Part shown: piece after piece, positions 1 through 64,000 of the stretch
Layout of the letters: each line of letters opens with the position of its first letter
Numbering within the stretch: position 1 is the stretch's first letter
Source of the DNA: Verrucomicrobium sp.
GTDB lineage: Bacteria > Verrucomicrobiota > Verrucomicrobiia > Methylacidiphilales > UBA1321
DNA length: 64,000 nt
Direction of reading: 5' to 3'
Assembly (NCBI GenBank): GCA_017849585.1
Contig: JAFIGT010000031.1
Span: forward strand, 62,001-126,000
The notes under the pieces: model-generated
Database searches by the model: none
What the model was told of the DNA's origin: nothing
The model's input: only the letters and a program-made list of their open reading frames with translations
Translations under genes and position numbers: made by a program

Positions 1-387
1 ATTGTTGCCGGGATTCTGGAAGTCGGCCTGTGTGATGGCGAGAAACGCCTCGCCGGTGAGGTTGCGCTCGAAGAGCTGCCAGAGGCCGGAGGCGTCCTTG
101 GTTTTCGCCACATCCTCGGGTTTCGCCTTCTCGGTTGCTTCCTTCCAGATCATCGTGCCGAGACTGGAAATCTCGGAACTGTGGAGGAGTTTCTTGAGAT
201 GGGAGGTGGCGTAGGCTTGGCGTGTCGCTTCGGCGTCGGGGATGTGGAAGAAAAGGAAGGTATTCTCCGGCAGATAATCCGCTGCGCTTGGCCCGGAGCG
301 ATGCATCCACCACCACCAGCCCGCGCCCCCCGCGAGGAGCAAAAGAATCACCACGACCAGACCCAACGCGATGCGCTTGAGATTCAT
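1..387 (-). CDS. Hypothetical membrane-anchored protein (N-terminal part)
   Basis: The reading frame is open from an ATG at 387 to the window edge (129 codons, no stop), so only the N-terminus is visible. It begins MNLKRIALG, then a hydrophobic run of about 17 residues ending in a Trp cluster (GWWWWMH), which is a signal anchor or uncleaved signal peptide. The exported part begins with a segment containing YLPENTFLFFHIPD, followed by Lys/Glu-rich sequence. The YLPENT pattern is seen in some large periplasmic proteins of unknown function (DUF3352-like), but this is only a resemblance. The function is unknown. Confidence 0.6.
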   Translation of the reverse strand, partial: MNLKRIALGLVVVILLLLAGGAGWWWWMHRSGPSAADYLPENTFLFFHIPDAEATRQAYATSHLKKLLHSSEISSLGTMIWKEATEKAKPEDVAKTKDASGLWQLFERNLTGEAFLAITQADFQNPGNN

Positions 388-694
388 AGAGAGGAACACT
401 AGGCAGAAGCCGGGGGGGAGGTAAACTCCTGTTTGCGGGGAATGGTGTCGTAGCAGAAAAAATCGTGGCGACGTTGCGCTACAAGCCGCAACCGACTCTG
501 TTGGAGAGGCGGCCGGTGTCGACGAGATATTTCAACTCTCAAATGAGAGATCTCAGATAAAAGAAGGCCGTGCATGACTCCGTTCTAGCAGAAATCGCGC
601 GGAACCGTTTGCGTTAGGTGAGCTATGTGTGCTGCGTGTGCGATATTTTTGCCGCGGGCCAGCTGGAGGAGGCGGTCCGACCGCGTCACGTGGA
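388..694. other. Intergenic region, nothing identified
   Basis: About 300 bases lie between the start of the membrane-anchored protein and the end of the deacetylase gene. I see no credible ORF or RNA. A short inverted repeat lies near 537-555 (CTCTCAAATGAGAG). The region presumably holds the promoter of the minus-strand gene that starts at 387. Confidence 0.4.
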
Positions 695-1342
695 TTAAGC
701 GAACAAATCGGGCAGGTTGACCCATTCGCCTTCGCGGGATAGGCGGGCGATCTTGTCGTCGAAATTGCGCCAGTCTTCCTCGGTGACGTTCTCGTAGCTG
801 TGACCCCAGAAGTAGAAGGTGCCGTTGCCAGCTTTCACGTGGTCGAACTTTTCCCAGAAGTGGGGATCGAGGAAGTGGCAGTTGGCGTGGAACGCCTGCG
901 GGTTTTCCACGGGGAAAATCTCGGCGACGGAGACGGTGGTGCGGCCATAGACGTGACCCGCTTCCCGCACGGCGTCGGCGACGGCTTCATTGTAGTCGCC
1001 GAAGGGATAGGCAAAGCCTTTGACGGCATAGCCGAAATGTTGCTCGAGCTGCTCACGGCCTTCGCGGATGTCGCGCTTGGCGTCTTCGATCGGCATTTGG
1101 GTGAGGTGGGGATGATAGAGCGTGTGGTTGGCGACGAGGAAGCCGTCGTAAACGTCCTTGAGCTCGGCCTTGCAAAGGGACCACACTTCCTTGGTGTCGC
1201 GGAATTTCCAGTGGGTGTGGCGCTCGGCGTGGTGTCGGCTCATGTTGAGATTGAAGGAAGCCTTGGCTCCGTATTTGCGGAGAATTTCAATGAGCCGGAT
1301 GTCGTCCAGTACGCCGTCGTCCCAACATTGCGCGAGTTTCAT
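695..1342 (-). CDS. Polysaccharide deacetylase family protein (NodB fold)
   Basis: A 215-residue protein of the carbohydrate esterase 4/NodB family, which removes N- or O-acetyl groups from polysaccharides using a metal. Motif 1 is CWDDG (residues 6-10; the second Asp would bind metal), motif 2 is NHTLYHPHL (the two metal His) and motif 3 is FAYPFGDY. A frame upstream is open for another 55 codons, but the deacetylase fold normally starts right before motif 1, so MKLAQCWDDG is taken as the start; no strong ribosome site decides it. There is no signal peptide, so a cytoplasmic role, or a missed upstream export signal, is possible. The substrate cannot be read from sequence. Confidence 0.82.
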   Translation of the reverse strand: MKLAQCWDDGVLDDIRLIEILRKYGAKASFNLNMSRHHAERHTHWKFRDTKEVWSLCKAELKDVYDGFLVANHTLYHPHLTQMPIEDAKRDIREGREQLEQHFGYAVKGFAYPFGDYNEAVADAVREAGHVYGRTTVSVAEIFPVENPQAFHANCHFLDPHFWEKFDHVKAGNGTFYFWGHSYENVTEEDWRNFDDKIARLSREGEWVNLPDLFA

Positions 1343-1583
1343 GGTGTGGCGACCATCTATAACGTGAAACGAGCCAAAGACAAGGCCGCGCGCATGCGCT
1401 TTGGAGGGGGGCTCGCAGCAAAGGCTGCCGTCGGGCGAGAAACCAGAGGAAGATCGGTAAGTTTCCCAGCTGATTTCATTCGTCTCTTGATTTCTACCCG
1501 CAGGCACACCTACCAGTAGGTATAATCTTGGGAAATGTACTTCGCTTCACAAATTATACATCACGCAAAAACTTCAGCCCTGT

Positions 1584-1630
1584 TTGACAGGCGAAAAAAG
1601 CGTGCTAATTATGTAAGTAAGTACTTACAT
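1584..1630 (+). promoter_or_regulatory. Promoter and TetR operator of the efflux operon
   Basis: A consensus -35 TTGACA (1584-1589) is followed after 16 bases by TAATTA (1606-1611). Overlapping the -10 and the start point is a perfect inverted repeat, ATGTAAGTA-AG-TACTTACAT (1611-1630), with 9-base arms. It lies 8 bases before the tetR start codon. Position and symmetry are those of an autoregulatory TetR-family operator, so the whole pump operon is probably derepressed by a ligand of the repressor. Confidence 0.8.
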
Positions 1631-1638
1631 TCTAGGCC

Positions 1639-2217
1639 ATGGCTAAAGACGATACCTCCCAACGAATCATTGATGCGGCCCGGAATTGCTTTGCCCAGCA
1701 TGGCTGGCTGGGGACTTCGACGCAGGAGATTGCCCGCAGCGCCGGCGTCAACGAAGTGACGGTGTTCCGGCATTTCGGCAACAAGAAGCGGCTCTTCGAG
1801 GCGATGTGCGCGGGCTATATCGACGCGCAACGCGCGGTGCTGAGTCAGACCGTGGAGCAAAATCTTTCGTTCGAGGAAATACTGACGCGCTTTGCCCAGA
1901 GCTATTTCCAGACCGTGGGCAGCAATCCCGATTACGTCCGACGCATGCTCGGGGAAATGTCGCAGCATCCGCAGGAGGTACGGCAAGTGATCATCGATTT
2001 GATGAAGCCGATGCGGGAGCAGTTCATGAATATCCTGCGCGATCGTCAGCAGCGCGGGGAGATTCGGGCGGATGTGAATTGCGAGGCGGCGATGGAGGCG
2101 TTCATGGGGCAGCTGTTTTGCAATATCGTGAAGCCGCGCTTCAACGAGCCTTCTTATACGCAGGAGGAGTTTATCGCGCTTTGTGTGAGCGTGTTTTTGA
2201 GGGGCCTGAAGCCATGA
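1639..2217 (+). CDS. TetR/AcrR family transcriptional repressor
   Basis: A 192-residue regulator with the N-terminal helix-turn-helix typical of TetR proteins (SQRIIDAARNCFAQHG, then TSTQEIARSAGVNEVTVFRHF, roughly residues 7-48) and a variable ligand-binding C-terminus. It is the first gene of a four-gene efflux operon; its stop codon overlaps the start of the pump gene (ATGA), so the two are translationally coupled. A perfect palindrome on its own promoter is the likely binding site. By analogy with EmrR/AcrR-type systems it should release DNA when it binds a compound exported by the pump. The ligand is unknown. Confidence 0.9.
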   Translation: MAKDDTSQRIIDAARNCFAQHGWLGTSTQEIARSAGVNEVTVFRHFGNKKRLFEAMCAGYIDAQRAVLSQTVEQNLSFEEILTRFAQSYFQTVGSNPDYVRRMLGEMSQHPQEVRQVIIDLMKPMREQFMNILRDRQQRGEIRADVNCEAAMEAFMGQLFCNIVKPRFNEPSYTQEEFIALCVSVFLRGLKP

Positions 2218-3815
2218 TCACGGACGATGACATCCGCCGGCTGTCCTCGCCGTTGGCGCGCCGTGCCGCCGCGCAGGGATGGCTGAAGTGGGCGATCCTG
2301 TTCGCTGCCGCGTTCAGCGCGGTGCTGGAGGTCATCGACGTGAGTATCGTCAATGTGGCGATGCCGCACATGCAGGGCAATCTCGGCGCCACGCTGTCGG
2401 AGATCGGCTGGGTGTCGACCGGATACGCGATGGCGAACGTGGTGATCATTCCGCTGACGTCGTGGCTGGAGCGGCGGTTCGGCAAGAAGAACTATTTCAT
2501 TTTTTCACTGGTCGGTTTCACGCTCGCCTCGGTGGCGTGCGGGATGGCGACGAACCTGTCGATGCTGATCGTGGGCCGCGTGTTGCAAGGGCTCGCGGGC
2601 GGCGGTTTGCTGGCAAAGGGGCAGGCGATTTTGTTTGAGACATTCCCGCCGAAGGAACAGGCGCTGGCGAGCGCGGTGTTCGGCATGGGGGTGATCATCG
2701 GGCCGACGATCGGTCCGGTGCTGGGCGGCTGGCTGACGGATACGGTGGGCTGGCGCTGGATTTTCTACATCAATGTGCCGTTCGGATTGTTCGCAATCTG
2801 GATGATGATGACGTTCCTGCCGGAGGACGACGAATCGAAGCTGAACAAAAAGGGCGTGGTCGATTGGTGGGGCATTCTCCTGCTGATCGCAGGCCTGGGC
2901 AGTTTGCAAATTGTGCTGGAGCAGGGCGAGCAGGACGACTGGTGGTCGTCGCCGTTCATCACGCGCATGGCGATTGTAAGCGTGATCGGCATGGCGTTGT
3001 TCATCTGGCACGAGTTGCGGGTGACGCATCCGGCGGTGGATTTGCGCATCTTGAAAAACAAGGCGCTCGCGGCGGGCAGCCTCTATTCGCTTTTTCTCGG
3101 CATGGGCCTCTACGGCACGCTGTTCGTCATCCCGCTCTACACGCAGAACATGCTGCAGTTCACGGCCACGCGCACGGGCGAACTGTTGATTCCCGGCGCG
3201 CTGGCGACGGCGGTGAGCATGATTCTGCTCGGCAAGAATATGGACAAGTTCGATCCGCGCGCGCTGGTGGCGGTGGGGGCGGTGCTGGTGGCGTGGGCGA
3301 TGTACGAGTTGTCCGTGCTGAGTCCGAACACCGGGACGGATCAATTGTTCTGGCCGCTGATTTATCGCGGATTCGCGATGGGCTTTCTGTTCCTGCCGTT
3401 GACAATGGCCACGCTGGGCGATTTGCCGAAGCATGACATCTCGGCGGGCTCGTCGTTTTTCAGTCTCACGCGCCAGCTCGGCGGCAGTATCGGCATTGCG
3501 GTGCTGACGACCGTGTTGTCAAAGCAGGTCGTGGTGCATCGCTCGGAACTGGTCTATCACGTGACGGACACGAATCCGGCATTTCTCGAGCGGGTGAACG
3601 GTACGGTGGGCGCCTTTGCCGCGAACGCGGGCGATTACGGCGCGGCGCAAAATCAGGCGCTGACGGCGATTGATCGCGCGGTGTCGGTGCAGGCGATGCT
3701 GTTGAGCTACCGCGATGTGTATCTCGTCGTGGGCGCACTTTTCATCATGACACTGCCGTTGCTCTTTCTCCTGAGCAAGGGCGGCAAGAACGTCGACATG
3801 GGAGCGGCGCACTAA
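2214..3815 (+). CDS. DHA2-family (EmrB/QacA-type) MFS drug efflux pump
   Basis: A 533-residue inner-membrane proton antiporter. After a short polar N-terminus, hydrophobic segments run through the protein to the end, consistent with the 14 helices of the DHA2 family. The segment SEIGWVSTGYAMANVVIIPL and the following loop SWLERRFGKKNYF match the conserved TM2 and loop 2-3 (motif A) region of EmrB. The start is the ATG overlapping the tetR stop; the same frame is open further upstream but only inside tetR. It is followed by an adaptor and an outer-membrane channel, so it should work as the inner-membrane part of a tripartite exporter. The substrate is unknown. Confidence 0.92.
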   Translation: MITDDDIRRLSSPLARRAAAQGWLKWAILFAAAFSAVLEVIDVSIVNVAMPHMQGNLGATLSEIGWVSTGYAMANVVIIPLTSWLERRFGKKNYFIFSLVGFTLASVACGMATNLSMLIVGRVLQGLAGGGLLAKGQAILFETFPPKEQALASAVFGMGVIIGPTIGPVLGGWLTDTVGWRWIFYINVPFGLFAIWMMMTFLPEDDESKLNKKGVVDWWGILLLIAGLGSLQIVLEQGEQDDWWSSPFITRMAIVSVIGMALFIWHELRVTHPAVDLRILKNKALAAGSLYSLFLGMGLYGTLFVIPLYTQNMLQFTATRTGELLIPGALATAVSMILLGKNMDKFDPRALVAVGAVLVAWAMYELSVLSPNTGTDQLFWPLIYRGFAMGFLFLPLTMATLGDLPKHDISAGSSFFSLTRQLGGSIGIAVLTTVLSKQVVVHRSELVYHVTDTNPAFLERVNGTVGAFAANAGDYGAAQNQALTAIDRAVSVQAMLLSYRDVYLVVGALFIMTLPLLFLLSKGGKNVDMGAAH

Positions 3816-3861
3816 TTGAAATCACTTTTTTCGAATCTCATCACACCCAAGGAATACCTGT

Positions 3862-4764
3862 ATGCCGACTGAACCCGCTCTCGAATCACTGCCCAAGCAC
3901 TCCCCGGCTTCGCACCCGCATCATGCGGCCAAGCCGAAATCGAAGTTTAGCATTCCACCCGAGTACAAGCGCCGCGTCTTCGCAGGTGTGGCGACCTTGA
4001 TCGGTCTCTACTGCGTGTGGTTTCTGTACGACTACTGGTCGCATGAGGAGACGGACAACGCCTATGTGAACGGTCACCTGCACTACGTGTCGGCCCGCGT
4101 CTCCGGTGTGGTGGAGGATGTGCACGTGACGGATAATCAGCTCGTGAAGCGAGGCGAGGTGTTGGTAAAGCTCGACCCGAAGGACTTGAAGGCCGACTTC
4201 GACGAAGCGCAGGCGAACGCGGAAAAAGCGCGGCTTGATTTCGAGCGCAACCAGGAATTGTTCGAGATCAAGGCCGTGGCCAAGCAGGAGCTGGAGCACG
4301 CGCAGAGCGCGTATGACGTGGCGAAGGCGCGGCTCGAAACGGCGACGCTGCAGTTGAGTTACACATCCATCGTCGCCCCGGCCTCGGGCCGTATTGGCCG
4401 CAAGAATGTGGAGGTGGGCAATCGCGTGCAGCCGGGACAGACCCTCGTGGTGGTGGTCGATCCGGAAATCTGGGTCGTGGCCAATTTCAAAGAAACGCAA
4501 TTGGCCGGGATGAAGGTCGGATCGAAGGTGTCGATGACGATTGATGCGATTCCGGGCCGGAAGTTCACCGGCACGATCGACAGTTTTTCCCCGGCGAGCG
4601 GCAACCAGTTTGCGTTGCTTCCGGCAGATAACTCCACCGGCAACTTCACCAAGATCGCGCAGCGGCTGCCGGTGAAGATCGTGTTCGATGCTGACTCCAT
4701 CCGCGGCTACGAGGATCAAATCCGCCCCGGCCTGTCCGTGGTAACCAAAATTCGCGTGCATTGA
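3862..4764 (+). CDS. HlyD/EmrA-type membrane fusion protein
   Basis: A 300-residue periplasmic adaptor linking the MFS pump to the outer-membrane channel. It has a cytoplasmic N-terminus, one membrane helix (about residues 41-57), a biotinyl-lipoyl half (ARVSGVVEDVHVTDNQLVKRGEVLVKLDP), a short coiled-coil hairpin (about 110-160), the second lipoyl half (IVAPASGRIGRKNVEVGNRVQPGQ) and a beta-barrel domain. It is shorter than E. coli EmrA (about 390 residues), chiefly because the coiled coil is short. It begins 46 bases after the pump gene in the same operon. Confidence 0.92.
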   Translation: MPTEPALESLPKHSPASHPHHAAKPKSKFSIPPEYKRRVFAGVATLIGLYCVWFLYDYWSHEETDNAYVNGHLHYVSARVSGVVEDVHVTDNQLVKRGEVLVKLDPKDLKADFDEAQANAEKARLDFERNQELFEIKAVAKQELEHAQSAYDVAKARLETATLQLSYTSIVAPASGRIGRKNVEVGNRVQPGQTLVVVVDPEIWVVANFKETQLAGMKVGSKVSMTIDAIPGRKFTGTIDSFSPASGNQFALLPADNSTGNFTKIAQRLPVKIVFDADSIRGYEDQIRPGLSVVTKIRVH

Positions 4765-4782
4765 GCGCACGCCACCCCGACC

Positions 4783-6402
4783 ATGTATACTCCCTCTCTC
4801 ATTTCCTCCGCCATCTTTGGCCTGATTCCGGAACCGAAACGTCCGGCCGATCCAGCCCTCGAGGCGGCGGCCAAACCGAAATCGGTGCCCGCACCGGTGG
4901 AGCCGTCCGCGAAACCCAACAAGCCCAAGGATAAGCCGGGCAAGGGTGGCATTGGCCTCATTCCCTTTTTCATCGCGATGGGCCTGCTTTGTTCCTGCGC
5001 GGTGGGCCCGGACTACAAGAAGCCCGAGGTGGTCGATACGCCACCGGATTATCGCTGGAAAAAAGCGGAGCCGCGTGACGACCACGCGAAGGGCAATTGG
5101 TGGGCGGTCTATCACGACAGCGAACTCGACAGTTTGATCCGTCAGGCGATTGCGAATAATCAGGAACTGCGCATGGCGGTGGCCCGCGTGGAGCAATCGC
5201 GCGCGCGGTCGCGGTTGACCGCGTCGGATTTCTTTCCGCATGCCGATGTGAATGCGAACTACACGCGGCAGCGGACCTCGGCCAATGCGCCGTTGCCGTT
5301 CCCGATGAAGGTGCCGTCGATGACGTACAATTCCTTCAGCGTGCCGCTCGATCTCAGCTACGAGGTGGATCTCTGGGGTCGCGTGCGGCGTTCGTTTGAA
5401 TCGGCACAGGCGCAGGCGCACGCCCAGGGCGCGGCATACCAGAATGTGCTGCTGGTGCTGACAGCGGATGTGGCGGCAAACTATTTTCTGCTGCGTTCGT
5501 ACGACACGCAGATCGACGTGCTCAAGCGCACGCTCGAGTTTCGCCAGAAGGAAGTCGACCTGCAATCGAAGCGGTTCCACGCGGGCTCGATCAGCGACTT
5601 TGATCTCTCCCGGGCGACGACGGAGAAGGCGGTCGCGCAGGGCGACCTCGCCGACGCCCAGCGTCGCCGCGCGGAGACAGAGGCGAATCTCTCGCTCTTG
5701 TGCGGCCAGATGGCGTCATCGTTCACGGTGAAGGAAAAGACTCTCGACCAGATTCCGCCCGAAGTGCCGACGGGGCTCCCCTCGAAACTGCTGGAGCGGC
5801 GACCCGATGTGGCCGAGGCGGAGCGCACGCTCGCGGCGCGCAATGCGGAAATCGGCGTGGCCTACGCGGCGTTTTTTCCGTCCGTGCGATTGACCGGACA
5901 GGGCGGCTATTTGAGCGCGGAGACGAGCGACCTGTTTGCGTGGGAGAGCCGCGTGTGGTCATTCGGCCCGAGCATTTCGATTCCGATTTTTGAAGGCGGC
6001 CGCAACACGGCACAATTAAAAACAGCACGCGCCGCGTATGACGAAGCCGTGGCCGGTTATCGTCAGCAGGTGCTGGTCGCCTTCAAAGATGTGGAAGTCG
6101 CGCTTCTCCAGACCCGCTTTTACAAGGAGCAGGGAGACGCCAATCTGGAAGCGCTCCGTGCGACGCGACGTTCGGCCTATCTGGCCGATGAACGCTATCG
6201 GCGGGGGTTGATCAGTTACCTCGATGTGATCGAGGTGCAGCGCAACCTGTTGAATCAGGAGCTGCTGACGGCCCGCTTGCTGGGGCAGCGCATGGTGACG
6301 TCGGTGCGGCTCATCGAGGCGCTGGGCGGTAGTTGGGAACAGCCGGACGCGGGCTCCGGCAAGCCCGAAGCGGGCGTCAAGGTTGGGATGGCGACGCCGT
6401 AA
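4783..6402 (+). CDS. Outer membrane efflux lipoprotein, NodT/OprM (TolC) family
   Basis: A 539-residue outer-membrane channel of the tripartite pump. The family core begins at CAVGPDYKKPEV, preceded by a hydrophobic stretch and a lipobox-like LCSC, so Cys near residue 72 is the likely lipid-modified residue. Two outer-membrane efflux repeats follow, with family motifs such as LDLSYEVDLWGRVRRS, and LLERRPDVAEAE opening the second repeat. About 45 residues of Lys/Pro/Ala-rich sequence precede the signal peptide; the true start may therefore lie downstream of 4783 (a GTG near residue 36 is possible). It is the last gene of the TetR-regulated operon. Confidence 0.9.
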   Translation: MYTPSLISSAIFGLIPEPKRPADPALEAAAKPKSVPAPVEPSAKPNKPKDKPGKGGIGLIPFFIAMGLLCSCAVGPDYKKPEVVDTPPDYRWKKAEPRDDHAKGNWWAVYHDSELDSLIRQAIANNQELRMAVARVEQSRARSRLTASDFFPHADVNANYTRQRTSANAPLPFPMKVPSMTYNSFSVPLDLSYEVDLWGRVRRSFESAQAQAHAQGAAYQNVLLVLTADVAANYFLLRSYDTQIDVLKRTLEFRQKEVDLQSKRFHAGSISDFDLSRATTEKAVAQGDLADAQRRRAETEANLSLLCGQMASSFTVKEKTLDQIPPEVPTGLPSKLLERRPDVAEAERTLAARNAEIGVAYAAFFPSVRLTGQGGYLSAETSDLFAWESRVWSFGPSISIPIFEGGRNTAQLKTARAAYDEAVAGYRQQVLVAFKDVEVALLQTRFYKEQGDANLEALRATRRSAYLADERYRRGLISYLDVIEVQRNLLNQELLTARLLGQRMVTSVRLIEALGGSWEQPDAGSGKPEAGVKVGMATP

Positions 6403-6428
6403 GATTGCCAATTGAAAGGCAGAGATTC

Positions 6429-8498
6429 CTACACTTCTGCCTGCGCTGTGATGGACTGGCGTTTAGCCATGGTGGCGAAGGCTCCCTGCTTGCGCAGGAG
6501 TTCCTCGAAGCCGCCTTCCTCGATCACTTCGCCATCTTTCATGACGTAGATCTTGTCCATGGAGGCCAGGGTGGAAAGGCGGTGCGCGACGCAGACCACG
6601 GTGCGGCCCGTGGCGAGGCTGTCGATGGCGATCTGTACTTCGGCTTCCGCCTGGGAATCGAGCGAGGCGGTGGCTTCGTCGAGCACGAGGATCGGGGCGT
6701 TGCGCACGAAGGCGCGGGCAATGGCGAGGCGCTGACGCTGGCCGCCGGAGATGAGGACGCCGCGTTCGCCGATGGGCGTGTCGTAGCCTTCGGGCATGTT
6801 CATGATGAAGTCGTGGGCGTAGGCGCTCTTGGCGGCGGCGATGATTTCATCGCGCGTGGCGCCGATTTTTCCGAAGCCGATGTTGTCCGCGACGCTGGCA
6901 TTGAAGAGTAGGACGTCCTGGCTAACGAGGGCCATGTGGGAGCGCATCTCGGCGAGGCTGAGTTTCTTGAAGTCGGTGCCGTCCATCTCGAGCGTGCCGC
7001 TGGTCGGATCGTAGAAGCGGAACAGGAGATTCACCAGCGTGCTCTTGCCGGAACCGCTCTCGCCCGCGAGACCGATCTTCTTGCCACGCGGCACGTCGAT
7101 ATTCACGTTGCGCAGCACCGGCTTTTCGGGGTTGTAATGGAAGGAGAGATTGCGCAGGCGGATGCCTTGTTTGAAGGAGCGCAGGGGCACGGGATTGACC
7201 GGGTCCTTGACGGTCGGCTCCATGGCGAAGAGTTCCATGAGCCGTTTGAGGGGAACTTCAGTTTGCACGAAGTAGAGATGAATGCCGGCCAGTTTCTTGA
7301 ATGGGGTGAAGAACATGCCGAGTGACACGGCGAAGGCCATGAAGGTGGCGGCGGAGCGGCCGGTGGCGAAGACGAAGATGATGACCATCGAGAGAATGAT
7401 CGCGGCGAAGAGCTCGATGATCGGGTTGAGAATTTCCTTGGCCTGCAAGGTGCGCAAGCCCATGCGCATGCCGCGGCGGTTCTGCGCAATGAAGTCGGTG
7501 CGCTGCTGGTCCTGCAAGCCGAAGGCTTGCACAATGCGGATGTTGGCGAAGGCGTCCATGAGCAGACTGCCCTGCTTCAGGTCGAGTTCGTAGGCGGAAT
7601 GGGCAATCTTGCGGATTTTCTTCGAGATGATCCGCATCGGGATCAGCATGAGCGGCACGAAAATGACCGCGAGGATCGTGAGCTGCCAGTCGCAGATCAG
7701 GAGGGAGATGAAAATACCCACGATGGAGATCGGCTCCTTGACGAGATCGGACAAACCGAGCCGCAGACAGCCGTTGAGGGCGGCGGTATCGCCGTTGATC
7801 CGGGCGAGGATGCTGGCGGTGGTGGAGCCGTTGAAGAAGTCGAGCGAAAGGGTGTTGAGCTTGTTGAAGACGTCGGCCTTCAGGTCCATCACCACGCGCT
7901 GGCTGGTCCACGCCATGCAGTAGCTGCTGGCGTAGCCGAGCCCGCCGCGCAAGGCGGCCAGAATCGGCAGGATGAGGAAGCCGCCCATGATTTGTTTCCA
8001 GTCAAGCTCGCGGCCGGTGAGCGGGAGCCAGGGATCAATGTGATTGATGTAGAAGGACTGGGCGCTGCTCTTGAGGGAAAGTCCGGTGGCAATCAGGCGG
8101 TCGGTGACGGGCTTGAACGGAGCGCCGAAGCGTTCCGCATAGGCACGAAGCTTTTGTTTGCCGGTAGGTTCTTCCTTCTTCTTGTTTTCCAACGATGGTG
8201 CCTCGGTGGCGGTGTCCGGTTTGGCCGCAGTGCTGCTGGTGACGGAAGAGAGGAGCGCGCCGCGCGGGTTGAAGCTTTCCTTGGGGCTGAGCCGGGAGAC
8301 GAGAAGATAGCTGGCACCGACAAAGGCGCCGTTGAGGGAGCCGAAGAGAATGCCGAGCAAGAGACCGGTGACAAACCGGTGGAGATAGGGTTTCAGGTAC
8401 TTAAAGCCAAAGGCGAGTACACGGGTTAAATAGGTTTTGTCGGCGGCCCGGCCCAGACGCGCTAACAGCCAGTCGACCACACTCTGCTTGAAACTCAT
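6429..8498 (-). CDS. ABC transporter, fused permease and ATPase (MsbA-like)
   Basis: A 689-residue half-transporter. The N-terminal membrane domain (about residues 25-410) is followed by an ATPase with Walker A GESGSGKST, signature ISGGQRQRLAIARA, Walker B ILVLDEATASLD and the switch histidine in CVAHRLST. Family members of this type export lipids or lipid-linked sugars. Compared with MsbA (about 580 residues) it has an extra hydrophilic Lys/Glu/Thr-rich loop between the first two helices (roughly residues 75-130). Start MSFKQSVVDW is chosen over an in-frame codon 17 residues upstream because the extra residues look unconserved. It is transcribed divergently from a glycosyltransferase, which fits a lipid or glycan export role, but the substrate is inferred. 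Confidence 0.88.
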   Translation of the reverse strand: MSFKQSVVDWLLARLGRAADKTYLTRVLAFGFKYLKPYLHRFVTGLLLGILFGSLNGAFVGASYLLVSRLSPKESFNPRGALLSSVTSSTAAKPDTATEAPSLENKKKEEPTGKQKLRAYAERFGAPFKPVTDRLIATGLSLKSSAQSFYINHIDPWLPLTGRELDWKQIMGGFLILPILAALRGGLGYASSYCMAWTSQRVVMDLKADVFNKLNTLSLDFFNGSTTASILARINGDTAALNGCLRLGLSDLVKEPISIVGIFISLLICDWQLTILAVIFVPLMLIPMRIISKKIRKIAHSAYELDLKQGSLLMDAFANIRIVQAFGLQDQQRTDFIAQNRRGMRMGLRTLQAKEILNPIIELFAAIILSMVIIFVFATGRSAATFMAFAVSLGMFFTPFKKLAGIHLYFVQTEVPLKRLMELFAMEPTVKDPVNPVPLRSFKQGIRLRNLSFHYNPEKPVLRNVNIDVPRGKKIGLAGESGSGKSTLVNLLFRFYDPTSGTLEMDGTDFKKLSLAEMRSHMALVSQDVLLFNASVADNIGFGKIGATRDEIIAAAKSAYAHDFIMNMPEGYDTPIGERGVLISGGQRQRLAIARAFVRNAPILVLDEATASLDSQAEAEVQIAIDSLATGRTVVCVAHRLSTLASMDKIYVMKDGEVIEEGGFEELLRKQGAFATMAKRQSITAQAEV

Positions 8499-8622
8499 AG
8501 GAGCTGCCACGCTACAGGATGCTTCCGCAAATCCAAACACAAAAACCATCCCTGGTGAAGCGTCACGGGGAGCACGTCACGCCGCTTGCGCTGGGAGGGT
8601 TCTGTTCGTAGAGTGCGCTCGC

Positions 8623-9834
8623 ATGCGCATTGCCCTGATTTCCAAATGGCTCGCCCGCGAGAGCGAACGCTTCGGCCCCGAGGGTGGCTTCGTCCAGCAA
8701 TTGGCCGAGGCGCTGCTCGACCGGGGGCACGAAGTCATCGCGCTGAGCCAGGCCAAGGGCGCGCGCCGTGGCGACCAGAAACAAATCGGTCGCATACCGG
8801 TGCAACTTTTCGATGCGGAGAAACGTCGGCCCGCGCTGGCGCTGATGGACAAGATCGGCAAGAGCGTGACCGGCCACCGCAAGATCCTTACGGACGCGCT
8901 GGAGATTCGGCATTTTCTGAAGGAGCGCGGGCCATTCGATTGCGTGTGGGCGCAGGCGGAAGATCCTGATGGCACGGCCTGCGGTCTGGCGGCAAAGTTG
9001 GGGGATATTCCGCCGCTCTTCATCACGGTGCAGGCGGTGCGCTGGGCGGAATCGCCTTCGGGTGAACTCCTTTTCACGCAACGGCGGAATCTGAACATCG
9101 GTTTCAAACCGGCGACGCGCGTGCTGGTGAATTCGCCGCTCTCCGCGCAGTGGGTGGAAAAAGAGTACGGCGTGCCATCGTCCAAGCTTGGTTTCTATCG
9201 CGTGAATTTGACTCGCTCCTTTCTTGCTGCGGCAGAAAAAGCGCGGACGCTTGCCGTTCCGCCGGAATCGTCGTCACGCATTCTCTTTCTCGGTGCGTTG
9301 AACGGGACGAAAGCGCCCGATGTCTTTCTGGGGGCGGCACGCCAACTGGCATTGCATCATCCGGACTGGCATTTCGTCGTGGCCGGTGGAAAAACGGACA
9401 ACGATCGCGTTCTCGACGCGAAGTTGAATGCGTTGCGCCACGCGCAGGAATTGCGGGATCGGTTGACCTTCACCGGTGCTCTTGCGGAGGCCGATGTCAT
9501 CGCGGAAATTTCCCGCGCGGCGCTCGTGGTGTGTCCGTCGCGAATCGATACGCTTTCCCGCGCCACCGTGGAAGCACTCGTGCTTGGCAAGCCGGTGGTG
9601 GTGGCGCAAAATGTGGGAGCCCGCGCGCTGGTGGAGATGACGGGCGCGGGACTGGTGACGCGCTGCGAGCCGTCCTCGCTGGCCGCCGGAATCGAGCAAG
9701 CCCTCTCCCGTCCGCAATTTGCGGCGCAAGCCCGCGCCAATGCGACCGAGCTGGCCCGCGATCATTCCCCTGAGTCCGCTGCGAAGCAGCTGGAGGACTC
9801 CATCCTCCAAACCTCCCGCCAACGGGCAACGTGA
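8623..9834 (+). CDS. Glycosyltransferase family 4 protein
   Basis: A 403-residue GT-B fold enzyme transferring a sugar from an activated donor. The N-terminal half starts MRIALISKW and has the acceptor-side glycine motif EGGFVQQLAEALLDRGHEV. The C-terminal half has ILFLGALNGTKAPDVFL (donor domain start) and the conserved GT4 segment SRATVEALVLGKPVVVAQNVGARALVE. An upstream in-frame extension of 62 codons overlaps the divergent ABC transporter gene and looks non-coding, so the ATG at 8623 is used. The stop codon lies at the edge of a repeat half (GTGACGCTGGACCC) seen at other gene ends in this window. Confidence 0.87.
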   Translation: MRIALISKWLARESERFGPEGGFVQQLAEALLDRGHEVIALSQAKGARRGDQKQIGRIPVQLFDAEKRRPALALMDKIGKSVTGHRKILTDALEIRHFLKERGPFDCVWAQAEDPDGTACGLAAKLGDIPPLFITVQAVRWAESPSGELLFTQRRNLNIGFKPATRVLVNSPLSAQWVEKEYGVPSSKLGFYRVNLTRSFLAAAEKARTLAVPPESSSRILFLGALNGTKAPDVFLGAARQLALHHPDWHFVVAGGKTDNDRVLDAKLNALRHAQELRDRLTFTGALAEADVIAEISRAALVVCPSRIDTLSRATVEALVLGKPVVVAQNVGARALVEMTGAGLVTRCEPSSLAAGIEQALSRPQFAAQARANATELARDHSPESAAKQLEDSILQTSRQRAT

Positions 9835-9917
9835 CGCTGGACCCTGCTTAGATCCTGAACAAGCTCATAGAGCCTGTTTACGATCTAAGGGAATGACAGC
9901 GAGCCGCTTCATCGGAC

Positions 9918-10715
9918 TCAGCCTTTAAGGAACTGCTTGTAAAACATGTAGGCGGAGATCGCAAAGCCGATGAGGGCGATAAGGCGGCGCACAGAATTTT
10001 GTGAGATGCGCTGCGCGAAATGGGAACCGCCGTAGTAACCCACGCTGGCACCACCCGCCATGATCAGGGCCTTGGGCCAATCCACGAGTCCCGCCCAGAC
10101 AAAATAGAGTGCGGCGACGATGTTGATCAGTCCGCCGAGAACGGTTTTGACCGTGTTCATTTCGTGCACATTGTGGAAACCCAGAAAGCCGAGCGTGGCC
10201 AACATGAGGATGCCGATACCGGCACCGAAGTAACCGCCGTAAACCGCAACGAAAAACTGAAAGATCAACGCGTAGCGCAGCCAGCCGCGTTCGGTCGCAT
10301 GATGCAGATCGCCGCCCGGCACCGTGGACGCGCCGGGTTCATAATGGGGGCGGAAGAAATTGTTGAGCATGAACAGCACCGTCGCGAAGAGGATCAGAAA
10401 TGGCACGAGATGATCGAAGACGTTGCTCGGCGTATAGGTCAGCAGAATGCCACCGATCAACCCGCCGATCAGGCTCACCGGCGCGAACGCCTTCATCCAG
10501 TTCGCCACGGCGGGCATGTTGCGCCGATAGCCGGCCACGCTGCCGAAGATGCCGACGATGAGCGCCACGGTGCTCGTCGCATTGGCCTGAATGGAATTCA
10601 CGCCCGCGAGCAGGAGCGCGGGGAAGGTGAGGATCGTGCCGCCACCAGCGATGGCGTTGATCACTCCCGCGGCACAACCGGCTCCCGCCAGCAGTAATAT
10701 CTGGTGAGTCGTCAT
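9918..10715 (-). CDS. TauE/SafE family sulfite/anion exporter-like permease
   Basis: A 265-residue inner-membrane protein with about eight hydrophobic segments. The opening GCAAGVINAIAGGGTILTFP and the repeated later segment VYGGYFGAGIGILML are the two conserved half-repeats of the TauE/SafE (DUF81) family, which moves sulfite, sulfonates or other small anions. ATG at 10715 is preferred; a GTG four codons upstream is the alternative. It stands alone on the minus strand with no neighbour that identifies the anion. Confidence 0.88.
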   Translation of the reverse strand: MTTHQILLLAGAGCAAGVINAIAGGGTILTFPALLLAGVNSIQANATSTVALIVGIFGSVAGYRRNMPAVANWMKAFAPVSLIGGLIGGILLTYTPSNVFDHLVPFLILFATVLFMLNNFFRPHYEPGASTVPGGDLHHATERGWLRYALIFQFFVAVYGGYFGAGIGILMLATLGFLGFHNVHEMNTVKTVLGGLINIVAALYFVWAGLVDWPKALIMAGGASVGYYGGSHFAQRISQNSVRRLIALIGFAISAYMFYKQFLKG

Positions 10716-10911
10716 CTTCCGGCCCACCCCCGTTGCAATCCATTCGTCATAAATCCGCCCGTTGTCTGCCCCGAAAGGAATTCAACCCCATTCGGGAGAC
10801 CTGATAGAATCGGGCTTGGGTAGGGCTTTTGTAAAGCAAACTCTCGTGAGTGAGGCCATCGATCTGCTGGCCAACGAAAAACCAGAGAAGTGGTCTGTCA
10901 GGATGCACACT

Positions 10912-11038
10912 GATTTCTCGACAAACTCGAAATGACGATTGGGGAAGAGATGTCCGGAATGAATGACAGCGCCTGCATGGTTGTCATTTACGCGCGACGA
11001 TGCCGCCCCAACCGGCATTTCGAGCTTTTCGAGAAATC
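10912..11038. repeat. Inverted repeat pair (imperfect, about 33-base arms)
   Basis: GATTTCTCGACAAACTCG at 10912 onward recurs in inverted orientation as GATTTCTCGAAAAGCTCG, read on the minus strand from 11038; the match extends over about 33 bases with four differences. Each arm is itself a partial palindrome (TTTCTCGA...TCGAAA). About 60 bases separate the arms. This has the form of a REP-like or miniature mobile repeat; no coding capacity is seen inside it. Confidence 0.6.
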
Positions 11039-11123
11039 GGTTGAGATGCCGTGAAGAGAAGCTTTTAGGTATGGAGAATGACGACTCGCTGGACGGTCAT
11101 TCTTGGTGTTTTTGTTACTGGGT

Positions 11124-11138
11124 CCAGCGTCACGCTGG
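11124..11138. repeat. Short dispersed palindrome, family D
   Basis: CCAGCGTCACGCTGG, preceded by GGGT. The same 15-base palindrome, or variants with GC ends, recurs at 26633, 26754, 43965, 49649 and 56529, usually at gene ends. Confidence 0.7.
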
Positions 11139-11229
11139 TTTCAATAGAGAAATTTAAATGGGTGGATTTTGAAATCGGGACCACTCAACATCGTGGAAGT
11201 TTCAACCCTTAACCCAACCTATTCCACCC

Positions 11230-12255
11230 ATGTCTACACGTGTCGTTACCTTCGGCGAAGTCATGATGCGACTGGCCACGCCCGGCCATCTCCGCTTCAG
11301 CCAAACCAATACTCTCGAAATGACCTTTGGCGGCGGCGAAGCCAACGTCGCGGTCTCCCTGGCGAACTACGGACTCGATGCCGCGTTCGTCACGCGCCTG
11401 CCCAAGAATGATCTCGCCCAGACCTGCATCAATCAACTGCGCGGCCTCGGCGTCGATACCAAGCACATCATCCGCGGCGGCGACCGCGTCGGTATCTACT
11501 TCCTCGAAACCGGCGCCTCGCAGCGTGCGTCCACCGTCACGTATGATCGCGCCCACAGCGCCATCTCCGAGATCGAACCGAACGAAGTCGAATGGGACAA
11601 GGTGTTCGCCGAAGCCCAGTGGTTCCACTTCACCGGCATTACCCCGGCCCTCAGCGACAAGGCGGCGGCGGCCACGATCGAAGCGGCCAAGCACGCCAAG
11701 CGCCTCGGCCTCACCGTCAGCGTGGATCTGAATTTCCGCAAGAAACTCTGGACCTCCGCCAAGGCGAAGGAAGTCATGTCCGAAGTGTGCAAGTACGTCG
11801 ACGTCTGCATCGCCAATGAAGAGGACGCCGAAAAGGTGTTCGGCATCAAGGCCAGCGGCGCGGACGTGCACGGCGGCAAGATTGATCACAGCCGTTACGT
11901 CGAAGTCGCACAGAAGCTCACCGAGCAATTCAAATTCAAGGGCGTTGCCATCACACTGCGCGAGAGCTATTCCGCCTCGCACAACGGCTGGTCCGCGCTC
12001 TACTACACCGACGGCAAGGACTACTTCAGCCGCCGGTACGACATCCAGATCGTCGACCGCGTCGGCGGTGGCGATTCGTTTGGCGGCGGTCTCATCTACG
12101 CGCTGCTGGCGAAGAAATCCCCGCAGGAAGCGATCGAGTTTGCCGTCGCGGCGAGCTGCTTGAAGCACTCCATCTCCGGCGACTACAACCTCGTCTCGCT
12201 CGGCGAAGTCGAAACGCTCCTCAAGGGCGACGGCTCGGGCCGCGTGCAACGATAA
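11230..12255 (+). CDS. kdgK: 2-dehydro-3-deoxygluconokinase (PfkB family)
   Basis: A 341-residue PfkB-family kinase that phosphorylates 2-keto-3-deoxygluconate to the 6-phosphate. The N-terminus VVTFGEVMMRLATPGHLRF and GGGEANVAVSLANYG are characteristic of KdgK, and the anion-hole/catalytic motif appears as DRVGGGDSFGGGLIYAL (catalytic Asp in GGGDSF). The KDPG aldolase gene follows 94 bases downstream on the same strand, which fixes the substrate assignment better than sequence alone: together the pair converts KDG to pyruvate and glyceraldehyde-3-phosphate, the end of uronate/pectin or Entner-Doudoroff catabolism. Confidence 0.92.
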   Translation: MSTRVVTFGEVMMRLATPGHLRFSQTNTLEMTFGGGEANVAVSLANYGLDAAFVTRLPKNDLAQTCINQLRGLGVDTKHIIRGGDRVGIYFLETGASQRASTVTYDRAHSAISEIEPNEVEWDKVFAEAQWFHFTGITPALSDKAAAATIEAAKHAKRLGLTVSVDLNFRKKLWTSAKAKEVMSEVCKYVDVCIANEEDAEKVFGIKASGADVHGGKIDHSRYVEVAQKLTEQFKFKGVAITLRESYSASHNGWSALYYTDGKDYFSRRYDIQIVDRVGGGDSFGGGLIYALLAKKSPQEAIEFAVAASCLKHSISGDYNLVSLGEVETLLKGDGSGRVQR

Positions 12256-12349
12256 CGAGCGGAACGCTCGACCCAGTTACGCTGTCGCGGAGATCGAACC
12301 TTCTGCGGCAGCGGGCTGAAAAACCGAAAACTTAAAACTGATTACTCAC

Positions 12350-12997
12350 ATGTCCAAACTCCAAATTATCCAACGTCTGCTTGATCCCGGCATCGTCGCC
12401 ATCATCCGCGCCGACAACTCCGAACAGCTCGCCGACGCATGCGACGCGCTCGTCGCCGGTGGCATCACCGCCATTGAGCTGACCATGACCACCCCCAACG
12501 CCATCGAAGTCACCAAGGCCGTGACCTCCAAGCTCGGCGACAAGGTCCTCATCGGTCTCGGCACCGTGCTCGACGAAACCACCGCCCGCCTCGGCATCCT
12601 CGCCGGTGCGAAGTTCATCGTCACTCCCGTCACCCGCCCCGCCGTCATCGCGGTGTGCAATCGCTACAGCATTCCGATCGCCGCTGGTGCGTATACGCCG
12701 ACCGAAGCCATCACCGCCCACGAATCGGGCGCCGACTTCGTGAAGATCTTCCCCGCCGATCAACTCGGCACGAAGTACATCAAGAACGTCCTGGCCCCGT
12801 TGCCGCAGCTCAGCATCATCCCCACGGGTGGTGTGGATGTGAACACGGCTGGTGATTTCATCAAGGCCGGTTGCGTCGCCGTCGCCGCGGGCAGCAGTCT
12901 CGTGAGCAAGGAAATCCTGAAGAACAAGGATTGGAAGAAGCTCACCGAAACCGCCGCCGCGTTCGTCGCCGCCGTGAAGGCCGCGAAAGCGAAATAA
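12350..12997 (+). CDS. eda: KDPG / 4-hydroxy-2-oxoglutarate aldolase
   Basis: A 215-residue class I aldolase that cleaves 2-keto-3-deoxy-6-phosphogluconate into pyruvate and glyceraldehyde-3-phosphate. The family's N-terminus (GIVAIIRADNSEQLADACDALVAGGITAIELTMTTP) is present, as are GLGTVLDE and the Schiff-base lysine in ADFVKIFPAD, followed by IIPTGGVD near the C-terminus. The length is usual for the family. It lies directly downstream of kdgK. Two bases after the stop codon is a 19-base perfect palindrome (12999-13017), and a strong terminator follows at 13135. Confidence 0.95.
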   Translation: MSKLQIIQRLLDPGIVAIIRADNSEQLADACDALVAGGITAIELTMTTPNAIEVTKAVTSKLGDKVLIGLGTVLDETTARLGILAGAKFIVTPVTRPAVIAVCNRYSIPIAAGAYTPTEAITAHESGADFVKIFPADQLGTKYIKNVLAPLPQLSIIPTGGVDVNTAGDFIKAGCVAVAAGSSLVSKEILKNKDWKKLTETAAAFVAAVKAAKAK

Positions 12998-12998
12998 C

Positions 12999-13017
12999 TG
13001 CAGGGCTGAGCCCTGCA
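12999..13017. repeat. Stop-adjacent palindrome, family E (after eda)
   Basis: TGCAGGGCTGAGCCCTGCA begins two bases after the eda stop codon. Similar palindromes with the AGGGCT/AGCCCT core follow the stop codons of lptE, ilvD, the capsid gene and dxs. It has no U-tract of its own. Confidence 0.7.
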
Positions 13018-13134
13018 CCCGGTAGCTGGCGCGCGATGCGCGCCGCTTTCGAAAACTCGTTTCGCTGCCAATACCCCTTTATTGAGAGGTCCGCTCCGCC
13101 GCACGACGGACCCCACGATAATAACTCATAATGA

Positions 13135-13165
13135 CCCCCGCTCTCGTGAGCGGGGGTTTCTTTTT
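13135..13165 (+). terminator. Rho-independent terminator after kdgK-eda
   Basis: A nine-base stem CCCCCGCTC / GAGCGGGGG around the tetraloop TCGT is followed by TTTCTTTTT. It lies 138 bases after eda and before the YbjQ gene, so it should end the kdgK-eda transcript. Confidence 0.9.
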
Positions 13166-13279
13166 GCCGCATGACGTGCAGACCTCAAACCAGAGAGGCA
13201 TGGATGAGCTTCCTGATCAGCTCTTTTGCCCTCTCCTCCCGCCTTGCCTTTCCTCCCTTCCTTCTCCATCTTCGCGGGC

Positions 13280-13615
13280 ATGGACCATCAACTCACGACG
13301 ACGGGTTTTGAGCTTCCGGGCTATCGGATTGTGCGCAGCTTGGGCGTGGTGCGCGGGATTACGGTGCGGTCGCGCTCCGTGATCGGCAATGCGTTGGCCG
13401 GGCTGCAAACGATCTTTGGCGGCAACATCACCATCCTGCGCGATTTGTGCGAAAAGGCGCGCGAGGATGCGTTCGAGCAGCTCATCAATCACGCGGAGAT
13501 GCAGGGCGCGAATGCCATCATCGGCGTCCGGTACGAGTCCAATGACGTGATGGACGGCGTGACCGAGGTGTTGTGTTACGGCACGGCGGTGATTATTGAA
13601 CAGGCAGCGGCCTAA
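13280..13615 (+). CDS. YbjQ/DUF74 family protein
   Basis: A 111-residue cytoplasmic protein of the conserved YbjQ (UPF0145) family, whose members form small oligomers of unknown function, often linked to metal or stress responses. Visible family features are the N-terminal [13 protein letters not shown], the central [26 protein letters not shown] and the C-terminal LCYGTAVII. Eighteen in-frame codons upstream are Pro/Ser/Leu-rich and poorly conserved in type, so the ATG before DHQLTTTG is taken as the start. It stands alone between two hairpins. Confidence 0.87.
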
Positions 13616-13670
13616 ATGGGGCTGCAGTTAACGCCCTTCCCGCTTCACCTGTGGCGAAGCGTCGCCGGGT

Positions 13671-13698
13671 GCAGGGCTCAGCCCTGCCGTCACGCTGG
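13671..13698. repeat. Joined family E and D palindromes
   Basis: GCAGGGCTCAGCCCTGC (13671-13687) runs straight into CGTCACGCTGG (13688-13698), a half copy of the family D palindrome. The two repeat families are physically fused here. Confidence 0.6.
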
Positions 13699-13735
13699 TT
13701 GACAGGGGGGGCGGGGGTGTTAAACTGCTCACCGC

Positions 13736-14761
13736 ATGCGAAAGACCCCTCGCAGTACCCTCTTATTGTCTGTATTGGCCGTAGTGCTTGGCACGATGGC
13801 AGCCTCGGCGGCACTTGTGTGGCGTCCGGGTGAGGGCTGGACCGATGAGAAAGGCTCTGACATCTCGGCTTCCAGTTCCCGCGACCAGTTGGAGCTGGCG
13901 AAGGAACTGGAGAAGAAAGGCGATCTCACCGGCGCGTACAAGGCGTACAAGGGTCTGATCCGCCGCTGGCCCCTCTCCTTTTCCGCTCCGGAAGCACAAT
14001 ACAAAATCGGCTGGCTCGAAGAACAACAGGCCGATTTCTGGCGCGCGTTCAAGAGCTACCAGAAGATGATCGAGAAGTATCCCTCCAGCTCGTTCTACGA
14101 CCAGGCGCTGGAACGGGAATTCGCCATTGGCAATCTCTACCTCGCCGGTGAACCGCAGCGGTTGTGGAAAATCCCGATCGGACCGTCCATGGAAAAGACC
14201 GTGGAAATCTTCGAGAGCATCATCAAGAACGCCCCCTACGGAAAATACGCCACCCAGTCGCAGTTCAAGATCGGCCTGGCCTACGAAAAGCAGAAGAAAT
14301 TCAACGAAGCGGTGAAGGCCTACAACACCATCATCGACAAATATCCCGGCAACGACATCGTCGACGACGCGCAATACCAGATCGGCTATGCGTGGATGCG
14401 GGCCTCCAGCGAACCGGACTACGACCAGAGCGCGGCAGAAAAATCGATCGAGGCGTTCCAGGATTTCATCGTGCGCTACCCAACCAGTGAAAAGGTCGCC
14501 GCCGCGAAAGCCAACATCGAACGACTGTCGGGCCAGCGCACGCAGGGGTCGTTCAACATCGCCAAGTTTTACGAAAAGCAGGGCAACTACAAGGCCGCCT
14601 TCATTTACTACAACGAAGTGGTCCGCCAGAACCCCAACTCCGATCAGGCCAAGGAAGCGAAGGACAAGATCGACGCCTTGCGCCCGCTGGTGGAGGGCAA
14701 GGCCGCCGCACAGAAAACCGCCCAGACCAACCCGCCCTCCGACGGAAAACTTCCCCAATAA
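13736..14761 (+). CDS. Tetratricopeptide protein, BamD/YbgF-like
   Basis: A 341-residue exported protein with a signal peptide (MRKTPRSTLLLSVLAVVLG, cleavage near ASA) and at least five TPR-like helical pairs. The repeats have the form 'yeKaikaYntiIdkYPgnd' (e.g. FNEAVKAYNTIIDKYPGN and AFKSYQKMIEKYPSS), which is typical of BamD/YfiO, an outer-membrane protein assembly factor. Unlike classical BamD there is no lipobox cysteine and the protein is about 100 residues longer, ending in an Ala/Thr/Pro tail. The LptE-like gene follows 14 bases downstream, so the two form an envelope-assembly operon. Confidence 0.75.
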   Translation: MRKTPRSTLLLSVLAVVLGTMAASAALVWRPGEGWTDEKGSDISASSSRDQLELAKELEKKGDLTGAYKAYKGLIRRWPLSFSAPEAQYKIGWLEEQQADFWRAFKSYQKMIEKYPSSSFYDQALEREFAIGNLYLAGEPQRLWKIPIGPSMEKTVEIFESIIKNAPYGKYATQSQFKIGLAYEKQKKFNEAVKAYNTIIDKYPGNDIVDDAQYQIGYAWMRASSEPDYDQSAAEKSIEAFQDFIVRYPTSEKVAAAKANIERLSGQRTQGSFNIAKFYEKQGNYKAAFIYYNEVVRQNPNSDQAKEAKDKIDALRPLVEGKAAAQKTAQTNPPSDGKLPQ

Positions 14762-14775
14762 ATCACCTCACTTCC

Positions 14776-15300
14776 ATGACGCCCATCTCCTTGCGGTCCG
14801 CAGTCGTGCTGACCTTGACCCTCCTCCTCCTCAACGGCTGCTCCGGTTATCGCGTGGGCAATATCAGCGGCCAGGAAGTGCAAGGTGTGAAGAGTGTCTA
14901 CGTGCCGATGGCGAAGAACCAGAGCTTCACGCCGGAGATTCAGGCCACCGTCACCAGCGCCGTCGTGCGCCGCTTTGACAACGATGGCACGCTGCAGACG
15001 ATGAACTCGGATCATGCCGATTCGCAGCTCGACATCACCATCACCGACGTGAAGATGACCCCGACCCGCAGCACACAGGATAACGTGCTCATCACCGCCC
15101 AATATCAGGTCGAAGTGATCGCCAAAGTCACGTTCATCAACCGCCGCACTGGCCGGCCCGTGGTGACCAACCAGGAATTCCGCGGCACGGCACTCTACTA
15201 CGTGGCGCAGGATGTGCAGGAAGGCAAGCGCCAGGCCATTCCGTCCGCGTGCGAAAATCTCGCCTACAACATCGTCAAGCGCTTCACCGAAGGCTGGTAG
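14776..15300 (+). CDS. LptE-like LPS-assembly lipoprotein
   Basis: A 174-residue lipoprotein with signal peptide and lipobox LNGC at residues 19-22. The mature part begins SGYRVG, and the pattern 'v.sVyVP...N.sf.peiq..vt.avv.rf..dg' is that of the LptE family, which plugs the LptD barrel and delivers lipopolysaccharide to the outer leaflet. Its place directly after a BamD-like gene supports an outer-membrane assembly role. An AGGGCT/AGCCCT-type palindrome begins right after its stop codon. Confidence 0.8.
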   Translation: MTPISLRSAVVLTLTLLLLNGCSGYRVGNISGQEVQGVKSVYVPMAKNQSFTPEIQATVTSAVVRRFDNDGTLQTMNSDHADSQLDITITDVKMTPTRSTQDNVLITAQYQVEVIAKVTFINRRTGRPVVTNQEFRGTALYYVAQDVQEGKRQAIPSACENLAYNIVKRFTEGW

Positions 15301-15313
15301 AGGGCTGCGCCCT
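15301..15313. repeat. Stop-adjacent palindrome, family E (after lptE-like gene)
   Basis: AGGGCTGCGCCCT directly abuts the TAG stop codon of the LptE-like gene. The stem is short (five base pairs) and there is no U-tract. Confidence 0.6.
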
Positions 15314-15348
15314 CCAACACAAAGCACTCATTGAGCACGCACCATCTC

Positions 15349-15385
15349 TTGACAGCCCGCAATACTTAGCGATATTGCTAAGTAT
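15349..15385 (+). promoter_or_regulatory. arsR promoter with ArsR/SmtB-type operator
   Basis: TTGACA (15349-15354) and GATATT (15371-15376) are 16 bases apart. Across the -10 lies a perfect inverted repeat ATACTTAGC-GATATT-GCTAAGTAT (15362-15385) that ends at the base before the ATG. The predicted start point falls at or just before the ATG, so the mRNA would have almost no leader. A second copy of the core (TTAGC, six bases, GCTAA) lies before the next gene. Confidence 0.82.
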
Positions 15386-15691
15386 ATGCGAATGACGGCG
15401 GCGGCCAAGGCCCGGTTCAAGTCACAAGCGCGGGTGCTCAAGGCGCTGGCGCACCCGACCCGTCTGTTTATTATCGAGGAGCTCAGCCGCGGGGAGCGTT
15501 GCGTTTGCGAGCTGACGGAAATGATCGGGGTGGAGATGCCGACGGTGTCGCGCCATTTGTCCCTGCTCAAGAACGTGGGCATTATCGAGGATGAGAAGCG
15601 CGGGACGCAGGTCTTTTACCGGCTGATGGCTCCCTGCGTCATGAAATTCCTCGGATGTCTCGGTGGGGTGGAAGCCTCCTTTCGGAAGTAG
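15386..15691 (+). CDS. ArsR/SmtB family metal- or redox-responsive repressor
   Basis: A 101-residue winged-helix regulator: ALAHPTRLFIIEELSRGERCVCELTEMIGVEMPTVSRHLSLLKNVGII contains the recognition helix and the ELCVC-type box (RCVCELTE, two cysteines), the usual arsenite/antimonite-sensing position. The first ATG is used; a second at 15392 is possible, and no ribosome site precedes either, consistent with a leaderless transcript. It heads an operon of two thioredoxin-like proteins, a CcdA-like protein and an ArsP-type permease, and palindromic operators precede both it and the next gene. Confidence 0.9.
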   Translation: MRMTAAAKARFKSQARVLKALAHPTRLFIIEELSRGERCVCELTEMIGVEMPTVSRHLSLLKNVGIIEDEKRGTQVFYRLMAPCVMKFLGCLGGVEASFRK

Positions 15692-15713
15692 CGAATTTAT
15701 TTTTTATTTATCA

Positions 15714-15729
15714 TTAGCGATTTAGCTAA
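15714..15729 (+). promoter_or_regulatory. Second ArsR-type operator
   Basis: TTAGC-GATTTA-GCTAA repeats the core and spacing of the operator at 15362-15385 (five-base arms, six-base spacer, shared GAT at the start of the spacer). It lies 13 bases before the thioredoxin-like gene, so the repressor may also act inside the operon or on a second promoter here. Confidence 0.7.
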
Positions 15730-15741
15730 AAAGAGAACTTT

Positions 15742-15975
15742 ATGAAAAAGATACAGATACTCGGAACGGGCTGCGCGAAGTGCAACAACCTGCGGGAAAC
15801 CGCGGAAAAAGCCGCGCAGGAGCTGGGGCTTCCCTATGAATTGGAGAAGGTGACGGACCTGCCGAAGATCATGAGCTTCGGCGTAATGTCGACTCCGGCC
15901 CTGGTGGTGGACGGCGTGGTCAAGGTCAGCGGCAAGGTGCCCTCCGTGGAGGATGTCAAAAAGTTGCTGGCGTGA
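15742..15975 (+). CDS. Thioredoxin-fold redox protein (small CxxC protein)
   Basis: A 77-residue thioredoxin-fold protein of the 'redox-active disulfide protein 2' type. The active site is GTGCAKCNNLRE (CxxC) at residues 9-12, and the cis-proline loop appears as SFGVMSTPALVVDG. Proteins of this type often accompany ArsR regulators and DUF318 permeases; they are thought to hand reducing equivalents to membrane or periplasmic partners. Its stop codon overlaps a possible GTG start of the next gene. Confidence 0.9.
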   Translation: MKKIQILGTGCAKCNNLRETAEKAAQELGLPYELEKVTDLPKIMSFGVMSTPALVVDGVVKVSGKVPSVEDVKKLLA

Positions 15976-15980
15976 ATCGC

Positions 15981-16439
15981 ATGAAACTCTCCCACCGTAT
16001 TGCCATCATCGCGGCGCTGCTCGTCGCCATCGCCGGGGTGCTCGCCTTCAAGTCGTTCTCCGGAAGCCGTTGTACGGACTGCACCCCCACCGCGAACGCG
16101 CCGCTCGCGGTACCGGCAGACACCGTTTCGCCCCGGCCGTTGCCGCGGCTGCTCGATTTGGGAGCCAACAAATGCATGGCATGCAAAATGATGGTTCCCG
16201 TGCTGGAGGCCTTGAAGACAGAACAGGCGGGCGCGCTGACGGTGGATTTCATCGATGTGTGGCAGAATCCAGACGCGGGCAGGCTTCATGGCGTGCAGAT
16301 GATTCCGACGCAGATTTTTTACGATGCCGCCGGGAAGGAATTATTCCGGCACACGGGGTTCCTTTCCAAGGAGGATATCCTGAAGAAATGGAAGGAACTT
16401 GGCGTGGATCTGGCGGCCAACCGGGATAAAAAGCCATGA
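15981..16439 (+). CDS. Membrane-anchored thioredoxin-like protein
   Basis: A 152-residue protein with an N-terminal signal anchor (about residues 5-24), then a pair of cysteines (SRCTDCTP) and a thioredoxin domain with active site NKCMACKMMVP and cis-Pro loop GVQMIPTQIFYDAAGKE. Having two CxxC-like pairs suggests it relays electrons in the periplasm, likely from the CcdA-like protein encoded next. GTG at 15972, overlapping the previous stop, is an alternative start; ATG at 15981 gives a normal anchor. It overlaps the following gene by four bases. Confidence 0.85.
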   Translation: MKLSHRIAIIAALLVAIAGVLAFKSFSGSRCTDCTPTANAPLAVPADTVSPRPLPRLLDLGANKCMACKMMVPVLEALKTEQAGALTVDFIDVWQNPDAGRLHGVQMIPTQIFYDAAGKELFRHTGFLSKEDILKKWKELGVDLAANRDKKP

Positions 16440-17140
16440 CGTTGGAGGGGCTCTTCAGCGGGCTCACGCAGGCCATGGAGGGCTCCGTCGTTTGGGCGGT
16501 GGCAGGCGCTGGGCTCTGGGGCGTGCTGAGTATTTTGCTGAGCCCGTGCCATCTTTCGAGCATTCCGCTGATCGTGGGATTCATGAGCGGACAGGGACCG
16601 TTGTCCACGCGTCGCGCTTTCGTGATTTCGACGCTGTTCGCCTGCGGAATTCTACTGACCATCGCGTTACTGGGAGTCGTGACTGCGCTGGCCGGTCGCC
16701 TGATGGGCGACGTCGGACCGGCGGGTAATTATCTGGTGGCAGCGGTGTTCTTCGCGGTGGGATTGCAGTTGTGGGAGGTGATCTCCATTCCGTGGTTCTC
16801 CCCCGATACGTCGGGGGCGCAGCGCAAGGGAGGGCTCGCGGCCTTCGTGCTGGGATTGATTTTTGGCGTGGCGGTGGGGCCATGCACGTTTGCCTACATG
16901 GCTCCCATGCTGGGAGTGGCCTTCACCCTCGGGGCGACTCACCCGGTCTATGCCGCCTTGCTTTTATTGGCATATGGCGTGGGCCATTGCGGGGTGATCG
17001 TGCTCGCGGGGACATCGATGGGCTGGGTGGAGCGCTACCTGCAGTGGGGAGCGATTTCGCGAGGAACCACTCTTTTCCGCCGCATCTGCGGGGGCTTGGT
17101 GATGCTGGGTGGTTTGTACCTGATTTACACGGCGAGATAG
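16436..17140 (+). CDS. CcdA/DsbD-type transmembrane electron carrier
   Basis: A 234-residue membrane protein with about six hydrophobic segments. SILLSPCHLSSIPLIVGFMSG and GVAVGPCTFAYMAPMLGVAF carry the two membrane cysteines, each beside a proline, that move reducing equivalents across the inner membrane in CcdA/DsbD proteins. It follows a periplasmic thioredoxin-like gene with a four-base overlap, so the pair is a likely thiol-reducing relay. The usual CcdA length is about 220-240 residues. Confidence 0.87.
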   Translation: MTLEGLFSGLTQAMEGSVVWAVAGAGLWGVLSILLSPCHLSSIPLIVGFMSGQGPLSTRRAFVISTLFACGILLTIALLGVVTALAGRLMGDVGPAGNYLVAAVFFAVGLQLWEVISIPWFSPDTSGAQRKGGLAAFVLGLIFGVAVGPCTFAYMAPMLGVAFTLGATHPVYAALLLLAYGVGHCGVIVLAGTSMGWVERYLQWGAISRGTTLFRRICGGLVMLGGLYLIYTAR

Positions 17141-17153
17141 AGGAAAGGATTTT

Positions 17154-18203
17154 ATGTCAGACTCATTTTCAGGCGCGCGCGGATTCAAGCCGCTGCTGCG
17201 GCGATGGCTGATCGGTATCGGCGCACTCGTGTTGTGGTTTTTGCTTTACCAACAACTGGCGGCGTTGAGCCAGTGGTTGACCTATGATGTGGCGCGGCTG
17301 GAGCGTGGGCAACATTTGAGCGCGGCGGTGGAATTTTTTGCCTACGAAGTGCCGAAGGTCCTGCTGTTGCTGGTGCTCGTGGTTTTCGGGGTGGGTGTGG
17401 TGCGCTCGTTTTTCACCCCGGAACGGACGCGGCAGATTTTATCCGGCAAGCATGAATTTGCCGGGAATGTGCTCGGGTCGCTGCTCGGTGTGGTGACGCC
17501 GTTTTGCTCGTGCTCGGCGGTGCCGCTGTTCATTGGTTTTGTCACCACCGGAGTGCCGCTCGGGGTGACGTTTTCCTTTTTGATCTCGGCTCCGATGGTC
17601 AATGAAATTGCGCTCGTGCTCCTGTGGGGACTGTTTGGGTGGAAGATCGCCGTGCTGTACCTGGTCTCGGGCCTTGTGATTGCGCTGGTCGCCGGATGGG
17701 TGATCGGTCGATTGCGGTTGGAGCGTTACGTGGAGGAGTGGGTGTACGAGACGCGCACGGGAGCAGCGGTCGTGGCGGAGTCGCTGACTTGGGACGACCG
17801 TTTGCACTACGGGCGCGAGGCGGTGCGCGAGATAGTCGGCAAGGTCTGGTTGTATGTGATCCTGGGAATCGCCGTGGGAGCGGGCATCCACGGGTATGTG
17901 CCGGAAGGATTCATGGCGTCGTTCATGGGCAAGGACGCGTGGTGGTCGGTCCCGCTGGCGGTGCTGTTTGGCGTGCCGATGTACTCCAACGCGGCGGGGA
18001 TTATTCCCGTCGTGCAGGCCCTGCTGGGCAAGGGGGCCGCGCTGGGAACGGTGCTGGCCTTTATGATGTCGGTGATCGGCCTGTCGCTGCCCGAAGCGAT
18101 CATCTTGCGCAAGGTTTTGAAGCTGCCCCTGATCCTGGTTTTTTTCGGAACGGTGGCCGTGGGGATCATGCTCGTGGGCTGCCTGTTTAACTTCATTGTG
18201 TAA
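17154..18203 (+). CDS. ArsP-type permease (DUF318/PF03773 family)
   Basis: A 349-residue membrane protein with eight or more hydrophobic segments. VTPFCSCSAVPLFIGFVTTGVPLG contains the Cys-Ser-Cys motif of the family, and the second half has a matching PMYSNAAGIIPVVQALLGKG. Characterised members (ArsP) export trivalent organoarsenicals; many others are uncharacterised. Being the last gene of an ArsR-led operon with thiol carriers suggests export of a thiol-reactive metalloid or metal, with the redox proteins keeping the substrate or the permease cysteines reduced. That role is an inference. Confidence 0.85.
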   Translation: MSDSFSGARGFKPLLRRWLIGIGALVLWFLLYQQLAALSQWLTYDVARLERGQHLSAAVEFFAYEVPKVLLLLVLVVFGVGVVRSFFTPERTRQILSGKHEFAGNVLGSLLGVVTPFCSCSAVPLFIGFVTTGVPLGVTFSFLISAPMVNEIALVLLWGLFGWKIAVLYLVSGLVIALVAGWVIGRLRLERYVEEWVYETRTGAAVVAESLTWDDRLHYGREAVREIVGKVWLYVILGIAVGAGIHGYVPEGFMASFMGKDAWWSVPLAVLFGVPMYSNAAGIIPVVQALLGKGAALGTVLAFMMSVIGLSLPEAIILRKVLKLPLILVFFGTVAVGIMLVGCLFNFIV

Positions 18204-18221
18204 GAGCCTTGGAGGCAGGCA

Positions 18222-18259
18222 CAAAAAAGCAGGCGGCACATGAGATGTGCCGCCTGCTT
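18222..18259 (-). terminator. Rho-independent terminator of rpsT
   Basis: A perfect 15-base stem (AAGCAGGCGGCACAT and its complement, loop GAG) lies at 18227-18259. Read on the minus strand it is followed by TTTTTT, so it terminates rpsT, which ends 85 bases upstream on that strand. It may also stop the plus-strand permease operon, though there is no U-tract in that direction. Confidence 0.88.
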
Positions 18260-18343
18260 CCAAACAGAGTCACGAGCGTTGCCAGCCGGTTAAACGGAGG
18301 CGGCGCACCGCGGTGAGGCGGCACGCATCGTCGGGAAAAAGAC

Positions 18344-18607
18344 TTATTTCGTGGTCTTCAAGAGGGCCGCAACGCGGGCCTTTTGACGACTGGCCTTGTT
18401 CTTATGCACGACGCCTTTTTTGGCGGCGCGATCGATATCAGACTGGAACTTGGACAAAAGCTTGGCGGCCTCGTCTTTCTTACCGGCCTTGACCAGGGTA
18501 CGGATCGTCTTTTCCGAAGTTTTGACCGCTTTTTTAACGACCGTATTCACGGCACGGCGGCGGACGGCGCCACGCGCCTGTTTTTCTGCACTACGAGTGT
18601 TTGCCAT
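18344..18607 (-). CDS. rpsT: 30S ribosomal protein S20
   Basis: An 87-residue basic protein that binds 16S rRNA in the small subunit. It starts MANTRSAEKQARGAVRRRAVN and has the Lys/Arg-rich three-helix pattern of S20 throughout, including the C-terminal GVVHKNKASRQKARVAALLK. The ATG at 18607 gives the standard N-terminus; the frame is open further upstream but without likeness to S20. Confidence 0.96.
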   Translation of the reverse strand: MANTRSAEKQARGAVRRRAVNTVVKKAVKTSEKTIRTLVKAGKKDEAAKLLSKFQSDIDRAAKKGVVHKNKASRQKARVAALLKTTK

Positions 18608-18700
18608 AGGGTTTGTAAGAGAAGAGGAACTTGCGCTCCCTGTCAAACCCAAACTCGAGAGAGGGGCCCGATGGAGCCCGTTCACGGCCTCAACCACGCG

Positions 18701-19480
18701 CTAGCGCGCGTTCGTTGCGCCCGCCCCGCGCAGGTCGGGCGCAGGCGGTGGCAGAGGGGCCGTCGGCGGATTGAAGGCGGTACTGCGGAGTGTCGAGGTG
18801 GAAACCGGGACGGGGGCCTGGAAGGGGCTCGAGGCATGCGGTTTCGCGGGAGGGGTCGGGGCGGCTGGGGCTGGAGTTGAAACAGGTGGAGCAGTCGGAG
18901 TACTCGAAGCCGTGGTGGTGCTGGCAGGCACTGACGTGTTGGCGGCCGAAGGCGCAGCGGGCGCAGCAACGGGGGCATTCGTGGCGGTGGATTGGACGGC
19001 GGCGGTGATGATCGCTTTTTCCGCGCTCAGCTTGGCCAATTCGCGCTCCTGATTGATCATCGCGTTCATGTACGCGTCGGTACGTTCCTTGAGCTGGGTT
19101 TTGATATTCTCCAACGCCTTCACCTGCTGCTGCGTTTCGTGATCGAGCCGATCCACCTTGCCGTGGATTTTTTGCCCTTGGCGGGAGAGATCGTCTGTCT
19201 GGTCGCGCAGGGTCGATTGCAGCGCATCCACTTGATCGCGCAGGCGGGCGACATCCTCGCACATTTTCAGCAGGGCGGAATGCCGCATCGCGGCTTGCGA
19301 GCCGATCTGCTCAATCTGCTGCTTCGTGTTCGCACGGCTGAGGTTGAGTTCCTGTTGCAACGCCTGATAATCGCGTTGTTGCTGCCAGTACGTGGTGAAA
19401 AGAAAGCCGATGAGCGCTAGGCAGGTCAAGGCCAGCGGCAGGAGCGGGAGCGATGCTTTCGACGTGGTTTTCGTGGCCAT
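18701..19480 (-). CDS. Membrane-anchored coiled-coil protein with Pro/Ala-rich tail
   Basis: A 259-residue protein of unknown function. A short cytoplasmic N-terminus leads into one membrane helix (about residues 11-30). Residues 32-165 are strongly coiled-coil (QQQRDYQALQQELNLSRANTKQQ and similar heptads), and residues 166-259 are low-complexity Ala/Pro/Thr/Ser. The layout resembles periplasmic tether or scaffold proteins. It lies 15 bases after the stop of another coiled-coil gene, so the two are co-transcribed. Confidence 0.75.
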   Translation of the reverse strand: MATKTTSKASLPLLPLALTCLALIGFLFTTYWQQQRDYQALQQELNLSRANTKQQIEQIGSQAAMRHSALLKMCEDVARLRDQVDALQSTLRDQTDDLSRQGQKIHGKVDRLDHETQQQVKALENIKTQLKERTDAYMNAMINQERELAKLSAEKAIITAAVQSTATNAPVAAPAAPSAANTSVPASTTTASSTPTAPPVSTPAPAAPTPPAKPHASSPFQAPVPVSTSTLRSTAFNPPTAPLPPPAPDLRGAGATNAR

Positions 19481-19495
19481 GACGCGGGAGTGAAT

Positions 19496-19873
19496 TTACA
19501 CCTCGGCCTGCCGGTACGGCGTGGCGGCATTGCGCCAGAGCATGTGACGGCGTTTGAGGTCTTCGAGTTGCGAACGCAACACCGCCAGATGGGTATCGAG
19601 CGATTTGCGGATCTGAAAGTCGAGGTCCACGATCTGCGCCTTGGCAGAGATCAGTTCAAGATTTTCCCGGTCGGACGGGCCCGGAGTCCAATCGTACGAA
19701 CCGAGCTCATCGACCAACTCCTTCTTGCGCTCGTACAGCTCCGGCAGATCCTCCCAGCGCGATTCCCGCACGGCGCGAAATTCCCACATCAGCGCCTCCA
19801 GCAGGCGACGCAGCAGGTGCATCTTCGATTCTTCAGCTGTGACGGGATGGTGGAGCGGATGGGTGGATTGCAT
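19496..19873 (-). CDS. Small helical protein, FlgN-like in pattern
   Basis: A 125-residue, all-helical soluble protein of unknown function. Residues 20-60 (LLRRLLEALMWEFRAVRESRWEDLPELYERKKELVDELG) resemble the N-terminal helix pair of FlgN-type export chaperones, but the match is only a pattern and no flagellar genes are nearby. An internal Met at residue 18 is an alternative start. It is the first gene of a two-gene unit with the membrane coiled-coil protein. Confidence 0.6.
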   Translation of the reverse strand: MQSTHPLHHPVTAEESKMHLLRRLLEALMWEFRAVRESRWEDLPELYERKKELVDELGSYDWTPGPSDRENLELISAKAQIVDLDFQIRKSLDTHLAVLRSQLEDLKRRHMLWRNAATPYRQAEV

Positions 19874-20008
19874 GGATGGCCCTTTTCGAGCTATCGGCCA
19901 CTTTTTGCCCAGTCTTTAGAGTTAACCACCCCCCTCCGAAAGAAGTCGCGGCTCCCAAAACAGTCCTCCTTGCATTTCGCCCGGCAAAAGCCTACTCTGA
20001 CGGTCGAC

Positions 20009-20032
20009 TTACCGGGTCGAGCGACCCAGTAA
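20009..20032. promoter_or_regulatory. Palindrome upstream of the DUF4410 gene
   Basis: TTACCGGGTCG-AG-CGACCCAGTAA is an inverted repeat (one mismatched pair), 26 bases before the DUF4410 start. Related half sites occur near 12264 and 30022. It could be an operator or another dispersed repeat; a ribosome site (AAGGGGA) follows it. Confidence 0.45.
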
Positions 20033-20058
20033 CCACTTAACCTTCAAGGGGATTTATC

Positions 20059-20817
20059 ATGGCTATGATTCAGGTTTCTCGCACGGCTCAACGTCTTACT
20101 GGGATGGCTCTGCTGGCCTTCCTGCTCGCCTCCGTCAGTCTCAGCGCCCAGGTTTTCAACAAACCCACCAATACGGTCACGAACCAAAAAGCCGCCCCGA
20201 CCGGCATCAAAAACCTGATCGTGGTCGACTTCTACGTGCCCGAGGGTGCCATTAAGAAGAAAGACGGCCTCCTTCAGAACCGGCCCATTCGCCGCGGCAT
20301 TTTCGGTCAGGATGATAACAGCAGTGACGCAGACCAGACCTTGGCCAAGGCCAAGAAGGACGCCAACCTGCTGGCGAACGTCCTGGTCAGCAAACTCAAC
20401 GATAACGAAGACCTGAAGAAACTCGGCATCGAAGCCGAACGCGAGTCCGTACCTACCGAGCCCACCGCCGCCGACACACTCGTGATCGATGGCGCGTTTG
20501 TTTTCGTCGACGAGGGCGGCCGCCTCCTGCAAACCGGCATCGGTTTCGGCGCGGGCGCTTCGAAGGTGGAGATCGAATCGGAAATCCTCGACTACAGCAA
20601 GCAGCCCCCCGTCCAAATCATGAAGATCGGTTCGCACAGTAACCCGCGCCGCGCGCCGGGTGCGATCCTGATGATGAACCCTTACGTCGCCGCCGCCAAA
20701 TTCGTGATGAGCAAGGATTCCTCCGAAAAGGACATCAAGAAAGTCGCCGCCGGTCTCGCCAAGGAAATCGCCGCCTTCCTCACCGGCAAAACCGCCGCCG
20801 CACCCGCCGCTCAATAA
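20059..20817 (+). CDS. Secreted DUF4410-like protein
   Basis: A 252-residue exported protein. The signal peptide covers about residues 1-30 (QRLTGMALLAFLLASVSLSAQ). The body has a pattern resembling the DUF4410 family: a strand LIVVDFYVPEG, a long helical segment, then DTLVIDGAFVFVDEGGRLLQTGIGFGAGASKVEIESEILDY, and a C-terminal helix AAGLAKEIAAFL. DUF4410 proteins are outer-membrane-associated in many Gram-negative bacteria but have no known function. A ribosome site AAGGGGA precedes the ATG. Confidence 0.7.
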   Translation: MAMIQVSRTAQRLTGMALLAFLLASVSLSAQVFNKPTNTVTNQKAAPTGIKNLIVVDFYVPEGAIKKKDGLLQNRPIRRGIFGQDDNSSDADQTLAKAKKDANLLANVLVSKLNDNEDLKKLGIEAERESVPTEPTAADTLVIDGAFVFVDEGGRLLQTGIGFGAGASKVEIESEILDYSKQPPVQIMKIGSHSNPRRAPGAILMMNPYVAAAKFVMSKDSSEKDIKKVAAGLAKEIAAFLTGKTAAAPAAQ

Positions 20818-20889
20818 AAGGGGGGTGCAGGATTTTACTCTTGAGTGCGGGGCGTGGGACTCGGTAGCTTGAACCGTGTTGAATCGCCC

Positions 20890-21546
20890 ATGAAATCGCT
20901 CCGCGAGATTATCCTGGAAGAGTGCCTGCCCCAGCGCGACTGCATGTTGACCGTGCAGGATGCGACAGGAGAGGTCGGCTTTCTCTATTTCAAAGACGGC
21001 GAGCTCATCGAAGCCAACTATTCCGCCCACTGGGGCAAGGACGCCGTCGAACAAGTTCTCGACTGGCAATTGGCCGAATACAATGTCGGCGCCCTGCCCC
21101 TCGGCATCAAGCGCTCCGTCTGGGACCCCGTGGAAACCGTGCTCCGGTTGAACGCGGCAACCCAGGCTCCGGGAAGCTCCGGGGTGCCGCAGTTCAATGC
21201 GGCCAAGATCGAAGCCCCACCCACCCCATACGATCACTTCAAGGAAGTGGAAGGCGTCACCAAGCTCTTCCTCATCGAAGGCAACAAGGAAAAGGTTCTT
21301 TTCGAATCCGAATCGGATTCCTCCCAACCGACGGAATGGATGGTGGAATTTTATCAACGCGCCAAGTCGGTCGGCGACACCCTGGGTTTCGGCAAACTCC
21401 AGCGCTGGTCGCTGGTCACGGACCGCTATCAGGTGGTTGGCCTGACGCAGGACAAGGAAATCATTGGCGTGCTCCGCAAGCACGATGTCGGCTCGGATGA
21501 CTTTGAAGCCACCTGTCAGGCTTCCATCGAAAAACCCCAGGAGTAA
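20890..21546 (+). CDS. DUF4388 (PATAN-like) domain protein
   Basis: A 218-residue cytoplasmic protein. Residues 1-75 carry a DUF4388-type domain: LREIILEECLPQRDCMLTVQDATGEVGFLYFKDGELIEANY, then GKDAVEQVLDWQLAEYNV. Such domains occur in signalling proteins and are often fused to receiver or Roadblock-type domains. The C-terminal half (about 115-215) is alpha/beta and unrecognised. It ends three bases before the Roadblock-like gene, which suggests the two proteins act together, perhaps on a small Ras-like GTPase; none is encoded in the window. Confidence 0.7.
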   Translation: MKSLREIILEECLPQRDCMLTVQDATGEVGFLYFKDGELIEANYSAHWGKDAVEQVLDWQLAEYNVGALPLGIKRSVWDPVETVLRLNAATQAPGSSGVPQFNAAKIEAPPTPYDHFKEVEGVTKLFLIEGNKEKVLFESESDSSQPTEWMVEFYQRAKSVGDTLGFGKLQRWSLVTDRYQVVGLTQDKEIIGVLRKHDVGSDDFEATCQASIEKPQE

Positions 21547-21549
21547 CTC

Positions 21550-22221
21550 GTGGCTGTATCTGCCGAAGAAGCCCTCAAACGCGTCACCGCCCTCACCGGC
21601 GTGAAGGCCGCCTTTGTCTTCGACCAGTTCCTCAACATCCCCGCGCGCGAAGTGCCGGGCAATTACAGCAACGACATCCTCAAGCGCATCGCGCAACAGC
21701 TTTATTCGCTCGCCGTCCTAAGCTGGAACACGGGCGTCATCACGCAGGAATTTCGCCTCGTCTACGACCAATACGCCGTCTACACGCGGCTCTTCGCGCA
21801 GAATTTCTTCATCGTCGTCTTCATGGAAAAGGACATCGAAGCGATGGAGTACCGGCAACCGGTCGGACTCGCCACGCTCATCCTGGAAAAGGCATTGCGC
21901 TCCGCCGATGATGCCGCCGCGCAAGGCACCATGTCACAGATTGCGATGCTCGCGGAACAGACGCTCAAGCTGGCAAACGAAAACGACCCATCCTTCGTCG
22001 GGCAAGTGCGCCGCCACTGTTTTACCTTCCTCGGTCCCGCCGGCCGCGAACTCGTCGATAACGGCATCGAGGAGGAATTTCTCTCCCCTCCCCTCCGCGC
22101 CGAGGCCGACATGCGCAAGCTCGTGGATTACATCGTGCCGCGCATTCCGCATCCGATCCTGCAACAGATTCTCCAACAGGATCTGGAGGATATGGTCCGC
22201 GCCGCCGTCAAGCCGATCTAG
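21550..22221 (+). CDS. Roadblock/LC7-like domain protein
   Basis: A 223-residue protein starting with GTG three bases after the DUF4388 gene. Residues 5-105 fit a Roadblock/LC7 fold (EEALKRVTALTGVKAAFVFDQFLNIPAR, later RLFAQNFFIVVFMEKDIE), as in MglB-type regulators of bacterial Ras-like GTPases. The C-terminal 110 residues are helical (RSADDAAAQGTMSQIAMLAEQTLK and PHPILQQILQQDLEDMV) and not recognised. The recognition is by pattern only; the tight coupling to a DUF4388 gene supports a shared signalling role. Confidence 0.6.
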   Translation: MAVSAEEALKRVTALTGVKAAFVFDQFLNIPAREVPGNYSNDILKRIAQQLYSLAVLSWNTGVITQEFRLVYDQYAVYTRLFAQNFFIVVFMEKDIEAMEYRQPVGLATLILEKALRSADDAAAQGTMSQIAMLAEQTLKLANENDPSFVGQVRRHCFTFLGPAGRELVDNGIEEEFLSPPLRAEADMRKLVDYIVPRIPHPILQQILQQDLEDMVRAAVKPI

Positions 22222-22388
22222 CCGGTCGCCAGGACCCGCCAGCACCTCCCCTGCTCCGATTGCAGCAAGGCTTTTCACCATTCATCGATCAATCATAGAT
22301 TGAAGTTTTTGGATCTTCCCGTTCCTTTGCTGTTTACCACGCACCGGCATCGATGAAAGAATGGCTCCCACGAAAGTAATCCACCCCC

Positions 22389-23009
22389 ATGAAAACACGT
22401 CTCGCTCCCCTGGGTCTGATCCTTCTCCTCGCCACACTCGTCTCGCTCCACGCCGCTCCCGCCAGCCGCACCGCCCGTCTGGAATTCAGCCCCTCCTCCG
22501 ACCAGGTGGACATTGAGATCGACACCGTCTCCGACGGCGGCAAGGCCTCCGCCGCCAACTGGCCCGGCACAGATCCCACCAAGCACATGGTCGTCGAACT
22601 TCCCGCCACCACCGGCTGGAGGCAGGCCTCCATCACCTTTCACGGCAACAAGAGCGGACGCGTCATCCTCACCCTCATGGGCCCCTACGCCCGCGTCAGC
22701 CCCAACGAAAAAGATCTCCACCAAATCTTCATCGCCTACGACGACATCAAGGTCGACGGTGCCCCGCTCAAGAATGGCGACTTCGAAGCCGCCGTCGACA
22801 ACGGCGTCCCCTCCGACTGGAGACTCTTCGATGCCCCCACCAGCATGCCACCGATCACGGAAAAAAATCGCGCCGGAATCCTCACCAGCGGCGCCAGCGA
22901 AGGCCAGAAAGCCGTCCGCGTCTGGCACAACTCCCGCCTCAACCAACCCCTGCAAATCGAGGCCGGAAAGCCCGTCACCGTCACCTTCTCCTACCGCCTG
23001 CTCGACTAA
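22389..23009 (+). CDS. Secreted beta-rich protein of unknown function
   Basis: A 206-residue exported protein with a clear signal peptide (MKTRLAPLGLILLLATLVSLHAA). The mature part has the look of a carbohydrate-binding-type jelly roll: strand-rich sequence with IKVDGAPLKNGDFEAAVDNGVPSDWRLFD, a form common in proteins that describe 'NGDFEA...P..W' at the start of a CBM-like domain. No catalytic motif is present. It stands alone, transcribed toward a convergent membrane protein gene. The specific ligand is unknown. Confidence 0.65.
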   Translation: MKTRLAPLGLILLLATLVSLHAAPASRTARLEFSPSSDQVDIEIDTVSDGGKASAANWPGTDPTKHMVVELPATTGWRQASITFHGNKSGRVILTLMGPYARVSPNEKDLHQIFIAYDDIKVDGAPLKNGDFEAAVDNGVPSDWRLFDAPTSMPPITEKNRAGILTSGASEGQKAVRVWHNSRLNQPLQIEAGKPVTVTFSYRLLD

Positions 23010-23057
23010 TGTCGTCACGAAATAGGACCTCGACCGAAAGCAGGTAGAAATCTCAAC

Positions 23058-24587
23058 TCATTTCCCCGGCTGCCGCTCGTAGATCAGGTATTCCACCGGC
23101 TCCGCGAACTCCAGCGGATTCCCCCGCACCTGCCGGATCTTCGGCGCGTCGTAATGCTCCCGCAGAAAGGCCGCCAGTCGCGGACGGCGATCCACCCGCG
23201 TCCACGGCCGCTTCGTCTCAAACACAATGCTGTCGATCATGAAAAACCGGCGTCGCGGATCGGACAAAATCGAGATCAACCGCGACTCCTCCTCTTCCTG
23301 CGCCGCCTCATTCAGCACATAGAAAAGCATGCTATTCAAAATCGGATACGGCGGCTGCGCCTCGATCGACAGATAAAGCGTCGGCGCGAACCCCACGATC
23401 ACCACGCTCTCCCCCGGTCGCAACTCCCCGCGCAATTGCAGCCCCAACTTGCCGCCCGACGTCGGCTCATGCGGTTTGCGACTGTACCCGATGCCGCACA
23501 ACAGCAACAACCCGCCGATACCCACGTAGAGCCATCCCCGGTGCCGCGCCGCCAGCGGTAATTCCGCACGATCCAGCAGCACCGCGCCCAACGCCGCCAG
23601 CGCCCAGAGGAACGGCAGAAAATGATACAGGCAATACGTCTTCCCCTGCACCAACGCCTCGAGCAGAAAACCGGTCACCAATCCCACCAGCAACGAAAGC
23701 AACGGTGTCCACAACGCCCGTTTTCTCTGCCACAAAAAAAAGCCCAGCAACACCACCATCGACGTCAGCGCGCCCGTGGTCGTGAGCCATTTCGCGATAT
23801 GCGCTCCCCGCTTCGCCCACGGCACCGTCTCCACCACGTAGTCGGAAAACGCGAACTTCACTCCCCACTGCCAGAAGGCCTCGAGACTCCCCGCCTGTGC
23901 CAAAATCGCCGCCACCACTGCGAGCCACAACACACCGCCCAACGCCCCCACGACGACGAACCGCAGCCATTCCCGCACCGTGATTTGCCGCGCTGCCAGC
24001 GAAGTCAACCCCACCGCCACCATTGCCACACCCATCGGCGGCTTCACACACACCGCCATGCCGAGACAAACGCCATGCACGAAAATCAATCGTCCCCAGG
24101 AAAGCGCCCGCGCTTGTTCCGCCGGCAGCAACCACGGCAACAAACCCAGCACCAAAAACGGCAGCGCCAATCCCTCCCGTTGCCCCATCGTGCCGAACGT
24201 CCCGTTAAAATAAGTGATCGTATACAACGCGACCGCCGTCACGCGCCACAGACGGTCCACCCGCCACGCCGACAGCCAGTAAAACGTCACCGCCGCCAAA
24301 CCGATCTGCAACGCCGCATCCAGCAGACGAAAGCCCCACGCCTGATAACCGCTCACCGCGAATGCGATCCCATGCAGCAACATCGCCCCCGGCCAATTCG
24401 GATCAATCGCCTCCACATACGGCTTGCCGCCCTGCAACCAGCTCGCCGCCATCAACTGGTACACCGCGTGATCATCCCACAGCGGCCACAACCGGTAGAA
24501 CCACCCGAACCACGCCACCCACAGCGCGGCAAAGGCCAGCGTCTCGGGCCAGATCGATGGCCGGACGGGATCGGGAGTGGGCTTCAT
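23058..24587 (-). CDS. Polytopic membrane protein, GT39/ArnT-like glycosyltransferase
   Basis: A 509-residue membrane protein with about ten to twelve hydrophobic segments up to residue 385, then a soluble C-terminal domain of about 120 residues. The first loop has the acidic LWDDHAVYQLMAASWLQGGKPYVEAIDPNWPGAM, the pattern of the GT-C (PMT/ArnT) family, in which loop Asp/Glu bind metal and a polyprenyl-phosphate sugar. These enzymes add sugars to proteins or lipid A outside the membrane. The donor and acceptor are unknown. Confidence 0.7.
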   Translation of the reverse strand: MKPTPDPVRPSIWPETLAFAALWVAWFGWFYRLWPLWDDHAVYQLMAASWLQGGKPYVEAIDPNWPGAMLLHGIAFAVSGYQAWGFRLLDAALQIGLAAVTFYWLSAWRVDRLWRVTAVALYTITYFNGTFGTMGQREGLALPFLVLGLLPWLLPAEQARALSWGRLIFVHGVCLGMAVCVKPPMGVAMVAVGLTSLAARQITVREWLRFVVVGALGGVLWLAVVAAILAQAGSLEAFWQWGVKFAFSDYVVETVPWAKRGAHIAKWLTTTGALTSMVVLLGFFLWQRKRALWTPLLSLLVGLVTGFLLEALVQGKTYCLYHFLPFLWALAALGAVLLDRAELPLAARHRGWLYVGIGGLLLLCGIGYSRKPHEPTSGGKLGLQLRGELRPGESVVIVGFAPTLYLSIEAQPPYPILNSMLFYVLNEAAQEEEESRLISILSDPRRRFFMIDSIVFETKRPWTRVDRRPRLAAFLREHYDAPKIRQVRGNPLEFAEPVEYLIYERQPGK

Positions 24588-24790
24588 ATCACGAGATCAA
24601 ATCAGGCCAAGAGTGTGATCAAGCGAATGCAAAAGGCAAAGGTCAAAAGTTTTATTGCCGCAACCGCAAATCCCACCCACAGGAGTCCCCTCTACGAAGA
24701 AGGGTAGCCTGAAGCGCCCGGGGGTATGAGCTCTTCCATAAATGGAAATTGGCAATTCCCGAATTCCGTCGCATACTGGCCCCTTACGTC

Positions 24791-26518
<1,728 letters not shown>

Positions 26519-26533
26519 AGGGGCTCCGCCCCT
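26519..26533. repeat. Stop-adjacent palindrome, family E (after ilvD)
   Basis: AGGGGCTCCGCCCCT abuts the ilvD TAG codon. It is the first of about six palindromes stacked in the convergent ilvD-gatB gap. Confidence 0.65.
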
Positions 26534-26540
26534 CACCCCG

Positions 26541-26729
26541 CCAAAGGGAATGATTCCCTTTGGAAACCCCGATTGGGCGGGATTCGCTTTAGCATGGCAA
26601 AAGACGAATCCCGCCCAAATCGTTTTCAAAGCCAGCGTGACGCTGAACTCCGGTGTAGCCGAAGCCGGTGGCTTCGGCGGGCGACAGCTCCACGACAGGG
26701 GTTCTCATCAACGACGACTCCGCCTGTCG
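26541..26729. repeat. Stacked palindromes in the ilvD-gatB gap
   Basis: In order: CCAAAGGGAATGATTCCCTTTGG in two halves (26541-26563), an inverted repeat TTGGGCGGGATTCG with arms at 26573 and 26605-26618, CAGCGTGACGCTG (26633-26645), GCCGAAGCC-GGT-GGCTTCGGC (26658-26678), and CGACAGG/CCTGTCG (26693-26729). None has a clear U-tract. The gap separates two convergent genes, so these may end transcription from both sides or simply be accumulated repeats. Confidence 0.65.
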
Positions 26730-26753
26730 CAGCTCGGCTATCAAGTACAGGGT

Positions 26754-26768
26754 GCAGCGTCACGCTGC
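26754..26768. repeat. Family D palindrome after gatB
   Basis: GCAGCGTCACGCTGC lies four bases beyond the gatB stop codon (gatB is on the minus strand). Confidence 0.7.
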
Positions 26769-26772
26769 CCGC

Positions 26773-28224
26773 TTACGCGGACAGCTTTTTCAGCAGAATA
26801 TCGCCCACGACCTGCGGGTTGGCCTGGCCCTTGGAGAGCTTCATGACCTGACCCTTCAGCGCGTTGACGGCATTCGTCTTGCCCGCCTTGAAATCGGCGA
26901 CGCTGCGCGGATTCGCGGCGATTGCTTGATCGCACAACGCTTCCAGCGCGGCGGTGTCGGTGATCTGCGAGAGGCCGAGTTCCTTCACCAGCACGGACGG
27001 CGCTTTGTTTTCAGCCACCATCTTCGGGAACACTTCCTTCGCCTGCTTCGTGTTGATCTTGCCTTCTTCGACGAGATTAGACAGCTCGGAGAAAAACTCC
27101 GGATTCACCGGAATGTTTTCAATATCGCCACCGGTCGCAAAATAATCGTTCAGCAGGAAATTCGCCACCGCCGATTTGTTCTTCGCATTCGCCGCGGCCT
27201 TCTCGAAGTAATTCGCCAGCGCGACTTCCGACGCGAGCACGCTCGCCTGATATTCCGTCACTGCATAGTCGGCGACCAGGCGTGACTTCTTCGCCGCCGG
27301 GAGTTCCGGCAGACGCGACTTCGCCGTCTGGTGCAAGCCCTCTTCCGTGTTGAGCGGGAGCAAATCCGGGTCGGGGAAATAGCGGTAATCGTGCGCCTTT
27401 TCCTTCGTGCGCATCATGAACGTCTCGCCGCGACCATCGTCCCAGCGGCGGGTCTGCTGGATAATCGGCACGCCCGCTTCGACGTCGGCCGTCTGGCGCA
27501 GGATTTCATAGTGCAAGGATTTGCGCACCGCGCTGATGCTGTTCAAATTCTTGATCTCGACCTTCGTGCCGTATTCCTTCTGGCCCTTGGGACGAATGCT
27601 GACGTTAACGTCGCAACGCATCTGTCCTTTTTCCATGTCCGCGTCGCTCACGCCGCCATAGATCAGGATTTGCTTCAGCGCCGTCAGGTACGCGAACGCC
27701 TCTTCGGGCGTCGCAATGTCCGCCTTGCTGACGATTTCCATCAGCGGCGTGCCCGCGCGGTTGAAGTCAATGCCGCTCGCGCCGTCGTAATGGAACGACT
27801 TCGCCACGTCTTCTTCCAGGTGGATGCGCTCGAGCCGGATTTTTTTATCGAAATTCACCTTCGGATCATTCTGCACGTCCTTCGGGAACGCCAGCAGGTT
27901 GAGCGTCACCGCGCCATTCGCGCACAGCGGCTCGTCGTACTGCGAAATCTGGTAATTCTTCGGCATGTCCGGGTAGAAATAATTCTTCCGGTCGAACTTG
28001 CAGCGCGGCGCGATCTGGCACTCCAGCATCTCGCCCGTGAGGATCGTCTTGATGATCGCCTCCTCGTTCGGCGTGGGCAACACGCCCGGCATGCCGAGAC
28101 AAACGGGGCACACGTGCGAATTCGGTGCGCCGCCGAACTCGTTCTTGCACGAGCAAAACATCTTCGTGTTGGTCTTCAGCTGGACGTGCACTTCCAGCCC
28201 GATTACTGCTTCGTATTCTGCCAT
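26773..28224 (-). CDS. gatB: Asp-tRNA(Asn)/Glu-tRNA(Gln) amidotransferase subunit B
   Basis: A 483-residue subunit of the GatCAB complex, which converts misacylated Glu-tRNA(Gln) or Asp-tRNA(Asn) to the correct amide form. It activates the acyl group with ATP. The N-terminus AEYEAVIGLEVHVQLKT, the zinc-type cysteines (FCSCKNEF and HVCPVCLGMPG) and the C-terminal YqeY-like helical domain ending in GQVMKLSKGQANPQVVGDIL are all present. ATG at 28224 gives the standard start. It is the last gene of gatC-gatA-gatB. Confidence 0.97.
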   Translation of the reverse strand: MAEYEAVIGLEVHVQLKTNTKMFCSCKNEFGGAPNSHVCPVCLGMPGVLPTPNEEAIIKTILTGEMLECQIAPRCKFDRKNYFYPDMPKNYQISQYDEPLCANGAVTLNLLAFPKDVQNDPKVNFDKKIRLERIHLEEDVAKSFHYDGASGIDFNRAGTPLMEIVSKADIATPEEAFAYLTALKQILIYGGVSDADMEKGQMRCDVNVSIRPKGQKEYGTKVEIKNLNSISAVRKSLHYEILRQTADVEAGVPIIQQTRRWDDGRGETFMMRTKEKAHDYRYFPDPDLLPLNTEEGLHQTAKSRLPELPAAKKSRLVADYAVTEYQASVLASEVALANYFEKAAANAKNKSAVANFLLNDYFATGGDIENIPVNPEFFSELSNLVEEGKINTKQAKEVFPKMVAENKAPSVLVKELGLSQITDTAALEALCDQAIAANPRSVADFKAGKTNAVNALKGQVMKLSKGQANPQVVGDILLKKLSA

Positions 28225-28237
28225 ATAGAGACTCGTC

Positions 28238-29686
28238 TTAAATTCCGGGAAGTTCCTTGTGCCATTCCGTCGTCTGCTCGTAACCGTGCGCCGCGCGGAG
28301 CACGTTTTCCTCGCCCCACTGCGCGCCGATGATCTGCAATCCGATCGGCAATTTCGACTTCGTAAAGCCGCACGGAATCGAGATACCGCACACGCCTGCG
28401 AGATTGACCGCAATCGTGAAAATATCCGCGAGATACATCTGCAACGGATCGCTCGTCTTCTCGCCCACCTTGAACGCCGCCGTCGGCGAGGTCGGCGTCA
28501 GGATCGCATCGCACTTCGTGAACGCCTGCTCGAAGTCGCGCTTGATCAACTGCCGCACCTTCTGCGCGCGATTATAATAGGCGTCGTAGTAACCCGAACT
28601 CAGCACGTACGTGCCGAGAATGATGCGCCGCTTCACCTCGGGACCGAAACCCTGTTCACGCGTGGAGCGGTACAGATCGAGAATGTCCTTCGGATTCTTC
28701 ACGCGATTGCCGTAGCGCACGCCCTCGAACCGGGCGAGATTCGCCGACGCTTCCGCCGGGGCGATGATGTAATAGACCGCGCACGCGTATTCCGTGTGCG
28801 GCAGCGAGATGTCGACAATCTCCGCGCCCTGCTTCGCGAAATGCTCAATCGCCGCCTTCGTCGCCGCCTCGACCTCCGGGTCGATACCGCTGATGAAATA
28901 TTCCTTCGGCACGCCGAGCTTCATCCCGCGCAAATCCTGCTTCAATGCGTCCGTGTACTTCGGCACGGGACGATTCACGCTCGTGTTGTCCTTCGGATCG
29001 TGACCGCTGATCACTTCCATGAGCAACGCGGCGTCTTCCACCGTCTTCGTGAACGGCCCGATCTGGTCCAGGCTCGACGCGAACGCAACGAGTCCGTAGC
29101 GCGACACGCGGCCATACGTCGGCTTCAACCCGACGCAACCGCACAGCGCCGCCGGTTGACGAATCGATCCGCCGGTGTCCGAACCCAGCGCGGCAAAGGC
29201 TTCATGTCCGCCCACCACCGCCGCCGAGCCACCGCTCGAACCGCCGGGAATGCGGTCCGTGTCCCACGGATTGCGCGTCACGCCCCAGCTCGAATTTTCC
29301 GTGGAGGAACCCATCGCGAATTCGTCCATGTTCGTGCGGCCCACCAGCACCGCGCCCGCTTCGCGCAGCTTCTTGATCACCGTCGCATCGTACGGAGCCG
29401 TGTAGCCCTGCAAAATCTTCGACGAACACGTGCACGGATCGCCCTGCACATTGATCACGTCCTTGATCGCGATCGGCACGCCGCCGAGCGGCTTGCTCAA
29501 GTCGGCCGCCTGCGCCGCCGCACGCACCTTGGCCGCGTCGGGCTTGAAATTGTACGCGTTCAACTTGCCATCGGCCTGCTCAATGCGGGCCAGCAATTGA
29601 TCCGCCACGTCGACCGCCGTGATTTCCTTTGCGGCCAGTTTGCGGCGCAACGACGCCACCGATTCGGTATATAAAGGGGAGCTCAT
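28238..29686 (-). CDS. gatA: Asp-tRNA(Asn)/Glu-tRNA(Gln) amidotransferase subunit A
   Basis: A 482-residue amidase that frees ammonia from glutamine for the GatB reaction. The amidase signature is intact: catalytic Lys in GGVPIAIKDVINV, cis-Ser and nucleophile Ser in GGSSGGSAAVVGG...SDTGGSIRQPAALCG. It lies between gatC (4-base gap) and gatB (13-base gap) in one operon. The length is typical for the family. Confidence 0.97.
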   Translation of the reverse strand: MSSPLYTESVASLRRKLAAKEITAVDVADQLLARIEQADGKLNAYNFKPDAAKVRAAAQAADLSKPLGGVPIAIKDVINVQGDPCTCSSKILQGYTAPYDATVIKKLREAGAVLVGRTNMDEFAMGSSTENSSWGVTRNPWDTDRIPGGSSGGSAAVVGGHEAFAALGSDTGGSIRQPAALCGCVGLKPTYGRVSRYGLVAFASSLDQIGPFTKTVEDAALLMEVISGHDPKDNTSVNRPVPKYTDALKQDLRGMKLGVPKEYFISGIDPEVEAATKAAIEHFAKQGAEIVDISLPHTEYACAVYYIIAPAEASANLARFEGVRYGNRVKNPKDILDLYRSTREQGFGPEVKRRIILGTYVLSSGYYDAYYNRAQKVRQLIKRDFEQAFTKCDAILTPTSPTAAFKVGEKTSDPLQMYLADIFTIAVNLAGVCGISIPCGFTKSKLPIGLQIIGAQWGEENVLRAAHGYEQTTEWHKELPGI

Positions 29687-29690
29687 AGAA

Positions 29691-29972
29691 TTACTCGATC
29701 ATCTTCGGCACCACGATCAGGTTATTTTCCTGCTGCGGCGCATTGGACAGGGCCACCTCGACCGGGAGGCTTTCGCCCAGCACATCCGGGCGCAGATTAT
29801 TCACCACCGGCCCGCTGAAGGCCGCGACGCTCGACACGTCCACCTTCTCCAACTGAGCCACGTAGCCAAGGATGTCGGAAAGCTGTTTCTGGAACGTCGC
29901 CGCCTCCGCATCGCTCAGGTTCAAGCGGGCAAGGTCAGCCACATAACGCACATCAATATCGGGGGATGCCAT
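29691..29972 (-). CDS. gatC: Asp-tRNA(Asn)/Glu-tRNA(Gln) amidotransferase subunit C
   Basis: A 93-residue subunit that wraps around and stabilises GatA with GatB. It has the family pattern VRYVADLARLNLSDAEAATFQKQLSDILGYVAQLEKVD and the proline/Asp-rich middle LRPDVLGESLP. It is the first gene of the gatCAB operon; the presence of the operon means the genome probably lacks glutaminyl- and/or asparaginyl-tRNA synthetase. Confidence 0.95.
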   Translation of the reverse strand: MASPDIDVRYVADLARLNLSDAEAATFQKQLSDILGYVAQLEKVDVSSVAAFSGPVVNNLRPDVLGESLPVEVALSNAPQQENNLIVVPKMIE

Positions 29973-30126
29973 GAGACCGTCTAGTTAAACGGACCCGACA
30001 GGGAGGGGCAAGGCTTTTTGCGGAATACCGGGTCGACGACTCTCGCTCTCCCCGTAGCCCATTTGTCACAACTAAACCCTTGAATTTCCCGCCCTGCTAC
30101 CACATCCTGCCTCAAACAAGGAAATC

Positions 30127-30813
30127 ATGAGTAAGGGAAACAAGGGACTCTGGAATTCTAGCCGCAAGCTTCTGCTGCTTGCCGCCATGGCCGTCGCCAC
30201 CGCTATTCCGCTCCGCGCGCAGACGCTGTACGGCGCAACCCTCGATCTCACCAGTGGGGCTCAACTTAGCTCAGGCAGTGTTAATTTTTATAGCTCCGGC
30301 ACTCTCGCGGCGGGAAATTCGAACTTCGGAAGTGCCACATCAGGCCACGTATACATTTCCCACGACTTCAACTCGGGTACATTCACCTTCTCAGGCCTCG
30401 ACGCTCCCCCCGTCCAGCTCACCAAGACCGGAGCCGGCACAGTCATTTTGAGCGGTAGCAATGCTAATACTTACAGCGGCGCCACCACCGTGAGCGGCGG
30501 CATTCTGCAAATCAACCCTCCAATCGACTCTCTGCCCCCTCTCAATTCGGGCGGTACCATCCAGCTCAACGCCTCCACCCTGACCTACTCGGGCTACGTC
30601 CCGTATAGTGGCACAATCGTTAATGGAGGCACTCTCCTCCTCAGCTCCGCCGTCTCCACCGTACCCACCACCGCCGACGAGGAAGAAGCGGTCACCCCCA
30701 CGGCGCCCGCAACGCTCACCCTCTCCGCCATTCCTGAACCTTCCACCCTCGGCCTCCTGATCGTCGCCTCTCTGAGTGCTGGCCTGATTCGTTCCCGCAG
30801 CAAACTCAAGTAG
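30127..30813 (+). CDS. PEP-CTERM protein with autotransporter-type beta repeat
   Basis: A 228-residue surface or secreted protein. The signal peptide ends near PLRAQ (residue 32). The middle has the passenger-associated repeat LTKTGAGTVILSGSNANTYSGATTVSGGILQIN, which forms beta-helix rungs. The C-terminus has IPEPSTLGLLIVASLSAGLIRSRSK: a PEP motif, one membrane helix and a basic tail, the sorting signal processed by exosortase. Ser/Thr-rich sequence between suggests glycosylation. Its last eight bases overlap the end of the convergent phage-like gene at 30806. Confidence 0.85.
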   Translation: MSKGNKGLWNSSRKLLLLAAMAVATAIPLRAQTLYGATLDLTSGAQLSSGSVNFYSSGTLAAGNSNFGSATSGHVYISHDFNSGTFTFSGLDAPPVQLTKTGAGTVILSGSNANTYSGATTVSGGILQINPPIDSLPPLNSGGTIQLNASTLTYSGYVPYSGTIVNGGTLLLSSAVSTVPTTADEEEAVTPTAPATLTLSAIPEPSTLGLLIVASLSAGLIRSRSKLK

Positions 30814-31234
30814 AGGCTTCCCACCGTGCCCCCTCGGGATGCGGACACCGCGCGCTCGCCAGCCACAGTTTCGCCCGGGTGCAGCCGCACAGTTGGCACT
30901 GCCCCAGACCCAAATTCCCCCGCGCCGCGTAATGGGGGCATACCGCGCAAAGTTGTAACCGCCGCTCCCGCTCCGCCCGATCCACCAGCTTGTAGCCCGC
31001 TCGCCGCCAACGCCGCAGTTCGCTCCACAACCGCCGCGCCTTCGCTTCCATAGTCAGCGGCTTCCTTTGCGATCTCAAATCTGAAATTTCAAATCCGCCA
31101 TCATCCTCCCCCACCCCGTACGGGCACGCGAACGCCGCGCCATTCACGCGCCGCTGGAACTCCGCACTCGCCCGGCACGCCGCGCAATGCACCCCCGATC
31201 CGCACGCCGCCGAAAGAATCCAAGTTGAGTTCAT
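30806..31234 (-). CDS. Cys-rich phage-cluster protein of unknown function
   Basis: A 142-residue protein at the distal end of the phage-like cluster. It has Cys pairs at both ends (CGSGVHCAAC near residues 11-20 and LQLCAVCPHYAARG...LGQCQLCGC near the C-terminus), likely binding zinc or iron. Residues 46-57 (GGFEISDLRSQR) are encoded by a family B repeat (31071-31098) lying in frame, so the reading frame tolerates the insertion. The ATG before NSTWIL is used. It converges on, and overlaps by eight bases, the PEP-CTERM gene. Function unknown. Confidence 0.6.
   Translation of the reverse strand: MNSTWILSAACGSGVHCAACRASAEFQRRVNGAAFACPYGVGEDDGGFEISDLRSQRKPLTMEAKARRLWSELRRWRRAGYKLVDRAERERRLQLCAVCPHYAARGNLGLGQCQLCGCTRAKLWLASARCPHPEGARWEAST
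31071..31098. repeat. Family B AT-rich repeat, in frame in a phage-cluster gene
   Basis: GATCTCAAATCTGAAATTTC followed by AAATCCGC. It shares CAAATCTGAAATT with the copies at 33679 and 57593. It is translated on the minus strand as part of the gene at 30806-31234. Confidence 0.65.
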
Positions 31235-31270
31235 GTGAAGTCTTTCAACAATTAACGGACACACCCCTCT

Positions 31271-31750
31271 TCAAATTGTAGCGCTCCCCCCAAACGTATA
31301 CGGTGTCAGCACGCTACACTCCTCCCCGCCCACGAACACAAAAAGCTCTCCCGCTCCCGGCGGCGCGATCTCCTCATAGAACAACCGCATCCCCGAATCG
31401 ATCAACCGGATATCCAGCACCGCGCCCTCCGCCGTGCACGAAAACGACATCAACACATCTCGCGTCTCATCGCTCGTCAGCAAACTCTCGCAATCCGGTT
31501 CCTCGAACCAGTCCACCCACACCGCGCTCGCAATCTCCAGCGTGTACTCGCCCGATTCCTGCCGCGTCAAGGTATGCGCTCCGTTGATCGACCCCAGCCC
31601 GTTCAATCGCGAATTATTCGGTCGGCAACACGACGACACACCGCTCACCGTCAACTCAATCGTTTCCGCCGTCGGGCACGCATCGCACGGATCGCACACG
31701 TGCGGGCGACACTCGCAGCACCGACCATCCTTGGGACTTTTCCAATACAT
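31271..31750 (-). CDS. Cys-rich phage-cluster protein of unknown function
   Basis: A 159-residue protein with a cysteine cluster at the N-terminus (GRCCECRPHVCDPCDACP) and a beta-rich remainder. A good ribosome site (GGAG, eight bases before the ATG) picks the start at 31750 over a TTG seven codons upstream that lies in repeat sequence. It lies between the hub-like gene and the last gene of the phage-like cluster, in the position of a tail- or particle-accessory protein. No family is recognised. Confidence 0.65.
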   Translation of the reverse strand: MYWKSPKDGRCCECRPHVCDPCDACPTAETIELTVSGVSSCCRPNNSRLNGLGSINGAHTLTRQESGEYTLEIASAVWVDWFEEPDCESLLTSDETRDVLMSFSCTAEGAVLDIRLIDSGMRLFYEEIAPPGAGELFVFVGGEECSVLTPYTFGGSATI

Positions 31751-31754
31751 ATCG

Positions 31755-31872
31755 TCATCTCCAATTTTCAAATACCAAATTCCAATTCACGCCAGCGTGT
31801 ATAAAATCTGCGTAATCTGCGGACTTTCCCCTCCTCTTCCCAATTGGCATTTGGCAATTGGAATTTGGAAAC
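31755..31872. repeat. Repeat-filled gap in the phage cluster (families A and F)
   Basis: The gap before the hub-like gene's stop contains AT-rich B-like sequence (31760-31790), a family F copy AATCTGCGTAATCTGCGGAC (31805 onward, also found at 39853) and a family A copy CAATTGGCATTTGGCAATTG (31841 onward). Nearly the whole gap is repeat DNA. Confidence 0.65.
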
Positions 31873-31878
31873 GCGCCA

Positions 31879-33663
31879 TCAATACGGCTCCGAACACAGC
31901 ACCCGGATCTTCTTCGCCACGCCCTCGTCACAGATTTCAATCTCCCGCACCTTCAGCTCCTTATCGTCGCAATCCGCCACATCCAGCGTCACCTTCCCCA
32001 CGCCCCCACCGCTCTCCGCCAGCAACATCAACCGCGACGTCTTCCCCGCGCCCGGACTCGCATTCTCCACCGGCAGATCATCCACCCCCTCCATCTCCGC
32101 CTTGCCCGACGGCTTGCCCTGCGACCGCTCCGTCGCGCGATACGTCGTCACCCGCGTCCGATTCACCCGCAGCAGCCCCAGCAGATCGTCCGCCCCCAGA
32201 TGCTTCGCCGGACCGAATTCAATCTGCGTCTCACCCGAATCGATTTTCTCCTCCACGTGCTGCACCACCGCCTGCATCGTCACCCACTCACTGCGCCCGC
32301 CCGTTAAGTGCAACGCGCTCCCCGGTCGCAAGCCCCCGCTGCACTCCTCCTCCTTCAAGAGCAACTTCCCCTCGTACGGCAGCACCCCGACCGACGCGTA
32401 CAATTTTTGCGCCAAGCCCACCGGCACCGGCTCGCCCGGAGTGAATCGCCGCAGCCGGCTGAACGACTGCGTCGCCGCGTCCGTCCCGCGCACCCGCGTC
32501 ACGATCGACACCACGCTCTTCTTCTCCACGATCGGATTGCCCGTCGAATCGTAGGGCGAATCCGGGTCCTGCCACCGCTCATAGCTCAGGTTCGCCTTCA
32601 CCTCGACGAGGCCCGACTCCTTCCCCATCCACGCCGAAATGGTTCCCTTCTTCAACTCGTTCGGCTTGTCATCCGGTGTGCGTGTGCCGCCCGAGATCTG
32701 GATATTCCCCAGCGACTTCAACCACGGCAGCTTCTCCTTCCACCAATTCACGCTGTTCTCCTGAATCGGTGACGTGGTGATGCGCTGCGTTTGAAACGTC
32801 GCGTTTCCGCCGCTCAGCTCCATCGTCATCGTCAACGCGCCGATGGCATTCTCATCCACATCCGGCGGATACTGATCCTTCACGATTTGCGTGAACTCCG
32901 CGCCGTTCACCGTCGCCGTCTGCTCGTACTTCAACACCACCACCGACCGCTGCAAATCGTGCCGCGGCGCGAGATGCACGCTCTGCACCGGCTCGCCCTG
33001 GTTGATCGGCACCGACACTGCCGGCAGGCTCGCGCGATGCCGCACATGCAACGTCGGCGGCGTCGTGGTGTAATCGAAATACGCCACCGCATCCGGCGTC
33101 CAGCGCAGTACGCGGCGAATCACCTCCGCGCAGCTCGGGTCCTGCCGCTCGTCCCACGGAATATCCGCATCCGGCTCAATCGTTCCGATTTGCAACGGAC
33201 GCCCCTGCGCGATCGCGAAGTTCAACACCTCCGCGATCTGCGCCGCGCCGCTGATCTTCTCCCCGTCCACATCCTGCCCGATCACCACGCGGCTCCGCGA
33301 CACGTTCACCAGTCCGGAAGCATCATCATCGAAATCCTGCAGTTGCTTCCAGTCCTGCTGGAAAACCAGATCCTCCAGATACCACCACGGTCCCGCCAAT
33401 TCGTAACGCAACCCCTCCGCCTTCGCCTCACCCACGCGCGGCACCTTCACCACGCGACCCGCAAACCACAACGCGCCATCGCGGCGAATCTGCACCGTGT
33501 CCCCATACGCGAACAGCGGTTCGCCATCGTAGTCGCTGCCGGGCGAGCGAAAACTCACCCGATCAGTCGCCTGGTTCGCCAGCCTGCGCTCCAGCCCCGC
33601 CAGCCCCCACTCCGCCAACGTCTTCTCCACCGCGTGCGCATCCCGCAACGTCCATGTGCTCAT
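31879..33663 (-). CDS. Large phage-like tail/baseplate hub-like protein
   Basis: A 594-residue soluble protein in the tail-protein position of the cluster. The N-terminal half resembles hub or tail-associated proteins in layout: beta-rich sequence with DRVSFRSPGSDYDGEPLFAYGDTVQIRRDGALWFAGRV, then PWDERQDPSCAEVIRRVLRWTPDAVAYFDY. The last 100 residues are beta strands ending in a Cys pair. No lysozyme or peptidase motif is visible. The assignment rests on position, size and general pattern, so the role should be read as tentative. A ribosome site (AAGG) precedes the ATG. Confidence 0.55.
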   Translation of the reverse strand: MSTWTLRDAHAVEKTLAEWGLAGLERRLANQATDRVSFRSPGSDYDGEPLFAYGDTVQIRRDGALWFAGRVVKVPRVGEAKAEGLRYELAGPWWYLEDLVFQQDWKQLQDFDDDASGLVNVSRSRVVIGQDVDGEKISGAAQIAEVLNFAIAQGRPLQIGTIEPDADIPWDERQDPSCAEVIRRVLRWTPDAVAYFDYTTTPPTLHVRHRASLPAVSVPINQGEPVQSVHLAPRHDLQRSVVVLKYEQTATVNGAEFTQIVKDQYPPDVDENAIGALTMTMELSGGNATFQTQRITTSPIQENSVNWWKEKLPWLKSLGNIQISGGTRTPDDKPNELKKGTISAWMGKESGLVEVKANLSYERWQDPDSPYDSTGNPIVEKKSVVSIVTRVRGTDAATQSFSRLRRFTPGEPVPVGLAQKLYASVGVLPYEGKLLLKEEECSGGLRPGSALHLTGGRSEWVTMQAVVQHVEEKIDSGETQIEFGPAKHLGADDLLGLLRVNRTRVTTYRATERSQGKPSGKAEMEGVDDLPVENASPGAGKTSRLMLLAESGGGVGKVTLDVADCDDKELKVREIEICDEGVAKKIRVLCSEPY

Positions 33664-33678
33664 GTCAGTGCCTTTCTC

Positions 33679-33717
33679 ATTTCCAATTTCAAATCTGAAA
33701 TTTGAAATTCCCGATTA
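33679..33717. repeat. Family B AT-rich repeat between hub-like and fiber genes
   Basis: ATTTCCAATTTCAAATCTGA, then AATTTGAAATTCCCGATTA. It contains the palindromic core TTTCAAATCTGAAATTTGAAA, and its end supplies the TAA stop codon (33715-33717) of the fiber gene. It fills the 51-base gap between the two genes. Confidence 0.7.
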
Positions 33718-35283
33718 TTTTCCCACCCAACCCGTATTGCCCGCGCCCGATTGCTTCACATAGAGCGTCGTCCCCGCGCCGCCATCGGAACGTAGGTAGA
33801 GCGAACCGACCGGAGCGGCCACCGCGCTCTCTGGGGAACCGGAGCCGGAGAGAATTTTCGCACCGGAGGCGAAGGTAACGCCACGACCGGCACCAGCAAT
33901 AACCAGACTGGCATCCAGCAAGGTGAACGGCTGAACATCGCCCAGATAGTTGTGATACCGCAGTCCGTAAGACTCATCCAAATAAACACTATTACTAATT
34001 GGTCCTATATATAATCTCCCGGCACCGCCCAGGACTACCGTTCCGGTCTGGGAAGGTTGAGACGGATCGCCCACATAGAGCACGGGAGAGCCTGTGGAAG
34101 TTGTGGCCGCCAACGTCTGGCTGTTTGCCACAAACGTATTGCTGCCATACAATCCCGCCTTGTTCGCGAGAACATCCCGCTCCAGCGCACTCAACACCTG
34201 CTCGGTCTGGAGATCATTCGCCACCGTCAACCCCACATTGGTCACATGGAATCCCGAAACATAACTGGGATCGGCATTCGTCGGGACCGTGGGAACGGGC
34301 GAGCTGTAGGTCACAAAGTCCGCCGTGTCGACGAGCACGCCGCGGTCCGGCGAGAACTGATGCAGATTGAGCCGATACTTTCCCGCTGGAGTGACATACG
34401 GCGTGCCATCCAGATTCGTCACCAAGGTCGGCGCGCCTTCGGCATGATTCAAAATCAATGACGCGCCCGCGTATCCGCTGAACGGCGAGGATGACGTCAT
34501 GTGGTAGACGTTAATATTCGCCCCCACCGTGGGAGCATAGTCCGTCCCATGCAGATGATACACGCTGCCGATTTTCACAATACCCGAGGCCGTGCATTTC
34601 GTGTTCGGAAACGTCCCCGTGATCTTGATCGGAGCACCGAAAGTATCGGTTCCCGTGGAACTCGGATAGAACGGCACGGCATAATTGTGGGCGGGATTGT
34701 CCGCCGTATTGGCCAGCACATAGAGCGTGCCGTCGATCCGCTGAAAGCCACTGTGCCAGATATAAGCCGAACCGGTCGACGCCGCCAGTTGCGCCGCCAT
34801 ATCCGGCGTGGTGACATTCGTCCAATGGATCAGATCCTTGGACCGGATCATGCCGAACTTCGCCGAGTATGTGGGCGAGGCATACGGATACATCGCCGTG
34901 AACGCGCAGTAAAACGTATCGTCGACCTTCAAGATCTTCGGGTCGCGAAACGTGGGATAGACTCCGTCCACCGCCACTTCGTACAACCACCTCTTGCTTG
35001 TCGGCGTGTAATGCACGCCATCACGAGAAGTATAGAGAAGCAGGCCCACGCCGCTCGAACCGTATACATTATCATTGCCAAACGAGGCCATGAGGTGCGT
35101 CGTCGTCGGACTTGTCGCTTGCAAATTTCCAGTCACGCGCAGTTGACCCGAAAACGTCTTAATCCCGGCAATCTCCTGATCACGGTTTTTCGAAACAAAA
35201 GCGTCTTCCCCCGACGCCAGTCCCGCGCAGGCCGAAAACAACCACGCCACGCCCGCCCCAAAAGTAATCCAAATTTTAAACAT
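33715..35283 (-). CDS. Fiber-like protein: signal peptide, glycosidase-like beta-propeller, phage-fiber tail
   Basis: A 522-residue protein. It starts with a signal-peptide-like MFKIWITFGAGVAWLFSACAGLASG. Residues about 30-340 form a GH43-like five-bladed propeller: FRDPKILKVDDTFYCAFTAMY (Asp-Pro motif), RSKDLIHWTN, and AEGAPTLVTNLDG with a possible catalytic Glu. The C-terminus, APVGSLYLRSDGG...TLYVKQSGAGNTGWVGK, is a typical phage tail-fiber ending. A glycan-degrading or glycan-binding fiber is therefore likely. The export signal is unusual for a particle protein. It lies among tail-completion genes, seven bases after the previous stop codon. Confidence 0.7.
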   Translation of the reverse strand: MFKIWITFGAGVAWLFSACAGLASGEDAFVSKNRDQEIAGIKTFSGQLRVTGNLQATSPTTTHLMASFGNDNVYGSSGVGLLLYTSRDGVHYTPTSKRWLYEVAVDGVYPTFRDPKILKVDDTFYCAFTAMYPYASPTYSAKFGMIRSKDLIHWTNVTTPDMAAQLAASTGSAYIWHSGFQRIDGTLYVLANTADNPAHNYAVPFYPSSTGTDTFGAPIKITGTFPNTKCTASGIVKIGSVYHLHGTDYAPTVGANINVYHMTSSSPFSGYAGASLILNHAEGAPTLVTNLDGTPYVTPAGKYRLNLHQFSPDRGVLVDTADFVTYSSPVPTVPTNADPSYVSGFHVTNVGLTVANDLQTEQVLSALERDVLANKAGLYGSNTFVANSQTLAATTSTGSPVLYVGDPSQPSQTGTVVLGGAGRLYIGPISNSVYLDESYGLRYHNYLGDVQPFTLLDASLVIAGAGRGVTFASGAKILSGSGSPESAVAAPVGSLYLRSDGGAGTTLYVKQSGAGNTGWVGK

Positions 35284-35290
35284 AAAAATA

Positions 35291-35908
35291 TTACACTCCA
35301 GATTCCGGGGAGCCGACCTGCATGATGCCGTCCTCAAACCAAATCGAACGCCACTGATTCAAAGTCGTGTCCCGCAGTTGAAATTCATTTCCGTTCTTCA
35401 ATCGAAACGCGCCGTTATTTTCCGCGACGATCGGAGGCAAACCCGTCGCACCACTTTCCTTCACCTTGAGCAGGCCGAAGCCAAACATCACGCGCCGCAC
35501 CGGCACATCCGTCGTCAACCCAAAGAGAGCAAAGTAAAAAACCTTCTCCAGCTCGCCGCCGAGATCGAACGCCGTCTCCGCCCCGCTGAAAGCGAACAGC
35601 GCATGTTGCTTGCTCTCATCCGCCCACAACGTCGCATCCAGCGTCCCGTCCAAATTTGCCGCCGGGATCGTCCGGCTCGCCAGCGGAATCCCGGTGATTC
35701 CCGCCACGTCATTCGCCTTGATCTCCAGCGTCATCGACGCAAAGTTCGAAATCTCGAGCAGCTCCGCCCCGCGGAACAGCCCCACCTCGAACGCCACATC
35801 ATTGCCCCGCCAAAGCACCGGCGCCGCCGCCGTGCGCACTTCCCTCACCTGCTCAAAACGGGCCGTATCGACCCCGATTCGCAGGCGTTGTCGTGTGAGT
35901 AATGCCAT
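35291..35908 (-). CDS. Phage-like structural (baseplate/fiber-adaptor-like) protein
   Basis: A 205-residue protein directly upstream of the fiber gene. It is beta-rich with no membrane segment: VLWRGNDVAFEVGLFRGAELLEISNFASMTLEIKA, then a C-terminal part FRLKNGNEFQLRDTTLNQWRSIWFEDGIMQVGS that looks like a fiber-attachment module. The N-terminal pattern recalls BppU-type baseplate domains. An upstream open extension of 52 codons is Arg/Ser-rich and overlaps the previous gene; ATG at 35908 is preferred. The function is inferred from position. Confidence 0.55.
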   Translation of the reverse strand: MALLTRQRLRIGVDTARFEQVREVRTAAAPVLWRGNDVAFEVGLFRGAELLEISNFASMTLEIKANDVAGITGIPLASRTIPAANLDGTLDATLWADESKQHALFAFSGAETAFDLGGELEKVFYFALFGLTTDVPVRRVMFGFGLLKVKESGATGLPPIVAENNGAFRLKNGNEFQLRDTTLNQWRSIWFEDGIMQVGSPESGV

Positions 35909-35924
35909 ACCAAAAACCTTTCGT

Positions 35925-36329
35925 TTAAACCGGCGGCTGTGTCCGCAACAAGCCGCCCTTGATTCGATACATGACCGTGCTGCTGCAGCCCACGTAGGCC
36001 GACTCGGCGACTTCCACCAACGCCGCATCGAGATACCGCGCGATCTCCTGTCCGTTATCGCCACGCGCCGTGAACGTCACGAGTCCACCTGGCGGCACCT
36101 CCGCTTCGTGCGCGAGGAGAAACACCTCCGCGTCGCGCACCGACGCATGCAGCCGCGTCACCGCAAACGTGATCGTCGTCGCCTGATTTTTCCGGTCGAA
36201 GAACGCACTCGCTGCCGCGCGCAAAAAATGTGCCTGCTCCACCAGCCGTTCATGACTCACCTTGAAATCGCGTACCCCGACGGGACCGCTCATCTCCGCG
36301 AGCACAAATTCGTTGATCGTGATCCTCAC
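35925..36329 (-). CDS. Phage-like structural protein of unknown function
   Basis: A 134-residue protein beginning at GTG (36329), which overlaps the stop of the previous gene (GTGA), a mark of translational coupling. It is mixed alpha/beta (VRITINEFVLAEMSGPVGVRDFKVSHERLVEQAHFLRAAASAFFDRKNQ). Its position after a tail-completion-like gene suggests a tail tube, completion or adaptor role, but no family is recognised. Confidence 0.6.
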   Translation of the reverse strand: MRITINEFVLAEMSGPVGVRDFKVSHERLVEQAHFLRAAASAFFDRKNQATTITFAVTRLHASVRDAEVFLLAHEAEVPPGGLVTFTARGDNGQEIARYLDAALVEVAESAYVGCSSTVMYRIKGGLLRTQPPV

Positions 36330-36769
36330 AACACCTCCCCTTGCGCAAAACCGTCGCGCGTCTCGAGACAAACGTCATACGTCAGCAACGCTTCATCATT
36401 CTGCCGCACGATCGTCCTCGCCGCCGCGAAAAGTGTTTCCGCGATCGCCCCCGGTTGAAACTGATGCAGCAATGTCGCCGCCCGTTCCGCCACCTCCAGA
36501 GCATGCGGACCCGAATTCAACTCGACGTTCTCCTGCACGCGAATCGTCACCGCGATCTGGTCCAGGTACGGCCCCGGCGCCTCAGGATGCCGCACCCCCG
36601 CCTCGGGAGTCAGCACGAGACACACCACGCCGAGCGAATCCACCTGCCTCTGCACCTCGTAGTTCAAATTCCGCTCCCGCTCCGTCAAGACCGGCACCGA
36701 GGCAAAAAGCGGATCGGCCGCGAGTCGCGCCGCCAGTTCTTCCTGCAACGCCAGCAACACACTACTCAT
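36326..36769 (-). CDS. Phage tail-completion-like protein (minor tail)
   Basis: A 147-residue protein coupled by four-base overlaps to both neighbours. The pattern LLALQEELAARLAADPLFASVPVLTERE...VTIRVQENVELN...ALEVAERAATLLHQFQP is that of small tail-terminator/completion proteins (gp37-like, DUF1834-like) of Mu-type phages. It follows the DUF1320-like connector gene exactly as in those phages. No sheath or tape-measure gene follows it. Confidence 0.6.
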   Translation of the reverse strand: MSSVLLALQEELAARLAADPLFASVPVLTERERNLNYEVQRQVDSLGVVCLVLTPEAGVRHPEAPGPYLDQIAVTIRVQENVELNSGPHALEVAERAATLLHQFQPGAIAETLFAAARTIVRQNDEALLTYDVCLETRDGFAQGEVL

Positions 36770-37206
36770 ACGCCCTCCTCACGCGCCGCGCCGAATTGCC
36801 GCACCCGCGCCGTGATCGTCGGCCGCCCGCTGTCCGTCGACTCCGCATCCGGCGTCAACGGCTCTTCGATATCGAACAGTCCGTTCGCCACCTGCTCGAG
36901 CAGCCGCAACGCCGCCTGCGCATTCAATTTGCGCACCTCGTTCGGATTCACCCGCACCCGCTGCGGCAACCGCAACGCGATCAAATCCAGCGCAGGTGCG
37001 AGCAGCTTCTCGGGAATCGTCCCCGCCTCGCCGAGACGATTTCGCCCCCACGCGCCCACGTAACCGCGCACCAGCGCGACCACCTGCGCGAGCGTCGGCG
37101 CCACCGGGTCCGACTGCCCCGACGCCTTCGCCGCATGGCGATACGCCTCCAGTTCCGGACCAGACAACACCGTCAACACATCCGCTTCTGTTATAGAAAT
37201 CCACAT
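36766..37206 (-). CDS. DUF1320-like (Mu gp36) head-tail connector protein
   Basis: A 146-residue helical protein with the pattern of the DUF1320/gp36 family: ITEADVLTVLSGPELEAYRHAA, then LAQVVALVRGYVGAWGRN and TIPEKLLAPALDLIALRLPQRV, i.e. a plate of helices that joins head and tail. It comes after the capsid gene in transcription order, as in Mu-like phages. Its stop overlaps the next start (ATGA). Confidence 0.65.
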   Translation of the reverse strand: MWISITEADVLTVLSGPELEAYRHAAKASGQSDPVAPTLAQVVALVRGYVGAWGRNRLGEAGTIPEKLLAPALDLIALRLPQRVRVNPNEVRKLNAQAALRLLEQVANGLFDIEEPLTPDAESTDSGRPTITARVRQFGAAREEGV

Positions 37207-37379
37207 ATAGAAAAGTTTTCAATTTTCGGTTTTCAGTTTCGTGGCGTGAACATCAGCGTCTTGGCACGGATCGGACGTACCAAGACCTCCACTCATCGCG
37301 CGATCTGTCCACCCTCCCGCAAACGCTCCACGAGCTCACTCGTGGTGTCAGCGTTACGGGGTCCAAGGCTCAGCCTTGG
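37207..37379. other. Repeat-bearing gap between capsid and connector genes
   Basis: The 173-base gap contains an AT-rich stretch (TTTTCAATTTTCGGTTTTCAG, near 37217) and, abutting the capsid stop codon, a family E palindrome CCAAGGCTCAGCCTTGG (37363-37379). No ORF is seen in it. Confidence 0.5.
37363..37379. repeat. Stop-adjacent palindrome, family E (after capsid gene)
   Basis: CCAAGGCTCAGCCTTGG touches the TAG stop codon of the minus-strand major capsid gene. Confidence 0.7.
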
Positions 37380-38327
37380 CTAGGAGACGTTCAACCGGCG
37401 GATCGCGGCGGCGTTCGTCACCTCGACGTCTTCGCTCCAGTCGAACTTCGCCACTTCCACGCGACCATCCTCACGGACGTACGAACCCGGAACCATGTAC
37501 GCGCCCATGAGACGAAACGTTTTCATGAAGCTCGGATCGCGGCGCGTGGGATTCTCCATGCGCGCAAAGACCAGCACCGTGCTGTCGAGCAGGAAGCTGA
37601 TATTCTCCGCCAAACCTTCGGCGGCGGTATCCACCACCATGTAGCTCGTGCGCACCTGCGGATTACCGAGGAACAAACGCGAGGCATCCTCCTCAGTCGG
37701 CAGCGCCACGGCGGCGCCATTGTTCGCGCGAGTCGAACCCGTCACGAACTTGCTGCGCACGCTCGACGCATTCTTGAACAAGCGCCAGGCCGACGCGCCG
37801 AACAGCACGCCCACATTCATCAAGCTGCCGTACTTGGCGGCCTTGATGACATCGAGAATGGCCGAGTCAATATCGTCGACCGGATCGGTCGACGAACCAC
37901 CGGTCCAGGTCTTGTCCGTGCCCGCACCGGCTGCAGCGACCGCCTTGTCGATGACCGATTTTTCGTGGGCGAGAGCGGCGACCTCCGCGATCATCGTCGC
38001 CCCTTCCTGCAAGGCATTTTCCACGCCCGACTGCTCGAGCATTTCCAGATGATCCACCGGATAATCCAGCGCATGCGGCTGGCAATTGTAGGTCGCGTCC
38101 GAGACCTCGAAGCTCAGCTCGGTCGCGCGACCGCCGATACCGCGGAACGTCGCGGGCAGATGGAAGCGATTCTTTTCGTTATAGATTTTGTATTTGCCGA
38201 TGCTCGTCGCAACGGGAACCGTGGGAGCGATGAAATCCGCCACGGGATTGATGGCCGCCTGAGCCGCGCCCTGGGCGTATTCGCGCAGAGTGGGGTTGGC
38301 GCTGATAGTAGCCAAACGTGAAGACAT
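37380..38327 (-). CDS. Major capsid protein
   Basis: A 315-residue protein with the features of HK97-fold capsid proteins: N-terminal arm and propeptide-free start (LATISANPTLREYAQGAAQAAINPVADFIAPTVPV), a long helix region (VENALQEGATMIAEVAALAHEKSVIDKAV), and the P/A-domain LMNVGVLFGASAWRLFKNASSV...TSYMVVDTAAEG, close to Mu gpT and similar coat proteins. It sits directly after the decoration-protein and protease genes, as expected. No ribosome site is evident before the ATG; the leader is a repeat of TTCTAAG-like units. Confidence 0.8.
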   Translation of the reverse strand: MSSRLATISANPTLREYAQGAAQAAINPVADFIAPTVPVATSIGKYKIYNEKNRFHLPATFRGIGGRATELSFEVSDATYNCQPHALDYPVDHLEMLEQSGVENALQEGATMIAEVAALAHEKSVIDKAVAAAGAGTDKTWTGGSSTDPVDDIDSAILDVIKAAKYGSLMNVGVLFGASAWRLFKNASSVRSKFVTGSTRANNGAAVALPTEEDASRLFLGNPQVRTSYMVVDTAAEGLAENISFLLDSTVLVFARMENPTRRDPSFMKTFRLMGAYMVPGSYVREDGRVEVAKFDWSEDVEVTNAAAIRRLNVS

Positions 38328-38392
38328 ATATTTTTGTAGTTCTAAGTATTAAGTTCTAGGTTCTAAGTTTTCGTAGACAGCTCTTGTGCTGG
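38328..38392. repeat. Tandem TTCTAAG/TTCTAGG units between capsid and decoration genes
   Basis: TTCTAAGTATTAAGTTCTAG followed by GTTCTAAGTT (38340-38369) is a degenerate tandem of a seven- to eight-base unit. It occupies most of the 65-base leader of the major capsid gene. Confidence 0.6.
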
Positions 38393-38818
38393 CTAGACCG
38401 TCACAACACCGACTGGCACCGGGCGCACGCGCACCAGTTGACCATCCGCGCCGGACTCCTCCGCGATGGCCAGCACGCGATAGGAACCAGCCGTGGCCGG
38501 AATCTTGCGCAGCTTGCCCTTGTCGGCCGCAGTGCTCGGATCGGCCAGCACGAGCTGATCGCCCGGCACGCACGTGCTCTTCAGCACCACGCGATGATTC
38601 CGGCTCGGCTCGAGCGGCTGCAACGTGACGTTATCGCCGCTGGCATCGCCGCCATCCGTGATGACATAGAAAGCCAGATCGGTGATCGCATCGGGCAGAT
38701 AGGCTTTCGCCTCGCCCGAGGCATTACGAATTTCCGCGAGGTACCCGGCTTTCGCGGACAGATCTTCGCCGGAAGCCATGACAATGGCGCCGGACTGGGT
38801 ATTGGATTGTGAACTCAT
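38393..38818 (-). CDS. Capsid decoration-like protein
   Basis: A 141-residue beta-rich protein between protease/scaffold and capsid genes. This is the usual location of a decoration (head-stabilising) protein. It has SSQSNTQSGAIVMASGEDLSAKAGYLAEI at the N-terminus, the pattern of small DUF2190-type or gpD-like proteins, and a barrel-like remainder with PGDQLVLADPST and GSYRVLAIAEESG. No transmembrane segment. The assignment is by position and pattern. Confidence 0.6.
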   Translation of the reverse strand: MSSQSNTQSGAIVMASGEDLSAKAGYLAEIRNASGEAKAYLPDAITDLAFYVITDGGDASGDNVTLQPLEPSRNHRVVLKSTCVPGDQLVLADPSTAADKGKLRKIPATAGSYRVLAIAEESGADGQLVRVRPVPVGVVTV

Positions 38819-38862
38819 TTTAGTAGATATTTTCTGTTATAGATTTCTGTTTGAGTGACGGA

Positions 38863-39336
38863 CTAAGCCGCCTTCTCGATTTCGCCGCGTGCCATCTGGA
38901 ATGCCTGCGTATGACCCAGCCCGAGCTGCTTCTGCAACTCACGGGCCCGGTTCGCGATCCGCCGCGCCCGCGCTTCCTCGGCCGGAGATTTCTCCGCCGC
39001 AAAAGCCGTCTCCGGCACACGCGACTGCGCGCGGTTATGCAGCACCGACTTCGGCTCTGCCACAACGGGCAACGCGACCGGCTGGCGCAACGCGCGCAGC
39101 GTCGTCAACGTCCCCTCGCGATTCGCCAGCAACTGCGACCGCACCGTCTCCACATCGCCGACCACGGCGGTGAACTCGAGCAAGTCGTCATCGACCCGCT
39201 CGGCCAGCAACGCCGCATAGCGCTGCTGTAAATTTTTAGCTTCCGCAAGCAACGCATCGGCGGCCGTCACGATTTGCTCGTCCGTCGCCTCCGCCTTCAG
39301 CCCGAGAAGCTCCAACAACTTCGATTTGTAATCCAT
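38863..39336 (-). CDS. Nested scaffold protein (Mu gpZ-like), internal start
   Basis: A 157-residue product from an in-frame internal start within the protease gene. AAAGGAAGAAACG precedes the ATG, placing GGAAG six bases away, a better ribosome site than that of many genes here. The product MDYKSKLLELLGLKAEATDEQI... is helical and contains no protease residues, as expected for a scaffold. In Mu, gpZ is made from the C-terminal part of gene I in the same way. Confidence 0.6.
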   Translation of the reverse strand: MDYKSKLLELLGLKAEATDEQIVTAADALLAEAKNLQQRYAALLAERVDDDLLEFTAVVGDVETVRSQLLANREGTLTTLRALRQPVALPVVAEPKSVLHNRAQSRVPETAFAAEKSPAEEARARRIANRARELQKQLGLGHTQAFQMARGEIEKAA

Positions 39337-39843
39337 CGTTTCTTCCTTTGCTTCCGTTCGATTCGTCAAGGGGACCAACCCCTTCAAATTCGGATCGTTC
39401 GTCAGCGCCACGCGCGACAGGCGCAACGGACGCACCTTGTTCTCCTCCCCGTCCACGACCTCGCAGTCGCTGCGGTTCCACACCGGCGAGACCAGGCGAT
39501 AACGCCCGCCCCGCACGGCGGTTTCGCCCAGATCACTCCAGCGAATCTGCGCCCAGAGCCCCGGCGCCTTCGCCGGCTCCGATTCCGCACGCAGCGCCAT
39601 GATCCAGCCCGCCGCCGCGCTGGTCCTTTCCGACGAGTGAGAAAAGTGATCGAAGTCCACCAGCAACCCCGGAAAATTCGGCGTCGCGGCGTCCTTCGCA
39701 AAATTCGACACCATCGCGTTGCACGCCGCGCCATCGATGACCTGGCGCACACCGCTCGCATGTTCGAATTCCCCCAACGGCGCGATATGGAACCAATCGT
39801 CTGCCGGCAGGGTAAAAGGGTGTTCAATAGTGAGAGTTTTCAT
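38863..39843 (-). CDS. Mu gpI-like head maturation protease with scaffold domain
   Basis: A 326-residue protein. Residues 1-165 match the Mu-type I protease pattern: HIAPLGEFEH, GLLVDFDHFSHSSERTSAAAGWI (possible catalytic His), ARLSP-like RYRLVSPVWN, and RLSRVALTNDPNLKGLVPL, an ending typical of the family. Residues 170-326 form a helical, Ala/Glu/Arg-rich scaffold. An internal ATG at 39336, behind a strong ribosome site, would make the scaffold alone, as Mu gpZ is made inside gpI. ATG at 39843 gives the normal start. Confidence 0.75.
   Translation of the reverse strand: MKTLTIEHPFTLPADDWFHIAPLGEFEHASGVRQVIDGAACNAMVSNFAKDAATPNFPGLLVDFDHFSHSSERTSAAAGWIMALRAESEPAKAPGLWAQIRWSDLGETAVRGGRYRLVSPVWNRSDCEVVDGEENKVRPLRLSRVALTNDPNLKGLVPLTNRTEAKEETMDYKSKLLELLGLKAEATDEQIVTAADALLAEAKNLQQRYAALLAERVDDDLLEFTAVVGDVETVRSQLLANREGTLTTLRALRQPVALPVVAEPKSVLHNRAQSRVPETAFAAEKSPAEEARARRIANRARELQKQLGLGHTQAFQMARGEIEKAA
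39341..39348 (-). promoter_or_regulatory. Internal ribosome site for the nested scaffold
   Basis: On the minus strand AAGGAAGA lies four to six bases before the internal ATG at 39336. It supports separate translation of the scaffold part of the protease gene. Confidence 0.6.
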
Positions 39844-39852
39844 GATTTGTTT

Positions 39853-39880
39853 TGAATCTGCGTTAATCGGCGGACTTTCC
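39853..39880. repeat. Family F repeat at the portal gene's end
   Basis: AATCTGCGTTAATCGGCGGA followed by CTTTCC, also found as AATCTGCGTAATCTGCGGAC at 31805. It covers the last codons and TAA stop of the portal gene (39863-39865) and the leader of the protease gene. Confidence 0.65.
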
Positions 39881-40945
39881 ATTGCCCGCTCCAAGTTGAA
39901 AGAACGCCCGCACCGGAGCGCCCGGAAATTTTTCCGCGAGAATCCGCGCATCGAATTGTTTCTGGAACACCTCCGAAATCTCCAGCGCCTCCGACGTCGC
40001 GATTTCATTGAATGTGTTTGCGTGCGCCCCGCCCGCCAACGTCCCGCTGCCGCTCTGCGCCAGCATCGTCAACTTGCCGCCCGTCCCCGCCAGCACGATG
40101 CACTCGTCCTGATAACGGATATGTTCGGAAAACGGAGTCGTGCCGCCGCTGTACGGCGTGACCGTTTGCACCTTCGCCCCGTTCGGCATCGTCCCGCGCG
40201 AATCGCCAATCACCGCCTCGGCCTGCGCATGATACAGCGCCTCCTTGTCGGCCGGCACATTCGGCGGCAGCTCGATAAAGAGCGGCGGAATCCCGTACGT
40301 TTCGACAAACCCGTCCCAATCCTTTTGACTCAGGCTCTGGCGCAAGTGCGAGATCACCGCGATCTCATTGATCGGGTCCTCCACCTCACGCACCAGAAAG
40401 TCATTCAGATCCAGCACCGGATCGTCCTCCCGCGCCGCGCCACTGCGCGCCTCCGCATTGTACTGCCACGGACCATTCAGTCCCTGGCGGAACAACAGCC
40501 ATTGCGGCACCGGCTCAAAGTGCGCCACGCCGCCATCCTCCCCGCGATGGAATTCCAAGTGGGCATAACCCCGGAACTCCGCCAGGGCCAGAAAGCCAAT
40601 CGCCTCGCGCAGATTATCGATCCGCTCGTACGCCGCCCGCAACGCCTCCGCCTGTCGCGACGCCAGACCGGGAATTTCAGCTCTCCGATTCGAAATTGGA
40701 GATTCCTCGAGATCCACCTCCAGCACCGACCAATCCAGCCGCGTCACCGCGCTCAGACGTCGTGCCTTCACCGCCCGCAGCGTCGCATTGCGTCGCTCCA
40801 CTGCGCGGAAAAGCCATTGCAGGTTTGCATACTCGCCGCGCTCCCCCGCCTCCAGCAGGGCGACCGCCTGCATCATCGTCAGGCCGCGCAACGGGTTGAA
40901 CCCATCGCGCCACCGATTCATTTTTTTGAGTTGTGTTAAATTCAT
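39863..40945 (-). CDS. DUF935 (Mu gp29-like) portal protein
   Basis: A 360-residue portal, the ring through which DNA enters and leaves the head. It has the DUF935 pattern: NPLRGLTMMQAVALLEAGERGEYANLQWLFRAVERRNATLRAVKARR at the N-terminus, the domain YAHLEFHRGEDGGVAHFEPVPQWLL, and IPPLFIELPPNVPADKEALYHAQAEAVIGD. It is shorter than Mu gp29 (about 510). Residues 81-93 (ESPISNRRAEIPG) come from an in-frame family B repeat, and the last codons from a family F repeat. It follows the terminase gene in transcription order. Confidence 0.82.
   Translation of the reverse strand: MNLTQLKKMNRWRDGFNPLRGLTMMQAVALLEAGERGEYANLQWLFRAVERRNATLRAVKARRLSAVTRLDWSVLEVDLEESPISNRRAEIPGLASRQAEALRAAYERIDNLREAIGFLALAEFRGYAHLEFHRGEDGGVAHFEPVPQWLLFRQGLNGPWQYNAEARSGAAREDDPVLDLNDFLVREVEDPINEIAVISHLRQSLSQKDWDGFVETYGIPPLFIELPPNVPADKEALYHAQAEAVIGDSRGTMPNGAKVQTVTPYSGGTTPFSEHIRYQDECIVLAGTGGKLTMLAQSGSGTLAGGAHANTFNEIATSEALEISEVFQKQFDARILAEKFPGAPVRAFFQLGAGNGKSAD
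40668..40706. repeat. Family B repeat, in frame in the portal gene
   Basis: GGAATTTCAGCTCTCCGATT then CGAAATTGGAGATTCC. Aligned with the copy at 33679 it matches at about 29 of 35 positions. It encodes ISNRRAEIPG; the copy at 57593 encodes ISNLKSEIPA in a different gene in the same frame and orientation. Confidence 0.6.
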
Positions 40946-40988
40946 TCGTTTTGTGCCGCCAGCGATCTGCTGTCAGCGGTTAGCTTGT

Positions 40989-43166
40989 TCAACCTTCAAT
41001 CCTTCTTCCCCCGGAACGGTTACCCGCAGGCACCCGCCCGAATCCCGGCGACACCGTGGCCGATTCCGTCGCATCCAATTGCCGCGCCAACGCCGCGTAG
41101 GCCGTCGCGAGCAGAAAATGGTTCTCGCACTTGTCGACGTAATGCAGCGACTTCCCATCCCCGCTGCGCTCCTGCCGACTGCCCGCCAGCAAATGCTGTT
41201 CGTACGTGGCCAGAATCGGCGGCATCTGCGCCGTGCGCTCCGGCAGCAGGAATCGCGGTCCACCGGGGTGCTGCAAATCCGCAATCACCCGCGCAATCGT
41301 TTCCTCGCGATTGCACGCGACGAGCGGATACTGCGCGCCGTCCTGCGTCACACCCGTTTTTTGCCGGATGCCCTGACCTTCCCGCAGCGTGAACTCCACC
41401 GTCGCGGCGCGGAGATAACGCCACATCGCCGCCGCCTCGTCCCAACGCTGAGCCGATCCCGCCCCGAGCGTGAAGCAGAGATCCCGCGACAAATCGCGCA
41501 ACGGCCCCGCATCCACACACAGGATTTTCACCCCCAGCGCCCGGCACAATTCCGGCACCCGCTCACGCACCCGTTCGGCCGAGATCATCTCCGCCCAGAC
41601 GAGGCGCACCGCGAATTCCGCACGTGACAGGAGCAAGTCCTCCGGCCACTCCATCTCCAGCGCCACGAACCAGCAGCGGTCGCCCATATCGAGCCCCGCA
41701 TAGCGCACCCGAGTCGGCGCAACGCGTGTCGGCATCGTCAGCGCGAGCGAGTACGGCTCCGCCTCCCGTGCCCGCTGCAACGCCGCCGGGTCGAGCCCTT
41801 GCGACAGGCTGCGTGGCAACGCGAGCCGGTCCGTGCAGAACGCGATCATCTTTTCCGAATCGCGCACCGCCTCGGCCCACGCCACCACGATCTGGCGCAA
41901 ATCAATCGCCTCAATAATCAGCTGCGAAACGCGGTAGCTCCACTTGCGCTGCGCCTCGCGGTCCGGTCGACGCGCCACAAAGCGCACACTCCGCCGATCC
42001 AGCGGCGCACCCGTCACCGGGTCCGCCAGATACACCCGCGCGTTTCCTTCACGCATCGCTGTCACCGGCCAACGTTGACCCGTCGCCGCCGAGACGAAAT
42101 CGCCTTCCAACGTCAATTGCGGATCGTCCGCCTGCGGCACCCCCAAGAGCGAAAGACGGCACACCTGCGGCCAGTGTTCTTCCGGGTTGAGGCCCGCATT
42201 GCCAATTTCCAATTGCCAATCGGGAATTGACTGAGTCGGCTCGTTCCACTTCTCCCCAATCGGACCACGCAATGAACTGGCGTCAACCTGCCCACCTGCA
42301 TGCGGCTGTTTTTCAATTGGCATTTGGCAATTGGAGATTGGAAATAAAAATCCCACATGCTGCGTTCCTTCCTCGAACTCCCGGTTCTGACCCGCCCCGT
42401 GGTAACGTTGCGTGCCGATGGAGAGCGAGAAACGGAGATCGCTCGCGGTCAGGCGACCAACGAGAAACTTCGCGTTGTATTCGGCGATGTCGTCCTTCTC
42501 ATCCTGAATCACCACATCCATCGAGAACGTGGTCGGCACCTTGCCCATGCCGCGCACGTACGCGAGCGCAGTGCGGGTGCCATCGGTGATGAGGAGAGCG
42601 CCCTTGCGATTGACCGCACGGCCCGAGCCGTTGAGCGTGCGCCCGAGTTGAATCAGCCGCGCCACCGCCGGAATTTGATCCAGCACGTCGGGCCGCAATT
42701 TGCCGTCCACGATACCTTGCACCAAGTCGTCATCCGGCAAGTAATAGCCCACGTTGCGGAATCGCACCGCGGCGAGATACACGAGCAGATTCAACATCAA
42801 CACCGTCTTGCCGAACTGCGCCCCGCCGCAAATCGCGAGGGAGGCGTCTTGCATTGGCAATTGAGAATTTCCAATTGTCAATTTTTCGGAGGCCACATTT
42901 GATACCTGGCCCGAACTGCCTTGCTCTTCAATTGGCATTTGGCAATGGGCGATTGGCAATCCCGCACTCCCCAGAATCGCATCGATCCGCGCCACGATCT
43001 GCGCGAGCGCTTCGCGTCCGGTAAAGTGATACGGCACATACTGCGCCCCGTCCTTCACGCGGGCATGACGCACGAGAAAATCGCGAAACGAGTCCATCGG
43101 CACGAGCGCGGCCATTTCGGCCACGTCCGCGTCCAATTGCTGGGAGAGATAATCAATGGGGTTCAT
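40989..43166 (-). CDS. Large terminase subunit (Mu gp28-like) with two repeat-encoded inserts
   Basis: A 725-residue DNA-packaging motor. Walker A is GGAQFGKT (residues 114-121), Walker B DVVIQDEKDD (217-226), and the nuclease half has GLDMGDRCWFVALE and ILCVDAGPLRD with acidic metal ligands. It is longer than Mu gp28 (about 550). Part of the excess is two inserts, about residues 71-107 (just before Walker A) and 276-323 (after Walker B). Both are encoded by copies of the same family A repeat and keep the frame open. The ATG at 43166 gives a normal start. Confidence 0.85.
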   Translation of the reverse strand: MNPIDYLSQQLDADVAEMAALVPMDSFRDFLVRHARVKDGAQYVPYHFTGREALAQIVARIDAILGSAGLPIAHCQMPIEEQGSSGQVSNVASEKLTIGNSQLPMQDASLAICGGAQFGKTVLMLNLLVYLAAVRFRNVGYYLPDDDLVQGIVDGKLRPDVLDQIPAVARLIQLGRTLNGSGRAVNRKGALLITDGTRTALAYVRGMGKVPTTFSMDVVIQDEKDDIAEYNAKFLVGRLTASDLRFSLSIGTQRYHGAGQNREFEEGTQHVGFLFPISNCQMPIEKQPHAGGQVDASSLRGPIGEKWNEPTQSIPDWQLEIGNAGLNPEEHWPQVCRLSLLGVPQADDPQLTLEGDFVSAATGQRWPVTAMREGNARVYLADPVTGAPLDRRSVRFVARRPDREAQRKWSYRVSQLIIEAIDLRQIVVAWAEAVRDSEKMIAFCTDRLALPRSLSQGLDPAALQRAREAEPYSLALTMPTRVAPTRVRYAGLDMGDRCWFVALEMEWPEDLLLSRAEFAVRLVWAEMISAERVRERVPELCRALGVKILCVDAGPLRDLSRDLCFTLGAGSAQRWDEAAAMWRYLRAATVEFTLREGQGIRQKTGVTQDGAQYPLVACNREETIARVIADLQHPGGPRFLLPERTAQMPPILATYEQHLLAGSRQERSGDGKSLHYVDKCENHFLLATAYAALARQLDATESATVSPGFGRVPAGNRSGGRRIEG
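42198..42345. repeat. Family A composite repeat, in frame in the terminase gene (copy 2)
   Basis: An arm TTTCAATTGGCATTTGGCAA (42311 onward) and an inverted arm ATTTCCAATTGCCAAT (42205 onward) flank about 80 bases of unique sequence. The minus strand reads FPISNCQMPIEKQ ... GQVDASS ... IPDWQLEIGN. The whole block matches copy 1 in peptide order (PI..CQMPIE.Q...GQV...). Confidence 0.75.
42853..42960. repeat. Family A composite repeat, in frame in the terminase gene (copy 1)
   Basis: An arm CAATTGGCATTTGGCAATGG (42929 onward) and an inverted arm CCAATTGTCAATTTTT region (42853-42886) flank about 42 bases. It is translated as LPIAHCQMPIEEQ ... GQVSNVASEKLTIGNSQLPMQ. Twenty bases are identical to copy 2. 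Confidence 0.75.
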
Positions 43167-43186
43167 GGCAGTGAGTTCGCTGTCTT

Positions 43187-43244
43187 CTGTAGGGCGATTC
43201 TGCGAACCGCCGCGACGGCACACAGTGCCGTCCTACAACAAGAC
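43187..43244. repeat. Family C double-hairpin repeat (copy 1)
   Basis: Begins CTGTAGGGCG and ends CCGTCCTACAACAAGAC, with near-matching terminal inverted repeats TGTAGGGCGA/CCGTCCTACA. Between them are two small hairpins (GGCGATTCTGCGAACCGCC and GACGGCACACAGTGCCGTC). A copy with about 50 of 57 matching bases lies at 56410. It fills the terminase-to-gp27-like gap. Confidence 0.75.
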
Positions 43245-43252
43245 ATTTCGTT

Positions 43253-44017
43253 TCAGGCTCCGGGGGTTTCCTCCAGAAGGGGTGGTGTCTGAACCGTCAT
43301 TTTTTTGATCTTCGCTTTGGCCCGCATCGCTTCCTTCAGCTTCGCGCGGAAGAACACGAACGATTCGCGCACTTCGGGGTGCGCTTTAATTTCGTCCGCG
43401 AGCGCGTTGAGCGCCTTTTCCAGATCGGACTGGAACTGGCGCTCCATCTTTTCGCGCTGGAGCGCGAGCGCTTCCTTCGCCCGGGTACGGGACACATCCT
43501 GACCGCGCGCCTGCAACAAGAGCCGGGTGAATTTCTCCACCTGCTTCGTATTCAGCTCGCGCTGGGTGATCATGCGGAAGGCTTGCTGTCCGAGCGCTTT
43601 CAACAGCACTTCGCTGAAGTCGAGGTCCGAGTGGCGCAACACATTGATCATCGCGTCGGCATCGGCCGAGGCAGTGTCGAACGTGTTCTGCCACCGGCGC
43701 CGCGCCTCCTCCTGGTAGAACTCCACCACGGGCGCGTCCTCCGTGAAGCGCAACCCCTGCTCCGCTTCCAGCATGCGCCGCAGCGTCGAAATGGGCGCGC
43801 CGCTGATGACGAAGTCGGCAATGTGTCCGCGCGTCTCTTCATCGAGCGCGCGCAGATCGTCGATCGTAGCCAGCCGCACCGCCACCGGCGCTTCGGCTTC
43901 ACTCGGGACTTCCGGTGTAGCCGAAGCCGCTGGAGCCTCACCTGCCGATAGCGGCGTACTGGGTGCAACGTCACGCTGCCGCCGGGGGGTGTGCGTTTTG
44001 GTCTTCTTGGTAATCAT
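43253..44017 (-). CDS. Mu gp27/DUF3486-like small terminase candidate
   Basis: A 254-residue helical protein directly upstream of the large terminase. LRALDEETRGHIADFVISGAPISTLRRMLEAEQGL has the pattern of the DUF3486/gp27 family helix-turn-helix, followed by a long coiled coil rich in Gln/Arg/Lys. In Mu the gp27 homologue partners the large subunit gp28, so this is the likely small terminase. Residues about 11-45 are Ala/Pro-rich and encoded by two dispersed repeats (a family D palindrome and a GGTGTAGCCGAAGCC element). ATG at 44017 is preferred. Confidence 0.6.
   Translation of the reverse strand: MITKKTKTHTPRRQRDVAPSTPLSAGEAPAASATPEVPSEAEAPVAVRLATIDDLRALDEETRGHIADFVISGAPISTLRRMLEAEQGLRFTEDAPVVEFYQEEARRRWQNTFDTASADADAMINVLRHSDLDFSEVLLKALGQQAFRMITQRELNTKQVEKFTRLLLQARGQDVSRTRAKEALALQREKMERQFQSDLEKALNALADEIKAHPEVRESFVFFRAKLKEAMRAKAKIKKMTVQTPPLLEETPGA
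43965..43979. repeat. Family D palindrome inside the gp27-like gene
   Basis: GCAACGTCACGCTGC (one mismatch in the palindrome), preceded by GGGT. It is translated on the minus strand as QRDVAP. The neighbouring GGTGTAGCCGAAGCC (43914 onward) also occurs at 26652. Confidence 0.6.
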
Positions 44018-44028
44018 GACCGTTTCGG

Positions 44029-44337
44029 TTATGGCGCCACGCTGCTGCGCTCCGCCAGTTGACGTCCGCTCGCCGTCAGCCGCCACTCGGTCAGACCGCT
44101 GAGTTCATCCACGCGGAAATCCACGTAGTCCTTCTCCTTCCAGGCGCGCAGCACGACGAGCAACTCGTCGCGTGTGACGCCGGGATGGGCGAGGTTGAGC
44201 TGGATATGCAGCGTGTCTTCATCGAGCCAGTAGCTGCCACAGGGCTTGAGCGCGCGCAGCAACTTCGCGCGAAGAATGGGTACAGTTGTTTTCATGGGTC
44301 GTGGGCCACTCGGGCCAGTCGGAAATGGGGTCGTCAT
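44029..44337 (-). CDS. Mu gp26-like small phage protein
   Basis: A 102-residue winged-helix-like protein: VTRDELLVVLRAWKEKDYVDFRVDELSGLTEWRLTASGRQLAE. The start at 44337 overlaps the stop of the gp25-like gene (ATGA), so the two are coupled; an internal ATG at 44295 is an alternative. Its position between gp25-like and gp27-like genes is that of Mu gp26. Function unknown. Confidence 0.65.
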   Translation of the reverse strand: MTTPFPTGPSGPRPMKTTVPILRAKLLRALKPCGSYWLDEDTLHIQLNLAHPGVTRDELLVVLRAWKEKDYVDFRVDELSGLTEWRLTASGRQLAERSSVAP

Positions 44338-44699
44338 CGGATCGCTCCGGTCTTGTTGAGCAGATCAACCACCTGTCCGGGCAGTTGCTGCATCTTGTCG
44401 TTGATGTCGCGGGTGAAGAGGTCGATGCGCTGGTGCGCGCCGCCGATCTCATGCCGCACGTCGTTCAGCTGGCTGTTGCTCTCGTGCCGGAGCTGGTTCA
44501 CCTCCGCCCGCATCAGGTGCAGCAGCTTCTCGAGCTCCGCCTCAATGGGCGGCTTGCGCTTGAAGTGCTGCACGATGTTGAGCACCAGCAGCAGCACGGC
44601 CGCAATCGCCGCCGCGTCCACCAGCCACGAGCTCATGCCCAGGGGCGTGCTTTGGGGAACGAATTCCGCCAGTACTAGCAGTAAGGGAGTCGTGGTCAT
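44334..44699 (-). CDS. DUF2730 (Mu gp25-like) membrane coiled-coil protein
   Basis: A 121-residue protein with one membrane helix (about residues 27-44, VDAAAIAAVLLLVLNIVQHF) and a coiled coil (ELEKLLHLMRAEVNQLRHESNSQLNDVRHEIGGAHQRIDLF). This is the layout of the DUF2730/gp25 family in Mu-like phages. It is coupled by four-base overlaps to the gene on each side. Function unknown; its place next to lysis-type genes suggests a membrane role late in the cycle. Confidence 0.7.
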   Translation of the reverse strand: MTTTPLLLVLAEFVPQSTPLGMSSWLVDAAAIAAVLLLVLNIVQHFKRKPPIEAELEKLLHLMRAEVNQLRHESNSQLNDVRHEIGGAHQRIDLFTRDINDKMQQLPGQVVDLLNKTGAIR

Positions 44700-45028
44700 G
44701 GTTTGGATCGGTAGAGGCGAAGACGGTTTTCCGTGCGGGCGCGAGAGGTGATCACAGGGTTGGGCCGCAGGTCAGGTGTCGGTCGTCCCGAGGCCGAGCC
44801 GAGCGATCTCACCACACTCGGCGGCAAGGTCGGCAGCGCGTCCGCGGGCGTAGAGAGCGAGGAGCGTGGCTCCGTCAATCTCGGGCCGGACATCGCCAAG
44901 CTCCCGACTTTCGGCCTCGGTAAGACGGACCAGGATGCCGTGCTGCAAGCCGCCAAGTTGCAAATTAATGCGATCCAAAGAACGCTCGAGCACAGCCTGT
45001 TTGAAGTTTTCCACATCGCGCGTGGCAT
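44696..45028 (-). CDS. Possible embedded Rz1-like lipoprotein (overlapping frame)
   Basis: A 110-codon frame that overlaps most of the 44772-45128 gene in another frame. It starts MPRAMWKTSNRLCSSVLWIALICNLAACS: basic start, hydrophobic core and lipobox LAAC, followed by a mature part with about ten prolines in 85 residues. That is the form of Rz1-type outer spanins, which are normally embedded out of frame in the Rz gene. Its stop codon overlaps the DUF2730 start (ATGA), as do the stops of true genes in this operon. Against it: no strong ribosome site, and the host frame lacks an Rz-type membrane helix. Confidence 0.4.
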   Translation of the reverse strand: MPRAMWKTSNRLCSSVLWIALICNLAACSTASWSVLPRPKVGSLAMSGPRLTEPRSSLSTPADALPTLPPSVVRSLGSASGRPTPDLRPNPVITSRARTENRLRLYRSKP

Positions 45029-45128
45029 GGGTTTTGGCCTCGTCTAGACGCTCCACCTGCGATTGGTTGGCCGCGTTGTTGATCAACTTGAGCAACTCGC
45101 CGCTGGCGGAGGCAATTTCGGTGATCAT
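44772..45128 (-). CDS. Small helical phage-cluster protein
   Basis: A 118-residue helical protein with a strong ribosome site (AGAGGGG) before its ATG. It begins MITEIASASGELLKLINNAANQSQVERLDEAK and has no membrane helix. It lies nine bases after the holin-like gene and could be a lysis or regulatory accessory. A second frame with a lipoprotein signal overlaps its C-terminal two-thirds, which is why its exact extent of use is uncertain. Confidence 0.55.
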   Translation of the reverse strand: MITEIASASGELLKLINNAANQSQVERLDEAKTHATRDVENFKQAVLERSLDRINLQLGGLQHGILVRLTEAESRELGDVRPEIDGATLLALYARGRAADLAAECGEIARLGLGTTDT

Positions 45129-45137
45129 CGTCCCCTC

Positions 45138-45332
45138 TTAATAGGTGAACGAACTGTTCTCCTTCCCATCGTCGAGGAAATCGCCGATACGGTTGACCGT
45201 ATCCTTGAGCACCGAGGCGATGAAAAACACAATCACGCCCGTGGAGGGCGAGATAAAAGGAATGGCGTTCAAGCTGGCCACAAGACCAGCCACTTTCGCC
45301 ACGTAGGTGAGAATTTTGAGAGTCGTTGTCAT
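45138..45332 (-). CDS. Holin-like small membrane protein
   Basis: A 64-residue protein with two hydrophobic segments (about 8-24 and 31-43: AKVAGLVASLNAIPF and TGVIVFFIASVL) and a charged C-terminus (DTVNRIGDFLDDGKENS). Size and topology are those of phage holins. It is the first gene of the phage-like cluster, where Mu-like phages carry their lysis genes. No endolysin gene accompanies it. Confidence 0.55.
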   Translation of the reverse strand: MTTTLKILTYVAKVAGLVASLNAIPFISPSTGVIVFFIASVLKDTVNRIGDFLDDGKENSSFTY

Positions 45333-45423
45333 GGGACAACTCTCTCACGGATTCCGAAAAAACGTTTGTCTTAGGTTGGCTACGTTGGCTAGGTGTGCGA
45401 CATTTTTTAAAAAAAGCGCCCGT
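45333..45423. other. Leader of the phage-like cluster
   Basis: About 90 bases between the first phage-cluster gene and the DCC-family gene. On the minus strand there is an A/T-rich run near 45408 and a short direct repeat TAGCCAACGTAGCCAACC (45370-45392). No firm -35/-10 pair or att-like sequence was identified. This must include the cluster's promoter unless it is read through from further upstream. Confidence 0.4.
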
Positions 45424-45831
45424 TTACGGCAAAATCCGCCCCTCCCCATCCCCAATCCCACATTTTTTCACTTTTCCAAACCACCGATACCGGTTCCGCG
45501 CCACAAACCCGTACAATTCATCCCGCCACCGCCTCGGCAGCCACCGAAATAACGTCAAAATCCGCCACCACCCACCCAACACCCCAAAAATTCCCAAAAT
45601 CGCATCCGATTGGCTGCACAGCCTCTCTCCCGCCTCGTCCCAGCGCTCCACGAGCCAAATTCCGCTCAATATATCCCCTTTCATCCCCTGTCGCTCGAAA
45701 ATCCCCCGCGCCGTCTCCCCCTGAATCGGCGCAAACCGCAACCGCCTCTCGCGATCCCACGACAGGAGTTGTTGCACCGTTCCCGAGCACAACGCACACT
45801 CCCCATCAAAGAGCACCAGATACCGGTTCAT
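45424..45831 (-). CDS. DCC-family thiol-disulfide oxidoreductase-like protein (DUF393)
   Basis: A 135-residue protein of the DUF393/YuxK family. The motif FDGECALCSGTVQQLL (DxxCxxC, thioredoxin-like) is at residues 8-23, and ALLLRSDAILGIF-like LCSQSDAILGIFGVLGGWWRILTLFRWLP follows. The family is thought to be redox active, but its function is unproved. It lies just upstream of the phage-like cluster on the same strand and divergent from fabI. Confidence 0.87.
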   Translation of the reverse strand: MNRYLVLFDGECALCSGTVQQLLSWDRERRLRFAPIQGETARGIFERQGMKGDILSGIWLVERWDEAGERLCSQSDAILGIFGVLGGWWRILTLFRWLPRRWRDELYGFVARNRYRWFGKVKKCGIGDGEGRILP

Positions 45832-45908
45832 AAGAGGAAAATGGCCCTGAAAATATTAAATGCAAAGGAGGACTTGGCAAAACGCTGGTTTTTAGGCACG
45901 GTTTCGCC

Positions 45909-46685
45909 ATGAGTGATAAACCGTTAGCAGGCAAAGTGGGCGTAGTCTTCGGCGTAGCCAATAAACGCAGCATTGCGTGGGCTATCGCGTCGGCTTGGGC
46001 CCAGGCCGGAGCAACTCTGATTTTCAACTATCAAGGCGAACGCGTCAAAGATAACGTCGAAGAACTCACCACCACCTTCGGTGCCAATACGCCGCTTTAT
46101 CCGTGCGATGTGTCCTCTGACCAGGAAATCGCCGAATTCTTCACCAAAGTCGGCCAACACACCGACCGCATCGATATGTTGCTGCATAGCGTGGCTTACG
46201 CTCCCCGCGAAGCGCTCACGGGAAATTTTGTCGACACCACACGCGAAGCTTACCTCACCGCTCATAATATCAGCGCTTACTCATTGCTCGGTTTGACCCG
46301 CGCAGCACTTCCGTATTTTAAAAACGGCGGCAGCGTGATCGCCATGTCGTATTACGGCGCGGAAAAAGTCATCCCGCATTACAACGTGATGGGCGTGGCG
46401 AAGGCGTCCCTCGAAGCCACCGTTCGTTATCTCGCGTATGATCTCGGCACGAAGAAAGTGCGCGTCAACGCCATCAGTGCTGGACCGATGAATACGCTCG
46501 CGGCGCGCGGTATCGGCGGATTCACTGAAATGTTGAAGTATTGTGAGGAGCACGCTCCATTGAAACGCAATGTGGAACCCGATGAACTCGGTGCTACGGG
46601 TACTTTCCTCGTCAGTGATGGTGCTGCCGCGATTACGGGTCAGACTCTTTACGTCGATTCCGGTTATTCGATCATGGGGATGTAA
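45909..46685 (+). CDS. fabI: Enoyl-[acyl-carrier-protein] reductase (NADH)
   Basis: A 258-residue short-chain reductase catalysing the last step of each fatty-acid elongation cycle. Cofactor loop GVANKRSIAWAIA, the FabI-type NYQGER after the second strand, and the catalytic Tyr-x6-Lys in YYGAEKVIPHYNVMGVAKASLEA are present; the C-terminus DGAAAITGQTLYVDSGYSIMGM is the family ending. The length is typical. The HAD gene starts four bases after its stop. Confidence 0.95.
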   Translation: MSDKPLAGKVGVVFGVANKRSIAWAIASAWAQAGATLIFNYQGERVKDNVEELTTTFGANTPLYPCDVSSDQEIAEFFTKVGQHTDRIDMLLHSVAYAPREALTGNFVDTTREAYLTAHNISAYSLLGLTRAALPYFKNGGSVIAMSYYGAEKVIPHYNVMGVAKASLEATVRYLAYDLGTKKVRVNAISAGPMNTLAARGIGGFTEMLKYCEEHAPLKRNVEPDELGATGTFLVSDGAAAITGQTLYVDSGYSIMGM

Positions 46686-46688
46686 GTT

Positions 46689-47381
46689 TTGAAGCGGAAG
46701 CTGTTGTTGTGGGATATTGACGGCACGTTGATTACAACTCAACGTGCGGGACGGCGTGCGCTCGCACGTACGCTGAAGGTGATTTTCAGCATCGACTCCG
46801 ATCTTTCCTTTTTGGAGATGGCGGGCCGCACGGATCCGTTTATCATCCAGCAAATTTTTAAAAATTTCGGCATCACGACCACGGAAAAGGCAACGCACGA
46901 TTTCTTCGAGGCGTATTTTGGTTTTTTACAGGAAGAATTGAGCACGGCGGGCGGGAGCATGCATCCCGGTATTTTAAATATTTTGGAACTGGCCAGACAG
47001 CGTGCGGATATCTCGCAGGGTTTACTCACGGGCAATTTGGAGCGCGGCGCAAAGATCAAACTCGTGCAATACGATCTGTGGCGGTATTTCGAGTTTGGCG
47101 CGTTTGGCAACGACGGTGCCACGCGCAACGATCTTGGTCCGCAGGCGTTGCGCCGAGCGACAAAATTGCACGGAGTGGATTTTACGCCGGATAATGTCTT
47201 TGTTATTGGCGATACACCGCATGACATTGCCTGTGGCAAGGCGATAGGAGCCAAGACAATCGCAGTCGCGACGGGCGGCTCGTCCCTGGAGGAATTACAG
47301 GCGGCAGAGCCGACGGCGGTTTTGAAAGATTTGAGTGATGCGAAGGCGTTCTTCCGCATTGTGGATGGCGGGAAGATATAA
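46689..47381 (+). CDS. HAD-family hydrolase (phosphoglycolate phosphatase-like)
   Basis: A 230-residue phosphatase. Motif I is LLLWDIDGTLI (nucleophile Asp and acid/base Asp), motif II is the Thr in GLLTGNL, and motif IV lies in VFVIGDTPHDIACGKAIGAK. The cap domain is helical, in the position of phosphoglycolate-phosphatase-type (C1) caps. The start is a TTG at 46689, four bases after the fabI stop, because the HAD fold begins there; no ATG is available. Co-transcription with fabI is likely; the substrate is unknown. Confidence 0.85.
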   Translation: MKRKLLLWDIDGTLITTQRAGRRALARTLKVIFSIDSDLSFLEMAGRTDPFIIQQIFKNFGITTTEKATHDFFEAYFGFLQEELSTAGGSMHPGILNILELARQRADISQGLLTGNLERGAKIKLVQYDLWRYFEFGAFGNDGATRNDLGPQALRRATKLHGVDFTPDNVFVIGDTPHDIACGKAIGAKTIAVATGGSSLEELQAAEPTAVLKDLSDAKAFFRIVDGGKI

Positions 47382-47414
47382 GCGCCGCTTGTCACGTTTT
47401 TTCAGCTCAGACCA

Positions 47415-47431
47415 TACGACTAAGAGTCGTA
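47415..47431. terminator. Small hairpin between convergent HAD and NtrC-type genes
   Basis: TACGACT-AAG-AGTCGTA is a perfect seven-base stem in the 57-base gap between convergent genes. There is no U-tract, so its role as terminator is only suggested. Confidence 0.4.
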
Positions 47432-47438
47432 ATGCGCC

Positions 47439-49034
47439 TTAATCAATCGCGAGGCGTTTCTGAATTCCGAACTTGTCCACACGCTTGCGTAACGTCGCCC
47501 GCGTAATTCCGAGCAATTTCGCCGCCTTCACCTGATTTCCCTCGGTTTCGGCCAAGGCGCGGACAATCAACTCGCGTTCCGCTGCCGGAAGCAACTTCAA
47601 GCTGCTGTCACTGCGTGCACATTCGAAAAGCGTATCCATCGCCTGCTGAAATGGACTCTTGCCACCCGGCTTGATCGCCGCGGCTACCGCATTCGCACCC
47701 GCCACCGAGGAGGTTGGAGTCAGCGCAACCGGCGCTGCAGGCGTGGCCGTTGGGAGCGAGGCAGGAGCCGGTGGCACCGTGCCGGTCGCCGCGACTGACG
47801 CCACCGGCGCGGTCGTGGCCGGAGCGGGTGTTCCTTGTCCGTTCACATGGCCGCGCGAAATTTCCAGAGGCAAGCTCGCCAGATTGATCGTGCTGCCGGT
47901 CGCGAGCACCATCGCGCGCTGAATGCTGTTTTCCAGTTCGCGCACGTTGCCCGGCCAGTTGTAATGCGTCAGGCATTGCAGCGCGTCCTCGGAGATCTGC
48001 GACGGGCCGCCCGGATTCTTCTGGCGATACTTCGTGATGAAATACGATACCATCAGCGGCACATCGCTCAGGCGTTCGCGCAGGGGAGGAAGGTGGACGC
48101 GCACCACGTTCAGTCGGTAGAAAAGATCTTCGCGGAATTCCTTGCGCTGCACCGCCTGCCACAGGTCCTTGTTCGTCGCGGCAATGATGCGCACGTCAGT
48201 CTTGATCGACGCGTTGCTGCCGATGCGGGAGAATTCGCCTTCCTGCAACACGCGCAGAATTTTCGTCTGCGTCGTCATCGGCATGTCGCCGATTTCATCG
48301 AGGAAAAGCGTGCCGCCGTCGCTCTGCTCGAACTTGCCGATGCGCTGCGTCAGCGCGCCCGTGAAGGCGCCTTTTTCGTGACCGAAGAGTTCGCTCTCGA
48401 GGAGATTCTCTGGAATGGCCGCGCAATTGATGGCGATAAAACTTTTGTTGCTGCGCGAGCCGTTCAAATAAATCGCGCGGGCGATGAGTTCCTTACCCGT
48501 ACCGCTCTCGCCCGTGATGAGCACCGTCGCGTTCGTCGGCGCGACCTGCCCGATCAGTTTGTACACCTGCTGCATCGCGGTCGAATTGCCGACGATGGTC
48601 TGGCGGATGTCCTCGGCGGTGAGCTTCGGCACCAGCGGTTCTTCCTGCTGGCGCTCGGCTTTGACCACTTCGATGGCCGCGTAGAGCATTTCCTTCAGCT
48701 TGGGAATATCGAACGGCTTCAGGATGTAATCGTACGCGCCGAGCTTCATCGCCTCGATCGCCGTCTGCGACGTGCCATAGGCGGTCATCATGATCACCGT
48801 CTGCTTCGGGTTGTACTGGCGCAGTTCCTTCAGCGTGTCCAGGCCGTTCTGGTTGCCCATGCGGATGTCCATCACGATCAGGTCGGGATTCGTCTTGCGG
48901 GCGATCTTGAGTCCCTCGTCACCGGATTCGGCGCTGAGAATTTCGAGCGGTTCGGCTTGGAGCAAACGGCGGAAAGAGTAGTGAACGTCTTTCTCGTCGT
49001 CGATGATCAGGATTTTCGGAAGAGCCTCGGACAT
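47439..49034 (-). CDS. Sigma-54-dependent response regulator (NtrC family)
   Basis: A 531-residue activator. Receiver domain at residues 7-120 with IIDDE (acidic pocket), phospho-acceptor Asp56 in LIVMDIRM and the Lys in YILKPF. The AAA+ domain (about 147-375) has Walker A GESGTGKE, the sigma-54 contact loop GAFTGA and the Walker B LFLDEIGD. About 60 residues of Ala/Pro/Thr linker lead to a Fis-type helix-turn-helix (NQVKAAKLLGITRATLRKRVDKF). No histidine kinase is next to it, so its partner is unknown. It activates promoters that use the alternative sigma factor 54. Confidence 0.95.
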   Translation of the reverse strand: MSEALPKILIIDDEKDVHYSFRRLLQAEPLEILSAESGDEGLKIARKTNPDLIVMDIRMGNQNGLDTLKELRQYNPKQTVIMMTAYGTSQTAIEAMKLGAYDYILKPFDIPKLKEMLYAAIEVVKAERQQEEPLVPKLTAEDIRQTIVGNSTAMQQVYKLIGQVAPTNATVLITGESGTGKELIARAIYLNGSRSNKSFIAINCAAIPENLLESELFGHEKGAFTGALTQRIGKFEQSDGGTLFLDEIGDMPMTTQTKILRVLQEGEFSRIGSNASIKTDVRIIAATNKDLWQAVQRKEFREDLFYRLNVVRVHLPPLRERLSDVPLMVSYFITKYRQKNPGGPSQISEDALQCLTHYNWPGNVRELENSIQRAMVLATGSTINLASLPLEISRGHVNGQGTPAPATTAPVASVAATGTVPPAPASLPTATPAAPVALTPTSSVAGANAVAAAIKPGGKSPFQQAMDTLFECARSDSSLKLLPAAERELIVRALAETEGNQVKAAKLLGITRATLRKRVDKFGIQKRLAID

Positions 49035-49100
49035 GGGTAAGTTTGAAATACTAAAGGGAAGTTTCTCAGTTGTCGAGCCGGGCTGATTCGGATAAACGCA

Positions 49101-49514
49101 TTAAGAATCTTGAGGCGAGATCGACGCGTGCTGATGGATGAGTCTATCGGCTTTTGCCTTTAATCGAAGGTACTCCGCTTGCGCTAAAATCTTTTCCTCC
49201 TGTTTCCACGAGCATTCGTCGGGGAATCGTTCCTCAAAAAAACGGACGAGTTGCTCATCCCGTTTGAAAAGGCGATTTTGATAAAAGGCGGAGGCGATGA
49301 ATACGCCGAGAATGAACCCTTGGATTGCGGCCGTGAGGAGGGAGTAGTGATCGAACGATCCCGAATGTCGCAGCGTTTGCAATAATGAGTAGCTCAAATT
49401 GGCCCAAACGACAAAAAAAGCCAGTTTCGCTCCGGTCCCATACCCCTTGCGCCAAAACTGAACACGTGCATAAGAGGCTTCCGCTAGCGTCTTCTCGTCA
49501 TGTGAAAGAGCCAT
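49101..49514 (-). CDS. Small membrane protein of unknown function
   Basis: A 137-residue protein with two membrane helices (LAFFVVWANLSYSLLQTL and LTAAIQGFILGVFIASAFY, about residues 30-80) and a charged C-terminal tail of coiled-coil type (EERFPDECSWKQEEKILAQAEYLRLKAKADRL). ATG at 49514 is used; a GTG lies directly before it. No family is recognised. It is separate from both neighbours. Confidence 0.65.
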   Translation of the reverse strand: MALSHDEKTLAEASYARVQFWRKGYGTGAKLAFFVVWANLSYSLLQTLRHSGSFDHYSLLTAAIQGFILGVFIASAFYQNRLFKRDEQLVRFFEERFPDECSWKQEEKILAQAEYLRLKAKADRLIHQHASISPQDS

Positions 49515-49648
49515 CACTTGAGACTATCTTGAAGTATATTCGCATACAAGAGACATTGGGAAAGCGCAAGTCGTCGGTTTCCGTAACTTAAGTCTAACCC
49601 CAAGCCGGCGACGGCAACTGGACGTTCTTTCGGCAACAATACGGGGGT

Positions 49649-49663
49649 CCAGCGTCACGCTGG
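49649..49663. repeat. Family D palindrome holding the DAHP synthase stop codon
   Basis: CCAGCGTCACGCTGG. The TGA stop codon of the minus-strand DAHP synthase gene (49655-49657) lies in the centre of the palindrome, so the repeat itself terminates the protein. Confidence 0.7.
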
Positions 49664-50674
49664 ACGACCGACCGCGGCGACGAAGGGCTTCAGGCTTTGG
49701 CTCAACTGCGCGAACCGTTCGAAATCCACCTGCTGCTGACCGTCGCTCCACGCCTCGGCCGGGTTCGGATGCACCTCCACCAGCAGACCGTCGGCATTCA
49801 GCGCGGCCGCCGCCTTGCACATCTCGATCACCAGATCCGCCCGACCGCAGCCCTGGCTCGGGTCCACAATGACCGGCAGATGCGTTTCCTGCTTCAGAAT
49901 CGCCACCGCCGCCAGGTCGAGCGTATTGCGCGTGTACGTCTCAAACGTGCGGATGCCGCGCTCGCACAGCAGCACATTCGGGTTGCCGTTCGACAACACG
50001 TACTCTGCCGCCAGCAGCCACTCCTCGATCCGCATCGAGAGACCGCGCTTCAACAAAATGGGTTTGCCCGTTTTCGCCGCCGCCGTGATCAGTGCGAAAT
50101 TCTGGGCGTTGCGCGCGCCGATCTGCAGCACATCCGCGTAGCTCGCCACGAGATCCACATCCTTTTCCGCCAGCACCTCCGTGATGATCGCCAGCCCGAA
50201 CTCTGCCCGCGCCGCCGCGAGCATCTTCAAGCCCGCCTCGCCAAGACCCTGGAATTCATAAGGGGACGTCCGTGGCTTGAACGCTCCGCCGCGCAGGATC
50301 GTAGCGCCCTGTGCTTTGACCGCACGTGCGGTCGTCATGAGCTGCTCCTCGCTTTCTACCGAGCACGGACCTGCCATCAGACAGAACGGCTGTCCCGCGC
50401 CAATCTTCTGGCCGTTCACCGTCACAACCGTCGGCTCCTTGCGGGCCTCCTTGCTCACCAGCTTGTAACGCTTCTGCACCCGCAGCACCGTCTCCACCTG
50501 CGGCCACGCCACCAGCGTTTCCAACGGACGATGCGTCTGCTCGTCACCAATACAGGCGATCACTGTCTGTACTTCGCCGCGAATGGTTCGTGGCTCGTAA
50601 CCGAGCTTGGCCACTTCCGCGACCACCTTATCAATTTCTTCAGGAGGGAGATTCGGACGCAGGACGACGATCAT
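49655..50674 (-). CDS. aroF: 3-deoxy-7-phosphoheptulonate synthase (DAHP synthase)
   Basis: A 339-residue enzyme joining phosphoenolpyruvate and erythrose-4-phosphate, the first step of the shikimate pathway. The N-terminal 80 residues form the ferredoxin-like regulatory domain (MIVVLRPNLPPEEIDKVVAEVAKLGYEP) of the Thermotoga/Bacillus type (class I-beta), and the barrel has CLMAGPCSVESEEQL, LRGGAFKPRTSPYEFQGLG, ILLKRGLS and PVIVDPSQGCGR (metal and PEP ligands). Feedback control through the N-terminal domain is expected. The last codons lie in a family D repeat. Confidence 0.94.
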   Translation of the reverse strand: MIVVLRPNLPPEEIDKVVAEVAKLGYEPRTIRGEVQTVIACIGDEQTHRPLETLVAWPQVETVLRVQKRYKLVSKEARKEPTVVTVNGQKIGAGQPFCLMAGPCSVESEEQLMTTARAVKAQGATILRGGAFKPRTSPYEFQGLGEAGLKMLAAARAEFGLAIITEVLAEKDVDLVASYADVLQIGARNAQNFALITAAAKTGKPILLKRGLSMRIEEWLLAAEYVLSNGNPNVLLCERGIRTFETYTRNTLDLAAVAILKQETHLPVIVDPSQGCGRADLVIEMCKAAAALNADGLLVEVHPNPAEAWSDGQQQVDFERFAQLSQSLKPFVAAVGRPA

Positions 50675-51035
50675 GATGCCCCTATCGTATACAACGATAC
50701 CGATGAATGTCCACGTCAGGTAACAGGAGTTCTGGGCCCCTTCTTTGGGTCATTTAGCCCCCAACAAAAGCGTGAAATACTTACAAAATAGTAAGACCAA
50801 AGAAGACTAAAATAGACTTGATTCTTCACCATTTTGAGGCACACTTGTTAATGCCATTTAATATCAATATCTTATGTAAAAAGTGTAATGTTATTTGTAC
50901 GAATACATTACATAACCGTCTGAATTAAAAACACATACCGAATTCATCAGAAGTCTTAACTAATTGAATCACTATGGTTTGTGAATTCTTCTTAATTCGG
51001 CATTAAGCCTGCATGGAAACTTGGCACACACCGTT
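50675..51035. other. AT-rich intergenic region upstream of aroF and the BON gene
   Basis: About 360 bases, much richer in A/T than the neighbours between 50760 and 51000. An inverted repeat TATCGT-ATACA-ACGATA (50683-50699) lies nine bases before the aroF start and could be an operator. Several TTGTTA/TAATAT-like pairs are visible, so promoters for both divergent genes are likely here, but none is clear enough to call. No ORF was seen. Confidence 0.5.
50683..50699 (-). promoter_or_regulatory. Inverted repeat upstream of the DAHP synthase gene
   Basis: TATCGTATACAACGATA has six-base arms around a five-base spacer, nine bases from the start codon of the DAHP synthase gene. The position suits a repressor site or a leader hairpin. 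Confidence 0.45.
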
Positions 51036-51887
51036 ATGCAAACCAAACTCGCAGCCCATGGAACCGTTCAACCGATGGAATCGAGAAGGATTGGACCATC
51101 CATCTCCACCCCCACGCTGGAAGAGAATTATCTGCTCCATCTGGCTCCAGTCAGCATAGGCGTTTTCTTTTTCGGTAGTTTCCATCCCAACAATGAAGAC
51201 AAGGTCCAGGCCCAACGCGCCCTCTACAAGACCTCCTTCCTCTACCGTCATTTCCTTCAGCCTGGCGGCTTGAAAGTCGTCATCGACGAGAATTCCCTTA
51301 CTTTGACCGGAAAAACCTCGAGCAGCGCCGTCTCCCTCATGGCCTACATGCTCGGCACCCAGATCATGGGACCGAACATCAAAATCGCCGATGAGACCAC
51401 CCGCGTTGAAGAACACGGCCGCCCCCTCAAGCCCAGCGATCGCAACACCGATGGCGAATTGCGCGCCCGGCTCCAATTGATTCTCGCCACCGACGCCATG
51501 CTCGGCTCCGAAGGTATTGAAGTACACGTCACCAACGGTCAGGCGAAGATCAGCGGCCAGGTCTCCACCGCTGCGCACAAGGCCTGGGCCGACACGCTCC
51601 TTCACAGTGTCGTTCCACTCGCCAAACTCGCCCTCAACGTCAACGGCAAGGCCGATACCAAGCCCAGTCCCTCCATTGATGATGACTCGCTGCAGGCACT
51701 GGCCTTGACCCGCCTCAAGCTCGTCCCTTCGCTCGCCGTGGGAGATATTCGCGCCGCCTCGCAACGCCAGAATCTCACCCTTACCGGAACCGTCCGCACC
51801 ACAGGCGAGAAGGAACTGGCTGAAGCCGTCGTGAAACACACCTTCGGCCTCCGCGACTTCAAAGGCTCACTCACCATCAAGAGCTAA
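51036..51887 (+). CDS. BON-domain protein
   Basis: A 283-residue protein with two or three BON-type repeats (alpha/beta modules of about 60 residues thought to bind phospholipid membranes or proteins). The clearest is LRARLQLILATDAMLGSEGIEVHVTNGQAKISGQVSTAAHKAWADTLLHSVVPLAKLALNVN (about residues 145-206), and a second is at the C-terminus (ALTRLKLVPSLAVGDIRAAS...GSLTIKS). There is no obvious signal peptide. An upstream TTG (51021) is an alternative start. Function unknown. Confidence 0.65.
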   Translation: MQTKLAAHGTVQPMESRRIGPSISTPTLEENYLLHLAPVSIGVFFFGSFHPNNEDKVQAQRALYKTSFLYRHFLQPGGLKVVIDENSLTLTGKTSSSAVSLMAYMLGTQIMGPNIKIADETTRVEEHGRPLKPSDRNTDGELRARLQLILATDAMLGSEGIEVHVTNGQAKISGQVSTAAHKAWADTLLHSVVPLAKLALNVNGKADTKPSPSIDDDSLQALALTRLKLVPSLAVGDIRAASQRQNLTLTGTVRTTGEKELAEAVVKHTFGLRDFKGSLTIKS

Positions 51888-51939
51888 CCGGAAAAATTCC
51901 AGCACAGGGTATTCACACAACCTGAATTGGGCAGACAAG

Positions 51940-51975
51940 AGCCCGCGATCTCGTAAGAGGTCGCGGGCTTGTTCG
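51940..51975. terminator. Hairpin terminator between convergent BON and ankyrin genes
   Basis: AGCCCGCGATCTC pairs with GAGGTCGCGGGCT around GTAA (thirteen base pairs with one G-T), followed by TTGTTCG. The stem is symmetric and lies in a convergent gap, so it probably ends both transcripts. Confidence 0.75.
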
Positions 51976-52003
51976 TGACAACGCTCGCCTGCCGTTGCTG
52001 GGA

Positions 52004-52525
52004 TTAGCGCGCTGACTGAAGTTCTTCCCAAATACGCCGGGCCGCGATGTGTTTCGGATTCGCTTCGTAGTTTTTCTGCGCACGATGTCTGGCGGTTAAC
52101 TGCATCCAGCCTAGGATGTCGGGGTCGGCTCGATGCGCCAAAAGTAATTGGACGATCTCCACCTGACCGTCATCCACGGCTTGAGCCAGTGCCGTATCGC
52201 CAATCATGGCTTCGTTATGACGGTTCACATCTGCTCCATATTCGAGCAGTAGTTTGATGATGGGAATGAAATGTTCCCGAACGGCCACCATGAGGGGTGT
52301 GCACGACAAGTCATCGTAGGTATTCAAGAAAAGCTCTTGGCCGCCATGATCGAGGACAAGTTTTACGATCTCGATGTTGCCGGTGGCGACGGCCTGATGC
52401 AGAGGCGATTCGGCGAGTGAGCTATACTCAAAAGCCATTGCCAGCTCTTTGAGATTCTCCGTCTGGAGCAGGTGTGTTATCGCGCCCAAATCCCCTGAGG
52501 CAATGGCTTCGAATAGGTTTCCCAT
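52004..52525 (-). CDS. Ankyrin repeat protein
   Basis: A 173-residue cytoplasmic protein built of about four ankyrin repeats: GDLGAITHLLQ, SPLHQAVATGNIEIVKLVLDHGG, CTPLMVAVREHFIPIIKLLLEYGADVN and DTALAQAVDDGQVEIVQLLLAHRADPD. Each shows the family's TPL-A-GH-VVLLL-GAD pattern. Such proteins act as binding platforms; no partner is encoded next to it. The C-terminus is a short helical cap. Confidence 0.9.
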   Translation of the reverse strand: MGNLFEAIASGDLGAITHLLQTENLKELAMAFEYSSLAESPLHQAVATGNIEIVKLVLDHGGQELFLNTYDDLSCTPLMVAVREHFIPIIKLLLEYGADVNRHNEAMIGDTALAQAVDDGQVEIVQLLLAHRADPDILGWMQLTARHRAQKNYEANPKHIAARRIWEELQSAR

Positions 52526-52629
52526 AGCAATGTCTCCTCACGTCCACCGAAGTCATCGGCAGCGGCGCTGGACATCCCATGGCAATCGCAAATCCACTGG
52601 CGCGCGCGAGTCGCGCCAGTGATTGGATG

Positions 52630-52646
52630 ACAGAGCTCAGCCCTGT
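52630..52646. repeat. Stop-adjacent palindrome, family E (after dxs)
   Basis: ACAGAGCTCAGCCCTGT abuts the TAA stop codon of the minus-strand dxs gene. It is imperfect (one G-T type pair on the RNA). Confidence 0.6.
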
Positions 52647-54563
52647 TTACGCAGCCGTCGCGGCAGACTTCGACTTCGCTTTGCCCTTCAAGAACGGCAA
52701 CGCCTTTTCCAAAGTCGCTTCCACGCTGATGCCGTACTTCTTGTGCAACGCTTCCGGCTTACCGTGCTCGATGAAATTGTCCGGCCAACCGATGCGCACC
52801 ACCGGGCGAGTCAAGCCCAGATCGGCCAACTCTTCCAGCACCGCGCTACCGAAGCCACCCTTCAGCACGTGATCTTCCATCGTGATCACCAAGTCCGCAC
52901 CGCGCGAGAAGAACTCCAGCGTGCCCACGTCGATCGGCTTCGCGAAGCGGGCATTGATCACCGCCGTGGAGTAACCCAGCTTTTCCAGTTCCGCAGCGGT
53001 TTGTTCCGCCATCGGCACCAGTGCGCCCAGCGCGAAGATCGCCACCTGCGTCCCGTGCTTGATCACTTCCGCCTTGCCAATCGGGATCAACTGCGGCGTC
53101 GCCTTAACCGCCACGCCCGGACCATTACCGCGCGGGTAACGAATCGCGATCGGGCCGTTGTGATGCATTGCCGTAAAGAGCATATCCGCCAGTTCATCTT
53201 CATTGCGCGGCGTCATATGCACCAGGTTCGGGATGCTGCGCAGGTAACTGATATCGAAAAGGCCATGGTGCGTCGGACCGTCATCGCCCGAAAGACTGCC
53301 GCGATCCATACACATCACCACATTGAGATTCTGCAAACATACGTCGTGCACGATCTGGTCGAAGGCGCGCTGCATGAACGTCGAATAAATCGTCACGAAC
53401 GGCTTGAAGCCCTTCGTCGCCATACCACAGCCGAAGAGCATCGCATGCTCCTCCGCGATACCGACGTCGAAGTACCGATCCGGATGCTTCGGCTGGAACC
53501 GATCCAGTGCTGTGCCGTTCGGCATTGCACCCGTGATCGCCACCACCTTCGAATTCATATCCGCCAGCTTCACCAGAGTATCCGCGAATACTTGCGAGTA
53601 CGTCGGCTTGCCCGTCGCTGTCACCTCGCACATCGTCTCGTGATTGTACGTGTTTGGTCCGATGCCGTGGAACTTCTTCTGCTTGTCCTGCGCCAGCTCG
53701 AAGCCCTTCGCCTTTTGTGTAATCGCATGCAGCAACACCGGATGATCCTGCGTCTTCAGGAACTCCAAAATCTTGATCAGCGACGGCAAATCATGGCCAT
53801 CCACCGGGCCATAATAGCTCAGCCCCAGCTCCTCGAAAATCACGCTCGGGCCGCTCGGCACCAGCATGCCTTTCACGGCTTCCTCGGCGCGACGGGCCAC
53901 CTTCACGGCCGTCTTGCCGCCGAAGCGCTCCAGCCAGCGTTCCGCCTGGCTGTGCAAATAATGATAACGGTCGCTCGTCGTGATATCCTTCAGATATTTC
54001 GCGATCGCGCCCACGTTCTTGTCGATCGACCACTCGTTATCGTTGAGGATGACCAGCAGCTGCTTCGCGTGTGACGCCGCATTGTTCATCGCCTCAAAAG
54101 TAATGCCGCACGTGAAGGCCGCGTCGCCCGCCAGTACCACCACATGCTCTTTGGAGCCGCGCATATCCCGCGCCGCTGCCATGCCCACACCGGCGGAAAG
54201 TGCCGTGCCCGCGTGACCGGCTCCGTAACAATCGTGCTCGCTCTCGTCGCGCAGCATGAAGCCGTTCAAACCGCCCGCCTGCCGGATCGTATGGAACCGG
54301 TCCCGGCGACCCGTCAACAACTTGTGCACGTAAGCCTGATGGCTCACATCGAAAATGAAATTATCCGTCGGCGTCTCGAATACATAATGCAACGCGATCG
54401 TCAGCTCCACCACGCCCAGATTCGGCCCGATATGGCCACCCGTCGTCGCGCACACCCGGATCAATTCCTCCCGGATTTCCTGCGCCAACGTCGTCAGTTG
54501 GTCCATCGTGAGCTTTTTAACATCCACCGGGGAGTTGATCGTGTCGAGGATACGTGTAGCCAT
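52647..54563 (-). CDS. dxs: 1-deoxy-D-xylulose-5-phosphate synthase
   Basis: A 638-residue thiamine-diphosphate enzyme joining pyruvate and glyceraldehyde-3-phosphate at the start of the MEP isoprenoid pathway. It has the family landmarks: FIFDVSHQAYVHKLLTGR, the TPP motif LAGDAAFTCGITFEAMNN...NDNEWSI (GD..N), FEELGLSYYGPVDGHDL, and the transketolase pyrimidine domain YFDVGIAEEHAMLFGCG. The ATG at 54563 gives a normal start; six upstream codons are discounted. The xseB gene lies just upstream on the same strand, a common arrangement. Confidence 0.96.
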   Translation of the reverse strand: MATRILDTINSPVDVKKLTMDQLTTLAQEIREELIRVCATTGGHIGPNLGVVELTIALHYVFETPTDNFIFDVSHQAYVHKLLTGRRDRFHTIRQAGGLNGFMLRDESEHDCYGAGHAGTALSAGVGMAAARDMRGSKEHVVVLAGDAAFTCGITFEAMNNAASHAKQLLVILNDNEWSIDKNVGAIAKYLKDITTSDRYHYLHSQAERWLERFGGKTAVKVARRAEEAVKGMLVPSGPSVIFEELGLSYYGPVDGHDLPSLIKILEFLKTQDHPVLLHAITQKAKGFELAQDKQKKFHGIGPNTYNHETMCEVTATGKPTYSQVFADTLVKLADMNSKVVAITGAMPNGTALDRFQPKHPDRYFDVGIAEEHAMLFGCGMATKGFKPFVTIYSTFMQRAFDQIVHDVCLQNLNVVMCMDRGSLSGDDGPTHHGLFDISYLRSIPNLVHMTPRNEDELADMLFTAMHHNGPIAIRYPRGNGPGVAVKATPQLIPIGKAEVIKHGTQVAIFALGALVPMAEQTAAELEKLGYSTAVINARFAKPIDVGTLEFFSRGADLVITMEDHVLKGGFGSAVLEELADLGLTRPVVRIGWPDNFIEHGKPEALHKKYGISVEATLEKALPFLKGKAKSKSAATAA

Positions 54564-54611
54564 AGAATCTTTATTTATCACTGAGGGTTTAAATAGGAGA
54601 GAACTGCGCGG

Positions 54612-54905
54612 CTAAAACAACCGGACTTCATCATCCGGTTCTTTAGCAGCCGTCTTCGTCGGCACAGCGGGAGCTTCCGGCGCGGTGCTATCCGCCACCG
54701 ACTTGGCCCGAGTCAATATTTCCACTTTCTGTTCCGCATCCGCCAGCTTATCTCCGCAAATCTTGACCAGCCGCATTCCCTCCTCGTAACGCTCAATCAG
54801 CTTTTCAAGGGGCAGGTCCGCACTCTCCATCTCGCCGACAATTGTCTCCAGTTCTGCTAGGGCCACTTCAAACTTAAGCCCCGCTTCCTGCTTTGCCGAC
54901 TTCAT
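54612..54905 (-). CDS. xseB: Exodeoxyribonuclease VII small subunit
   Basis: A 97-residue, two-helix protein with the family pattern KFEVALAELETIVGEMESADLPLEKLIERYEEGMRLVKICGDKLADAEQKVEIL, followed by a Lys/Pro/Ala-rich tail. Several copies coat XseA to form exonuclease VII, which degrades single-stranded DNA. It is encoded 48 bases upstream of dxs. The partner gene xseA is not in the window. Confidence 0.93.
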   Translation of the reverse strand: MKSAKQEAGLKFEVALAELETIVGEMESADLPLEKLIERYEEGMRLVKICGDKLADAEQKVEILTRAKSVADSTAPEAPAVPTKTAAKEPDDEVRLF

Positions 54906-55127
54906 CCGGGTAACTTATCGCAACCATTAGCGGCGTCCATCACAATTTTGCATCCCCCGCCACACCCCCAAACCTCCGCTTTCACCGCTCAGTTCCCGGC
55001 ACACCGGCCATCAGGACATTTGTGCGATCAGAGTCGCACCACCCATCGCCAGCGCAATCGCCTCCATCTCCTCCCTTGCGGTTTCTGCTTCCCTAACGGC
55101 TCCCAACGTCATAAATCTGGAAAACCT

Positions 55128-56387
55128 ATGATGCGTCTCCCGAAACTCCTCACCCTTTTCACCCTCGCCGCCGTCGGCCTTGCCACCCAGCTCCTCGCCG
55201 CGCCCCTCACTCTCGACTGGAAGACCGACAAGGAACCCGTCTCCTACCTTCCCGGCGAACCCATCACCTTCACCCTCCGCCTCCTCGATGCGGGCAAACC
55301 GCTCGCGGGCAAAACCCTCAAATGGACCTGCAGCGGCGACGACAAAAAAGTCACCAACGGCGAAACTAAAAGCTCCGCCACCGAGCCCCTCATCATCAAA
55401 ACCTCCCTCGACAAACCCGGCTTCGTCCACGTCGAAGTCCGCGTCCTCAACGAAGACGGCACCCCCATCAACGACGACGCCGGCAAGCCCCTCAACTTTC
55501 AGGGCGGCGCCGGAGCCTCTCCCGAGAAACTCACCAGCGTCCCCGAACCCGCCGACTACGACGCCTTCTGGGCCGCCCAGAAAAAGCGCCTCGCCGAAGT
55601 CCCCCTCAAATTCACCCTCACCGAAGTTCCCTCCACCAAGCCCGGCTTCCAAGTCTTCGACGTCAAAGTCGACTGCGCCGGTGGCAAACCCGTCTCCGGC
55701 TACCTCGTCAAACCCGTCGGCGCCGCCCCCAAAACCCTCCCCGCCCAAATCGGCTTCATGGGTTACGGCATCGCCAGCGTCAACCCCATGTACATCGACG
55801 GCAAAATCACCTTCAACATCAACGCCCACGGCATCGAAAACGGCAAAGACCCCGCCTACTACAAACAACTCGCCGACACCGAACTCAAAGGCTACGCCTT
55901 CAACAAGGAACAAAACTCCAAACCCGAAACCTCCTACTTCAACGGCATGATGCTCCGCGTCATGCGCGCCCTCGAATTCCTCAAGGCCCAACCCGAATGG
56001 AACGGCAAAAGCCTCTACGCCGGGGGTGGCAGCCAGGGCGGACTCCAGGCTCTCGCCGCCGCCGCGCTCGATCCCGACGTCACCGACTGCGGCGCCTACA
56101 AACCCTGGTGCTGCGACCTCGGCGGCGTCACCCTCGAGCGCCTCAAAGGCTGGCGCCCCGACTACACCGAAGCCCTCGGCTACTACGACGCCGTCAACTT
56201 CGCCAAACGCATCAAATGCCCCAACGTCACCATTAGCGCCGGCCTCGGCGACTACGTCTGCCCTCCCTCCACCATCGCCGTCCTCTACAACAACCTCACC
56301 GTCCCCAAACAAATCAAATACGTTCAGGGAGCCACCCACGGCTACAATCCCCCCGGTGCCCAGGAACAAACGTTCAGCAGTAAATAA
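55128..56387 (+). CDS. Secreted acetylxylan-esterase-like enzyme (AXE1/CE7 type)
   Basis: A 419-residue exported alpha/beta hydrolase. After the signal peptide (MMRLPKLLTLFTLAAVGLATQLLAA) comes an N-terminal beta domain of about 110 residues, then the AXE1 pattern EPADYDAFWAAQKKRLAEVPLKFTL and GYLVKPVGAAPKTLPAQIGFMGYG. The nucleophile Ser is in GGGSQGGLQALAAAALD, the Asp in GLGDYVCPPST and the His in GATHGY. It should remove acetyl groups from xylan or short sugars outside the cell. The start is the ATG of the MM pair; the open frame upstream is non-coding in type. Confidence 0.85.
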   Translation: MMRLPKLLTLFTLAAVGLATQLLAAPLTLDWKTDKEPVSYLPGEPITFTLRLLDAGKPLAGKTLKWTCSGDDKKVTNGETKSSATEPLIIKTSLDKPGFVHVEVRVLNEDGTPINDDAGKPLNFQGGAGASPEKLTSVPEPADYDAFWAAQKKRLAEVPLKFTLTEVPSTKPGFQVFDVKVDCAGGKPVSGYLVKPVGAAPKTLPAQIGFMGYGIASVNPMYIDGKITFNINAHGIENGKDPAYYKQLADTELKGYAFNKEQNSKPETSYFNGMMLRVMRALEFLKAQPEWNGKSLYAGGGSQGGLQALAAAALDPDVTDCGAYKPWCCDLGGVTLERLKGWRPDYTEALGYYDAVNFAKRIKCPNVTISAGLGDYVCPPSTIAVLYNNLTVPKQIKYVQGATHGYNPPGAQEQTFSSK

Positions 56388-56409
56388 GAAAACCGAGCTC
56401 GGCTCCGAA

Positions 56410-56466
56410 CTGTAGGGCGGTTCTGTGAACCGCCGCGACGGGACACAGTCCCGTCCTACAACAAGG
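56410..56466. repeat. Family C double-hairpin repeat (copy 2)
   Basis: CTGTAGGGCGGTTCTGTGAA onward to CCGTCCTACAACAAGGC. Terminal inverted repeats TGTAGGGCGG/CCGTCCTACA enclose two hairpins (GGCGGTTCTGTGAACCGCC and GACGGGACACAGTCCCGTC). The first hairpin differs from copy 1 in bases that keep the stem paired, which suggests the structure is preserved. Confidence 0.75.
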
Positions 56467-56528
56467 CGCAGGCATTCAAGATCATTCCTCGTTGGCAATG
56501 CCCTTGATAGAGGGGTGGCGCTATAGGT

Positions 56529-56543
56529 GCAGCGTCACGCTGC
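56529..56543. repeat. Family D palindrome downstream of merR
   Basis: GCAGCGTCACGCTGC, preceded by GGT, about 50 bases past the merR stop codon (minus strand). Confidence 0.7.
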
Positions 56544-56590
56544 CGCCGGTGTGTGTGTGCCCTGATCCCCCGCAAATACCGGGTGCCTCA

Positions 56591-57109
56591 TCACCCCGCC
56601 CGAATCCGCGCCCGCTCCTCCGCCCCGATTCCCAGCGACACCAAAAACTCCTCATGCGCCACCGGCGCCTGCCGCTCGAACGCCGCATGCCACCGCAGCA
56701 TCGCCGCCTCATCCATTCCCCCCGCCCGCAATAACCCCACCCACATCGCCTTATCCACCATCGGCGGACGCGACCCCGCTGCCGACCGCCGCACCATCTC
56801 CGACAACAACCGCTGCTTCTGCCGCAACGCCGTAATCTCCCGCCCGATCTCCCCCAGCCGCCGCTCCAACACCCGCACCGACGGCTTCCCCTTCACCGCC
56901 AGAATCGACGCCATATCCTCCAGTGCCAACCCCGCCGCGCGAAACGCACAAATCCGTTCCAACCGCCGACGATCCCGCTCCGTATACACCCGGTAATCCG
57001 TCGCCGTCCGACCCGACGGCTTCAACAACCCGATCCGGTCATAATATAACAACGCACTCCGCGACAACCCGAACTGCCGCGCCAAAATCGAAATCGAATA
57101 ACGTTTCAT
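56591..57109 (-). CDS. MerR-family regulator
   Basis: A 172-residue regulator. The N-terminal winged helix is typical: YSISILARQFGLSRSALLYYDRIGLLKPSGRTATDYRVYTERDRRRLERI, followed by the dimerisation coiled coil (RVLERRLGEIGREITALRQKQRLL). The C-terminal 55 residues (VDKAMWVGLLRAGGMDEAAMLRWHAAFERQAPVAHEEFLVSLGIGAEERARIR) are a small helical domain of unknown ligand. The gene directly upstream encodes a stand-alone copy of that domain. ATG at 57109 is used. Confidence 0.87.
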   Translation of the reverse strand: MKRYSISILARQFGLSRSALLYYDRIGLLKPSGRTATDYRVYTERDRRRLERICAFRAAGLALEDMASILAVKGKPSVRVLERRLGEIGREITALRQKQRLLSEMVRRSAAGSRPPMVDKAMWVGLLRAGGMDEAAMLRWHAAFERQAPVAHEEFLVSLGIGAEERARIRAG

Positions 57110-57121
57110 TTGCGAATGAGG

Positions 57122-57150
57122 AAACACGGACGGATCTCCCGTCCGTGTTT
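57122..57150. promoter_or_regulatory. Hairpin between the merR gene and its upstream paralogue
   Basis: AAACACGGACGG-ATCTC-CCGTCCGTGTTT, a perfect twelve-base stem, starts 13 bases before the merR start codon in the 51-base gap. It is symmetric with A/T at both ends, so it could be a terminator of the upstream small gene, an attenuator, or an operator for MerR. Confidence 0.6.
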
Positions 57151-57160
57151 CGGTGAGAGC

Positions 57161-57346
57161 CTATCTCGATTTCGCCCGGATCGCCGCAATTTTCTCCGAC
57201 GGCACCCCCAGCCAACGCAAGAACCCCTCATGCGCCTCCGGATGCCGCGCCTCGAACTTCGCATGCCACGACTCCATCTGCGCGTCGCTCAATCCCACCT
57301 CACGGAACAGCGCCACCCATTCCTCCACCGTTACAGTTGCTTTCAT
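57161..57346 (-). CDS. Stand-alone copy of the MerR C-terminal domain
   Basis: A 61-residue protein: MKATVTVEEWVALFREVGLSDAQMESWHAKFEARHPEAHEGFLRWLGVPSEKIAAIRAKSR. Its residues align over the whole length with the C-terminal domain of the next gene's MerR protein (W..L.R..G...A.M..WHA.FE...P.AHE.FL..LG......A.IRA). The ATG at 57346 gives a compact domain; the longer open frame upstream looks non-coding. It is upstream of merR on the same strand, so they are likely one operon. Confidence 0.72.
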   Translation of the reverse strand: MKATVTVEEWVALFREVGLSDAQMESWHAKFEARHPEAHEGFLRWLGVPSEKIAAIRAKSR

Positions 57347-57516
57347 TTCGTTACCTATTTCCTTTATTTTTGATGATTGATCCGCTCCCACCCGAGAGGT
57401 CACGGCCATGACAAAAATCACGCTAAACTGTGAACCGATAATCAGGTCAAGAGGCAACAATGACTGGCACTTTCTCCCCCCTTCCCATCCTGTTCCCTTT
57501 CCGCTACGCTGCACCC

Positions 57517-59481
57517 ATGCGTCGGGGCATGAGGATCTGTGGCATCGGGTGGACGATCACGCTGGCGGTTATTGCCGGACTGTTCGTGGTCGATTCTCAA
57601 ATTTCAAATCTCAAATCTGAAATTCCCGCCGCTCCCACCGCCCCGGCTTCAACTCCGGCCACTCCCGCACCTCCCGCCATCTCGGCGCTTTCCACCACGG
57701 GCGTTCTCCTGTCTCCCGCTGACCGCGAACTCATCGCGCAGACGGGGCTCGCCTCCGGCAACTGGCTCGACATGGCGGAGACCCTGCGCCGCGCCTTGCT
57801 CGCGGATCGCAACGGCTTCGCCACGGCTAGCAATCCCGCGTGGAGCGAGCGGCTTTATCTCTGCCAGTTGCTTTATTGGTTGGGGCAAAATGAATGCGAA
57901 CAGGCGGCGCTCTTCGTCATGCCACGGTTGAAGGCGGACAGCACGCTCACGGTGGAGAAGGTACGCGAGGCCTTGCAGCAGCCGGGCTCGGCAAAAAATC
58001 TCGCGAAGATTTTCATTGATGACGAGGATTTTCCCCGCAACGCGCCGCTCGCGCAACGGCTCAAACCGGAGGCGCTCACTGCCATCTTGAAGAGCGGTGA
58101 GCTCGTCGAGGAATTGGCGCAGACCGTCTCGCGCGAGGATTATCTGCCGGGCGTGGTGCGCGTGTTGAATGATCTTTATACCCACGCGCCGAATACGTTT
58201 GGTCGATACCCCGCGCTCGTGGCCGCGCTCGCGGTCGTGTACGATCAACCCCTGCCGTCGAACTGGCCGAATCATCAGGTGCCGCAGAAAACGGTGCCGC
58301 TCGATTTCGGCAACTGGAACGGTCTCTTCGATTATTTCACCAGCGCCGCCGAATCGCGCGAGTTGCTGATGGATATCCAGAAGCTGCGCGCGGATCAGTT
58401 GAAATTCCTCATCGACGCGCCGCTCAAAGTTTCGGAGTTCCAATGGGCACGCAAAAATATCCGGCAGAGCCGCAGCCGGTTCGAGGATGTGTTTTCCCTG
58501 ATCGAGTACGACCACTCTCGAGCGGGCACCGGTCAGTTCGTCTGGCCCGATACCGATTATACGCTCGCCACGATTTCCAAGTCCGGCGGCATCTGCGTCG
58601 ATCAGGCCTACTTCGCCGCCGTCTGCGGCAAGGCGCGGGGACTGCCCACGCTCTACTTCTCCGGTCAGGGCAAGGACGGCGGTCATGCGTGGTTCGGCTA
58701 TCTCAAGACGGACGAAAAATGGGTGATGGATGCGGGCCGTTACGGCGAACAAAAATACGTCACCGGCTACGCCGTCGATCCGCAAAACTGGCGGCAGATC
58801 AACGATCACGAACTCGATTCGATCACCAATCGCGTCACGCTCTCGCCGGAATATCGCCACAGCAACAGCCTCCTCGTGCTCGCCACCATGAGCGATGCGG
58901 ACGGCGACAATGACGCCACGGCGGATTTACTGCAAAGCGCGCTCAAGACCAGCCCGAACAACTCGGCCGCCTGGATGGCCATGGCTTCCTTCCTGCGCAC
59001 CACGAAACAGACGGAGCTCCTCAAGCAGCATCTGCAGGCCATGGCCTCGCAGTTCGAGAAACAACCCGACCTCCGCACCTACGCCCTGCAGCAACAGGTA
59101 GAAATCGCCCGGGAGGCGGGCGATACGACAGCCGTCAACGATCTCCAACAGCAGATCATCCAGGCCAACCGCCTGCGCCGCTCCGATCTCAGCATTGCCG
59201 CCGGGTCCGACGTCCTCACCCAGAAACTCGCCAGCGGCGATTACCCCGCCGCCTACACCGAGTACAAGAACCTCATCCGTAAATTTAAGAGCGATGGCGG
59301 GGGCAACCTTTACTACGACATCGTCGCCCCCTTCGTCCGCCAGCTCCACAAGGCCGGGCAAATCAAGCTCGCCAAGGATGCCCTCAGCTTCGCCTATAAC
59401 TACCTCAAGCCCAGCTCCGGCAGCATCCTCGACGGTGAATTCGAAAAGCTCCAGACCGAGCTCAACGCCGCTCCCCGCTAG
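57517..59481 (+). CDS. Transglutaminase-like domain protein with helical repeats
   Basis: A 654-residue protein. It starts with a basic N-terminus, a membrane helix (about residues 10-27) and a Pro/Ala-rich spacer. The core has a transglutaminase-like triad: Cys in KSGGICVDQAYFAAVCGKARGLPT, His in GKDGGHAWFGYLK and Asp in KWVMDAGRYG. The C-terminal third is helical with TPR-like repeats (NNSAAWMAMASFLRTTKQTELLKQHLQAM). It is probably exported or membrane-tethered and acts on proteins or peptides. Residues about 28-38 (ISNLKSEIPA) come from an in-frame family B repeat. ATG at 57517 is chosen over an upstream one inside a Pro/Leu-rich frame. Confidence 0.72.
   Translation: MRRGMRICGIGWTITLAVIAGLFVVDSQISNLKSEIPAAPTAPASTPATPAPPAISALSTTGVLLSPADRELIAQTGLASGNWLDMAETLRRALLADRNGFATASNPAWSERLYLCQLLYWLGQNECEQAALFVMPRLKADSTLTVEKVREALQQPGSAKNLAKIFIDDEDFPRNAPLAQRLKPEALTAILKSGELVEELAQTVSREDYLPGVVRVLNDLYTHAPNTFGRYPALVAALAVVYDQPLPSNWPNHQVPQKTVPLDFGNWNGLFDYFTSAAESRELLMDIQKLRADQLKFLIDAPLKVSEFQWARKNIRQSRSRFEDVFSLIEYDHSRAGTGQFVWPDTDYTLATISKSGGICVDQAYFAAVCGKARGLPTLYFSGQGKDGGHAWFGYLKTDEKWVMDAGRYGEQKYVTGYAVDPQNWRQINDHELDSITNRVTLSPEYRHSNSLLVLATMSDADGDNDATADLLQSALKTSPNNSAAWMAMASFLRTTKQTELLKQHLQAMASQFEKQPDLRTYALQQQVEIAREAGDTTAVNDLQQQIIQANRLRRSDLSIAAGSDVLTQKLASGDYPAAYTEYKNLIRKFKSDGGGNLYYDIVAPFVRQLHKAGQIKLAKDALSFAYNYLKPSSGSILDGEFEKLQTELNAAPR
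57593..57628. repeat. Family B repeat, in frame in the transglutaminase-like gene
   Basis: CTCAAATTTCAAATCTCAAA then TCTGAAATTCCCG. It encodes SQISNLKSEIP, close to SPISNRRAEIP from the copy inside the portal gene at 40668. Confidence 0.65.
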
Positions 59482-59482
59482 C

Positions 59483-59515
59483 AGGTTGCGCACACGGCTT
59501 TTTTTTGCGCAACCT
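59483..59515 (+). terminator. Hairpin after the transglutaminase-like gene
   Basis: AGGTTGCGCA and TGCGCAACCT form a perfect ten-base stem around a T-rich loop, one base after the stop codon. It separates convergent genes. The T-run lies in the loop rather than after the stem, so it is an unusual terminator, if it is one. Confidence 0.55.
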
Positions 59516-59536
59516 ACCAGCGCTCCAACCGATCGG

Positions 59537-60946
59537 CTATAATTGCGTGAATTCGTAACCGAGATAGGTGGAAAAAGCTTCCTGCAACGCGGCTTCGTAG
59601 CGCCCGAATGTCATGCTCACATGATGGCGGTATCCAGCACGACCGATGAGACGCAATTTGCGCTGCAGTTCAGGAATGCGCGCCACTCCAGCGCAACCAA
59701 AGAATTCCTTGGCAATCGGATCGGACGTCATCTCGCCTTCGCCGAGGTAAACGCAAATCTTGCCACCCTCCGTCTTCGCGCTGGCAAATGTCATCGGTGA
59801 CGCGGCAATGCGTCCAACGTTCGGCCCCCACCCGCAACCGCAGCCCAGGGCCTTGGCAAACATGGGATGATCGATGACCTGGCCCTTGGCCGTCATCAAC
59901 GACTGGGGTACCGGACCGCAATGGAAGAGGATACATTTGTCCGGATCGTCGCCGTAGTTATTGTTCCAGTCGAGGCAGGTGGCTGGCCGTTCCGAAGCGA
60001 GACCAAGAGCCCGCATCATGATGGCATTGCAGACATCGACCTCGCACGCGGCGGGAATCCCACGGTCATTGATTTCACTGAGCAGGGTGCATGGCGCAAT
60101 CTGGAGTTCCTGCTCGATCTCAAGCCAACAGCGAAAAGCCATCGCGTCCATTTGAAACTCGGCCATGATGTCATCAATGACAACGCCGAGCTTGGCCATC
60201 TTGACGACGGCCTCGGAGGGCACGCCCTCCCAACAGGTGTAGTTTTTCAGCCGCTCCAGCTTTGCCTTGTACGGGTCCGACGCTGTATCCAGGCTTTTGA
60301 AACGCCGGAACACCTCCGACATGTCGAGGGTCTCGGTGGTAATGCCATACCGTTGCAGGGTGAGCTCATCAAATCGAACCGTCTTGAAGGCCGTGGTGCG
60401 CGCGCCGATCGCTCCAACCGTCATCCGCTTCATGCCGTGCACGACGCGACACAGTGCGGCGAACTGGTCGAGCTGCGCCCCGAATGCCGGCGTTGCGGGA
60501 TGAATCGTGTGCGGTTCGAAAACGGTGTGTCGCAAACCGTACTGATAAAACACGTCCATGATGGAGAACTTGCCGCAAAAGGCATCGCGGCGATGGCTGA
60601 ACCCCATCTTGTCGAGTTCATCGGGATAGGCCTGCACCAGAATCGGCACACCGCAGTCAGCCAGGGCCGCAATCGCTCCGGTCTCGTCACCAAAATTTGG
60701 CAGGCACAGAATCACACCATCATAGCGCCCAGCATGCTCGGCCAAAAACCGCGCGTACTTTTTACCTTCCTCCACTGATTCAACCGCTCCGAACCGGGTC
60801 TCGGCTTCACCCAGCAACAAGGCTTGATGTCCCGCGCTCTCCACCGCCGCCTTCATTTCCGCGCGAGCTCCAGCAATCAGTGATTCAGGAAAGAATCCGC
60901 GGTTGCCAAAGTAGAGCGCGAAGGTCAGTGACTTTTGTAATTTCAT
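59537..60946 (-). CDS. L-fucose/L-arabinose-isomerase-like sugar isomerase
   Basis: A 469-residue protein of the fucose/arabinose isomerase fold. Landmarks are FALYFGNRGFFPESLIAGARAEM at the N-terminus, DGVILCLPNFGDETGAIAALADCGVPILVQAYPDE, and the C-terminal half with NDRGIPAACEVDVCNAIMM (acidic residues in the usual metal-binding position), DWNNNYGDDPDKCILFHCGPVP and GRIAASPMTFASAKTEGGKICVYLGEGEM. It converts an aldose to a ketose with Mn2+ in known members. Its substrate is not fucose by context: the operon has a PfkB kinase and a class II aldolase rather than fuculokinase. The start at 60946 has a ribosome site (AAGGGAAAA). Confidence 0.82.
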   Translation of the reverse strand: MKLQKSLTFALYFGNRGFFPESLIAGARAEMKAAVESAGHQALLLGEAETRFGAVESVEEGKKYARFLAEHAGRYDGVILCLPNFGDETGAIAALADCGVPILVQAYPDELDKMGFSHRRDAFCGKFSIMDVFYQYGLRHTVFEPHTIHPATPAFGAQLDQFAALCRVVHGMKRMTVGAIGARTTAFKTVRFDELTLQRYGITTETLDMSEVFRRFKSLDTASDPYKAKLERLKNYTCWEGVPSEAVVKMAKLGVVIDDIMAEFQMDAMAFRCWLEIEQELQIAPCTLLSEINDRGIPAACEVDVCNAIMMRALGLASERPATCLDWNNNYGDDPDKCILFHCGPVPQSLMTAKGQVIDHPMFAKALGCGCGWGPNVGRIAASPMTFASAKTEGGKICVYLGEGEMTSDPIAKEFFGCAGVARIPELQRKLRLIGRAGYRHHVSMTFGRYEAALQEAFSTYLGYEFTQL

Positions 60947-60959
60947 TATTTTTTCCCTT

Positions 60960-61922
60960 TTAGTTTTTCTGGCTCAACTCAATTACTTTTTGCCGCAGTC
61001 CCTCCGACAAAGAATCCGCGCCCCGTGCGGCCAATTCCTCTCTACGAGGTAGTGCCGTGCGGCCACCCACCTGGCGAATCACCTGCGCGGCCAGCCAGGT
61101 ACCGAATTCCATGCGCCATTCCAGCGGCCAGCCTTCGAGCAATCCCACCACATATCCGGCATGATAGGCGTCGCCGCAGCCGGTCGAATCAATCTTGGTC
61201 GGGACCGAAAGCGCCGGTTGATGCAAAACCTGCCCCGCCTTCCATGCCCAACTACCCCGCGCGCCATCGGTGACAATGAGCTGGCCCGGCGTCAATTTGG
61301 AGAGCGCCTCAAGGACTTTTTCCGGAGATTTCTCACCCGACAATTGCCGCCCGCATTCCAGGGGCAGAAGGACATCGGTGCCGAGTGTGAGTAGCCGTCT
61401 CATCCGTTCGGTATCGCCGGATTCGAAATCGATCATCGTGCGGCATCCGGTATTCTGCGCTGCCAGCAATGCCCATTCACTGGCATTCAAATCGTAACTG
61501 TCCACCATCAAGACACGGGTCTGACGAATCACTTCGCGCGGGATATCTTCCTCCCGCAAAAAGCCGTAATCGTCCAGATTCACAAAGACGGTGCGGGCCG
61601 CCGTGACCGGATCAATTTCGACGAGAGCGAGCGCTGGTCGGGAATTCTCGTCGCGCACGATGAGATTCACATCAACGCCGTATTTCTTGAACTGGTCGAT
61701 CGCGATTTCGCTGATCGTGTTCCGCCCCAACCGTCCGACGAAGCCGGTGGCGTAACCCAACATGGCAACGGCCGAACTGCCCGTGCCCATCGGCGCACCG
61801 CCCTGAATCATCAATTCGCGGACCATGTGCTTGGTGTCGGGAATCACCGTCGCCGGAAGCCGAACGAGAACATCGACAGCATTGAGGCCGACTGCCACGA
61901 CGTCGTAATGCAAGGAAATCAT
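60960..61922 (-). CDS. PfkB-family sugar kinase
   Basis: A 320-residue carbohydrate kinase of the ribokinase/PfkB family. The N-terminus DVVAVGLNAVDVLVRLP, the substrate loop QGGAPMGTGSSAVAMLGYATGFVGRLG, and the anion-hole/catalytic motif DSTGCGDAYHAGYV (the last Asp being the base) are present. It lies 13 bases upstream of the isomerase gene and 71 bases after lacI, so it would phosphorylate the ketose made by the isomerase before the aldolase cleaves it. Specificity cannot be read here. A 38-bp perfect palindrome precedes it. Confidence 0.87.
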   Translation of the reverse strand: MISLHYDVVAVGLNAVDVLVRLPATVIPDTKHMVRELMIQGGAPMGTGSSAVAMLGYATGFVGRLGRNTISEIAIDQFKKYGVDVNLIVRDENSRPALALVEIDPVTAARTVFVNLDDYGFLREEDIPREVIRQTRVLMVDSYDLNASEWALLAAQNTGCRTMIDFESGDTERMRRLLTLGTDVLLPLECGRQLSGEKSPEKVLEALSKLTPGQLIVTDGARGSWAWKAGQVLHQPALSVPTKIDSTGCGDAYHAGYVVGLLEGWPLEWRMEFGTWLAAQVIRQVGGRTALPRREELAARGADSLSEGLRQKVIELSQKN

Positions 61923-61928
61923 GGCGGG

Positions 61929-61966
61929 ATTTAAATCTTGACCTAAGGTTAGGTCAAGATTTAAAT
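61929..61966 (-). promoter_or_regulatory. 38-bp perfect palindrome (operator candidate) before the kinase
   Basis: Two 18-base arms, ATTTAAATCTTGACCTAA and its exact complement, surround a central GG. It begins seven bases before the kinase start and lies between the lacI stop codon and the kinase. The core CTTGACCTAA-GG-TTAGGTCAAG has the size and symmetry of a LacI-family operator; the AT-rich flanks extend it. It may be the operator of the sugar operon, perhaps with its own promoter, or act as an attenuator. Confidence 0.75.
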
Positions 61967-61993
61967 ATTTTCATGCTGCGGCTCCTCATTCCT

Positions 61994-62974
61994 TTAGTAG
62001 TTCACAAATTCCGGCAGCACAACGGGGGGCTTGACTCGTCCCTTGCCGCTTTTCCCTTCGATCTGCTCGAACAGCAGCGAGACGGATACCCGGGCCAATT
62101 CCGCCGTCGGGATGCGCACACTCGGCACCGCACGCCCACACAGGTGGATCCAGTCCGTTCCGTCAAAGCTGACCATTTCCATCGCCACAGGCCGGACGGC
62201 TTGACGCCAGCCGAGAACGGCAATGTCATTAAAGCCGACCAGCGCCGTCACTGTCGTTTCCAACTTTACCCGCGCAGCATAATCGCAAGCAGTGGCCACA
62301 TCCCAGCTCTGGCCCGGATAAAAAATCATTTGCGGACGACGCAAGCCTGCCTTTTCCACCACCCGCTCGAAAAGCTCCGGCCGCGGTTGAGGCATTCCCA
62401 TCCGCTGCGCTTCCTCAGGCGCGTAGTAGGCAATGTGACGATGGCCTTTGCGTTTCAAGTATTCCACGGCCATCTCCAGTCCGCGTCCAATGTCGAGTCG
62501 CACGCCGGGATGTCCGCTCAGCGGCGCACCAATCGTCACCACTGGCTTCGGAAAACTTTTGGGCAATTGCTGCACCGCCCGACCAGCCGACTCGGACCAG
62601 GCAATAAAGCCATCCACCGGTTGCTCGAATACCGCATCGACGACATCGTTACGCGAAAAATTCTGCCCAAAGCCGCGGCACAACAGGAGCAGTTGGTAGT
62701 CGTGTTTTTCCAGTTCCTCCTCGATCGAAGTCGCGAGCGCAGCGAAGAACGGATTACGGATGTCCCCGGCAATCAGGCCGATGGTGTTCGTCCGGCGGCT
62801 CAGCAGGCGGCTGGCAAGTTGATTGCGCACGTAACCCATTTCGCGCGCGATGCGCAGCACTTTTTCCCGGGTCTCTTCACTGCAACGGCTATTGCCTTTG
62901 GATTGATTCAACACCAGCGAGACCGTCGTAAGGTGAACGTTCGCTTTCGCGGCAATGTCTTTGAGCGTGGCCAT
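61994..62974 (-). CDS. LacI-family transcriptional regulator
   Basis: A 326-residue repressor. The DNA-binding start ATLKDIAAKANVHLTTVSLVLNQSKGNSRCSEETREKVLRIAREMGY is the standard LacI helix-turn-helix and hinge, followed by the periplasmic-binding-protein-like sensor (TNTIGLIAGDIRNPFFAALATSIEEELEKHDYQLLLL). It is divergent from the aldolase gene (42-base gap) and upstream of the kinase-isomerase genes, so it probably controls both arms in response to the sugar or its phosphate. Confidence 0.93.
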   Translation of the reverse strand: MATLKDIAAKANVHLTTVSLVLNQSKGNSRCSEETREKVLRIAREMGYVRNQLASRLLSRRTNTIGLIAGDIRNPFFAALATSIEEELEKHDYQLLLLCRGFGQNFSRNDVVDAVFEQPVDGFIAWSESAGRAVQQLPKSFPKPVVTIGAPLSGHPGVRLDIGRGLEMAVEYLKRKGHRHIAYYAPEEAQRMGMPQPRPELFERVVEKAGLRRPQMIFYPGQSWDVATACDYAARVKLETTVTALVGFNDIAVLGWRQAVRPVAMEMVSFDGTDWIHLCGRAVPSVRIPTAELARVSVSLLFEQIEGKSGKGRVKPPVVLPEFVNY

Positions 62975-63016
62975 ATCGTGTTAACTCCGGCCCTGTTCGT
63001 ATAGCACCAAATCCCC

Positions 63017-64000
63017 ATGAAGATCATTACTAAAAAAGAAGAAGTACTCGCCCGGCTTACCGCTGCAGGTCAAAACCACGCGCCACTTTTTTGTCCAAAC
63101 GGAGAAACGACCGACGAAATCGAAGGCATCCTGAGCGCAGCCGCACTGCACCGTCAGCAAAGGCAATGGCCCACCATCACCGTGGGCCTCGGCATTACTG
63201 GCACCTACCCGGATCATCCCCAGCTCAAGCGGCTCGATCTGGCTTCGGACTTGGCAAGCGACGGGATCCACTTTGCCCGCGAAGCAGACTCCATCGAATC
63301 GCGGGCTTTCCTCTGGCTCGACTGGTTGGAGGTCTACACCCGACAGCCGGACCTTTTTCCCGGCGTCGAAGTGATTCCTTTTCTCGATCATGGCTGGGTG
63401 CCATCCCCGGCCGATCTCGCCTTGATGCATAATGAGCGCTTTCAGGAACGGATGGGCATCATCATGTTTGATGCCAGTCTCCTACCGTATAACGAGAATA
63501 TGGCGCTCACTGCGGAGTACGTTCGCCATGCTGGTGCGCGCGTCGTGGTGGAAGCGTGTCCCGACAAAATTCTATCCGCCCGGGATCTTCTCGAAAAGAA
63601 GGCACCTGGTAATTTACTGACCGATCCAGACGGCGCGGAAAAATTCGTCCGCAACACCGGCGTCGATCTCATCGTGCCAAGCCTTGGCACGGAACACCGC
63701 GGCGCACCTGGCGAATCCATCTATTACCGTCGTGAGCTGGCACAGGATTTGCAACAGCGGCTAGGCCCCATCCTCGCGCTTCACGGCACGAGCAGCCTTG
63801 GCAAGAAGATTACCGAAGTCGGGAGCGATGGTATTGTGAAGGTGAATTATTATACCGGGATGGCCCGGTCTGCCAGCGAAGCCGTGCGCGCAAACTGGGC
63901 TACCTCAAATCGTGACGGCTTGAAAATCGAAATGGCCGCGGGAAGTTATCTGCACAATATCCGACGGCAACAGGTCCGCGACAACTGCCTGCAAATGCTC
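63017..64000 (+). CDS. Class II fructose-bisphosphate-aldolase-like enzyme (cut by window end)
   Basis: The frame is open from ATG 63017 for 328 codons to the window edge. Class II aldolase landmarks are visible: VIPFLDHGWVPS (metal His and catalytic loop), IIMFDASLLPYNENM (the family's 'DgS.Lp.eeN'), GTEHRGA (metal His), and the phosphate/metal part HGTSSLGKKIT and IVKVNYYTG. It should cleave a ketose phosphate to two three-carbon units. It is divergent from lacI. It belongs with the kinase and isomerase in one sugar pathway. The sequence past 64000, including the stop, is not seen. Confidence 0.82.
   Translation, partial: MKIITKKEEVLARLTAAGQNHAPLFCPNGETTDEIEGILSAAALHRQQRQWPTITVGLGITGTYPDHPQLKRLDLASDLASDGIHFAREADSIESRAFLWLDWLEVYTRQPDLFPGVEVIPFLDHGWVPSPADLALMHNERFQERMGIIMFDASLLPYNENMALTAEYVRHAGARVVVEACPDKILSARDLLEKKAPGNLLTDPDGAEKFVRNTGVDLIVPSLGTEHRGAPGESIYYRRELAQDLQQRLGPILALHGTSSLGKKITEVGSDGIVKVNYYTGMARSASEAVRANWATSNRDGLKIEMAAGSYLHNIRRQQVRDNCLQML

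Follow-up and report, generated by a model that had tools for sequence, protein, structure and literature searches.

In-frame palindromic inserts with heptad-repeat arms in the terminase gene of a lake Verrucomicrobium, and a candidate link to four-helix-bundle genes

We show that the large terminase (terL) gene of a lake Verrucomicrobium (draft genome G000; 4.79 Mb in 43 contigs) carries two real, in-frame inserts that belong to a dispersed family of palindromic elements, that the arms of this family are shared with an element enclosing a four-helix-bundle gene, and that the terminase loops concerned hold other palindromes in sister species. Throughout, the window is the whole stretch of 64,000 nucleotides that was analysed, and unprefixed coordinates are those of the window.

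Results

Two palindromic inserts in a single open frame

The terL gene, its two inserts and a third copy of the element lie at the following positions.

40989..43166, minus strand: large terminase (terL) gene, 725 aa, one open frame with both inserts in frame
42853..42960, minus strand: palindromic element copy 1, 108 nt, 36 residues (about 70-105)
42853..42883: one of the two heptad arms of copy 1
42930..42960: opposite heptad arm of copy 1 (core 42927-42946)
42198..42345, minus strand: palindromic element copy 2, 148 nt, in a putative loop after Walker B, residues about 274-323
42198..42230: one of the two heptad arms of copy 2
42313..42345: opposite heptad arm of copy 2 (core 42312-42331)
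42231..42312: spacer of copy 2, single-copy in the genome (query 42240-42310)
31760..31869: third two-arm copy, intergenic, with an inner AATCTGCGTAATCTGCGGACTT motif

The terL product matches the phage large terminase phrog_675 in PHROGs (1.6e-24); a Pfam search of the protein gave no match. The gene is part of a Mu-like head module that includes a portal, a protease and a major head protein. An earlier reading of the sequence alone (the sequence-only reading) had proposed that one element is present twice in this gene, with 20 identical bases in the two copies, and that the frame and both ATPase motifs survive. We confirmed this: the 20 bases common to both copies, TTCAATTGGCATTTGGCAAT, lie at 42312-42331 and 42927-42946, the gene is one frame of 725 codons, and the Walker A-like GGAQFGKT and Walker B-like VIQDEKDD motifs are both intact. 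Copy 1 adds 36 amino acids to the terminase and copy 2 adds about 43-49. The third copy, in the intergenic DNA of the window, had not been noticed in that reading.

Each copy has inverted arms around a spacer, as had also been described. Both arms are built from heptamers in imperfect tandem, (ATTGGMA)n, and are inverted and about 32 nt long; those of copy 2 measure 33 nt and are 82% complementary, and those of copy 1 (42853-42883 and 42930-42960) pair more weakly. ATTGGCA is stop-free on both strands (IGNWQLA and CQLPIAN) and, 7 being coprime with 3, the peptide cycle of a perfect heptad array is the same in every frame. This stop-free, frame-independent reading may help the arms to pass in frame. 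Of the peptides said to follow in the same order in the two copies, the further GQV...S match is probably due to chance, because the two spacers look unrelated. Homology between the spacers was accordingly dropped as a candidate feature, the spacer of copy 2 not being a repeat.

RNA folding of copy 1 was no better than that of shuffled sequences (z -0.63), leaving an RNA-hairpin role for this copy unsupported; copy 2 (z -1.9) and the copy at 31760 folded somewhat better than their shuffles. An Rfam scan of the 64-kb window gave no match. In a weak AlphaFold model of the terminase (pLDDT 44.8), both inserts are drawn as coil between secondary-structure elements. The inserts appear to sit in terminase loops, a placement that relies mainly on alignment, the model being of very low confidence.

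Homologous terminases lack both segments

Protein matches in relatives are interrupted at residues 68|106 and 274|325. Such gaps had been predicted for gp28-like homologues, and in other genera they were found at residues 68-106 and 275-325. Both segments are missing from the alignment in five genomes of genus g3 and in three more distant ones. At site 1, the g3 sequence ASGEPDAS, to take one case, corresponds in the window to GSAG, 36 residues and then QDAS, a surplus of exactly 108 nt. G002, a genome of the window's genus, has copy 1 together with its spacer but minus seven codons; the missing 21 nt are three heptads of one arm. Because copy 1 and its spacer are common to G000 and G002, copy 1 is older than their split. 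Judged by alignment, both segments are confirmed as in-frame insertions of a palindromic element in terL. None of the orthologous slots that we compared is a clean empty site; these slots hold other palindromic sequence, and for this reason no target duplication is readable. As a separate observation, the CxxC ... CxxC pair of g3 terminases is absent in the window's genus (sites 2 and 4), where the insert takes the place of the first CxxC pair.

The genomes are metagenome-type drafts, in which repeats are easily misassembled, and the terminase inserts might in principle be assembly artefacts. However, copy 1 with its own spacer was recovered in two separate assemblies (G000 and G002), and all inserts in gap-free terminase homologues leave the frame intact. 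We regard the chance of an artefact as negligible.

In a comparison of G000 with G002, the terminase core outside the inserts has a dN/dS of 0.136, and the corresponding value within copy 1 is 0.6, calculated from few sites. By this codon-level measure, purifying selection is acting on the terminase core, and the insert-carrying terminase therefore seems to be retained and is probably functional.

The module in which the gene lies (about 36262-45128 in the window, with gatA at 28238-29686 and fabI at 45909-46685 outside it) occupies the same chromosomal place, between gatA and fabI, in three genomes of the genus. Its gene order is kept in another genus, and it is under purifying selection. It has the look of a domesticated and possibly gene-transfer-agent-like module, not of a recent prophage.

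The inserts belong to a dispersed family

With up to two mismatches allowed, the window contains 36 occurrences of the pattern AATTGNNAATTGNNAAT, where 1.1 are expected and the highest count among shuffles was 6, and the 18-base core, with up to one mismatch, was found at eight places in the genome against none for a reversed control. Occurrence of the repeat thus exceeds chance by both shuffles and the reversed control. A search of the host's own genome for exact AATTGNNAATTGNNAATTG gave no match because the arms are imperfect. The right-end arms have the consensus CAATTGGCATTTGGCAATTGGAAATTGGCAAT and the left-end arms its reverse complement. In G000 about 15 loci match this consensus, and in G002 about 20, some of them with a single recognisable arm; inverted arm pairs across the genome share one orientation. 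Interiors vary, and consist of short spacers, an inner GTCCGCNGATTACGCAGATT palindrome or whole small genes.

Growth of the loops by simple tandem-repeat slippage, with no mobile element involved, is suggested by the build of the arms as imperfect 7-nt tandem repeats and by the loss of three heptads (21 nt) from one arm of copy 1 in G002. This explanation is contradicted by the paired inverted arms, by dispersed copies that share one consensus and by the unique spacer, and we consider it very improbable.

The copies are mainly intergenic, and often follow a stop codon by a few bases. The sequence-only reading had suggested testing for an in-frame bias across the genome, and no such bias emerged: among 12 two-arm copies from two genomes, only two are in frame in a conserved gene, both of them in terL, and the rest are intergenic. 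The strict genome scan covered 759 kb of the 4.79 Mb in sampled stretches and missed copy 1, so that the counts from that scan are lower bounds. If about 15 copies were placed at random, the probability that two would fall in the 2.2-kb terL gene is, by our own estimate, roughly 2e-5; terL, or its module, is therefore preferred or unusually tolerant. In-frame copies concentrate in the conserved phage-head module.

Different palindromes occupy the same loops in relatives

Site 2 holds the ATTGGCA-arm element in G000, an element with GTTTTCAG arms in G002 and a palindrome of GGAGACC heptads in G001; the last of these is broken by a run of N, at which the frame is not judgeable. At site 3, G002 carries a GTCCGCAGATGACGC palindrome and G001 a further insert. 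Two further sites are used in genus g3: site 4, with GTTCTNAG arms in G008 and a perfect 28-nt inverted pair, GTAGCGGCGGTCTATGACCG, in G011; and site 5, with CGGAATTAACGGAA in both G007 and G008. Alignment of the terminases suggests that sites 1-3 have been re-used by different elements in G000, G002 and G001. A gene that neighbours the terminase in G008 also carries an in-frame palindrome, AAGGAAAAAGG, namely that for the Mu-like protease (L035:6486-7541, minus strand). Elsewhere in G008, an mfd-like gene (L128, on G008:C29) has an apparent in-frame peptide, DGHRPPLQ, which is the translation of the GTAGCGGCGGTCTATGACCG repeat also present in the G011 terminase.

Another explanation is that the palindromes move between loci and species by recombination, with homologous recombination or gene conversion, not transposition, swapping slots among related prophage-like modules. 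In its favour, identical slots hold different palindromes while their flanks are conserved. Cassette exchange does happen in this region: the open reading frame at 33715-35337 and its syntenic counterpart in G002 share only 34% identity, against about 98% for the immediate neighbour, which marks this frame as a replaced cassette. However, G000 has the same arms dispersed over about 15 unlinked loci that differ in flanks and spacers, and recombination alone does not make dispersed copies. We consider this explanation improbable.

The same arms flank a four-helix-bundle gene

At G000:C19:7937-8396, the arms of the terminase inserts (here 38 nt, 97% complementary) surround a 115-aa open reading frame whose product matches the Pfam four-helix-bundle family 23S_rRNA_IVP (PF05635; E 1e-20). 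Neither terminase copy contains this open reading frame. Five other well-matched four-helix-bundle genes that we read in the host's family have inverted AT-rich arms of different sequences. The arms of locus L124 fall below our arm threshold; they were noticed by eye, and again, as L150, in the flank survey described below.

The association of insert and gene recurs with other arms. In G002 the terminase insert and a four-helix-bundle element share the GTTTTCAG arm theme, which has 62 matches in that genome, many of them paired about 100 nt apart. In G008 it is the GTTCTNAG theme that the terminase insert and a four-helix-bundle element share, and 13 of its 16 genome matches lie within 9 kb (G008:C160:14418-23423), in the head module and around the four-helix-bundle gene. 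This clustering reflects local spread. In one intergenic slot compared between G000 and G002, the four-helix-bundle open reading frames are 64% identical, the flanks are 94% identical and the arms are different, so that replacement is likelier than descent.

Inverted heptad-period flanks of four-helix-bundle genes in many phyla

A contig scan with three four-helix-bundle proteins yielded 77 loci, from Verrucomicrobia, Bacteroidetes, Chloroflexi, Planctomycetes, Acidobacteria and others. We scored inverted repeats in the 250-nt flanks, taking 20 or more as strong. Strong flanking repeats were found at 46 of 75 four-helix-bundle loci and at none of 375 controls of the same geometry; with a second control set, the counts were 45 of 74 loci, 2 of 163 flanks of other open reading frames and 1 of 370 shuffled flanks. 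About a fifth of the four-helix-bundle genes score within the control range. Flanks of four-helix-bundle genes peak at lags of 7 and 14, whereas controls show the codon period. Arm sequence varies between lineages, and period 7 is common to them. We found no description of four-helix-bundle genes with heptad repeats in the open-access literature. The occurrence of similar ends around these genes in many phyla suggests a little-noticed kind of mobile element.

REP/RAYT and IS-derived MITEs are examples of palindromes moved by an unrelated transposase. The present palindromes could likewise be MITE-like and moved by an unrelated, unseen transposase, with the four-helix-bundle gene as one of several passengers. 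A two-ended inverted-repeat build is typical of MITEs, interiors vary and sometimes hold other small genes, and the source transposase may lie outside the incomplete G000 genome; no transposase was seen between matching arms in the copies that we read. Against this, four-helix-bundle genes are found with arms of unrelated sequence in phylum after phylum, a recurrence that a random passenger would not give. We consider this explanation unlikely, although it deserves to be taken seriously. Other small genes between the same arms are found at G000:C10:45156-45766 (158 aa) and G002:C10:39146-39847 (157 aa), the latter gene being absent from the syntenic copy at G000:C1:25813-26009.

Discussion

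Our preferred explanation, which we consider moderately probable, is that the terminase inserts are non-autonomous copies, lacking the open reading frame, of a small palindromic, intervening-sequence-like mobile element, and that the four-helix-bundle protein helps them to spread. This protein would act on the period-7 palindromic ends, and we infer that it is what moves the copies. Copies would persist mostly between genes; within a gene they would survive only in a loop, and only with a length and frame that keep the reading open, selection having removed all intragenic copies but those in frame. Where a palindrome already occupies a loop, it might attract others, giving a turnover of elements in one slot; we liken this to the re-use of the same rRNA hairpin loops by intervening sequences.

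A broader version, which we put forward only tentatively, is that mobile elements of this kind occur outside rRNA genes across the bacteria. They would have inverted period-7 arms, free in sequence, around an IVP/S23 gene, and ORF-less offspring, sometimes local, that write in-frame peptides into protein loops; the (pentameric) protein would read the heptad period rather than the sequence.

To our knowledge, in-frame palindromic inserts are known chiefly from Rickettsia and Wolbachia. The same phenomenon is now seen in Verrucomicrobia, in a gene whose core is under purifying selection; several unrelated palindromes use the same terminase loops in sister species, and elements with a four-helix-bundle gene are a candidate source of such palindromes. 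The IVP/S23 protein family is familiar from 23S rRNA intervening sequences. If the link proposed here is true, the function of these proteins becomes testable, as binding or mobilising inverted heptad arms, and much unexplained heptad-like intergenic repeat in environmental genomes would be explained.

Four known systems bear comparison with these elements. The TAACTGA heptamer repeats of Beggiatoaceae and others are intergenic tandem repeats, some of them within open reading frames (PMC4679880). They are direct repeats of a single fixed heptamer, unlike the inverted and variable arms described here, and we found no mention of a four-helix bundle in the text of that paper. Intragenic ERIC/RU and other bacterial MITEs are small inverted-repeat elements, mainly intergenic as families, with an occasional in-frame gene fusion (PMC2759123, PMC10969869). 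The present elements resemble them in being short and dispersed and in having terminal inverted repeats. However, the ERIC/RU and MITE families have a fixed sequence, whereas here the arms differ by genome while period 7 and the four-helix-bundle link are kept.

The intervening sequences of 23S rRNA have complementary ends, can hold a PF05635 open reading frame and replace the tetraloops of a few rRNA helices (PMC4990558); a structure cited in that paper presents the S23 protein as a pentameric ring. Complementary ends, the possible PF05635 open reading frame, insertion-tolerant loops and conserved slots are all shared with the present elements. Intervening sequences, however, are located in rRNA genes, and RNase III excises them with no subsequent religation, whereas the present elements lie in a protein gene or between genes and are translated when in frame.

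Rickettsia palindromic elements (RPE) are in-frame palindromes, and a given site may hold different RPE types in different orthologues (PMC3767692, PMC10969869). Like the terminase inserts, they and the Wolbachia palindromic elements are palindromes of 100-150 nt in protein genes, with the frame kept. The sequence-only reading had drawn the comparison with this group, and the resemblance stands for in-frame behaviour but does not extend to a general bias towards coding frames, most copies here being intergenic and only the two of 12 two-arm copies in terL lying in an open reading frame. The likeness is one of behaviour, in a host outside the Rickettsiales, and the elements described here differ further in that their arms are 7-nt tandem repeats and some copies hold a four-helix-bundle open reading frame.
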